From Prochlorococcaceae cyanobacterium jk18x22bins.40 (GTDB lineage Bacteria > Cyanobacteriota > Cyanobacteriia > PCC-6307 > Cyanobiaceae): DNA of 41,891 nt. Positions 1-41,891 of the stretch are shown in pieces. The stretch lies in the NCBI GenBank assembly GCA_022826155.1, contig JAJDVL010000036.1, positions 1-41,891 of the forward strand, given 5' to 3'. The stretch's first letter is position 1. The number at the start of each line of letters is the position of its first letter. Made by a program: the position numbers and the translations under genes. The notes beneath the pieces are model-generated. The model did no database searches. It saw only the letters and a list, made by a program, of their open reading frames with translations, and was not told the DNA's origin.

Positions 1-636
1 GCAGTGTTGATGCTGCCGGAGGGATTTCACCTGGCTCCCGAGGACCGTATCCCCGAGACCATGAAGGAAGAAATGGAGGGGATCTACTACAGCACCTACA
101 ACGACACTTCAGACAACGTCGTTCTTGTGGGTCCCTTGCCCGGCGATGAACACCAGGAACTTGTTTTCCCGGTGCTCTCCCCTGATCCGGCGCAGGACAG
201 CGCCATCATGTTCGGAAAGTATGCCGTTCATGCTGGCGGCAACCGCGGACGCGGCCAGCTTTACCCCACGGGCGAGCAAAGCAACAATGGGGTCTGGACA
301 GCAGACGCGGCGGGGGAGATCACCGGCATTGACGACAATGAAGACGGCAGCCACGTGGTCCATATCGCAACGGATGGGGAGACAGTGGTGGATGCCACCG
401 TTCCAGCGGGCCTGGAGGTGACTGTTACCCCTGGAGAGACGGTTGCCGCTGGCTCCGCCTTGACCAACGACCCCAACCAAGGGGGCTTCGGACAACACGA
501 TACGGAGATCGTGCTGCAGAGCCCATGGCGTATCCTGGGCATGTTGGGCTTCTTCACCCTGGTGCTGGCCACACAAATTTTCTTTGTTCTCAAGAAACGG
601 CAAGTGGAGCGGGTGCAAGCTGCCGGACAGCTTTAA
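1..636 (+). CDS. petA: Cytochrome f, C-terminal part (5' end outside window)
   Basis: Cytochrome f is the c-type haem subunit of the thylakoid cytochrome b6f complex and passes electrons to plastocyanin or cytochrome c6. Only the last 211 or so codons are present, so the signal peptide and the CxxCH haem site lie upstream of the window. The visible part has the family's small-domain segment GNRGRGQLYPTGEQSNN, then a lumenal domain ending in QSPWRILGMLGFF, a single transmembrane helix and a short basic stromal tail (VLKKRQVERVQ). The reading frame is open from base 1, so the gtg at base 4 should not be taken as a start. lgt follows after 27 bases on the same strand. Confidence 0.97.
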   Translation, partial: AVLMLPEGFHLAPEDRIPETMKEEMEGIYYSTYNDTSDNVVLVGPLPGDEHQELVFPVLSPDPAQDSAIMFGKYAVHAGGNRGRGQLYPTGEQSNNGVWTADAAGEITGIDDNEDGSHVVHIATDGETVVDATVPAGLEVTVTPGETVAAGSALTNDPNQGGFGQHDTEIVLQSPWRILGMLGFFTLVLATQIFFVLKKRQVERVQAAGQL

Positions 637-663
637 GACTCCGAGAGGGAGGACCGTTCATCC

Positions 664-1569
664 ATGGGATTTTCTGGTGTGTTGGGCCTGGTGTTTCAGT
701 CGCCGGGTCCAATGATTCCCCATACCCCTCTGCGCTGGTACGGGGTGCTGATTGCCTTGGCTGTGGTCATTGGCCTCACCCTCTCCAGCAGGTTGGCCCG
801 CTGGCGTGATCTGGATCCCGTGCTGATCTCGGATCTGCTGCCGCTGCTGGCCATCGCCGCATTGGCGGCTGCCCGCCTCTACTACGTGGCCTTCGAATGG
901 GAGCGCTACCGCGACGCCTGGACGCGGTTGTTCGGGGTGATCCCGATCCCCCGCGCCGTCGCCTTCTGGGAAGGCGGCATCGCCATCCATGGGGGCATGG
1001 TGGGGGCACTGCTGGCGGTATGGGTGTTTTCCCGTCTTCGCCAACAACCGTTCTGGGACCTTCTGGATGTTCTGGCGCCGTCCCTGGCCCTGGGGCAGGC
1101 CATTGGCCGCTGGGGCAATTTTTTCAATTCGGAAGCGTTTGGCGTCCCCGTGCCTGCCGACTTCCCCATCAGCGTCAAGATCCCACCGGCCCTGGTGGAT
1201 CCCCAAGTGCTGCTCAGCAGCCCCGGCGCCAGCCATTTCCATGCCACGTTTTTCTATGAGTCCCTCTGGAACCTGGCGGTCTTTGGTGTGTTGATGGGTC
1301 TGTTGCTGCGCTGCCGCCGCGGTGGGCTCAAGCTGCCGGCAGGGGCGCTGACCTGTACCTATGCCATCGCCTACGGCCTGGGCCGCTTCTGGATCGAAGG
1401 GTTGCGCACCGATCCCCTCTGCCTGTTCTCCAGTCCCCCCTTCTGTGAAGGAGGCCTGCGCATTGCCCAGGTGATGAGTGGGGCCATGATTGTGCTGGGC
1501 AGTTTGGGTCTGGCATGGCTGTATAGCCTGCGGCGCCCCTTGCCGGGCTCTGGGCGGCCCAGATCTTGA
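664..1569 (+). CDS. lgt: Prolipoprotein diacylglyceryl transferase
   Basis: Lgt moves diacylglycerol from phosphatidylglycerol to the lipobox cysteine of prolipoproteins in the plasma membrane, the first step of lipoprotein maturation. The 301-residue protein has about seven hydrophobic helices and the family signature around [13 protein letters not shown], which holds the conserved Arg, Asn and Glu. Length is normal. The ATG at 664 is preceded by a purine-rich stretch (gagagggagg) that serves as ribosome site. Its TGA overlaps the TTG start of cobM, so the two are probably translationally coupled. Confidence 0.95.
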
Positions 1570-2354
1570 ACGTCGCGACACAACCACCAGGGTCTGTGGC
1601 CATTGTGGGGGCCGGGCCCGGCGCTCCCGACCTGCTCACCATGCGGGCCCATCAGCGCATCAGGGAGGCCCAGGCACTCATCTGGGCGGATTCCCTGGTC
1701 TCCCCTGCCGTCGCCGCCCTGGCCCCTGCCGACTGCGCACGAATCTCCACCCGCAGTCTCACCCTGGAGGCGGTGATGGAGGTGATGCTGGAGCGGGTCC
1801 GTGCCGGCAAGCGGGTGGTGCGCCTCCATGACGGCGACCCTTGTCTCTATGGCGCCCTCCATGAGCAGATCTGCCGCTTGGCGGAGGCTGGTGTGGCCGT
1901 GGAGGTGGTGCCTGGGGTCAGTGCCTACCAGGCCACGGCCGCGGCCCTGGGCCAGGCGCTCACCATCCCCGGAGTGGTGCAAACCGTTGTGTTGACCCGT
2001 GCTGCGGGCCGCACCGGCACACCGGAACGGGAGGCGCTCAAGCAGGTTGCGGCCCTGCAGGCCAGCCTTTGCCTGTACCTCTCGGCCCGCCACGTTGAAG
2101 CGGTTCAGGAGGAGTTGTTGCTCCACTACCCCCCTGACACCCCCGTGGCCATTGCCTTCCGCATCAGTTGGCCCGATGAGCGGCTCCTGCTCACCACCCT
2201 CGACGCCATGGCCGCCACCACCACAGCGCACAGGTTGATCCGCACCACCCTCTATCTGGTGAGTCCTGCCCTGGCCGCCAGCCCCAACTGGCGCTCACGG
2301 CTCTATGCACCCGGCCATACCCACCTCTTTCGCGGGGGGGATGAAGTCTTTTGA
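1566..2354 (+). CDS. cobM: Precorrin-4 C11-methyltransferase
   Basis: This SAM-dependent enzyme methylates C-11 of precorrin-4 (or cobalt-precorrin-4) in corrin ring synthesis, for the (pseudo)cobalamin of picocyanobacteria. The 262 residues show the tetrapyrrole methylase fold: an N-terminal [12 protein letters not shown] loop (about residues 13-24), the [11 protein letters not shown] segment (about 89-99) and [16 protein letters not shown] (about 116-131), with the Ile-Pro-Gly-Val step seen in CobM. The TTG start at 1566 overlaps the lgt stop by four bases, and no better start lies nearby downstream. CobF, CobI or CobJ family alternatives are less likely because the [19 protein letters not shown] region is CobM-like. 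Confidence 0.92.
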
Positions 2355-2412
2355 CGGGCTTGCCGAATGCGCTGCGGCCGTTGCAGGCTGAAGCCGGCCG
2401 ATCAAAGGAAAG

Positions 2413-3384
2413 ATGCCGGACGTTATCTGCTGCGGAGAAGCGCTGGTGGATCGCCTGGGTCCACCGGGGGGAGATCCGGTCGAGAATGGAGAGGACTGCC
2501 TGGGGGGCGCCCCCGCCAACGTGTGTTGCGGGCTGGCGCGGTTGGGCACGTCCACCGGCTTTCTGGGACGCCTGGGGCGGGATGCCGTTGGCGCGGCCTT
2601 TGCCCGGTTGTTTCAAGAGCGGGGGGTGGACCAGCAGGGGGTGCAATGGGATGAGCAGCGCCCCTCCCGGATTGTGCTGGTGCAACGGCAGCTCAACGGT
2701 GAGCGCAGTTTCGGGGGTTTCCTGGGGGATGCCGGCGCGGGCTTTGCCGACATGGCCCTCGCCCAAGACCGGATCCCACCCTCCCTGTTCCAAACTGCCC
2801 GCTGGCTGCTGTTCGGCACCGTCCCCCTGGCCAGTGCAGATGCGGCAGCGGCGTTGGCCCAGGCCATGGCGCTGGCTGAGGCCCGTCAGGTGCGATTGGC
2901 CCTGGACGTGAACTGGCGGCCCACGTTCTGGCACTGCGGTGAAGCCATGGCCCGGCAACGGATTGTCCCCCTGCTGGAGCGGGTGCAGTTGCTCAAGCTG
3001 GCGGTGGAGGAGGCGGAATGGCTTCTGGGTAAACGGGATCCCCAGGCCATTGCTCTGGCGCTGCCGCAGCAGCCCGCGGTGGTGGTAACCGCCGGGGGGG
3101 ATGGGGTGACCTGGTGGGTGGGGGGATGTGGTGGGCATCACCCGGCTTACCCGGTCCCTGTGGTGGACAGCACCGGCGCGGGAGATGGTTTCCTGGCGGG
3201 CCTGCTCCACCAGTTGGCCCAGCAGCCCCGGTTGCTGGACCAGCCCGCAGCGGACGCCGTGGTCCAGGCCATGGCCTTTGCCAGTGCCTGTGGCGCCATG
3301 GTCTGCACAGGGGCAGGCGCCATCGCCCCCCAGCCAGGGGCCGAGGCGGTGGCCGCCTTCCTGGAGCAACACACCCGCCGTTAG
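2413..3384 (+). CDS. PfkB-family carbohydrate kinase, probably fructokinase
   Basis: This is a ribokinase/PfkB-fold kinase that phosphorylates a small sugar with ATP in the cytosol. The 323-residue protein starts with GEALVDRLG, has the N-terminal PfkB signature near GGAPANVCCGLARLG and ends with the C-terminal signature DSTGAGDGFLAG, in which Asp258 is the expected catalytic base. Residue pattern and length fit fructokinase, but substrate cannot be read from sequence alone; adenosine or ribose kinase types are less likely. It lies 58 bases after cobM on the same strand. Its TAG stop overlaps the TAA stop of convergent tsaE by four bases. Confidence 0.88.
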   Translation: MPDVICCGEALVDRLGPPGGDPVENGEDCLGGAPANVCCGLARLGTSTGFLGRLGRDAVGAAFARLFQERGVDQQGVQWDEQRPSRIVLVQRQLNGERSFGGFLGDAGAGFADMALAQDRIPPSLFQTARWLLFGTVPLASADAAAALAQAMALAEARQVRLALDVNWRPTFWHCGEAMARQRIVPLLERVQLLKLAVEEAEWLLGKRDPQAIALALPQQPAVVVTAGGDGVTWWVGGCGGHHPAYPVPVVDSTGAGDGFLAGLLHQLAQQPRLLDQPAADAVVQAMAFASACGAMVCTGAGAIAPQPGAEAVAAFLEQHTRR

Positions 3385-3830
3385 GGGCTGCGCAACACAG
3401 CCAAGCGCCCCCGGGAGGCCATGTGCAATTGGAGATGCCAGGCGTCCTGGGGCCACTGGCTCAAGCGCTCCGGCCATTCCACCGCCAGCAGCGCCCCCTG
3501 TTCATGGGCCAACTCTTCCTCCTCCCAGAACAACTGGTCGGCGGCAACCGGTTGCTCCAGTCGGTAAAGATCCAGATGGACCAACGCCTGGGGTTGCTGG
3601 CGCCACTGCCCCTGGTAGTGTTGGGCCAGGGCAAAGGTGGGGCTGGTGATGGGTTCCCCAATGGCCAAGGCCTGGGCAATCCCACCCACGAGGCAGGTTT
3701 TGCCTGCACCCAGCGGACCCTGCAGCAGGACAATCACCCCGCCTGCTGCGCCCGTGGTCAGCAACGTCCTGGCAAGACGGCGCCCATAGGCCTGGGTGGC
3801 CTGGGCATCGGGAAGGGGAGTCGGGTTCAC
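3381..3830 (-). CDS. tsaE: tRNA threonylcarbamoyladenosine biosynthesis ATPase TsaE
   Basis: TsaE is the ATPase that works with TsaB and TsaD to place threonylcarbamoyl on A37 of ANN-decoding tRNAs. The 149-residue protein has a Walker A motif GPLGAGKT (residues 38-45), the family segment ITSPTFALAQHY, HLDLYRL and a conserved tryptophan in VEWPERL. The best start is GTG at 3830, since the frame has no ATG upstream in a good position and the protein begins at the usual distance before the P-loop. It stands alone on the minus strand. The 147 bases up to ahcY should hold both divergent promoters. Confidence 0.93.
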   Translation of the reverse strand: MNPTPLPDAQATQAYGRRLARTLLTTGAAGGVIVLLQGPLGAGKTCLVGGIAQALAIGEPITSPTFALAQHYQGQWRQQPQALVHLDLYRLEQPVAADQLFWEEEELAHEQGALLAVEWPERLSQWPQDAWHLQLHMASRGRLAVLRSP

Positions 3831-3977
3831 GGGTGCTTGGCTCTCTCCACCAATCTGGAGTCTGGAGGGTGGGGCCGACGTTCAAGCGCTACGGCGGGCC
3901 GATTCGGCTAGCTTGAGTGGCCTGGAACCGGGGCCTTTCTGCCGTGGCTCCAGCCCACTGTTCAGGGCCGTGTCCCC

Positions 3978-5417
3978 ATGATTGCCTCTACCCCAACGCC
4001 AACCCCTGCCGTTGCAACCACCTCCCCACCACCCTACGTGGTGGCTGACATCAGCCTGGCGGACTGGGGTCGCAAGGAAATCCGCATCGCAGAAACGGAG
4101 ATGCCTGGCCTGATGGCCCTGCGCCGTCAGTACGGCGCTGAGCAGCCGCTGCGGGGCGCCCGCATCTGCGGCAGCCTCCACATGACGATCCAGACCGCTG
4201 TTCTCATTGAAACCCTTGTGGCCCTGGGGGCCCAGGTGCGTTGGGCCTCCTGCAATATCTTTTCCACCCAGGACCATGCGGCGGCAGCCATGGCCGCCCA
4301 GGGCATTCCTGTCTTTGCCTTCAAGGGGGAGTCTTTGGAGGAGTACTGGGCCTTCACCCACCGGATCATGGAGTGGCAGGACGGGGGCACCCCCAACATG
4401 ATCCTTGACGACGGCGGCGATGCCACCGGCCTGGTCCTGTTGGGTTGCCGGGCCGAGCAGGACCCTGCCGTGTTGAACAACCCCGGCAACGGGGAAGAGC
4501 GGGTCCTGTTTGCCGCCGTCCGGCAGCGTCTGGAGCAGGATCCCGGCTTCTATGGGCGGATTGCCGGCAACATTCGCGGGGTGACGGAGGAGACCACCAC
4601 CGGCGTGGCCCGTCTCTATCGCCTCCAGAAGCATGGCGCACTCCCGTTCCCTGCCATCAACGTCAACGACTCTGTCACCAAGAGCAAATTCGATAATCTT
4701 TACGGCTGTCGCGAATCCCTTGTGGACGGCATCAAACGGGCCACGGACGTGATGATCGCAGGCAAAGTCGTGCTGGTGGTTGGGTACGGGGACGTGGGCA
4801 AGGGGTCGGCCCAATCCCTGCGGGCACTGGGCGCCACGGTGATGATCGCCGAGGTGGATCCCATTTGCGCTCTCCAGGCCGCCATGGAGGGTTACCGGGT
4901 TGTCCGTGTGGAGGACGTGTGCGATATGGTGGATATTGTTGTCACGGCAACGGGCAACATCAACGTCCTCACCCGCGCCCATATGGAGCGGCTTAAGAAT
5001 GAGGCAATCGTCTGCAATATCGGCCACTTTGACAACGAAATCGATGTGGCTTCCCTGGCGGACCTGCGATGGGAAAACATCAAATCCCAGGTGGATCACG
5101 TGATCTTTCCCGATGGCAAGCGCATGATTCTGCTGGCGGAAGGGCGGTTGGTGAACCTGGGCTGTGCCACGGGGCATCCCAGTTTTGTGATGTCCAACTC
5201 GTTCACCAACCAGGTGCTGGCCCAGATGGAATTGTTCCGCAACAGCGAGCGCTACGGCAAACAAGTGCATCTGCTACCTAGAACGTTGGACGAGATGGTG
5301 GCCCGCTTGCACCTGGAGCGCATTGGCGCCCGGCTCACCCAGCTCACCCCTGAACAAGCGGACTATATCGGCGTACCCATCGCTGGCCCGTTCAAGTCTG
5401 CCCACTACCGCTACTGA
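3978..5417 (+). CDS. ahcY: S-adenosylhomocysteine hydrolase
   Basis: The enzyme splits S-adenosylhomocysteine into homocysteine and adenosine, removing the inhibitor of methyltransferases and recycling homocysteine to methionine. The 479-residue protein has the NAD-binding glycine motif GYGDVG (269-274), the active-site stretch [24 protein letters not shown] and the C-terminal PFKSAHYRY that closes the neighbouring subunit's NAD site. Length fits the long bacterial/plant class with an insertion. The first ATG (3978) is used; the leader is Thr/Pro/Ala rich before the conserved [15 protein letters not shown] second homocysteine-related gene (DUF39) lies at 16740. Confidence 0.97.
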
Positions 5418-5444
5418 CTGGATCTCCGGTCCAGCGGGCGTGCG

Positions 5445-7253
5445 TCAGCTATTAAGCTTGAGAACCGCCATAAACGCCTCCTGGGGCACCTCCACCTTGC
5501 CCATGGCCTTCATGCGTTTTTTGCCTTTGGCCTGTTTCTTGAGCAGTTTTTTCTTGCGGGAAATATCACCGCCATAACATTTGGCCAGCACGTCTTTCCG
5601 CATGGCGGAAATGGAGGTGGCGGCGATCACCCGGGAACCAATGGCCGCCTGGATGGGGATTTTGAATTGTTGCCGCGGCACCAGCTCCTTGAGTTTATCC
5701 ACCAAAGCCCTGCCGATCCCATAGGCTTTATCCCGATGCACAATGGTGGTGAGGGGATCAGCCCGTTCGCTGTTAATCAAAATGTCCAGCCGCACCAACT
5801 GGTTCTCCCGATAGCCAATAAACGTGTAGTCCATGGAGGCATACCCCTTGGTGCGGGATTTCAGTTGGTCAAAGAAATCATTCACCACTTCAGCCAAGGG
5901 CAACTCATAAATCAGCATGACCCGTTCTTGGGTGATGTATTTCATATCAATGAATTCACCCCGCCGTTCCTGGCACAGCTCCATCAAGGCGCCGTTGTAA
6001 CTGTTGGGGGCATAGATTTCGAGGCGCACATAGGGCTCCTCAATGGAGAGACGCTGTTGAGGATCCGGCAGGGTGGCGGGATTATCCACAAGCTGGGTGG
6101 TCCCATCCAGGCACATCACCCGGTAGATCACCGATGGGGCCGTGACAATCAGATCCAGGCCATATTCCCGCTCCAGCCGCTCCTGCACCACGTCCATATG
6201 GAGCAGCCCCAGGAAGCCACAGCGGAAGCCGAAGCCCATGGCGCTGCTGGTTTCCGGCTCATGGTGCAAGGCGGCATCGGAGAGCTTGAGCTTTTCCAGG
6301 GCATCCCGCAGATCAGCGTATTGGTCCGCCTCTGTTGGAAACAACCCACAGAACACCATGGGTTTGGCTTCGCTATAGCCAGGCAGGGGATGCTCCGTGG
6401 GGGCCGCCACCGTGGTGATGGTGTCTCCCACCCGGGCATCGGCCACCGCCTTGATGGAGGCCGCCAGGTAGCCCACCTCCCCGGCGTGCAACGTCTCCAC
6501 TTGTTGTTGATTGGGGGCCATCACCCCCACTTCATCCAGGGCGTAGGTTTTGCCGGAGGCCATGAGCAGGATGGTGTCCTTGGCGCCAATGGCTCCGGCC
6601 ATCACCCGAAAGTACACCACCACCCCCCGGTAGGGGTCATAGTAGGAATCAAAGATGAGGGCCGCCAGGGGTTCTGCGGTGCGCTCGCTGGGGGCGGGGA
6701 TACGCTCGACGATGGCTTGGAGGATGTCCCCGATGCCCAGGCCTGTCTTGGCGGAACAGGTGATGGCTGTGCTGGCGTCCAGGCCGATGATCTCTTCGAT
6801 TTCCGTTTTGACCCGTTCCGGCTCGGCGCCGGGGAGATCCACCTTATTGAGCACCGGGATGATCTCCAGGTTGTTCTCCAGGGCCAGGTAGACATTGGAG
6901 AGGGTTTGGGCCTCCACCCCCTGGCTGGCATCCACCACCAGCAACGCCCCTTCACAGGCCTGCAAGCTGCGGCTCACCTCATAGGAAAAGTCCACATGAC
7001 CAGGGGTATCGATCAGGTTCAGGCAATAGGCCTGTCCATCTGCGGCCTGGTGCATCATGCGGGCGGCCTGCAGCTTGATGGTGATGCCCCGCTCCCGCTC
7101 CAGGTCCATGGTGTCCAGGAACTGGTCCTGCATGTCCCGCTGGGCCACGGTGCCCGTGTCTTGCAGCAGCCGGTCCGCCAGGGTGGATTTGCCGTGGTCG
7201 ATGTGGGCAATGATGCAGAAGTTGCGGATATGGGAGGTGGGAACGTCCGTCAT
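5445..7253 (-). CDS. lepA: Elongation factor 4 (LepA)
   Basis: LepA is a ribosome-associated translational GTPase, close to EF-G, that acts on stalled ribosomes and in initiation or subunit assembly. The 602-residue protein has the GTPase motifs AHIDHGKST near its start, [25 protein letters not shown] and CSAKTG, then the LepA-specific C-terminal domain with [17 protein letters not shown] near its end. I prefer ATG at 7253 ([11 protein letters not shown], as in relatives); an in-frame ATG at 7262 adds three residues. It is last in the tldD-tldE-fmt-lepA run and ends 27 bases from convergent ahcY. Confidence 0.97.
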
Positions 7254-7300
7254 CAGAGGCATTTCACACGAGCAACTTTATGCTTTTGACCAGCCCCTGC

Positions 7301-8293
7301 CTACCCCAGCCGCTGCCCCGCCTCGGCTTTGAGCACTTGATGCAGGCGTGGTCCCCGGCAGGGTGTTTTGCCGGCCAACTGGGCCTCCTGCAGGAGCAGG
7401 TATCCCTCCCCCGTGGCCACCACCAATCCCTGATCGGGCGCCACCGCCACCACTTGGCCCGGCTGGCCCGGGGGCCATGATGTTTGCGCCAGTGCCGTCA
7501 TCGGGGCGCCACCGATGGCCTCCAACGTCTTAGCCCGCTGTGGCAGCAGGGGCACTGTGGCCAGCACGTTGAGCCGCTGCCCTTGCCACCGGGTCACGGC
7601 ACGGGGATGGAAGCCCATCACCCGGTGATGGAGTTGCAGGGCGGGCTCGTGCCAGGGCAGCCAGAGTTCCTCCTTGCTGAGCTTGGCGGCCATGGTGATC
7701 CCCGTGGCAGGTTGAGACCTGAGTTGGGCGGGACCGGCAGCCAGCAGGGCCATGGCTTCCACCATCAAGTCAGCGGTCAGTTGGCTGAGGCGCAGGGCCA
7801 TGGTGGTGGCATTGTCGCAGAGACCAATGGCCAGGCGACGCTCCAGCAGCACCGGCCCCGTATCCAACCCCTCTTCCATGGCCATGATGCTGACGCCGGT
7901 CCACGGGTCACCGGCCAGCACGGCCCGCTGAATCGGTGCCGCGCCACGCCAGCGGGGCAGCAGTGAACCGTGGCCGTTCCAGCACCCCAACCTGGGCCGG
8001 GCCAGAATCTCCGGCGGCAGGATCTGCCCAAACGCCACCACCACAAACACGTCGGCCGCCAATTCTGCCAGGTGGTGCCTCAGAGTGGTGTCCTGGCGCA
8101 AGGCCGGGGTGGTCCACACTGGCAACCCCAGGTCCATGGCCCGGCGTTTGACGGGGGAAGGCTGAAGCCCGCCGCCACGGCCACGGCGGCGATCCGGCTG
8201 GCTCACCACCCCCACCACCCCATGGCCCGCTGCAATCAGGGCGTCAAGGCAGGGAACGGCATAGGTGGGGGTGCCCCAGAAGAGAATGCGCAT
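7301..8293 (-). CDS. fmt: Methionyl-tRNA formyltransferase
   Basis: Fmt transfers the formyl group of 10-formyl-tetrahydrofolate to Met-tRNA(fMet) before initiation. The 330-residue protein has the N-terminal GTPTYAVPCLDALI, the folate-site motif NGHGSLLPRWRGAAPIQ with the catalytic Asn and His, and MAMEEGLDTGP holding the catalytic Asp. A C-terminal OB-like tRNA-binding domain follows. It starts 12 bases after the stop of tldE and is 47 bases before the lepA start, so it probably shares a transcript with both. Confidence 0.96.
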   Translation of the reverse strand: MRILFWGTPTYAVPCLDALIAAGHGVVGVVSQPDRRRGRGGGLQPSPVKRRAMDLGLPVWTTPALRQDTTLRHHLAELAADVFVVVAFGQILPPEILARPRLGCWNGHGSLLPRWRGAAPIQRAVLAGDPWTGVSIMAMEEGLDTGPVLLERRLAIGLCDNATTMALRLSQLTADLMVEAMALLAAGPAQLRSQPATGITMAAKLSKEELWLPWHEPALQLHHRVMGFHPRAVTRWQGQRLNVLATVPLLPQRAKTLEAIGGAPMTALAQTSWPPGQPGQVVAVAPDQGLVVATGEGYLLLQEAQLAGKTPCRGPRLHQVLKAEAGQRLG

Positions 8294-8305
8294 GGGGCAA
8301 AACCC

Positions 8306-9673
8306 TCAGGCTTCACCGGTGATGGTGAGTCCCTCCACCCAGACGTGGGGGGAGCGGCCGCTGGGGGTACATTGCGGGTTTCCTTCACAGGCGACGATGT
8401 GTTGCAGGGTGGAGCGGATGTCCCCGGCCACGGTGGCCGCCTCGATGGAGCGTCGCTCCCCCCCGGAGAGCAGCCAACCGTCAAACGGCAGGGAAAAGGA
8501 CCCCTGACTGGCCTTGACGCCGGCATGGAGAGCGGAGAGGGAGTCAATGAGCACCACCCCACTGCCGCTCTCACAACTGAGGGATGAGTCTCCCCGCTGG
8601 CCCTCCACGTCCAGCCATTGGGGACTCAGGGTGACTTTTGCCCCCAGGTTGGCATGACCGGTGGCCACCGAGCCGTCGGCAAAGGCCCTGGCCGTGCCTT
8701 CACTATGGAGGAAATGGCGAAGACGGCCCCCTTCGATGAGGGGCAACCGCCGAGTGGGGGTGCCTTCCCCGTCAAACTCCGGCGCGGCCACGTGACCAGG
8801 ATGGCGCGCATCGTCCGCCACCGTGAGCAGGGGGCTGGCCACCTGGGTCCCCAAGCTGCTGCGCTGGGAGAGGCTGACGCCGTCCAGCACCGCCTGGGCA
8901 TTCACCATGCTGCCAAAGGCCCATAGCAGATCCAGAAAGGCTTCAGGGCTAAAACAGACCGTGTAGACACCGGTGTCGATGGGGGCATAGTCCAGGTGGC
9001 TGATGGTGCGTTCCGTGGCCTCGGCAATGCAGCCCTCCAGATCCAGGGCGTCCACACCGGTGGCCAACCGCACCGCTCCGGCACTGCGGGGTTTGCGGCC
9101 GGCTTCTTCGGCCCGTGGATAGAGCCACAGGGTGGCGCTGGTGGTGCTCTGGCGGCGCAACGCACCAGCACTGTTGATGTACAGCCGCTCCCGTCGGGCC
9201 TGGGCCAGGCCGTTGTAGGGCACGGTGGAGATGGCTGGATGGCTGTTCAGCACTTGCCGTTCGGCATCCAGGAGTCGCTCCAGAAGCGTCTGCATGGGAA
9301 GGGTTGGCCGCCGGGGCTGATGGAGAGGCGTGAGGGGATCCCGGGCCTGGGGGGACAGACGGGGTGGGCTCTGGGCATCACCAAAAGCGCTGGCCTGCTG
9401 GGCGCCCGCCAGGGCTGACGTCAGCCCTGGCGAGGACAGATCGTTGGTGCTGGTGATACCCACCAGACCCTCCCCGTTCCAGACCCGCACCATGGCGGCG
9501 GTGCTCTGGCGAGCCTTGCGTTGCTTGGGCTCACCACGATCCACTTGCACGGACGTGTCGTTGCCGCAGGTGATCCCCAGATCCCAGGTGGCAATCCCCA
9601 TGCGGGAGGCGTCCTCCGTCATGTGTTGCCGCAACACTGCTGGATCCGGAGCCAGGAGAGATGGTGCCGTCAT
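8306..9673 (-). CDS. tldE: TldE/PmbA-family metalloprotease subunit
   Basis: TldE (PmbA) pairs with TldD to form a metalloprotease known in other bacteria for trimming ribosomally made peptides and unfolded peptides; TldE lacks the metal site. The protein from ATG at 9673 is 455 residues, starts MTAPSLLAPDPAVLRQHM and has the family features WDLGITCGNDTSVQVD, NDLSSPGLTSAL and the C-terminal GVVLIDSLSALHAG segment. No HExxxH is present, as expected. The frame is open 40 codons further upstream, but that part overlaps tldD and looks non-coding. It starts four bases after the tldD stop. A 26-base palindrome lies inside it at 9407-9432. Confidence 0.92.
   Translation of the reverse strand: MTAPSLLAPDPAVLRQHMTEDASRMGIATWDLGITCGNDTSVQVDRGEPKQRKARQSTAAMVRVWNGEGLVGITSTNDLSSPGLTSALAGAQQASAFGDAQSPPRLSPQARDPLTPLHQPRRPTLPMQTLLERLLDAERQVLNSHPAISTVPYNGLAQARRERLYINSAGALRRQSTTSATLWLYPRAEEAGRKPRSAGAVRLATGVDALDLEGCIAEATERTISHLDYAPIDTGVYTVCFSPEAFLDLLWAFGSMVNAQAVLDGVSLSQRSSLGTQVASPLLTVADDARHPGHVAAPEFDGEGTPTRRLPLIEGGRLRHFLHSEGTARAFADGSVATGHANLGAKVTLSPQWLDVEGQRGDSSLSCESGSGVVLIDSLSALHAGVKASQGSFSLPFDGWLLSGGERRSIEAATVAGDIRSTLQHIVACEGNPQCTPSGRSPHVWVEGLTITGEA
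9407..9432. repeat. 26-base perfect palindrome inside tldE
   Basis: The half site cgccagggctgac is followed directly by its exact reverse complement with no spacer. It lies within the codons for SPGLTSALAGAQ of tldE. It contains the 8-base core tgacgtca. Such a long gapless palindrome inside a gene is uncommon; it may be an element or a chance result of codon choice. Confidence 0.9.
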
Positions 9674-9677
9674 GGAT

Positions 9678-11123
9678 TCAGCGGCCTCCAACGGTAATGC
9701 GGTCCACCTTGATGTGGGGTTGGCCAACGGTGACGTAGACGCTGCCGCTGACGGACCCACAAAAGCCGGCGGCAAGGGCGTTGTCGTCGGCACACATGGA
9801 GATTCTGGGCAGGACCGTCACGGCATCACCGATCAGGGTGGCCCCCTTCACGGGCTTATCCTCCCGCAGACAGCCGTTCTCGATCCAATAGGCCTCCTCC
9901 ACGGCGAAGTTGAACTGGCCGGTGGGTCCCACACTGCCGCCCCCCATCTGTTTGCAGTAGAGACCGTGGTCGATGGAGCCGACCAACTCCTCAGGCTTGT
10001 GGGGGCCGGGGGCAATGAAGGTGTTGCGCATCCGACTGGCCGCCGGGAAACCATGGTTCTGGCGTCGACCACTGCCCGTGCGGGGATGGCCCGTGCGCAT
10101 CTCGCCGGCACGATCACTCAGGAAACGCTGCAGAACGCCGTCCTGGATCAAGACCGTGCGCTGGGGCGCCATGCCCTCGTCGTCCATGGCCATGGAGCCA
10201 AAGCTGTTGGAGCTGAGTCCTTCGTCAATGGCTGTGACTGCAGGATGGGCAATGGTCTGGCCAATGTTGTCGGCGAAGGGGGTGGAGCCCCGTTCCACTT
10301 GGGTGGTCTCCAGTAAATGGCCACAGGCTTCATGGAAAATGACGCCCCCGAAGCGATTGGCCAGCACCACCGGGTAGTCGCCAGCCTTTACAACATCGGC
10401 GTAAAGCATGGTGCCGGCACTGCGGCAGGCGGAGACGGCCACGTCCTCCACAGGCCAGCCGGCCAGAAAGTGGGGGTCGTCCGCACGACCGTCACGGCGG
10501 CTGATGGTGGCGCGATGGTCTCCGTCGGCGGCCAGCAGGGTGAGTCCTGTGGTCTGGTGGAGGCGCAGATCACGGGCAAAGGTACCGTCGCTGGCAGCCA
10601 CCAGCACCTCCTGCCAGTCCCGGGCGTAGCTGGCCTGCCGGGCCTGGAGATGGCGACCATGGCGCTCCAGGGCAGCCGTGGCCTCCCGCAAACGCTCTGC
10701 ACTATCCGGGACGGTGGGGCAGACCTTGAGCCACTGCTCCTTGCCGCTACCGTAGTCCCGCAATGCTGCCAGACCTTGCCAGCCACTGGCGCTGGTGTTC
10801 CGGCAGAGACCCAACATGCCGAGGGCCTGCTCCAGGGCGGTCATCAGGGCAGGGCCACTGAGGTCGTTGGTGGCGGCAAAGCCGTCGCAGTTTCCCTTGA
10901 AGACACGGATTCCAGCGCCACACCCCATGACGGGACTCACACTGGTGATGCGCTCCTGCTCCGCCAACACGCTGAGTTGGTCGTTGCGCTCCACAAAAAT
11001 CTCCACCAGATCGGCACCGGCCGCCATCCCTGCCGCCAGTAACTCTTCCAGGCCGGGCCGCCATCTTTGATCCAGGCGATCCAGGCGGGAGGGGGCAGGT
11101 GGGTCAAGGCAGAGGGAAGGCAT
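9678..11123 (-). CDS. tldD: TldD-family metalloprotease, catalytic subunit
   Basis: This is the zinc-bearing partner of TldE. The 481-residue protein from ATG at 11123 (MPSLCLDPPAPSRLD) has the metal motif HEACGHLLE, with HExxxH at residues 264-269, in the context GGVIFHEACGHLLETTQ, and the C-terminal GFCGSVSGSVYVTVGQPHIKVDRITVGG. An upstream ATG at 11180 would add 19 residues (Cys/Arg rich, unlike relatives), so I reject it. It is first in the tldD-tldE-fmt-lepA group; about 100 bases separate it from the acsF stop upstream. Its peptide substrate in this organism cannot be read from the window, and no RiPP precursor is visible nearby. Confidence 0.94.
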   Translation of the reverse strand: MPSLCLDPPAPSRLDRLDQRWRPGLEELLAAGMAAGADLVEIFVERNDQLSVLAEQERITSVSPVMGCGAGIRVFKGNCDGFAATNDLSGPALMTALEQALGMLGLCRNTSASGWQGLAALRDYGSGKEQWLKVCPTVPDSAERLREATAALERHGRHLQARQASYARDWQEVLVAASDGTFARDLRLHQTTGLTLLAADGDHRATISRRDGRADDPHFLAGWPVEDVAVSACRSAGTMLYADVVKAGDYPVVLANRFGGVIFHEACGHLLETTQVERGSTPFADNIGQTIAHPAVTAIDEGLSSNSFGSMAMDDEGMAPQRTVLIQDGVLQRFLSDRAGEMRTGHPRTGSGRRQNHGFPAASRMRNTFIAPGPHKPEELVGSIDHGLYCKQMGGGSVGPTGQFNFAVEEAYWIENGCLREDKPVKGATLIGDAVTVLPRISMCADDNALAAGFCGSVSGSVYVTVGQPHIKVDRITVGGR

Positions 11124-11224
11124 ACGCTGGGCAGCAAAACAACAGAGACGCCTCCCGACGAGACAGGATGACGCCTCCAAAAGCTTGTTGCAGCTTAGAG
11201 CGTTTTGCCGCCTTCAGGGCAAGG

Positions 11225-12310
11225 CTATCGAATGGCGGGTTGCAGAACCTCCGAGGCAACGGGCTTAAGGAAGAACAACCGGGCCATTTCCCATGTGTTG
11301 GCCACCCAGAGGGGAAGTTTCCGCAGCAGCTTCACCACGGCGGGAGCCTGATGGGCATCGGCATCGGCGAGGCGTTTATTGTTGCCCACAATGCGCTCCA
11401 GACGAGTATAAAAGTCTGGATGGTCCACGTCCAGAACCACTGGAAAGATCCGTGCGGAAGTTTCGTTGGTTTTGGCAATCACGTGTTTATCGTAGTCACG
11501 GGCATCCAGGCCAAGGGCTTCATAAAATTCCTTGCGGGCCACATCCCGCACATACATGGTGGCAAAGACCGTCAGCAGGAAGAAGCGACACCAGAGACGG
11601 GCCACAGGGCCGCGCACCGTATTTGGCTGAGACTTCATCAGGGCATCGAAGAAGTCCCCATGGCGGTTTTCATCTTGGCACCATCTTTCAAAGAAGTTAA
11701 AGATGGGGAAGATTTTGCTCTCCGGATGCTTTTCAAGATGGCGGAAAATTGTAATATAGCGCCAGTAGCCAATTTTTTCCGATAGGTAGGTAGCATAAAA
11801 GATGAATTTTGGCTGGAAGAATGTATAGTCCTTGTTGGCGGTGAGGAAGCCCAGGTCAAGCTGAAGTCCAAAGTCTGCCATGGACTTGTTGAGAAATCCG
11901 GCATGACGCGCCTCGTCACGAGACATATATTGGAAGCACTCCGCCAGCAGGGGATTTTTCTGTTTGATGCGGCGACTTAACTCCTTATAGAGAAGAAAGC
12001 CGGAAAACTCCGACGTGCAACTCTGCTCCAGAAACTCCACAAACACGCGCCGGGTCTCGGGATCCAACTTGTCCGCGGCGCCTTCAAATTCCTGGTCGCG
12101 GACAAAATGGTGACGGTTGTAATCCTTACGAAACTCCTCGCAGACCGCTTCCAGTTCCGCCTCGTTGGGCCGCAGATCCATGGCGGCCATGGCGTCAAAG
12201 TCCGTGGTGTAGAAGCGGGGGGTGAGGATGGTGTCCTTGACCGGCGCCTTCACCCCAGGGCGAAGCTCTTCAAAGCCGGAGGTGGTGGGTGCTGGGGCAG
12301 TGCTAACCAT
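11225..12310 (-). CDS. acsF: Mg-protoporphyrin IX monomethyl ester oxidative cyclase
   Basis: AcsF (ChlE/CHL27) is the O2-dependent di-iron enzyme that closes the fifth ring of chlorophyll, making divinyl protochlorophyllide. The 361-residue protein has the di-iron ligand segments [17 protein letters not shown] (residues about 94-110), DEARH (132-136) and DENRH (213-217), each with the expected Glu/His. The ATG at 12310 gives the family N-terminus; the frame stays open for 145 codons upstream but that is antisense-like sequence. It is separated from the DUF2996 gene by 151 bases that hold an inverted repeat (12401-12413) and a likely promoter, so it is probably transcribed on its own. Confidence 0.97.
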
Positions 12311-12400
12311 GTTGAAGACGGGCGGACGAAAGCAAGATGGCGCGCCGACAACGGGCACCGTTTGCAATCCAGTGTACCGACGTGGCGCCACGGAGTTCGG

Positions 12401-12413
12401 CTCTGTTACAGAG
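12401..12413. promoter_or_regulatory. Inverted repeat upstream of acsF
   Basis: ctctgt-t-acagag is a perfect six-base inverted repeat with a one-base centre, about 90 bases ahead of the acsF start on its strand. Between it and the gene, tacact (minus strand) could be a -10 box. It might be an operator, or chance. Confidence 0.45.
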
Positions 12414-12445
12414 TCGGGCGGTACCAATGAGCTGAAGATGGGATG

Positions 12446-12467
12446 AACTGAAACCGGAGGCTCAGTT
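12446..12467 (-). terminator. Hairpin at the DUF2996 stop codon
   Basis: On the minus strand aactga (carrying the stop TGA) pairs with tcagtt ten bases later, with further cc/gg pairing possible inside the loop. No T-run follows (catcccatc). It is a weak terminator candidate for the gyrA-ubiX-DUF2996 message. Confidence 0.35.
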
Positions 12468-12995
12468 GGGGCCGAGCCATTTCTGCCCGTTGAGGCGCTG
12501 CACCAGGCGCGCCACCAGCAGGGCCAGGGATATGCGCTTTTCGTCGATGAGAAAAGGCTCCAGAAGGGATGCTTCTTGCCCGGACTCCGCCAGGGCAAAG
12601 GTTTTACGGCTGTTGATGTCCGACGTCTCAAAGCAGAGCCAGAACCGGCGTGGACCCGGCAGTTCCCCCTGAATCTGCCAGCACTGCCCCCCCACCACGG
12701 GCATGGGACCTTCCTGCCACTGGAGCGTTGGCGCAGGCCCCCCATGGGCGGCGCAGGCCTGGGCCATGGCCGGGATCAGCAGCTTGGGGACAAACTCGGC
12801 AAAGGGTTGGTCCTCCGGTTGGGGCTTTTTCCTGACCGCTGGCCTGCTTCCCGGCTTGGCCGCTGCCTTGGCCAGCGCCTCTCCACGAGGCGCTGGCGAG
12901 GCTGTTGCGTCTCTGGTCACAGGCCGTGTGGTGATGGATTGTCCTTCACCATAGCGCTCACCAGGTTTCAGCCTGTGGCGGCTGCCAATCAGCAT
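12462..12995 (-). CDS. DUF2996 domain protein
   Basis: I recognise the C-terminal 110 or so residues as DUF2996, a cyanobacterial family of unknown function: [39 protein letters not shown], and the conserved end [28 protein letters not shown]. The first 60 or so residues are a Lys/Pro/Ala-rich linker. The ATG at 12995 makes it overlap the upstream gene by 38 bases; a GTG at 12920 would give a shorter product free of overlap, so the start is uncertain. An 11-base perfect inverted repeat (12871-12897) falls in the linker. It is the last gene of the gyrA-ubiX cluster. Confidence 0.85.
12871..12897. repeat. 11-base inverted repeat in DUF2996 linker
   Basis: gccagcgcctc and gaggcgctggc pair perfectly around tccac. 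It lies in the Ala/Lys-rich linker of the DUF2996 gene. Its right edge, ctggcgagg, is also the right edge of the palindrome at 9407-9432, a weak sign of a shared family. Confidence 0.85.
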
Positions 12996-13455
12996 CGTTG
13001 TTGTAGGCGGGATCGTTGTCGGCGGGAGATGGGGACCCGTCAGGGTCAGGACCGGGTGTCCGCCCCGGTCGCAGCACCCGGAACGGCACGTCCATGATGG
13101 GGGGCGGTTCCCCCGGGCCGGGTTCCGTGTCTCGCCGCGGCCCCGGGTCGGGGTTGGGCTCGTCCCCCATACCCCCATCGTCTGCCCCGTCATAACGGCC
13201 GTTCTCTTCGAAGCTGGCCTGGGACCAGCGGCGCCGGCCCGGGGCGCTTCCCGTTTGCAGCAGCACACCGGCGGCGCCGGCCCCCAGCGTCACACCAAGG
13301 CTGGAACTCAGCAGCAGCCAGCCCCCAATGGGGAGTGCAGGGGTGGTGCCGGTGAGCAGTTGCAGTTGGCGCGGCTGACGCAGGTTGTGGAGCCCCACCC
13401 ACACCGCCGCCAGCCACGGGCTGAGCAGCAGGAGAACCAGCAGGCCGCGCTTCAT
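12958..13455 (-). CDS. LapA-like two-helix membrane protein with disordered tail
   Basis: The 165-residue protein starts with two hydrophobic helices (residues about 3-21 and 41-65) separated by NLRQPRQLQLLTG, the layout of the LapA (DUF1049) family. I see this by pattern only. The rest is a Pro/Gly/Asp-rich, probably disordered tail with two short conserved-looking blocks, MDVPFRVL and the C-terminal [10 protein letters not shown]. The start is ATG at 13455, which overlaps the ubiX stop as ATGA. In the family such proteins sit in the inner membrane and are linked to envelope assembly; function here is unknown. Confidence 0.72.
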   Translation of the reverse strand: MKRGLLVLLLLSPWLAAVWVGLHNLRQPRQLQLLTGTTPALPIGGWLLLSSSLGVTLGAGAAGVLLQTGSAPGRRRWSQASFEENGRYDGADDGGMGDEPNPDPGPRRDTEPGPGEPPPIMDVPFRVLRPGRTPGPDPDGSPSPADNDPAYNNDADWQPPQAETW

Positions 13456-14089
13456 GGTCCAGGCTTCCCTGCCAGAGGCCTGGGCCCCTGCCAACGTGGT
13501 AGCTGCTGCCCCACGTCACAGCCCAGACTGTCCAGGATACGGATCACCAGAAAATCCACCATGTCCTCCAGGGACTCCGGACGCTGATACCAGGCGGGAA
13601 TGGGCGGTGCAATGTGGGCCCCGGCCTCCGCAAGTCGGGTGAGGTTGCGCAGGTGGATCAGTGTCCAGGGCATCTCCCGGGGGGCAATGACCAGGGGGCG
13701 ACGCTCCTTGAGTTGCACGTCCGCAGCCCGCTCCAGCAACTCCAAAGACACCCCGGCCGCCAGGCGTGCGACGGTCCCCATGGTGCAGGGCAGGATCACC
13801 ATGCCCCGAACCGGATAGCTGCCACTGGCGATGGCGGCCCCAAGGGCGTTCCAGGGGTGACAGCGCAGTTGGCCATCTTGGCAGCCACACTGCCGACGCC
13901 AAAACGCCTCCTGAGCATCAGACTCCCTGGGCAGGACCAGCCCCTGCTCGTCCCGCCACACCTGAGCGCAACCCCGGCTGGCCACCAACTCCACCTGCTC
14001 ACCCCCATTGAGCAGAAGCTGGAGAGCACGCACAGCCAACTGTTGTGCCGATGCACCGGTCACCCCCACCACCAGTGGCCCTGTAGTAC

Positions 14090-14093
<4 letters not shown>
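13452..14093 (-). CDS. ubiX: Flavin prenyltransferase UbiX
   Basis: UbiX attaches a dimethylallyl group to FMN, giving the prenyl-FMN cofactor of UbiD-type decarboxylases (quinone synthesis). The 213-residue protein has [16 protein letters not shown] at the flavin-binding N-terminus, the [25 protein letters not shown] active-site region and [31 protein letters not shown]. Length is normal. It is joined by four-base overlaps to gyrA upstream (start ATG 14093, within the gyrA stop) and to the LapA-like gene downstream. Confidence 0.95.
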
Positions 14094-16621
<2,528 letters not shown>

Positions 16622-16739
16622 GCCGCAGAAGCTGGAGCAGACAATTCACCGGCAGCAGAGAAGCAGGATGACAGCCACCATGGGATGAGCCTAGCGAAGT
16701 GCTGCCGCCGCTCTCGTGTCCCCATTGCCCCACCGCACC

Positions 16740-17867
16740 ATGGAGCAGTTGCAGCGCCGTCAGGCTGCAGGTGAGTTGCGGGTATGCACCAGTGCGCAAT
16801 TTCGTGCGGACGTGGCCACGGTGGGCTTGCAGAAGGCGTTTTCCAGGACCGATGTTCTGGCTGCAGGTGGCTGCAGCGTCAGCACCCAGGCCAGCCTCAA
16901 CATTGGTCTGGGTCCCTGTGACCCCCCGATTCGGATCCAGCGGGCTGAACTGGCAGGGGTTCGTCTGCAATGCCACGGCAGCAACAACAGCCTGACCATG
17001 CCCCTTGGCGGGGGAGACTGTCCGGAACGCAGTGGCGCGACTGTGTTGAGTGCCTTGCTCAAGGGGGCTTCCGTTCCTTTTGTAGCGTCCGGGGAAAAGC
17101 AGCCTCAGTTTCCGCGGCAAGAGTTGGTGACCCAGGTGGATTTGGCCGGCCTGGGGATGACCCGTCTTCTGCTGCCACGGGCCATCAGCGAAAACGGCAT
17201 TGTGGCGATCAATAGTGGCGAGACGAGAATCTGGTCCTTCCATGGACCTCTACTGGAGCGGCTGGGCAATGCGGTGTTCACAGCGCCTGGAGGACGGAGC
17301 ATTGGCTTGAGCAGCCCTCACCTGCACTGCCTGGGTGTGGGCTCACCTGTCTTTGTGGCTGGCGCCATTGGGGTGGTGACAGGTGTGGGAATTGGCCATC
17401 AACCCCACTGCAACCGGCTGCCCAGCGGCCATGCTCTGGCGCCGGGAGCCACTGCGGCGGTCAGTGCCGATGCGGAACACATGAATCCAGTCTGGCTGCG
17501 CCCCTGTTGGTTTGGGGATCTGGGAGCGGGGGTGATGGTGGCGTTGGCCGCCCCTGTTCCTCTCCTGACCGTGGAGGCGGCAGCACCAGCAGGCTTGGGG
17601 GATCACCAACTCCAAGCGCCTGTGCTGGATTTTTCCATTCCACGACGGGTACGTCCCGTATTGGGTTGTGTCTCTTACAAGGACCTTCTCGGCGGACGGA
17701 TCACCGTCAAGGGACATGCCGTCTCCACGGCATCCGCCACAAGCCTGCGTCTCACCGACCACATCACGGCTGCTCTGGCAGAGAAACTGCGGGATGGGTC
17801 TTTCCCTTTGGTTGCCCCCTTCCAGCCCCTTCCGGAAAAGCCGACCTTGACACCCGTCAACAGCTAG
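16740..17867 (+). CDS. DUF39 / homocysteine-biosynthesis-type protein, atypical
   Basis: The protein belongs to the DUF39 (HcyBio) family, whose methanogen and anaerobe members help put sulfur into aspartate semialdehyde to make homocysteine. Family signs are LNIGLGPCDPPIRI, SFHGPLLERLGNAVFTAPG, LGVGSPVFVAGAIGVVTG and the clear VLDFSIPRRVRPVLGCVSYKDL. Residues 118-127 read SGEKQPQFPR where other members have a TDCYPR-like motif, so a cysteine regarded as catalytic is missing. ATG at 16740 (375 residues) is preferred over GTG at 16716. No ferredoxin-like or NIL-domain partner is adjacent. It diverges from gyrA across 118 bases and is followed 11 bases later by a CAAD gene. Confidence 0.82.
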   Translation: MEQLQRRQAAGELRVCTSAQFRADVATVGLQKAFSRTDVLAAGGCSVSTQASLNIGLGPCDPPIRIQRAELAGVRLQCHGSNNSLTMPLGGGDCPERSGATVLSALLKGASVPFVASGEKQPQFPRQELVTQVDLAGLGMTRLLLPRAISENGIVAINSGETRIWSFHGPLLERLGNAVFTAPGGRSIGLSSPHLHCLGVGSPVFVAGAIGVVTGVGIGHQPHCNRLPSGHALAPGATAAVSADAEHMNPVWLRPCWFGDLGAGVMVALAAPVPLLTVEAAAPAGLGDHQLQAPVLDFSIPRRVRPVLGCVSYKDLLGGRITVKGHAVSTASATSLRLTDHITAALAEKLRDGSFPLVAPFQPLPEKPTLTPVNS

Positions 17868-17878
17868 TCTGAATTGAC

Positions 17879-18322
17879 ATGCAACGCCCAGCAACAGCGA
17901 TGCAGGACACGAAGGATATGCCTGAGCAAGCAAAGGCCGCCCATCAGTCATCTGATGCCACGTCAGCCGTTCCAGCACAAGAGGGCTCCCAGCAGGCTGA
18001 GGGCAGTGGTGAGGGGGGGGAATTCCAGCTTCTGCTTGACCTGGTGCAGGGTTGGGTCGATCAGCAGGGCTGGAACCTGTCCTTAAAAAGCCTTGGACGA
18101 CCCATTCGCAACCTGCTCCTGTTGATCGCCGCTCTGGTGGTGTTCCAGTTGGTCAGCGGTGTTGCCGAGGCGTTGAACCGTATTCCCCTCCTGGGGAACA
18201 CCTTAATGCTGGTGGCCTTGGTACAGATTGCCGTTTTCACTCGCCATAACCTGCTTCGCCAGGCGGACAGACAGAACCTGCGCAAGCGCATCAACACGTT
18301 GCTGGACGATACCTTTGGCTGA
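17879..18322 (+). CDS. CAAD domain (CURT1-like) thylakoid protein
   Basis: The 147-residue protein has an acidic, Gln/Ser/Ala-rich N-terminus (residues 1-55), a short amphipathic stretch, two transmembrane helices (about 75-95 and 102-122) and a basic amphipathic tail RHNLLRQADRQNLRKRINTLLDDTF. This is the CAAD layout, known both as an appendix on some cyanobacterial aminoacyl-tRNA synthetases and in CURT1, which bends thylakoid membranes. Here it stands alone, so a CURT1-like membrane role is the better guess. ATG codons at residues 8 and 14 are alternative starts. Confidence 0.87.
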   Translation: MQRPATAMQDTKDMPEQAKAAHQSSDATSAVPAQEGSQQAEGSGEGGEFQLLLDLVQGWVDQQGWNLSLKSLGRPIRNLLLLIAALVVFQLVSGVAEALNRIPLLGNTLMLVALVQIAVFTRHNLLRQADRQNLRKRINTLLDDTFG

Positions 18323-18363
18323 GACGTCAGGCTTCCCGCTGTCGCCTCCTCTCCCATCCGCCC

Positions 18364-18633
18364 ATGGCTGCTGCATTCCTTCTGATCGAGAGCGTCAGCC
18401 GACTGGTTGCGCTCTATGGATTTCTCCTGATTCTTTACATCCTCAGCAGTTGGATTCCCCAACTCAGACACTCCCGCGTGGGAGAAATCCTGGCCCAGGT
18501 GAGCGAGCCCTATCTAAAGTTGTTCCGGGGGATCATCCCCCTTTTGGGCGGCATTGATTTTTCCCCCATCCTGGCGTTTATTGTGCTGCGCCTGGTTCAG
18601 GGCATCCTGAACCAGGCGCAGGGAGCCCTGTAG
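18364..18633 (+). CDS. YggT family membrane protein
   Basis: This 89-residue protein has two hydrophobic segments and the YggT/Ycf19 marks YILSSWIPQLRHSRVGEIL and VSEPYLKLFRGIIPLLGGIDFSPILAFIVLRLVQGIL. In cyanobacteria and plastids such proteins are linked to thylakoid or nucleoid organisation and haem attachment, but the role of this copy is open. It lies 41 bases after the CAAD gene on the same strand, so a shared transcript of two thylakoid-type membrane proteins is likely. It converges with the hli gene over 45 bases. Confidence 0.9.
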   Translation: MAAAFLLIESVSRLVALYGFLLILYILSSWIPQLRHSRVGEILAQVSEPYLKLFRGIIPLLGGIDFSPILAFIVLRLVQGILNQAQGAL

Positions 18634-18678
18634 GGGATTCTGCTGTCCTGGGCAGGGGCGGCAGAGGGGCGGAGCATC

Positions 18679-18879
18679 TCAACTGATGTGCAGTTGACCG
18701 AGGATGCCGTAACCACTGAGGGCTTCGGTGAGAAGGGCCAGGAGGAAGCCCAGCATGGCCACCCGTCCATTGAGCTTCTCGGCTTTGGCCAAGCGCTCCT
18801 GGCGGATTTGGGCTGATGCGGTTTCCTGGAACCACTGCTGGTCGGCGTTGGCTGGCAGAGAAAAGGAAGTCGAGGTCAT
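18679..18879 (-). CDS. hli: High-light-inducible protein (HLIP/SCP)
   Basis: HLIPs are one-helix relatives of plant LHC proteins that bind chlorophyll and carotenoid and protect newly made photosystem II. The 66-residue protein carries the chlorophyll-binding helix AEKLNGRVAMLGFLLALLTE (residues 33-52), with Glu34, Asn37 and Arg39 in the expected ExxNGR spacing. It ends in SGYGILGQL, as in long HLIPs. The start is ATG at 18879 (MTSTSFSL). The 60 bases upstream on its strand are AT-richer than the surroundings and contain cataGTGTAAAG, a possible -10 region. Confidence 0.95.
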   Translation of the reverse strand: MTSTSFSLPANADQQWFQETASAQIRQERLAKAEKLNGRVAMLGFLLALLTEALSGYGILGQLHIS

Positions 18880-19071
18880 GGGACATCCATGTGCGCAACA
18901 AAACTTTACACTATGATGAAGTGAATGGGAGGTTCGGGTGCCCCCACCTCCCGGAGCCCCTGTTTGTGCCCCGAGGAAGGGCTTGCAGGCTGCCATGGTC
19001 TTAAGGTGGGGATGGTTGTTGCCCGTTCCGGGCCGCAGCCTTCTCTTCTGCGGTTTCAGCCCGCCCATTTC

Positions 19072-19413
19072 ATGAGCATTTACGTCGGCAACGTTCCCTT
19101 CACGGCCGAGAAGGAGGACATCCAGGAGCTCTTTGCCTACTATGGCGCAGTGGCCCGTGTGAGCCTTCCCCTCGACCGGGAAACAGGCCGAAAGCGCGGG
19201 TTCGCTTTTGTGGACATGGTCAACGAGGTTGACGAGCAGTCAGCCATTGACGACCTTCAGGACGTGGAGTGGATGGGACGCGCCATCCGTGTCCGTAAGG
19301 CGGAGCCCCGCGGGGGCGGCGCTTCGGACCGCCCCCGTCGCGGCGAGCGTCCTACTCCGACGGGGGAGCAGCGTCGCCCCTCCGATGATCCGGAGAGTGA
19401 CGGCCAGGGCTGA
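19072..19413 (+). CDS. RRM-type RNA-binding protein
   Basis: This is a small single-RRM protein of the cyanobacterial Rbp type, which binds RNA in the cytosol and affects mRNA location or stress response. The 113-residue protein has RNP2 as IYVGNV (residues 3-8) and RNP1 as KRGFAFVDM (41-49), then a Gly/Arg/Pro-rich tail. ATG at 19072 gives the usual MSIYVGN start; the 49 open codons upstream are not typical. The tail is basic then acidic (DDPESDGQG) and may be disordered. It ends at a TGA inside the palindrome tgacgtca. Confidence 0.95.
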   Translation: MSIYVGNVPFTAEKEDIQELFAYYGAVARVSLPLDRETGRKRGFAFVDMVNEVDEQSAIDDLQDVEWMGRAIRVRKAEPRGGGASDRPRRGERPTPTGEQRRPSDDPESDGQG

Positions 19414-19669
19414 CGTCACAGCGATCACCCTTGGGATGTTTGGGCGGTGGCGGTTTCCTGTTCTCCTTGATGCACCACGGCCGGGAGACACGAATCAGTT
19501 CAACCTGGTTTGCGGCTTGAGATTCCGCTTCCAGAAGGCGTTGAACCATTTGGCAACGGGGAGCCGCGGCAAGTTCTCCCTCCTCTGTCCATTCCAAAGC
19601 AGCCAACTCCGGTGTGAAGGAATGGGAGGGGACGACGGATCTTGGCGGTGTTTGCGGTGTTTTCATCAT
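19352..19669 (-). CDS. Possible small protein in the gap between rbp and trxB
   Basis: This is a doubtful gene. An ORF of 105 codons starts at a double ATG (19669/19666) preceded by cagaggtg at 7 bases, a fair ribosome site. Residues 20-62 look protein-like (LAALEWTEEGELAAAPRCQMVQRLLEAESQAANQVELI, described in parts) and could form two helices. The C-terminal third is Pro/Lys/Arg-rich and overlaps the 3' end of the RRM gene by 62 bases antisense, so the true end may be earlier, through a frameshift, or the ORF may be chance. I do not recognise a family. Confidence 0.4.
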   Translation of the reverse strand: MMKTPQTPPRSVVPSHSFTPELAALEWTEEGELAAAPRCQMVQRLLEAESQAANQVELIRVSRPWCIKENRKPPPPKHPKGDRCDVSPGRHSPDHRRGDAAPPSE

Positions 19670-19800
19670 TTCTACACCTCTGTCAGGGTTTCTTAACTGT
19701 CCTGCCAGGCTTCTCCTTTCCTTAAGGAATTTAAGATTTTCTTTTCCTTTCGGGAAACAAAAGAAATCTTCCCTTCCTTTTTCCCCCTGTCTGGGGTTCC
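19414..19800. other. Longest stretch without a firm gene
   Basis: These 387 bases lie between the RRM gene and trxB. The left two thirds hold the doubtful small minus-strand ORF. The right end, 19670-19800, is unusually rich in T and pyrimidine runs compared with the GC-rich surroundings (for example ttaaggaatttaagattttc) and probably holds the trxB promoter. I saw no tRNA-like fold, no CRISPR-like repeat and no clear terminator. Confidence 0.6.
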
Positions 19801-21189
19801 ATGGCCTCCTCGCCCACAACCGAAAACCTTGTTGTCATCGGCTCGGGGCCGGCGGGATACACCGCAGCCCTCTATGCCGCTCGCGCCAACCTGGCTCCCC
19901 TTCTCGTCACCGGCTTTCAGGAGGGGGGCATCCCCGGCGGTCAACTGATGACCACCACCCACGTGGAGAACTTTCCCGGTTTTCCCCAGGGCATCCTGGG
20001 TCCTGAACTCATGGACCGCATGAAGGCCCAGGCCGTGCGCTGGGGAACCCGTCTGCTGGAGGCCGATGCCGAGCAATTGGACCTGAGCCGGCGACCGTTC
20101 ACCATTCAGGCTCAGGGGCAGACCCAGCGCACCCACGCCGTGATCCTGGCCACAGGCGCCCGTGCCAACCGCCTTCACCTGCCCGGGGAAGAGCAGTTCT
20201 GGAGCCGGGGCATCAGTGCTTGCGCCGTATGCGACGGGGCCACGCCCCAATTCCGCAACGAACCCCTGGCCGTGGTTGGGGGTGGTGACTCGGCCTGTGA
20301 AGAAGCCCATGCCCTCACCAAGTACGGTTCCCGCGTGCATCTGATTGTGCGCAGGAACAAGCTGCGGGCCTCCAAGGCCATGGCGGACCGGTTGCTGGCC
20401 AACGATCAAATCACCATCCATTGGGAGCACGAGATTGTGGCCCTGCAGGGGGACGACTGGCTCGCGGCCGTTGAACTGCGCCACCGCCTTGACGGCAGCA
20501 CAACAACTCTTCCCGTGCGGGGGCTCTTTTATGCCATCGGCCATACCCCCAACACGGGGTTGGTCCAAGGACAACTTCCCCTGGACGGAGAAGGCTATCT
20601 GGTGCCCCAGCGGCCAGGACAGCCGGACACCGTCATCCCCGGCGTCTTCTGGGCTGGGGACGTGGGGGACCGTCGCTGGCGACAGGCCGTCACGGCGGCG
20701 GCCACCGGCTGTCAAGCAGCCCTCGCTGCCGAGGCATGGCTGACGGAGCAGAACCTGGCGGTGCCCGTATCCCGGAAGACGCCGGAGCCGGAGCCAGCCC
20801 CAACGCCCCAAACGGTCAGCCCCGCCACGGAGGAGACCTATTCTCCCTCAGTCCTCTGGCAGCAAGGCAGCTACGCCCTGCGTCGCCTCTACCATGAAAG
20901 CCCGGACCCGCTGGTGGTGATTTACACCGCCCCAGGGTGTGGCCCCTGCCATGTGCTCAAGCCCCAACTGAGGCGCGTGGTGGAGGAGCTGGCAGGTCAG
21001 GTGCATGCCGTCGAGATCAACATTGAGGCGGAGCCCGGGATTGCCCAGCAGGCTGGCGTATCAGGCACCCCCACCGCCCAGGTTTTTTACAAAAAGGAGC
21101 TACGGCACCAGTGGCGTGGCGTCAAGCAGCGGCGCACGATCCGCGCTGCATTGGAGAAGGTGTTGCCCCTGGCTGACGAGCAACGGTAA
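19801..21189 (+). CDS. trxB: NTRC-type thioredoxin reductase-thioredoxin fusion
   Basis: The protein joins an NADPH-dependent thioredoxin reductase to a C-terminal thioredoxin, as in NTRC, which reduces 2-Cys peroxiredoxins and other chloroplast-type targets. Of 462 residues, the first 310 or so form the reductase: FAD motif GSGPAG (14-19), redox pair CAVC (141-144), NADPH motif GGGDSACEEA and the AGDVGD flavin loop. A Pro/Thr-rich linker (about 325-345) leads to the thioredoxin domain with active site CGPC (380-383). The Trp that normally precedes CGPC is Gly here (APGCGPC), as in NTRC rather than classic thioredoxin. The stop abuts the infA stop. Confidence 0.95.
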   Translation: MASSPTTENLVVIGSGPAGYTAALYAARANLAPLLVTGFQEGGIPGGQLMTTTHVENFPGFPQGILGPELMDRMKAQAVRWGTRLLEADAEQLDLSRRPFTIQAQGQTQRTHAVILATGARANRLHLPGEEQFWSRGISACAVCDGATPQFRNEPLAVVGGGDSACEEAHALTKYGSRVHLIVRRNKLRASKAMADRLLANDQITIHWEHEIVALQGDDWLAAVELRHRLDGSTTTLPVRGLFYAIGHTPNTGLVQGQLPLDGEGYLVPQRPGQPDTVIPGVFWAGDVGDRRWRQAVTAAATGCQAALAAEAWLTEQNLAVPVSRKTPEPEPAPTPQTVSPATEETYSPSVLWQQGSYALRRLYHESPDPLVVIYTAPGCGPCHVLKPQLRRVVEELAGQVHAVEINIEAEPGIAQQAGVSGTPTAQVFYKKELRHQWRGVKQRRTIRAALEKVLPLADEQR

Positions 21190-21195
21190 TTACCG
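21184..21195. repeat. Palindrome over abutting trxB and infA stops
   Basis: cggtaattaccg is a perfect 12-base palindrome. It holds the TAA of trxB (21187-21189) and, on the other strand, the TAA of infA (21190-21192), with no base between the two genes. Confidence 0.85.
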
Positions 21196-21453
21196 GCGAC
21201 GTCCACCGGGGCGGTGGCCTCCACCGGCGCGGGGAGCGCCCATGTTGCGCTCCCGATAGGTGATGCGGCCGCGGGTGAGGTCATAGGGACTGATCTCCAC
21301 CGTCACCTTGTCCCCCGCCAGAAGCTTGATGCGGAACTTGGTGAGCTTGCCGGCGGCGCGGCACAGACATTGGTGTCCTTCCGGCTTGTCAAGGGTGACC
21401 ATGTAAAAGCCGTTGCCTTGTTCCCGTTCAATCACGCCAGAGGTTTCAATCAT
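21190..21453 (-). CDS. infA: Translation initiation factor IF-1
   Basis: IF-1 binds the 30S A site and helps IF-2 and IF-3 in initiation. The 87-residue protein has the OB-fold sequence GVIEREQGNGFYMVTLD, RAAGKLTKFRIKLLAGDKVTVEISPYDLTRGRITYR, all typical. The C-terminal tail (APRAGGGHRPGGRRR) is longer and more basic than the roughly 72-residue standard and is common in high-GC cyanobacteria. It starts with ATG at 21453, 73 bases after the stop of glutamate synthase, and ends exactly next to trxB. Confidence 0.96.
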   Translation of the reverse strand: MIETSGVIEREQGNGFYMVTLDKPEGHQCLCRAAGKLTKFRIKLLAGDKVTVEISPYDLTRGRITYRERNMGAPRAGGGHRPGGRRR

Positions 21454-21526
21454 GGTTGAGCCATGGGAAAGACAACATCATGGGCAAGCCCAATCCGGAC
21501 AGAGCCAAGTATGGAACATCAGCTTA

Positions 21527-24500
21527 TCAGGCTCGCACAGGGGCATCGGCGATGGCTGCTCCAGTCTGGACAGGAGATGGGGACAGCCCCAAGATTTCCT
21601 CCTCGGCGGGGGGGACCAGAGCGATGAAACGGGATTGCTGCTCATCCCACTGCGCCAGAATTTCCCCGGCCCTGGGGCTGCCTGTGGCCACCAGATGGGC
21701 TTCCAGCAGGGTCTTGAGTTGACCCGCCAGCACCGCAGATTCCACCAAGCTGCGCAGCTTGACGGTATCCCTGTTAATGCGCACGGCTGTGGTGTCGTCC
21801 TGTTGGAGCAAGTAGGCCACCCCACCCGTCATGCCAGCAGCCACGTTGCGTCCCGTGGGACCCAGCACCACAATCACCCCACCCGTCATGTACTCGCAGC
21901 AGTGATCTCCGGCACCCTCCACGACAGCCTGGGCGCCACTGTTGCGCACCCCGAAACGCTCACCGGCCCGCCCATGGGCAAATAGTTGTCCCCCCGTGGC
22001 TCCGTACAGGCAGGTGTTGCCCAGGATCACGTGGTTGCCCGCTTGCAGACTGGAAGCTCTGGGGGGCACGATCACCAGGCGTCCCCCGTTCATGCCCTTG
22101 CCCACGTAGTCGTTGGCTTCCCCATGGAGCACCATATCCAGACCCTGGATACAGAACGCACCGAAGCTCTGCCCCGCACAGCCGCGGAAGCGCAATTGCA
22201 ACTGACCACCAAACCCCCGATTGCCGTGCCGTGCCGCAATCAACCCGGCCAGGCGCGCCCCCACGCTGCGGTCCGTATTGGCAATCTCCAGATCCACGGT
22301 CATGGAACCATGCTGGTCCACGGCCTGCTGAAGGGCGGGGTCCGTCAACAGCTCATCCAACAGGATTGGTCCATTGTCATGGGCCTCAACATCATGTTTG
22401 AGCCAGCTTTGGTCATGGGCCTTGGTCATGGGCTGCAGCAGGCTGCCCATGTCCACCCCGCGGGTTTTGTGCAGGGTGACGTTGCGGGTGGCCAGCAGGT
22501 CCGTGCGGCCAATCAGGTCGTCCATGGATCGCAGGCCCAGGCGGCTGATGATCTGGCGCACCTCTTCCGCCACATGGAGGAAGAAGTTGACCACGTGCTC
22601 GGGCAACCCCACAAACCGGCGCCGCAGGGCTTCCTTCTGGGTGGCCACGCCAACGGGGCAAGTGTTGGTGTGACATACCCGGGCCATGATGCAACCCTCG
22701 GCGATCATGGCCACCGAGCCGAACCCAAACTCCTCGGCACCCAGCAGGGCGGCAATCACCACGTCCCAACCGGTCTTCAGGCCACCGTCAGTCCGCAGGA
22801 TCACCCGCTGGCGCAAACCGTTGTCCAGCAAGCATCGGTGGACCTCCGCCAGACCCAGTTCCCAGGGAACACCCGCATGCTTGATGGAGCTGAGGGGTGA
22901 AGCGCCGGTGCCGCCGTCATGGCCGGAGATCTGAATCACGTCGGCGTTGGCCTTGGCCACCCCGGCAGCAATGGTGCCAATGCCGATTTCCGCCACCAGC
23001 TTGACCGACACCTTGGCAGTGGGATGGACTTGGTGGAGGTCGTGAATGAGCTGGGCCAGGTCCTCGATGGAATAGATGTCGTGGTGCGGCGGGGGTGAGA
23101 TGAGAGGCACCCCGGGCTTGCTGTTGCGCAGCCCGGCAATGTAGGCATCCACCTTGGTTCCAGGAAGCTGACCCCCTTCCCCGGGTTTTGCCCCTTGCGC
23201 CACCTTGATTTCCAACTGTTGCCCCGAGCGTAGATAAGCCGGCGTCACGCCAAAGCGCCCGGACGCCACCTGTTTGATGGCGGAGCAGGCTGTGTCGCCA
23301 GGGCGCAGACCCCGCAGGTGGGGCAGGGTGGGGGAGCGACCTGTCTCGTCCACGTCGGTGAGCGCACCGTAGCGCACCGGATCTTCCCCGCCTTCACCAC
23401 TGTTGCTCTTGCCGCCAATGCGGTTGAGGGCAACGGCCAGGGTTTCATGGGCCTCGCGGGAGAGGGCCCCCAGGCTCATGCCACCGGTGCAGAAGCGCCG
23501 GCAGATCTGAGCAGCATTTTCCACTTCCTCCAGAGGGGTTGGGGATTGGGCCACACGGAACTCCAGAAGGTCCCGTAGGGTGGTGGGGGGACGCTGCTCC
23601 AGCAGGTGCTGGTACGTGGCGAAGTGGTCATAGCCTGGCCCTTGGGCAAGGGCCTTGTGAAGCACCTTGGCCATCTCCGGACTGTTGAGGTGATATTCGG
23701 CCCCGGTGCGGTATTGCACAAAGCCCATGAACTCCAACTTGCTACGACTCAATTCGGGGAAAGCCTTGCTGTGGAAGGCCAGGGTCTCACTCGCCAACTC
23801 CGGGAAGGTGAGGCCTGCCACACGGCTGGTGGTGCCACGGAAGGCCGTAGCAATCAAATCCGCCCCAATGCCCACGGCTTCAAAGATTTGAGCGCCGTGA
23901 TAACTGGACAACAGGGAGATGCCGATTTTCGAGAGGATTTTCCGCAGGCCCGCCTCCAGCGCATGGCGCACGTTGGCTTGGGCCTGGGACGCATCCATGG
24001 CGGGCAGCTTGCCCCGCTCAATGAGCTTGACGGTGCGGGGATGGTTGAGCCAGTGACGGGTGGTCTCCCACGTGAGCCACGGGCAAACGCCACTGGCGCC
24101 ATAGCCAATCAGGCAAGCCAGGTGATGAGTGGTCCAGCATTGCGCCGTCTCCACCACCAGGGAAGCCCGCAGTCGCAAGCCTGCACGAATCAGGTGGTGG
24201 TGAACGGCACCCGTGGCCAGCAGCGGCGGAATGATGCTGCGCATGGGGCCGAGGCCACCATCCTGACGATCCGAGAGGACGAGAATCTCCGCGCCGCGAC
24301 GCACCGCCTGCTCCGCTTGCTGGCAGAGTTGCTGCACGGCCTCCTGCAGGCCGTCAGGACCCGTGGCAACAGTAAATAAGGTGCTGAGATGGTGACAGCT
24401 CCAGGCCGATGCACGCAACCGGCTCAGTTCAGCCTCGTTGAGCAAAGGTGAGGGGAGATCCAGGCGGCGCGCTCCCTGGGCTGATGGCTCCAATGCCGAT

Positions 24501-26170
24501 CCACGGGAGCCCAGGTGAACCGCAAGGCTCATCACCAACTCTTCCCGCAGGGGGTCAATGGGGGGATTGGTGACCTGGGCAAACCGCTGCTTGAAGTAGT
24601 CGTACAGCAGGTGGGGCTTGCTGGAGAGAACGGCCAAGGGGATGTCGTCACCCATGCAAAAGGTGGGCTCCTTCCTCTTGCCGGCCATGTCCTCGATGAT
24701 GAGGTCCAAATCTTCGGCGGTGAAGCCAACGGCAGTCTGCAATTGCAGCAGTTCCAGGTTGCTGAACTGCGGTTCCGTGCGCCAGGCTTGTGGTGCAAGC
24801 TGTTGACGCAGTTGCAGCCATTGGCCGTAGGGATAGCGACTGGCCGCTTCTTCCTTCACCTCCCAGTTGCGCAGCAGACGGCCCTTCTCCAGATCAACGG
24901 CCAACATCTGACCAGGCCCCAAGCGACCCTTCTCCACAATGGCGGTCTCGTCCAGGTCAATCACACCAGTCTCGGTGCCCATGACCACCAGGCCGTCCCG
25001 GGTCACACAGTAGCGCGCCGGACGCAGGCCGTTGCGATCAAGGCAGGCCCCAATCCAGCGCCCATCGGTGAACGCCAACAAAGCAGGGCCATCCCAGGCT
25101 TCCTGAATGCCAGCCCAATAAGCATAGAAGTCCTGCAGTTGTTGACGATTCTCCAGCTCCGGTTGCTGCTGAAACGCTTCCGGCACCAGGGTCATCAGGC
25201 TTTCGACAATGGGGCGACCGCTGCGCACCATCAACTCCAACATGCCGTCCAGGTTGGCGGAATCGCTGAAGGCTGGATTCACCACAGGGTGCAAGTCCGA
25301 TGCGGCGTCCCCCCAGACCCGCTTGAGGCCGTCCTGGGCTGCCAGGGCCCAGTTGATGTTGCCCAGCAGGGTGTTGATTTCACCGTTGTGGCCCAACAGG
25401 CGCATGGGCTGGGCCAGGGGCCAGCGGGGCAAGGTGTTGGTGCTGAAGCGCCGGTGATAGACCGCGTAGGGGACGGCAAAGCGCTCGTCTTGCAGGTCCC
25501 TGTAGAAGACCGGCAGCACCTCGGAGCGCACCATGCCCTTGTAGACCATCGTGCGGGTGCTCAAGGAGGCGAAGGAGACATGGCGACTCAACGCCGTTCC
25601 CAAAACTTGGCCCAACTGGGCTCCAATGCGGCGGCGGCAACGGAACAGCAAGCGCTCAAACTCCTCCTGATCCCCATGGCACTGATCCATGGAGAGGAGC
25701 CACTGTTCAATCACCGGACAGCTTGCGGCTGCCATGGGACCCAGAACATCCCGATCAACGGGCACCACGCGCCAGCCATGGCTGTGGAGCCCCAGTTGGG
25801 CCGCCTGTTCCTCACAAAGACGGCGTGTGGTGGAGCGCGCCTCGTCGTCCCTGGGCAGAAAAACCATGCCCAAGGCGGGAATGCTCTCATTCGGCAATGC
25901 TGCTACAGCGGGCCAGAGCGTCTTCAGCAGGGGCCAGGGAATGGCGCAGAGCACGCCTGCCCCGTCGCCGGAGTCCCGGTCACCGCCACAGCCGCCCCGG
26001 TGCTCCATGCAGCCCAGGCCCCGCAGGGCTTGCTGCAAGATCCAGTGGCTCGCCTGGCCGTCCAGCCGGGCCAGAAAACCAACGCCACAGCCGTCCCGCT
26101 CCCGTTCCAGCCAATCAGGCCCCGAAGAATCCCGGTAAGGCCAGACAAAACAGCGTGATGGTGTGGACAT
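21527..26170 (-). CDS. glsF: Glutamate synthase, ferredoxin-type large enzyme
   Basis: This enzyme makes glutamate from glutamine and 2-oxoglutarate (GS-GOGAT cycle), probably with reduced ferredoxin. The 1547-residue protein has an N-terminal Ntn amidotransferase domain whose Cys28 (ERDGCGVGF) is the expected catalytic residue after removal of a propeptide, a central domain, the FMN-binding synthase domain (ISGHDGGTGASP, RTDGGLKTGWDV), the 3Fe-4S cysteines in ARVCHTNTCPVGVA and a C-terminal beta-helix rich in Gly. No gltD-like small subunit is adjacent, which favours the ferredoxin form. ATG at 26170 is preferred; an in-frame ATG at 26197 would add nine residues. It diverges from the glycosidase gene. 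Confidence 0.95.
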   Translation of the reverse strand: MSTPSRCFVWPYRDSSGPDWLERERDGCGVGFLARLDGQASHWILQQALRGLGCMEHRGGCGGDRDSGDGAGVLCAIPWPLLKTLWPAVAALPNESIPALGMVFLPRDDEARSTTRRLCEEQAAQLGLHSHGWRVVPVDRDVLGPMAAASCPVIEQWLLSMDQCHGDQEEFERLLFRCRRRIGAQLGQVLGTALSRHVSFASLSTRTMVYKGMVRSEVLPVFYRDLQDERFAVPYAVYHRRFSTNTLPRWPLAQPMRLLGHNGEINTLLGNINWALAAQDGLKRVWGDAASDLHPVVNPAFSDSANLDGMLELMVRSGRPIVESLMTLVPEAFQQQPELENRQQLQDFYAYWAGIQEAWDGPALLAFTDGRWIGACLDRNGLRPARYCVTRDGLVVMGTETGVIDLDETAIVEKGRLGPGQMLAVDLEKGRLLRNWEVKEEAASRYPYGQWLQLRQQLAPQAWRTEPQFSNLELLQLQTAVGFTAEDLDLIIEDMAGKRKEPTFCMGDDIPLAVLSSKPHLLYDYFKQRFAQVTNPPIDPLREELVMSLAVHLGSRGSALEPSAQGARRLDLPSPLLNEAELSRLRASAWSCHHLSTLFTVATGPDGLQEAVQQLCQQAEQAVRRGAEILVLSDRQDGGLGPMRSIIPPLLATGAVHHHLIRAGLRLRASLVVETAQCWTTHHLACLIGYGASGVCPWLTWETTRHWLNHPRTVKLIERGKLPAMDASQAQANVRHALEAGLRKILSKIGISLLSSYHGAQIFEAVGIGADLIATAFRGTTSRVAGLTFPELASETLAFHSKAFPELSRSKLEFMGFVQYRTGAEYHLNSPEMAKVLHKALAQGPGYDHFATYQHLLEQRPPTTLRDLLEFRVAQSPTPLEEVENAAQICRRFCTGGMSLGALSREAHETLAVALNRIGGKSNSGEGGEDPVRYGALTDVDETGRSPTLPHLRGLRPGDTACSAIKQVASGRFGVTPAYLRSGQQLEIKVAQGAKPGEGGQLPGTKVDAYIAGLRNSKPGVPLISPPPHHDIYSIEDLAQLIHDLHQVHPTAKVSVKLVAEIGIGTIAAGVAKANADVIQISGHDGGTGASPLSSIKHAGVPWELGLAEVHRCLLDNGLRQRVILRTDGGLKTGWDVVIAALLGAEEFGFGSVAMIAEGCIMARVCHTNTCPVGVATQKEALRRRFVGLPEHVVNFFLHVAEEVRQIISRLGLRSMDDLIGRTDLLATRNVTLHKTRGVDMGSLLQPMTKAHDQSWLKHDVEAHDNGPILLDELLTDPALQQAVDQHGSMTVDLEIANTDRSVGARLAGLIAARHGNRGFGGQLQLRFRGCAGQSFGAFCIQGLDMVLHGEANDYVGKGMNGGRLVIVPPRASSLQAGNHVILGNTCLYGATGGQLFAHGRAGERFGVRNSGAQAVVEGAGDHCCEYMTGGVIVVLGPTGRNVAAGMTGGVAYLLQQDDTTAVRINRDTVKLRSLVESAVLAGQLKTLLEAHLVATGSPRAGEILAQWDEQQSRFIALVPPAEEEILGLSPSPVQTGAAIADAPVRA

Positions 26171-26206
26171 TAGCAATGACCGGACTTTAGACTTCAAGGC
26201 TAGCTG

Positions 26207-26232
26207 CGAAGACGCAAATCACAGCGTCTTCG
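26207..26232. promoter_or_regulatory. Inverted repeat between glsF and the glycosidase gene
   Basis: cgaagacgc and gcgtcttcg are exact complements around aaatcaca, within the 81-base divergent region. The position, 37 bases before one start and 19 before the other, would suit an operator or a 5' leader hairpin. I found no GTA-N8-TAC NtcA site here. Confidence 0.6.
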
Positions 26233-26251
26233 ACCTTGGTTGTTCCGGTCA

Positions 26252-28105
26252 ATGCCTGCTGCTGTTGAACGATTTGCAGTACTGAGCCTTCTAAGTTCCT
26301 TGCTTCTCGGCCCGCTTGCTCCAGCCCGTGGACAGAGTCCGGCGGCCCCACCGGCTCCACCACCAACCCCTCAACACACCGAGCCGTTTCAGACCACGCC
26401 TCCGCCGCTGCAACCGTTTCAGGATGCAGAGAGAGGATCTGCGGTTGTCACCGGGGACAGCATTGCGCTGAATGGTGCTGAACTGGATGTCCCATGGCGT
26501 CTTGAAGGCGAGTCGGAGTCCAGTCAACGCCTTTTTGTCCCGGTTGACATCCTGGTCGATCAACTGGGGATCGAGGTGAATCCCGTGGCCGACGGTTTGC
26601 AGTTGGCCTGGTTTGGTCATGTCTTTCCCGTTGAGGAGGCCCATCCTCCCCTGGCAGACGAGCCTGCTGTGGACGTTGCGCCCCTGGCGCGGCGCTTCCG
26701 TTGGCAGTTCGGAGCCGTTGATGCCCGGTTGAATCTGCGGATTCCACCACCACGGCTGATCAACGTGCGGCTGGTGCAATCCACTGAACGGGTACGGATT
26801 GTTCTGGACCTCCTGGGACCGGCTCCTTTTCGTCGTCAGGATGAGGAGCTGCTGATAGAGATGAGCTCCCGGGACGTGCATTTGCGGGAAATGGAGACCC
26901 TCGGTATTCCCCACCAGTGGACACCGGGGCTGCTGAGGCTGAACACAGCGGCCTTCAGTCCCAACAGCCATATCCGTTCTCTTGGCGGTCCAGAGCGCAT
27001 CGTAATGGACTTGTCCTATGAAGACTTTCTCGCCCTGCGGGTTCCGGGGGCAACCAACCAGGATATTTTCTCGCCGTCCAAACAGTTTCAACTGGCCACC
27101 AGGGTGATGACCCTTGGGGATCTCAGGTTTCGCGTCCATAGTGTGGCCTTGGATCTCGATCTCACCAACCTCGCCGTCACCATGGTGCCCTTGACCAGGG
27201 CTGACGGCATGGACGAACTCAACCCTCTCCATGCACTGGCCAAAACCTGGCAAGCGGACCTGGCCATCAATGGAGGCTATTTCAATCGCGTTCGCAAGCT
27301 TCCCCTGGGCGCCATCAAACGGCGAGACCATTGGTTGTCCGGGCCGATTCTGGGCCGTGGCGCCATTGGCTGGGGATCAGGGGAGCGGCCGGTCTTTGGG
27401 CGGTTGATCATGGAAGAAACGGTGACAGGACCCGGAGGCCCTTTCCCCCTGAGCCATCTGAACAGCGGCTATGCCCAGGCAGGGGTGGCCCGCTATACCC
27501 ACCATTGGGGCAGCCACTATCACCCCCTGACCCAAGGCGAGACGGGGATTCTGGTTCAGGAGAACCGGGTGGTGCGTCACTTTGCCGCCTTCCAGTTGAA
27601 GAATGGCGTTGCCCTGACACCAGAAAGCTGGTTGCTGGTGGCCCGTTACGGCGCCGCCCTACCGCTGCGTCTCGGTGACTCTGTTGCCCTCAGTCAACGT
27701 CTGACCCCTGGCGTCTTCGCTCAGCAGCCCCATGTAATGGGGGCAGGCCCCCTGCTCCTTCTAGGCAACCGCCCCGTGCTGAATCCTGGCCTGGAGCACT
27801 TCAGCAGCCAATTCCAACGGCAGAAGGCGCCACGAAGCGTGGTGGCCTGGGGGCAAGGCCGGTTGTGGCTCTTCACCATTCAAGGCCTGGGCAACCCTGG
27901 ACCCACCCTCCAGCAGACCACGCAACTGGCTCGGCAGTTGGGCATGGAAGACGCCCTCAATCTTGATGGCGGCAGTTCCACAACCTTGGTGGTCCAAGGC
28001 GTCACAGCCGTGCGGGGGCGGGGGGTGAATGCCCGCGTTCATAATGGTTTGGGTGTGGTGGTCGGACGGCCACCGGACAAGAGTGGCCCACAGAGCAGCA
28101 ACTGA
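26252..28105 (+). CDS. Exported phosphodiester glycosidase (NAGPA/DUF2233) domain protein
   Basis: The 617-residue protein has an N-terminal signal peptide (AVLSLLSSLLLGPLAPARG), a Pro-rich linker, a segment like a copper-amine-oxidase-N/AMIN fold (ALNGAELDVPWRLEG, LFVPVDILVDQLG; then LVQSTERVRIVLDL), and a C-terminal NAGPA-type domain with ADLAINGGYFNRV, LNLDGGSSTTLVVQG and VHNGLGVVVG. Such domains cleave sugar-phosphodiester links and occur in exopolysaccharide or cell-wall proteins. A periplasmic or outer-surface role in envelope glycan processing is the likely use, but the substrate is unknown. ATG at 26252 is preferred over TTG at 26240. Confidence 0.88.
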   Translation: MPAAVERFAVLSLLSSLLLGPLAPARGQSPAAPPAPPPTPQHTEPFQTTPPPLQPFQDAERGSAVVTGDSIALNGAELDVPWRLEGESESSQRLFVPVDILVDQLGIEVNPVADGLQLAWFGHVFPVEEAHPPLADEPAVDVAPLARRFRWQFGAVDARLNLRIPPPRLINVRLVQSTERVRIVLDLLGPAPFRRQDEELLIEMSSRDVHLREMETLGIPHQWTPGLLRLNTAAFSPNSHIRSLGGPERIVMDLSYEDFLALRVPGATNQDIFSPSKQFQLATRVMTLGDLRFRVHSVALDLDLTNLAVTMVPLTRADGMDELNPLHALAKTWQADLAINGGYFNRVRKLPLGAIKRRDHWLSGPILGRGAIGWGSGERPVFGRLIMEETVTGPGGPFPLSHLNSGYAQAGVARYTHHWGSHYHPLTQGETGILVQENRVVRHFAAFQLKNGVALTPESWLLVARYGAALPLRLGDSVALSQRLTPGVFAQQPHVMGAGPLLLLGNRPVLNPGLEHFSSQFQRQKAPRSVVAWGQGRLWLFTIQGLGNPGPTLQQTTQLARQLGMEDALNLDGGSSTTLVVQGVTAVRGRGVNARVHNGLGVVVGRPPDKSGPQSSN

Positions 28106-28114
28106 GCAACCACC

Positions 28115-28492
28115 ATGGCCCGGCACGCCCCGTTCCACATCACTCCCCAGGCCGCCGCGGAACTCAGCCGCCAAGCGGCGCTCACGTCCTGTCCAGGGGT
28201 TGCCAGCCTGGAACTTCAGCCCGGCGGATGCCAGAGTTGGGTGCTGGTTATCCGCGCCGGTGTTGTTGTGGGTGAGCCCATGGCGCGAACGGACGGCATG
28301 ACCCTTTGGGCGCACCAGGACACCGTCAACCAACTGGAATCCATGCAGTTGGACCACCACCACGACCTGCGCGGTGGCGGCTTCATCCTGCGCGGCCCCA
28401 AGGACGTGCGGTTTTGCACCTGTGGCATTGCCTTCAGTCGCCCAGGCAAGGGCGTCAACCAAGAAAAGGGCAATGATGCGGTAAAGTTGTAG
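28115..28492 (+). CDS. HesB/IscA-type A-type iron-sulfur carrier protein
   Basis: A-type carriers hold Fe-S clusters or iron and pass them to apo-proteins. The 125-residue protein has a first cysteine at 39 (PGGCQSW) and the C-terminal pair Cys101-Thr-Cys103 (FCTCGIAF), the C-x~60-CxC layout, with CTCG where the textbook form is CGCG. Its C-terminus runs on to GNDAVKL. It sits 9 bases after the glycosidase gene and 37 bases before rpsL, on the same strand, a placement I recall from marine Synechococcus. Confidence 0.85.
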
Positions 28493-28529
28493 ATTGTGCG
28501 ACCCCGCCGCGGTTTATCACCAGGCCTCA

Positions 28530-28904
28530 ATGCCCACAATCCAGCAACTCATCCGCACCGAGCGCTCTCGGCTGAGAGACAAGACCAAATCTCCCGCCCT
28601 GCGATCTTGCCCCGGGCGTCGCGGTGTGTGTACCCGGGTGTACACGTCAACGCCCAAAAAACCCAACTCCGCCCTGCGGAAAGTGGCGCGGGTGCGGCTC
28701 ACCTCGGGTTTCGAGGTGACGGCCTACATCGGTGGCGAAGGTCATAACCTGCAGGAACACTCCGTGGTGCTGATTCGGGGGGGACGGGTCAAGGATCTGC
28801 CAGGTGTGCGCTATCACATCATTCGCGGCACCCTGGATACGGCAGGGGTCAAGGACCGTCGCCAATCCCGCTCCAAATACGGGGCAAAGCAGCCCAAGGA
28901 GTGA
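28530..28904 (+). CDS. rpsL: 30S ribosomal protein S12
   Basis: S12 lies at the decoding centre. The 124-residue protein has the hallmark [20 protein letters not shown] (residues 41-60) and [20 protein letters not shown]. The lysines usually changed in streptomycin resistance are intact (in PKKPNSA and in [10 protein letters not shown]). The ATG at 28530 gives the normal MPTIQQLIR start; a longer frame from 28494 is not credible. It opens the rpsL-rpsG-fusA-tuf-rpsJ group. Confidence 0.98.
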
Positions 28905-28973
28905 CCCGACCCAAGGGCTGCCCCGTCGTTGTCCATCTTCTCACCCTCACTGATTTTCCCCTGTCTCTACCCC

Positions 28974-29444
28974 ATGTCCCGCCGCAATACCGCCGAGAAG
29001 CGTCCTGTGACGCCCGATCCACGTTTCAACAACCGTTTGGCCGCCATGTTGGTGGCCAGGCTCATGAAAAGCGGAAAGAAGTCCACGGCCCAGAGAATCT
29101 TGTATGAAGCCCTGGATCTGGTGGGCGAGCGCACAGGTAATGATCCCGTCGCCCTGTTCGAGACCGCCATCTGCAACATCACCCCCCTTGTGGAAGTGCG
29201 TGCTCGGCGGGTGGGTGGCGCCACCTATCAAGTTCCCATGGAGGTGCGCCCGGAGCGGGGTACAGCCATGGCCTTGCGCTGGCTGGTGAACTACTCCCGA
29301 GCCCGCTCCGGGCGCTCCATGGCCCAGAAGCTGGCAGGGGAGTTGATGGATGCCGCCAATGAAGCCGGCAGTGCCGTCCGCAAGCGGGAAGAAACCCACA
29401 AGATGGCGGAAGCCAACAAAGCCTTTGCCCACTACCGCTACTGA
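28974..29444 (+). CDS. rpsG: 30S ribosomal protein S7
   Basis: S7 starts assembly of the 30S head by binding 16S rRNA; in enteric bacteria it also represses its own operon. The 156-residue protein has the standard [42 protein letters not shown] opening (in pieces) and the [21 protein letters not shown] and [15 protein letters not shown] ends. It follows rpsL by 69 bases. A strong hairpin starts 11 bases after its stop. Confidence 0.98.
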
Positions 29445-29455
29445 CGGACCTGATG

Positions 29456-29497
29456 CTGTCGCCGTCCCCCAAGTCCCGCGATGGGAGACGGCGACAG
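29456..29497 (+). promoter_or_regulatory. Strong hairpin between rpsG and fusA
   Basis: The arms ctgtcgccgtc (29456-29466) and gacggcgacag (29487-29497) are perfectly complementary over 11 bases. The 20-base loop holds tccc/ggga, which could pair further. No T-run follows at once (gcggatgggtttg), so a plain intrinsic terminator is not assured. It lies 11 bases after the rpsG stop and 67 bases before the fusA start. Attenuation, RNase processing or S7 binding are possible roles. Confidence 0.7.
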
Positions 29498-29553
29498 GCG
29501 GATGGGTTTGTCTGTAGAGTTGCCCCCGCTCTCGGTAAAGAAGCACACACTTC

Positions 29554-29558
29554 GGAGG
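29554..29558 (+). promoter_or_regulatory. Ribosome binding site deciding the GTG start of fusA
   Basis: ggagg is six bases before the GTG at 29565. The longer open frame upstream (from ATG 29481) crosses the hairpin region and gives no EF-G-like sequence, so the GTG is the start. Confidence 0.85.
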
Positions 29559-29564
29559 TTTTCC

Positions 29565-31640
<2,076 letters not shown>

Positions 31641-31681
31641 TCTCCATCTCTCACCCGAAACCTCCCCGATTCTTTCCATCC

Positions 31682-32911
31682 ATGGCACGCGAGAAGTTCG
31701 AGCGAAACAAGCCCCATGTCAACATCGGCACCGTCGGCCATGTTGACCACGGCAAAACCACGCTGACTGCTGCAATCACCAACGTCCTGGCAGCCCGCGG
31801 CAGTGCCCAGGCCCAGGCCTACGACGACATTGACGGCGCTCCCGAAGAGAAGGAGCGTGGCATCACCATTAACACGGCCCACGTGGAATACGAGACGGAG
31901 GGCCGTCACTACGCCCACGTGGACTGCCCCGGTCATGCGGACTACGTCAAGAACATGATCACGGGCGCCGCCCAAATGGATGGCGCAATCCTGGTGGTGG
32001 CCGGTACGGACGGCCCCATGGCCCAGACCCGGGAGCACATTCTCCTGGCGAAGCAGGTGGGTGTTCCCGCCCTGGTGGTCTTCGTCAACAAAAAAGACAT
32101 GGTTGACGACGAAGAGTTGTTGGAGCTGGTGGAACTGGAAATCCGGGAACTCCTCAGCAAGTACGAGTTTCCTGGCGACGACATCCCGGTGGTGATGGGA
32201 TCCGGCTTGAAAGCGCTGGAGGCCATCCAGGGCGGCGCCACGGGCGAGCGCGGCAAGAACGAGTGGATTGACAGCATCCTGGACCTCATGGACGCCGTGG
32301 ATGAAAGCATCCCCGAACCCGAACGGGAAGTGGACAAGCCTTTCCTGATGGCAGTTGAGGACGTGTTCTCCATCACTGGTCGGGGCACTGTGGCCACGGG
32401 CCGCATTGAGCGGGGCATGGTCAAAGTCAACGAAGAAGTGGAAATCGTCGGCTTGAAGGACACCCGCAGGACCACGGTCACCGGCGTGGAAATGTTCCGC
32501 AAGCTTTTGGACGAGGGCATGGCTGGAGACAACGTGGGCCTGCTTCTGCGGGGCATTCAGAAGAACGAGGTGGAGCGCGGCATGGTTCTGGTCAAGCCTG
32601 GCTCCATCACTCCCCACACGAAATTCGAAGGTGAGGTCTATGTGCTGACCAAGGAGGAAGGCGGCCGTCACACGCCCTTCTTCGCTGGCTACCGTCCCCA
32701 GTTCTACATCCGCACCACGGACGTGACGGGCCAGATCACCGAATTCACCGCTGACGACGGCTCCAAAGCCGAGATGGTGATGCCGGGTGACCGCATCAAG
32801 ATGACTGGCGAGTTGATTGTGCCCGTGGCCATTGAGAAGGGTATGCGCTTTGCCATTCGTGAGGGAGGGCGCACCATCGGTGCTGGCGTGGTATCCAAGA
32901 TCCTTGCCTGA
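31682..32911 (+). CDS. tuf: Elongation factor Tu
   Basis: EF-Tu brings aminoacyl-tRNA to the ribosome. The 409-residue protein has GHVDHGKTT (residues 19-27), [17 protein letters not shown] (the switch I region), [24 protein letters not shown] and the domain II/III ends typical of cyanobacteria and plastids, including a roughly ten-residue insertion near [11 protein letters not shown]. Start at ATG 31682 gives [14 protein letters not shown]. It is followed after 15 bases by a strong hairpin and then rpsJ. Confidence 0.98.
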
Positions 32912-32926
32912 GACCATCGCCTGCCT

Positions 32927-32950
32927 GGAGGAGGACCATGGTTCTCCTCC
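32927..32950 (+). terminator. Strong hairpin between tuf and rpsJ
   Basis: The arms ggaggaggacc (32927-32937) and ggttctcctcc (32940-32950) pair over 11 positions with one G-T pair; the formal loop is two bases, so about ten pairs close in practice. No T-run follows (gctcctgcacc). It lies 15 bases after the tuf stop. A transcript end or processing site that lowers rpsJ relative to tuf is possible. Confidence 0.5.
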
Positions 32951-33009
32951 GCTCCTGCACCTTGACAACTCAACCCCATGACCCACGCCACCACCTCCGA
33001 ACTCCTGTA

Positions 33010-33330
33010 ATGACCAGAACCCTTGCGCAGCAGAAGATTCGTATCCGCCTCAAAGCTTTTGACCGACGGATGTTGGACATCTCCTGCGAGAAGATCATCG
33101 ACACCGCAGACCGGACGGCAGCCACAGCCATTGGCCCCATCTCTCTGCCCACAAAGCGGAAGATCTACTGTGTGTTGCGCTCCCCCCACGTGGATAAAGA
33201 CTCGCGGGAGCACTTTGAAACCCGCACCCATCGGCGGCTGATTGACATTTACAATCCCTCGTCAAAGACCATCGACGCCCTCATGAAGCTTGATCTGCCC
33301 AGTGGTGTGGACATTGAGGTCAAGCTTTAA
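33010..33330 (+). CDS. rpsJ: 30S ribosomal protein S10
   Basis: S10 belongs to the 30S head and, with NusB, to antitermination complexes. The 106-residue protein has [66 protein letters not shown] and the [11 protein letters not shown] end, all normal. The ATG at 33010 is used; a longer frame from 32938 crosses the hairpin and is not credible. In cyanobacteria S10 follows tuf rather than heading the S10 operon, as seen here. Confidence 0.97.
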
Positions 33331-33386
33331 CCGCCACACATCCAGCCGTATCTGTCTAGGGTCAAGCAACTTGCTGCCCTACGGCC

Positions 33387-34028
33387 ATGACAAAGCCCCT
33401 GGCGGTTAGGGAGCTGCCCCTGTTTCTGTTGTCGGGAGTTGTGCTGTTCCCCCGTGAAGTGCTTCCCCTTCACATTTTTGAATATCGCTACCGGATCATG
33501 TTGAAGACGGTTCTGGAGACGGATCAGCGTTTTGGCGTGATCAACTGCGATCCTGAGACAGGTGAGCCCAGCGCCGTCGGCTGTTGTACGGAAATCCTTC
33601 AGCACCACCCCATGGAAGGGGACCGCAGCGCCATCGTGACCAGGGGGCAGCAGCGTTTTCGTGTCCTGAACCGGGTTCGGGACAACCCCTTCTGTATTGG
33701 TCTTGTCAGTTGGCTTGACGATGCTCCCCTCACCGCTGACCTCACAGATCTTGTCCGGAAGGTGCATGGCGCCCTTGGCGATGTTGTCAAGCTTTCCGCC
33801 AAGCTCTCCGGCAAAAGCTTTCGCCTGCCTGAGGATATTCCTTCAGACCCTGAGGAGATCTCGTTCTGGCTGGCCTCTCGCCTGGATAATGCAACCGTAG
33901 CCCAACAGCATCTTCTGGAGACAACAGACACAGCAGACCGCCTGCAGCAGGAATATGCGCTGCTGGACCAGGCACGCCGACAACTGGCGGCACGAACGGT
34001 ACTCAAGGATCTGGAGTCAAAAACCTAG
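33387..34028 (+). CDS. Lon N-terminal (substrate-binding) domain protein
   Basis: The 213-residue protein consists of a Lon-type PUA-like N-domain: LPLFLLSGVVLFPREVLPLHIFEYRYRIMLKTVLETDQRFGVI (in pieces) and GDRSAIVTRGQQRFRVLNRV, followed by a helical part ending AQQHLLETTDTADRLQQEYALLDQARRQLA. No AAA ATPase or serine-protease domain follows, so it is not a Lon protease itself. Such stand-alone proteins are widespread in cyanobacteria; function is unknown. It lies 56 bases after rpsJ. Confidence 0.88.
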   Translation: MTKPLAVRELPLFLLSGVVLFPREVLPLHIFEYRYRIMLKTVLETDQRFGVINCDPETGEPSAVGCCTEILQHHPMEGDRSAIVTRGQQRFRVLNRVRDNPFCIGLVSWLDDAPLTADLTDLVRKVHGALGDVVKLSAKLSGKSFRLPEDIPSDPEEISFWLASRLDNATVAQQHLLETTDTADRLQQEYALLDQARRQLAARTVLKDLESKT

Positions 34029-34058
34029 AGCAAGGAACCAAAAACCGGAGACCTGTTC

Positions 34059-35033
34059 ATGCCCTGGCTTCCGCTACTGATCAGCGGTGTTCTGTGTCTG
34101 GCGCTCTGTGTCTATCTTGCCGGCAAGCGCCCCTATCGGTCTCCACAAAGCGTTGCCGTCAATTACGACCATTGGACCCGCGATGGTCTCCTGGAGCGGC
34201 TTTGGGGAGATCACATCCATCTTGGCTACTACGGTGATCCTCCCCGGCCCCAGGATTTCCGGGCCAGCAAAGCGAGACTGGTCCATGAACTGGTTCACTG
34301 GTCTGATCTTCACAAGCTGCCTCCAGGCAGCCGCCTCCTGGACGTGGGTTGCGGCATTGGAGGCAGCGCCCGAATTTTGGCCCGAGACTACGGCTTCCAG
34401 GTGCTGGGCATCAGCATCAGCAGCCAACAAATTGACCGGGCCCGTGCATTGACGCCAGCACATATCCCCTGCCGCTTTGCCGTGATGGACGCGCTGGCCA
34501 TGCCCATGGCAGACGGGTCTTTTGACGCGGTCTGGACCGTGGAAGCGGCGCCCCACATTGCCGACAAGCAACGCTTTGCCAATGAACTGCTGCGTCTTTT
34601 GAAACCGGGTGGTCAACTGGTCATGGCGGATTGGAACCAGCGGGATTCTCGCCAGCAACCACTGAGCCGCCTGGAACAGATGGTTCTGAGCATTCTGCTG
34701 GAGCAATGGGGTCATGCTGCCTTTGCCAGCATGGAGGCCGTCCAGGAGCACCTGCAGGCCAGTCCCCATGGCTGTGTCAGCCTGCACACCGCAGATTGGA
34801 GCCGGGCCACGTTCCCGTCATGGCCGGAGGCCATTCGGGAAGGCTTCAGACGACCATGGGCTGTGCTCTCCCTGGGATCGGCAGCGGTGGTGAAGGGTCT
34901 TCGGGAAATGCCCACCATCCTTCTCATGGCCTGGGCTTGGCGCCGTGGTCTGCTGCGCTTTGGGGTGTTTTGCGCAGAGCGTGCAGGATCCGATGGCGGT
35001 GACGGATCCACTGCCCGCAGGCCGCCAGGGTGA
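34059..35033 (+). CDS. MPBQ/MSBQ methyltransferase
   Basis: The SAM-dependent enzyme methylates 2-methyl-6-phytyl- and -solanyl-benzoquinol in tocopherol and plastoquinone synthesis. The 324-residue protein begins with one transmembrane helix (residues 4-21), then SVAVNYDHWTRDGLLERLWGDHIHLGYYGDPP (in pieces), the SAM motif RLLDVGCGIGGSAR (92-105), VWTVEAAPH and LVMADWNQRDSRQ. I recall close likeness along the whole length to the Synechocystis enzyme sll0418. The C-terminal ten or so residues beyond CAERAG are extra and overlap DUF3188 antisense. It follows the Lon-domain gene by 30 bases. Confidence 0.92.
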   Translation: MPWLPLLISGVLCLALCVYLAGKRPYRSPQSVAVNYDHWTRDGLLERLWGDHIHLGYYGDPPRPQDFRASKARLVHELVHWSDLHKLPPGSRLLDVGCGIGGSARILARDYGFQVLGISISSQQIDRARALTPAHIPCRFAVMDALAMPMADGSFDAVWTVEAAPHIADKQRFANELLRLLKPGGQLVMADWNQRDSRQQPLSRLEQMVLSILLEQWGHAAFASMEAVQEHLQASPHGCVSLHTADWSRATFPSWPEAIREGFRRPWAVLSLGSAAVVKGLREMPTILLMAWAWRRGLLRFGVFCAERAGSDGGDGSTARRPPG

Positions 35034-35175
35034 GGCCGGCGCCAACCACAACCATGGGGATGGTTTGCAGCTTTTCACCGTTGGTCCGTTGCAGGCTGGC
35101 CAGCAACCCCAGGCACACCAGGGCTGGAGCAGCCATGGGGATCAGTCGCGAGAAGGGATGGGGAGGGGTGCTCAC
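34924..35175 (-). CDS. DUF3188-type small membrane protein
   Basis: The 83-residue protein from GTG at 35175 has two hydrophobic helices, APALVCLGLLASLQ and TIPMVVVGAGLTLAACGQW, with RTNGEKLQ between them, which I recall as the DUF3188 pattern of picocyanobacteria. A TTG at 35193 and an ATG at 35136 are other starts; GTG lies two bases after the amidohydrolase stop, which supports it. The basic tail overlaps the 3' end of the MPBQ methyltransferase by 110 bases. Function is unknown. Confidence 0.62.
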   Translation of the reverse strand: MSTPPHPFSRLIPMAAPALVCLGLLASLQRTNGEKLQTIPMVVVGAGLTLAACGQWIRHRHRILHALRKTPQSAADHGAKPRP

Positions 35176-35177
35176 AA

Positions 35178-36386
35178 TCAGGATAAGTCGCAATCCACGG
35201 GTGATTCAAACCGCTGCAACAAGGTGGCGGTGAGCACTTCCACTCCTGTGGCAATGGCGCTCTCGTCAGGATTAAAGCACCCATGGTGGAGGGGATAGCA
35301 GCCTTCGGGACCGGCCACGCCAAGGCGGAACATGCAGCCGGGCACGTGTTTGAGCATCTCGGCAAAGTCCTCCGCTCCCAACGAGGGCTGGGGAAGATGC
35401 TCCACGTTGCCGTCCCCCAGAACAGCGCGGGCCGCTTTTTCCAGGCAACGGGTCTGGCTTGCATCATTGAACACGGACGGGGTGATGGAGCGGAGGCTCA
35501 CATGGGACCGTGCGCCGTGGATCCCCACAATTCCCTGAATGACCCCCTCAATCCAACTGGAGAGCCGCTGGTGGGTATCCGGGTGCAGACAACGCACGGT
35601 GCCCTTCAGCAAAACGCGATCAGCAATGACGTTGAAAGCACAGCCCCCTTGAATCTGTCCAAAGCTGATCACCACAGGGTGTAGAGGATCCATGCGGCGG
35701 CTCACGGCCTCCTGGAGTCCGGTGACCACCTGGCTGGCAATCCAGATGGCGTCCAGGGCTTCATGGGGGCGGGCCCCATGACCACTTTCTCCAAAAATTT
35801 CAACAATCAACTCATCCGCTGTGGCCGTGAACGTTCCCGCACGAATCCCCACTTTGCCGGCCGCCATCGGGGGATACACGTGTATCCCGAACACCGCATC
35901 CAGACCATCCAGAGCCCCGGCTCTGACCATCCAGGCCGCCCCCTTGGCAATCTCCTCAGCCGGCTGGAACAGGAGCCGCAACGTGCCCGGTAACCGGTGG
36001 GCGAGGGGGGCCATCAAGTGGGCCACCCCGATCCCTACCGTGGTGTGGATGTCGTGACCACAGGCGTGCATCAGACCTTGGCGACGGGAGGCAAAGGGCA
36101 GTCCGGTGCGCTCTTCGATGGGCAAGGCATCCATATCCACTCGCAGGCCGATGCTGGGACCGTCTCCCCCGCCAAGATCAGCCACAACACCGGCGCCACC
36201 AACTCCTTCCCGCACGTCAAGACCCAGTTGATACAGGGAACCGGCCACAAACGCGGCAGTTTGTTGTTCCTGACCACTCAACTCCGGATGGGCATGGAGG
36301 TGGCGGCGAATTTTCACCAGATCCGGCTGCAGGTCTTGCACCTGCTGGTGGAGTTCCGTGAGGGCAAGCAAGCTGGCCATGCCCAT
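35178..36386 (-). CDS. M20-family amidohydrolase
   Basis: This is a metal-dependent amidohydrolase of the M20D kind (hippurate, N-acyl or IAA-amino-acid hydrolases). The 402-residue protein has IRRHLHAHPELSGQE, RVDMDALPIEE, the metal motif HACGHDIHTTVG (residues 108-119, with Cys109, His111 and His114), FQPAEEIAKGA, and GAEDFAEML near the end. The ATG at 36386 shares a base with the TPR stop (TGATG), so the two are coupled; an open frame further upstream reads through the TPR gene and is rejected. Substrate is unknown. Confidence 0.9.
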   Translation of the reverse strand: MGMASLLALTELHQQVQDLQPDLVKIRRHLHAHPELSGQEQQTAAFVAGSLYQLGLDVREGVGGAGVVADLGGGDGPSIGLRVDMDALPIEERTGLPFASRRQGLMHACGHDIHTTVGIGVAHLMAPLAHRLPGTLRLLFQPAEEIAKGAAWMVRAGALDGLDAVFGIHVYPPMAAGKVGIRAGTFTATADELIVEIFGESGHGARPHEALDAIWIASQVVTGLQEAVSRRMDPLHPVVISFGQIQGGCAFNVIADRVLLKGTVRCLHPDTHQRLSSWIEGVIQGIVGIHGARSHVSLRSITPSVFNDASQTRCLEKAARAVLGDGNVEHLPQPSLGAEDFAEMLKHVPGCMFRLGVAGPEGCYPLHHGCFNPDESAIATGVEVLTATLLQRFESPVDCDLS

Positions 36387-36913
36387 CAAGACATCCCCAA
36401 CGCCAGGAATTGCTGAAGATCTTCCACCGGCCCTGGGGGCCATTGGCGCATTGTCAACAGCCACTGGGCATCAGTGTAGCGCTCATCCAGGCCAACACTG
36501 GCGGACCAATGGCTCTCGGCTTCTCCCTGCAGACCACGGCGCCAGAGCAGTGCCGTGAGCGCAGCGCGGGCATCGGCAAAGAGGGGATGGCGGCGAATCA
36601 GTTGGCGGAAGGTCTCCTCCGCAACAGCCAACTCACCCATTTCCATGGCGGCCAAGGCCTGGCTGGATTGGGCCAGGATCAAGCCAGGTTGGATGCGGGC
36701 AGCGGCGCCATAGCTGCAGCGCGCCCCCTGCCAGTTGCCCCGGGCCCCCTGTTGTGTCCCCAAGTCGTAGAGGGCAGCAGCCTCCGGCTTCACCGATCCC
36801 GTCGCCTGGGAATCACCCAGGGCCAGACCTGGGAACCAACCGCTGAAGAACAGGCTCAACGCCAGGGCGCTGAGCCATGGCAACAAATGGCCCGTCAAGG
36901 GAGTGGTGCGCAT
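36386..36913 (-). CDS. TPR-repeat protein with signal peptide
   Basis: The 175-residue protein starts MRTTPLTGHLLPWLSALALSL, which is a signal peptide or membrane anchor followed by an Ala-rich cleavage-like site (GLALGDSQA), then about three TPR-like helical pairs (LYDLGTQQGARGNWQGARCSY, MGELAVAEETFRQLIRRHP, ARAALTALLWRRGLQGEAESHW). TPR pairs usually mediate protein contacts. It is probably periplasmic or membrane-bound and is translationally coupled with the amidohydrolase. Start ATG 36913 is preferred over the longer frame at 36955. Confidence 0.8.
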   Translation of the reverse strand: MRTTPLTGHLLPWLSALALSLFFSGWFPGLALGDSQATGSVKPEAAALYDLGTQQGARGNWQGARCSYGAAARIQPGLILAQSSQALAAMEMGELAVAEETFRQLIRRHPLFADARAALTALLWRRGLQGEAESHWSASVGLDERYTDAQWLLTMRQWPPGPVEDLQQFLALGMS

Positions 36914-37129
36914 GGAGGCCAGTGTAAGAACAATTTGGATGGTCGGGCAGCCCATGGGGCGCCGGGGAGGATACTGTGATCAGAAGTGTAAGTCCAGGTT
37001 GAGCTCCACCCCGTCATGGGAGGAAGACGGCCTCCTTTCACCGTTCGTCGGTCTGCGGTGCCCTCGGCATCCCTCCTTCCCCGTTGCCGTGTGCAAAACC
37101 CATCTCCTTGCCGGTAGTACAACCTGAGC

Positions 37130-37143
37130 AGTCAGGCTGCTTC
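37130..37143 (-). terminator. Short hairpin after DUF454
   Basis: On the minus strand cctga-ctgc-tcagg forms a five-pair stem directly after or at the DUF454 stop and is followed by ttgt. This is a weak terminator candidate. Confidence 0.25.
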
Positions 37144-37543
37144 AAGCCCCTGGCGGCGAAGGCCGGGACAACACGAAGGCCGCCGCTGCACTCAGCACCA
37201 CCGCCTGCACGCCGAGCACCAGAGGAGGCGCCTGGAGCGCCAGGGACAGGGACAGGACCCCCACCATGGAGCCCACACCCAGGATCTTGGCGCGCCGTCT
37301 GATGGCGCCGTGTTGCCGCCAATCGTGAATCAGTGGTCCGAACACCGGATGGGCATGGAGCCATGCAGACCAGCGACGGGAGGAGCGGGCAAACGCAAAT
37401 GCCGCCGCCAGAACGAAGGGTGTGGTGGGCAACAGCGGCAGCACCACGCCCAACCCTGCCAGTAGAATCATCAGAAGCCCGACGGCAAACCAGACCAGTC
37501 GGAATACACCCGTTGTGGATGGTCCTGATGGTTGCCCTGCCAT
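37142..37543 (-). CDS. DUF454 (YbaN-like) membrane protein
   Basis: The 133-residue protein has three to four hydrophobic segments and the DUF454 signature VLPLLPTTPFVLAAAFAFARSSRRWSAWLHAHPVFGPLIHDWR (in pieces) followed by GAIRRRAKI. ATG at 37543 gives the usual length; 50 more open codons upstream are non-typical. In other bacteria these inner-membrane proteins have no settled role. It follows the SAM methyltransferase by 37 bases on the same strand. Confidence 0.88.
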   Translation of the reverse strand: MAGQPSGPSTTGVFRLVWFAVGLLMILLAGLGVVLPLLPTTPFVLAAAFAFARSSRRWSAWLHAHPVFGPLIHDWRQHGAIRRRAKILGVGSMVGVLSLSLALQAPPLVLGVQAVVLSAAAAFVLSRPSPPGA

Positions 37544-37580
37544 ACCCGTACCGATGCTTACCCCCTTTTGACCATAGGCC

Positions 37581-38414
37581 TCAGGCCCAGTGGGCGATGG
37601 CCTCACCCCAGGAGAAAGCCGCAAAACCGCCCGGATGGGCCCGCCATGCGTCCAGTGCTTCGCCCCAGGCGGCAAAGTCTTTCTCGGTGGCAAGGCCGTG
37701 TTTGATGGCCGGAGCCTTCATCTTGGGTGAAAAGAACCAGTTGCGAATGAACCCTTGGAGAAATACGCGGTCCTCTTCCTCGCTGAAGAGCTCAAATGAA
37801 GCCGTGGCGCGCACGTCACGGAAATCCGCCTCCAGCAGGACGGCTTTCAAGGCTTTGCCCAGGTTGGGATGGCCGCCGCTGGCGGTCAGGAGTTGGGCGA
37901 AGGTGGCCGTTGCCTGCTTCAGGCGCCCTTGCGGGTCGGGCTCAAAGATGTAAGCCTCGATCACCGATTCCCTTGCCGACAGGATACCGCCCGGCTTCAG
38001 CACGCGCTTCACCTCCGCCAGCGCCTGGGCAAGGTTCGGCACGTGCATGAGGACTGCATGGCAATGGGCCACGTCAAAGGTGTTGTCCGCAAAGGGTAGA
38101 TTGGTGGCGTCACTGACCTGGAAGTGGGCATTGCCATGCCCTCCGGCCCGGGCCGCAGCCTGGGCCATGGCGATCTGGGAGGGCTCGATGTCCACACCCC
38201 GCAGCTCACCGGGCGCCACTGCCTTGGCCAGCCCCACGGAAATCGTGCCAGGGCCACAACCGCAATCCAGCACCTTCATCCCCGGCCGCAGGTGGGGGAG
38301 CAGGTGAGAGGCCACCGTCTCGGCGTTGCGGCGGGCCAGCAGGCCCAGGAACTCCTTGCTGTACCCCATGGCATAGGGGGACTGGTGGGCTGATGCTTGT
38401 CTCTGAGAAGTCAT
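37581..38414 (-). CDS. Class I SAM-dependent methyltransferase
   Basis: The 277-residue protein has motif I VLDCGCGPG (residues 48-56), the acidic loop RGVDIEPSQ, ATNLPFADNTFDVAHCHAVLMHV and VKRVLKPGGILSARE, a UbiE/Methyltransf_11-type core. The C-terminal half has SFELFSEEEDRVFLQGFIRNWFF, not known from a quinone or sterol enzyme. The substrate cannot be told. Of the genes here it is the least clearly part of the conserved cyanobacterial core and might be a later gain, but base use does not stand out to the eye. Confidence 0.8.
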   Translation of the reverse strand: MTSQRQASAHQSPYAMGYSKEFLGLLARRNAETVASHLLPHLRPGMKVLDCGCGPGTISVGLAKAVAPGELRGVDIEPSQIAMAQAAARAGGHGNAHFQVSDATNLPFADNTFDVAHCHAVLMHVPNLAQALAEVKRVLKPGGILSARESVIEAYIFEPDPQGRLKQATATFAQLLTASGGHPNLGKALKAVLLEADFRDVRATASFELFSEEEDRVFLQGFIRNWFFSPKMKAPAIKHGLATEKDFAAWGEALDAWRAHPGGFAAFSWGEAIAHWA

Positions 38415-38442
38415 GGGTCAGGCGTGGCCATGGTGTGGTTCC

Positions 38443-39213
38443 CTAGCTTGGAGGTGTCGGGGTGGAACCCACAAGCCCCTGACCCAGCGCCAGCACCTGG
38501 TGAGCCAATCGCTTGATGCGGCGGCCCTTGGGGTCCTCGGTTGTGCCCAGGAGCCGCTGGCGCAGGCCTGCACTGGCGGGGGTGGTGTGCTTGCCCGGAA
38601 GCACCACGAGCCGGCTTTGATCCCCGCTTCTGGCTTTGAGTTGGGCATGGAGGCGCGGGCTCTGGTCAATGGTGTCGTCCCGGAAGCGCACCAGCAGGTT
38701 GCGGGGCTGGCGGTAGCGCTCAGCCACCAGCTCCATGGTGCGCCGTGGCGGTGGGTTGAATTCCACCGTCAAACCCAGGGACGGCCCCAATTGACTCACC
38801 AGGGGAATGGAGCGACCGGCGGAGTAATTGTTGAAGGCCAGCATGGCGGCGCCACCACAGCCCAGGCCCCCGTCAGGGGCCAACAGCAGCAGCTTGCAGC
38901 CCAGGCTATGCCCCACCCGCAGCAGGGGCAGTCGCGCCAGGTTCGGCTCGCGCCGCAACACCCGCTCCAGGTCCAGAAAGGCTTGATCCGCCTGTTGCTG
39001 ATGGTCCAGGCTGAGGCGGTAGGCCCAGGTGAGCACACCCCAACCCTGGGTCTCGAAGGCCTGCAACAACCGCTGGTAGCTCCATTGCGGCTGGACCGCC
39101 AGGCCGTTACCGCCGATGAACTGGACGATGCCCACCGGCTGGGGCGGCAGCGCCATCCACACTCTGCCAAGCTGGCGCCAATGGCGGGGCCAGTGGGGAA
39201 GAAGGCCGCTCAA
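38443..39213 (-). CDS. DUF1350 (alpha/beta-hydrolase-like) protein
   Basis: The 256-residue protein has the DUF1350 features known in cyanobacteria and plastids: VGIVQFIGGNGLAVQPQWSYQRLL, VLTWAYRLSLDHQQQADQAF, LLRVGHSLGCKLLLLAPDGG (with a serine in GHSLG like a hydrolase nucleophile elbow), AFNNYSAGRSIPL and RNLLVRFRDDTIDQSP. The protein is probably a hydrolase-fold enzyme of unknown substrate. Its ATG at 39213 overlaps the bcp stop as ATGA, so it is coupled to the peroxiredoxin. Confidence 0.88.
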   Translation of the reverse strand: MSGLLPHWPRHWRQLGRVWMALPPQPVGIVQFIGGNGLAVQPQWSYQRLLQAFETQGWGVLTWAYRLSLDHQQQADQAFLDLERVLRREPNLARLPLLRVGHSLGCKLLLLAPDGGLGCGGAAMLAFNNYSAGRSIPLVSQLGPSLGLTVEFNPPPRRTMELVAERYRQPRNLLVRFRDDTIDQSPRLHAQLKARSGDQSRLVVLPGKHTTPASAGLRQRLLGTTEDPKGRRIKRLAHQVLALGQGLVGSTPTPPS

Positions 39214-39668
39214 CGGGCCAGTTGCTCCAGGCAGGTCCGGGCCTGTTGAACATGGGCCTTGGCATTGAGCAGGGCGTTGAACACCAGGCGCACCACCCCC
39301 TCCGGATCAATCACGTAGGTGACCCGGCCGGGCAGGAACATGGTGGAGGGCACCCCGAAGCGTTTGCGCACCCCGTTGCCCGAGTCCGCCAGCAGGGGAA
39401 AGGTGAGGTTGTGTTTTGCGGCGAAGCGCTGGTGGCTCTCCAGGTCGTCCCCGGAAATGCCCAGCACGGCGGCGCCCAATGCCTGAAATTGGGCCAGGTT
39501 GTCCCGAAAGCCACAGGCCTCTGCCGTGCAGCCCGGTGTGTCGTCCTTGGGGTAGAAAAACACCACCACCGCTTGCCCCCGCAGGTCCTGGAGGCGGACG
39601 GTGCCCCCCTGGCTGGAGGGGAGTTCAAAATCCGGGGCCTGATCCCCCACGCCGATGGCCATGGTCAC
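39210..39668 (-). CDS. bcp: Peroxiredoxin Q / bacterioferritin comigratory protein
   Basis: PrxQ reduces hydrogen peroxide and alkyl peroxides with electrons from thioredoxin. The 152-residue protein has FFYPKDDTPGCTAEACGFRD with peroxidatic Cys47 and resolving Cys52 five residues on, as in PrxQ, and PSTMFLPGRVTYVIDPEGVV. ATG at 39668 or 39662 (MAIGVGD) may be the start. It heads a pair with DUF1350 and diverges from the exonuclease gene by 42 bases. The NTRC-like protein at 19801 could be an electron source in the cell. Confidence 0.94.
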   Translation of the reverse strand: MTMAIGVGDQAPDFELPSSQGGTVRLQDLRGQAVVVFFYPKDDTPGCTAEACGFRDNLAQFQALGAAVLGISGDDLESHQRFAAKHNLTFPLLADSGNGVRKRFGVPSTMFLPGRVTYVIDPEGVVRLVFNALLNAKAHVQQARTCLEQLAR

Positions 39669-39710
39669 TGGACAATGGATCTCAGCCTAGGGAGAGGAAT
39701 CCGCCAGCCG

Positions 39711-40424
39711 ATGGCCATGACCACACCAACCGTGCCCACAACCCTGCTGATCCTGGATTTGGAAACCACGGGGTTGCATCCTGGGCAGGACCACTGCATT
39801 GAATTGGCGGCGGTGTTGTTTTCCGTGCCCTTGCGCACCACCCTTGGCCAGGTGTCCACCCTGTTCCCGGTGGAGGAGAACCAGGCGGAGCGCATCAACA
39901 GGATTCCCCCGGCCGCCAGCCAACAGCGCCAGCCGTGGCGCCAGGCATTGGAGTTGTTTCTGGCCATGGGTGAGCACGCCGATGCCGCAGTGGCCCACAA
40001 CACGGCCTTCGACCGGCCCTGGTTCGGGAAGCCGCCGTTGCCCCCGTTGCCGCTGCCCTGGATCTGCACCTGTGACGACGTGGTGTGGCCGTTGCGCCTC
40101 AACCTGAAACCCAAACCCTCCCTGCGGGACTTGGCCCTGGCCCATGGGATCCCCGTCTGGGCTACCCATCGCGCCCTCACGGATTGCACCTATCTGGCCC
40201 AGGTTTTCTCCCGTTGCACGGACCTTGAGGGCTTGCTCCTGGAGGCCCGCCAACCCCGCCAACTCTACAAAGCCAAGGTGAGCTACGAGCAGCGGAACCT
40301 GGCCAAAACAGAGGGATTCCACTGGAACAGCCTGGTGCCCGGCGCCTGGGCGCGCCGCCTCTCCGATGCCCAGCGGGAGCGGCTTCCCTTCCCCGTGGAG
40401 CTGGTGGACAGGGCCAATGGCTGA
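39711..40424 (+). CDS. DnaQ-like 3'-5' exonuclease domain protein
   Basis: The 237-residue protein begins with a DEDDh exonuclease fold: ILDLETTGL (Asp16, Glu18) as Exo I, VAHNTAFDR as Exo II and HRALTDCTYLAQVF as Exo III with its His and Asp. The domain is about 165 residues, followed by a C-terminal piece (YKAKVSYEQRNLAKTEGFHWN) of unknown fold. It could act in repair or RNA trimming; not enough to call it the DNA polymerase III epsilon subunit. ATG at 39711 is used, 39717 is possible. It overlaps the next gene by eight bases. Confidence 0.86.
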   Translation: MAMTTPTVPTTLLILDLETTGLHPGQDHCIELAAVLFSVPLRTTLGQVSTLFPVEENQAERINRIPPAASQQRQPWRQALELFLAMGEHADAAVAHNTAFDRPWFGKPPLPPLPLPWICTCDDVVWPLRLNLKPKPSLRDLALAHGIPVWATHRALTDCTYLAQVFSRCTDLEGLLLEARQPRQLYKAKVSYEQRNLAKTEGFHWNSLVPGAWARRLSDAQRERLPFPVELVDRANG

Positions 40425-41891
40425 ACACCGCAGTGCCGCCGCCACCCCACCCACGGACTGCGACGCCGTGGTGGTGGGATCCGGGGCCACCGGCGCCGTG
40501 GCCGCCATGACCCTGGCGGAAGCGGGATTGGACGTGGTGGTGGTGGAGGCGGGGCCGGCGTTGACGCCGCGCCAGGCATTCGGGGGCGAGCCGGGCAACA
40601 CCTGGAAACGTCTCACCCGTCTCCTGGGGGACCGGCAGCGGCGCCAGGCCCACCACCCCGGCTATTGGAAGGCCAACCCGGAGTTGTTTGTGGACGAGCG
40701 CCAGCATCCCTACAGCACCCCGACGGATCAACCGTTTCTGTGGACCCGGGGACGGCAGGTGGGGGGACGCAGCCTCACCTGGGGGGGCATCACCCTGCGG
40801 CTATCGAATCGGGAGTTGCGGGCGGCGGATTGGGACGGCTATGGCCGCAACTGGCCCCTGGCCCACCGGGATCTGGATCCCCACTACACCTGGCTGGAGC
40901 AGTTCCTGGCGGTGCGGGGTCAGCGGGACGGGTTGAGTGTGCTGCCGGATGGACACTACCGCCCCGCCAGCCCCCTCACGGAGGCGGAGCAGCACATGCG
41001 CCGGGCCTTGGGTTGTCATCGCCCCCAGGATCGGCTCATCCCCTCCCGTGGTTTTGCCCTGGAGCCCAACCTGGACGGCCGGAACCCCTGGCCACGCCGC
41101 ACCAGCCAGGGGGCTGCCCTGGCGCGGGCCATGGCCACCGGTCGCTGTCGTCTCGTCAGTGGCGCCGCCGTGAGCCACGTGGCCATGGGCAAGGGGGGCC
41201 AACAGGCGGAGGGGGTGGTGTACCGGGCCGGCAACCCGTCCCAGGAGGCGCTGCTGCGCTCACGGCTGGTGGTGCTCTGCGCCTCCACCATTGAAAGCCT
41301 GCGCATCCTGCTCCATTCCGGCCCCGCACACCGCACACCGGGCCTCCCCGATCCGGCGGGTCTCACCGGCCGGGGCTTGATGGACCATGTGTCCGTTGCC
41401 CGCTTTTTTCATCTGCCTGGCGTAGCTGTTGGGGAGGCCACGGCGCCCCTCTCCGGTGCGGAGAGCTTTTTCATTCCCCACAACGGCAGCCACAACACCG
41501 CCGCGGCCATGGCCGGGGGCGCCCCGCTGCGGGGGTATGGGCTATGGGGCGGCGCCCAACGCCTGGGGGTGCCGGCCCCGTTGCGGCGGGTGGGGCCGGG
41601 AGCCATGGGATTTCTGGTGGGCCATGGGGAGGTGCTCAGTCATCCGGACAATTGCGTTCAACTGGACCCCGCACAGCATGACCATTGTGGGTTACCCGTT
41701 CCCCTGATTCGTTGCCGCTGGCGCTCTGCGGAACAGGCCCTCCTGCGCGCCATGGCGCGCCACATGGCCGAGGTGGTGCGGGTCAGCGGTGGAGTGACGG
41801 CGGATCTGCCGGACCTGGTGCGGATGCCCGGCATTGCCGGTGTGGTGCGGTCTGTGGAGAGGCGCCATCGCCACGGGGCGCCACCGGGCTA
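40417..41891 (+). CDS. GMC-family oxidoreductase (3' end outside window)
   Basis: This is an FAD-dependent alcohol or polyol dehydrogenase/oxidase-type protein. The open frame of 491 codons from ATG at 40417 runs to the window edge. It has the FAD motif VVVGSGATGAVAAMTLAEAG (GSGATG at residues 21-26), VVVVEAGPAL, and GGRSLTWGGITLRLS, the typical GMC flavin loop, then a long substrate region. The C-terminal His/Asn active site would be outside. It overlaps the exonuclease by eight bases and is probably translated from the same message. Substrate is unknown. Confidence 0.9.
   Translation, partial: MAEHRSAAATPPTDCDAVVVGSGATGAVAAMTLAEAGLDVVVVEAGPALTPRQAFGGEPGNTWKRLTRLLGDRQRRQAHHPGYWKANPELFVDERQHPYSTPTDQPFLWTRGRQVGGRSLTWGGITLRLSNRELRAADWDGYGRNWPLAHRDLDPHYTWLEQFLAVRGQRDGLSVLPDGHYRPASPLTEAEQHMRRALGCHRPQDRLIPSRGFALEPNLDGRNPWPRRTSQGAALARAMATGRCRLVSGAAVSHVAMGKGGQQAEGVVYRAGNPSQEALLRSRLVVLCASTIESLRILLHSGPAHRTPGLPDPAGLTGRGLMDHVSVARFFHLPGVAVGEATAPLSGAESFFIPHNGSHNTAAAMAGGAPLRGYGLWGGAQRLGVPAPLRRVGPGAMGFLVGHGEVLSHPDNCVQLDPAQHDHCGLPVPLIRCRWRSAEQALLRAMARHMAEVVRVSGGVTADLPDLVRMPGIAGVVRSVERRHRHGAPPG

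Follow-up and report, generated by a model that had tools for sequence, protein, structure and literature searches.

A hairpin behind rpsG and a candidate fusA promoter directly after it in a Candidatus Synechococcus spongiarum-type genome

The str operon is usually treated as one unit. The genome analysed here is of the Candidatus Synechococcus spongiarum type, its nearest named S7 records including Ca. S. spongiarum LMB bulk15M (L013), and it carries a perfect hairpin in the gap between rpsG and fusA. The question raised by this locus was what an RNA structure at that point could do for the expression of EF-G. A first-pass annotation, made from the letters, had proposed an attenuator, an RNase site or an S7-responsive element that sets the EF-G level apart from S12/S7. 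Overall, one transcription unit probably ends and another begins at this spot, and a role as an S7 sensor is improbable. The window is the whole stretch of 41,891 nucleotides that was analysed, and the features of the locus are as follows.

28974-29444, + strand: rpsG (ribosomal protein S7), the gene upstream of the gap; its TGA stop is 29442-29444
29445-29506, + strand: structured region between the rpsG stop and the T-rich tail, comprising the core hairpin and an outer helix (folding energy; predicted outer stem)
29456-29466, + strand: 5' arm of the core hairpin, CTGTCGCCGTC (perfect complementarity with 29487-29497; covariation)
29487-29497, + strand: 3' arm of the core hairpin, GACGGCGACAG (perfect complementarity with 29456-29466; covariation)
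29507-29514, + strand: TTTGTCTG, a tail with 5 T in 8 bases that follows the stem, runs into the promoter region and may serve as a weak U-tract (genus comparison)
29515-29520, + strand: TAGAGT, candidate -10 box of a fusA promoter, with TG immediately before it at 29513-29514 (conservation in 119 gaps; block found only in this gap in 121 genomes)
29525-29529, + strand: CCCGC, conserved G+C-rich block 3' of the -10 box (family alignment; exact-block search)
29540-29558, + strand: leader end GAAGCACACACTTCGGAGG, with a possible small hairpin and a Shine-Dalgarno-like GGAGG at 29554-29558 (sequence; near-invariant in the genus)
29565-31640, + strand: fusA (EF-G), GTG start (Pfam EF-G domains; start aligned across relatives)

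Structure and conservation of the hairpin

The gap from the rpsG TGA (29442-29444) to the fusA GTG (29565) was 120 bases long. The core hairpin had 11 perfect pairs and a 20-base loop and began 11 bases past the rpsG stop, exactly as first annotated, and a perfect stem of at least 11 pairs with a loop of 3-20 arose in 7 of 20,000 dinucleotide shuffles of the gap. The annotation had added that the loop can itself pair. This holds for the present sequence, where four pairs (29468-29471 with 29482-29485) extend the stem beyond one C.A mismatch, but the two innermost loop pairs failed in seven of eight genus sequences. Between the rpsG stop and the -10 box the sequence folded at -37.5 kcal/mol (z -4.0 against shuffles), which together with the 11 perfect pairs agrees with the stable G+C-rich stem-loop expected of an intrinsic terminator, and in the genus relatives an outer helix was predicted that extends as far as the TTTGTC tail.

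Shuffles of the whole window (n = 60) showed a mean of 0.67 listed stem matches per 42 kb, and three further perfect stems of at least 11 pairs were present in the window at 9407-9432, 12871-12897 and 18586-18621. All three appear to sit in coding sequence, so that the rpsG-fusA hairpin is probably the sole intergenic stem of this length. The stems at 9407-9432 and 12871-12897 showed 11 perfect pairs with short loops inside ORFs with Pfam matches to TldD/PmbA and DUF2996, and that at 18586-18621 was an inverted repeat of 16 perfect pairs, with 4 bases in the loop, at the extreme 3' end of an open frame, which we take from its sequence to be a YggT-like (YggT-family) gene. An Rfam search of the hairpin showed no family above the gathering cut-off; its three matches, all of animal-type miRNA, were far below it (E 0.5-2.5). 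The hairpin sequence had no second place in its own genome, and a relative's hairpin used as query was found at one place apiece in 8 of the 10 genus genomes. A dispersed repeat origin was rejected, as the own-genome and genus searches showed no further copies.

The genus set consisted of 10 genomes. A single homologous match to rpsG was present in 9 of them, and the S7 locus and the rpsG-fusA gap were obtained from all those 9; the gap of L013 was identical to that of genus member G008. The arms varied in sequence within the genus (CTGTCGCCGTC, CTGACGTTG and CTGGCGTTG), and the partner arm changed to match. The covariation test covered 15 pairs in 8 of the 9 distinct genus sequences, G001 (the most divergent member) being omitted from the alignment. 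A total of 79.7% of the cells were paired and 5 of the 15 pairs had changed on both sides (shuffled mean 2.2, with 5 of 500 shuffles as high), while the covariation score was reached by none of 500 shuffles and all slid controls were lower. Paired changes in near relatives, the check named together with the first annotation, were therefore observed. Folding was no better than that of shuffles in three of the nine genus gaps (L004, L010 and L011).

For the wider family, 148 loci were reduced to 139 distinct picocyanobacterial rpsG-fusA gaps by removing repeated identical gaps, and the counts are not independent events since the rows are mutually related. A total of 80 family regions were hand-picked from the listed loci to spread over the genera. 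The rows removed were L012 and L013 (gaps identical to L006 and L010), L055 (without fusA) and L113, L116 and L118 (not rpsG loci). The region before the -10 box folded better than shuffles (p ≤ 0.05) in 46 of 137 gaps, and the control regions reached this level in 3 of 137 (after the -10 box), 6 of 127 (rpsL-rpsG gap) and 0 of 32 (fusA-tuf gap). The excess was larger where the gap was rich in G+C (33 of 74) than where it was rich in A+T (13 of 63), and in other cyanobacteria 12 of the 22 tested gaps that have a clear box also showed it. The best hairpin reached -8 kcal/mol or lower in 84 of 118 gaps, with its 3' end at a median of 6 bases before the -10 T in these 118. This hairpin-distance test left out 19 Prochlorococcus-type gaps (L029-L047) as well as L164 and L174, which had no TANNNT in range; the TANNNT search in the folding and distance tests presupposes T1, A2 and T6, unlike the 119-gap alignment of the -10 box described below.

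In addition, an alignment-free arm-swap test was made on 117 picocyanobacterial gaps, i.e., the hairpin-distance set minus one further gap that was too short, in which the pairing of each left arm region with the right arm region of the same gap was set against its pairing with those of other gaps. Own pairing showed a mean of -13.0 kcal/mol compared to -11.5 kcal/mol (sd 0.25) for permuted pairing, with none of 2000 permutations as low; by species, it was better than the mean swap in 72 of 116. Overall, the hairpin looks like a real RNA structure that has been maintained in evolution.

The conserved block before fusA

The sequence TTTGTCTGTAGAGTTGCCCCCGC stands behind the hairpin, and the block TGTAGAGT-N4-CCCGC lies immediately 3' of it. 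In the 119 aligned gaps, from which the 19 Prochlorococcus-type gaps L029-L047 and L098 were left out, the -10 hexamer showed T1 in 118, A2 in 117, A4 in 115 and T6 in 118. Position 3 (G 101, A 15, C 3) and position 5 (G 104, A 9, C 5, T 1) were variable, and a G preceded the hexamer in 111. It is in such a way that -10 boxes vary, with T1, A2 and T6 nearly fixed and positions 3 and 5 freer, and the hexamer conserved at T1, A2 and T6 agrees with a promoter of the sigma-70 type. No -35 consensus was found at the expected distance in the 119-gap alignment, and a sigma-70 promoter scan for two-hexamer sites found 0 where 1.0 was expected. The feature is therefore termed a -10-like box or promoter candidate and not a consensus sigma-70 promoter.

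A search of 121 genomes with the exact block CTGTAGAGT-N4-CCCGC produced 21 matches, all of them in the rpsG-fusA gap; 20 adjoined known rpsG positions and the last was confirmed separately. The exact block was absent from the other 100 genomes, with near variants in most of those whose gaps were read. The reversed control block had no match in the 121 genomes and a control block with one extra spacer base had 2, on contigs other than the rpsG contigs. A two-mismatch search gave additional stray matches. The pattern GTARART was present in 106 of 118 rpsG-fusA gaps compared to 0 of 118 rpsL-rpsG gaps and 0 of 16 fusA-tuf gaps. For the other cyanobacteria, TATARAA was present in 23 of 42 rpsG-fusA gaps, and thus missing from 19, compared to 0 of 41 in each of the two neighbouring gaps. 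A motif shared with other translation genes was also considered and rejected, as a shorter pattern searched in the 10 genus genomes produced 6 matches, of which 3 were at fusA and 3 elsewhere, seemingly in coding sequence.

Overall, the block looks like a deeply conserved, separate EF-G promoter directly behind the hairpin, and this conserved second promoter candidate is the main and best-supported feature of the gap. It lies beyond the coordinates first annotated (29456-29497), and the annotation had named a second promoter solely among the outcomes that RNA mapping might show. Transcription would probably start close to CCCGC (29525-29529). A literature search showed no usable report of a mapped fusA start or of a cyanobacterial str-operon promoter, and no cyanobacterial fusA start was found in the portions available of PMC5069720, PMC6091082 and PMC5607370.

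Two further observations concern the surroundings of the box. The 19 Prochlorococcus-type gaps (L029-L047) had no clear GTARART box, and in L030-L047, where the box has decayed, an inverted repeat rich in A+T seems to extend across its expected site. At 29521-29534 and in the family gaps, CCCGC, followed by a T run in the relatives, is conserved after the -10 box and might be a control element of the start region.

Terminator, 3' end or other element

The tail behind the stem bears on termination. TTTGTC was invariant in 8 of the 9 distinct genus gaps, the ninth having TTTTTATC, and the tail had 5 T of 8 in eight sequences and 6 of 8 in one, with the T run interrupted. The 11-pair core ends 9 bases before this tail, and the predicted outer stem stops 0-2 bases before it in the nine genus sequences. 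The available part of PMC13289151 takes at least 4 U of 8 directly after the stem as a U-tract. The outer stem and tail in the genus resemble a weak intrinsic terminator. For the family, at least 4 T in the 8 bases after the hairpin were found in 9 of the 84 strong hairpins, and termination as such is doubtful outside the genus because the U-tract is mostly missing there. The terminator scan did not list the hairpin; the loop limit of the scan was 8 and the loop here is 20.

The reading that we favour, with a probability of roughly 0.6, is that the hairpin serves the rpsL-rpsG message as its 3' end or as a weak terminator and abuts an independent fusA promoter, the gap being the junction of two transcription units. 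It builds on the stem, its covariation, its place beside the -10-like box, and the promoter-like conservation of the box together with its absence from the neighbouring gaps. Speaking against it are the three genus gaps that fold no better than shuffles, own pairing ahead of the mean swap in only 72 of 116 species, the scarcity of U-tracts outside the genus, the missing -35 hexamer, and the gaps without the box in the Prochlorococcus type, in L174 and in 19 of 42 other cyanobacteria. RNA from the end of rpsG to about 29506 would fold into a strong stem-loop and would create or shield the 3' terminus of the rpsL-rpsG message, and in the genus, with its 5-of-8 T tail, it would probably act as a weak, leaky intrinsic terminator. 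TAGAGT at 29515-29520, with the tail overlapping the promoter, would start a separate message of fusA and the later genes (tuf and rpsJ), so that EF-G and EF-Tu would be made from their own promoter plus the readthrough that escapes past the hairpin. Since the hairpin typically ends a few bases before the -10 T, messages started at the box would be without it and only rpsL-rpsG transcripts would carry it, and the hairpin would thus belong to the end of the upstream message. The stem with its T tail in the genus, and the scarcity of such tails in the family, favour the wording "weak terminator or 3'-end hairpin abutting the fusA promoter". We lean towards leaky termination in the genus, and both release and protection fit the sequence; transcription may begin at the TAGAGT box, and termination, pausing or 3'-end protection may take place at the hairpin. 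Of the roles first proposed, that of an RNA structure helping to set EF-G apart from S12/S7 probably stands, with an attenuator or 3'-end function plausible, and its S7-responsive part found no support. A more specific proposal, tentative and rather unlikely, is that picocyanobacteria have a dedicated, single-copy EF-G control element made of a hairpin with few or no U behind it, which would terminate upstream transcription in these Rho-less bacteria, and the fusA-only promoter-leader block TGTAGAGT-N4-CCCGC-NTTTT, with a G+C-rich start region that would tune EF-G to the growth state. If true, such an element would be a defined test case for the cyanobacterial termination route.

The hairpin could instead be purely a stabiliser of the 3' end, with the upstream message cleaved or ended at a more distal point by another route and its end then shortened as far as the stem, the polymerase not being released there. 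U-poor sequence behind 75 of the 84 strong hairpins speaks for this, as does the share of U-tract-less ends in Synechococcus elongatus, which the available part of PMC13289151 describes as common and 46% structured. However, the genus stem is directly followed by a tail of 5 or 6 T of 8, and the same part of that paper calls such stems largely absent at U-less ends in one studied cyanobacterium, which leaves pure stabilisation an unlikely account. It is less probable again, and by our estimate quite unlikely, that the hairpin serves RNase processing or pausing within a continuous rpsL-rpsG-fusA-tuf message, with the block as an RNA element and not a promoter. Conservation of the block is strong beyond the hexamer, including CCCGC and the T run, and the exact block occurred nowhere else in 121 genomes, unlike a generic promoter; against this, the hexamer varies as a -10 box does, with T1, A2 and T6 nearly fixed and positions 3 and 5 free, and TATARAA stands in the corresponding gap of other cyanobacteria.

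That the inverted repeat arose by chance, or was copied from a dispersed palindrome, might be suspected from the three other perfect stems of at least 11 pairs in the window and from the relatives whose folding was no better than that of shuffles, but the 7 in 20,000 shuffles, the genus covariation, the arm-swap result and the single place of the hairpin in its own genome and in each of 8 of the 10 genus genomes make this very improbable. The S7-responsive element of the first-pass annotation, by which free S7 would bind the hairpin and lower EF-G synthesis, is hardly credible. The hairpin does adjoin rpsG, and S7 is an autogenous repressor in E. coli in what is available of PMC10931766, which places its action in the rpsL-rpsG gap and cites a 1989 paper that proposed a similar site in the rpsL-rpsG gap of Anacystis nidulans. 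The present hairpin, however, sits after rpsG, its arm and loop sequences were not conserved even within the genus, and messages begun at the -10 box would lack it. Its likeness to the genome's own 16S rRNA was no better than that of shuffles, with 363 of 500 as high for the gap and 157 of 500 for the hairpin in a local alignment that measures sequence likeness only. This comparison was run on a 4484-base locus with flanks and then, giving these counts, on the 1484-base gene alone, and an S7 element was rejected as neither run showed 16S similarity.

Comparison with known systems

The two-unit junction favoured here can be set beside several described systems. The leaky intrinsic terminators of S. 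elongatus PCC 7942, e.g., in the phycocyanin operon, are likewise hairpins between co-directional genes and, in the accessible part of PMC3219970, are described as partial terminators inside operons proposed to cut readthrough and set the product ratio, as is proposed here. Compared to these, a promoter-like box follows at once in the present gap, and the putative U-tract is weak in the genus and absent from most of the family. L- and I-shaped terminators and their stability are described in the available part of PMC7406221, and the part seen of PMC13289151 reports that 22% of S. elongatus units end with canonical terminator features, the others being U-tract-less or diffuse. The I-shaped terminators without a U-tract in the former and the U-less 3' ends in the latter resemble the putative 3' end here in being structured, U-poor and from Rho-less bacteria. 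The genus tail of 5 or 6 T of 8 differs from them and makes the genus hairpin intermediate between the U-tract and U-less classes.

The S7 site of the E. coli str operon, as given in the sections available of PMC10931766, is also an RNA structure in an intercistronic gap adjoining rpsG, whereas the present hairpin lies in the other gap, has no 16S rRNA resemblance and is unconserved in sequence. The internal promoters of the same operon, also in those sections, are closer to the candidate promoter in that an extra promoter makes elongation-factor expression independent of the operon's head. The E. coli promoters lie inside fus and drive tufA, whereas the candidate here lies before fusA.

If the favoured reading is true, the cyanobacterial str operon would be split before fusA and EF-G could be adjusted apart from S12/S7. 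How Rho-less bacteria end transcripts with poor U-tracts is a question raised in the available part of PMC13289151, and the hairpin-promoter junction would be a well-bounded and conserved site for its study. Finally, the 69-base gap of L174 (G088) kept a strong hairpin and had lost the -10-like box, a natural case in which the hairpin is separated from the box.
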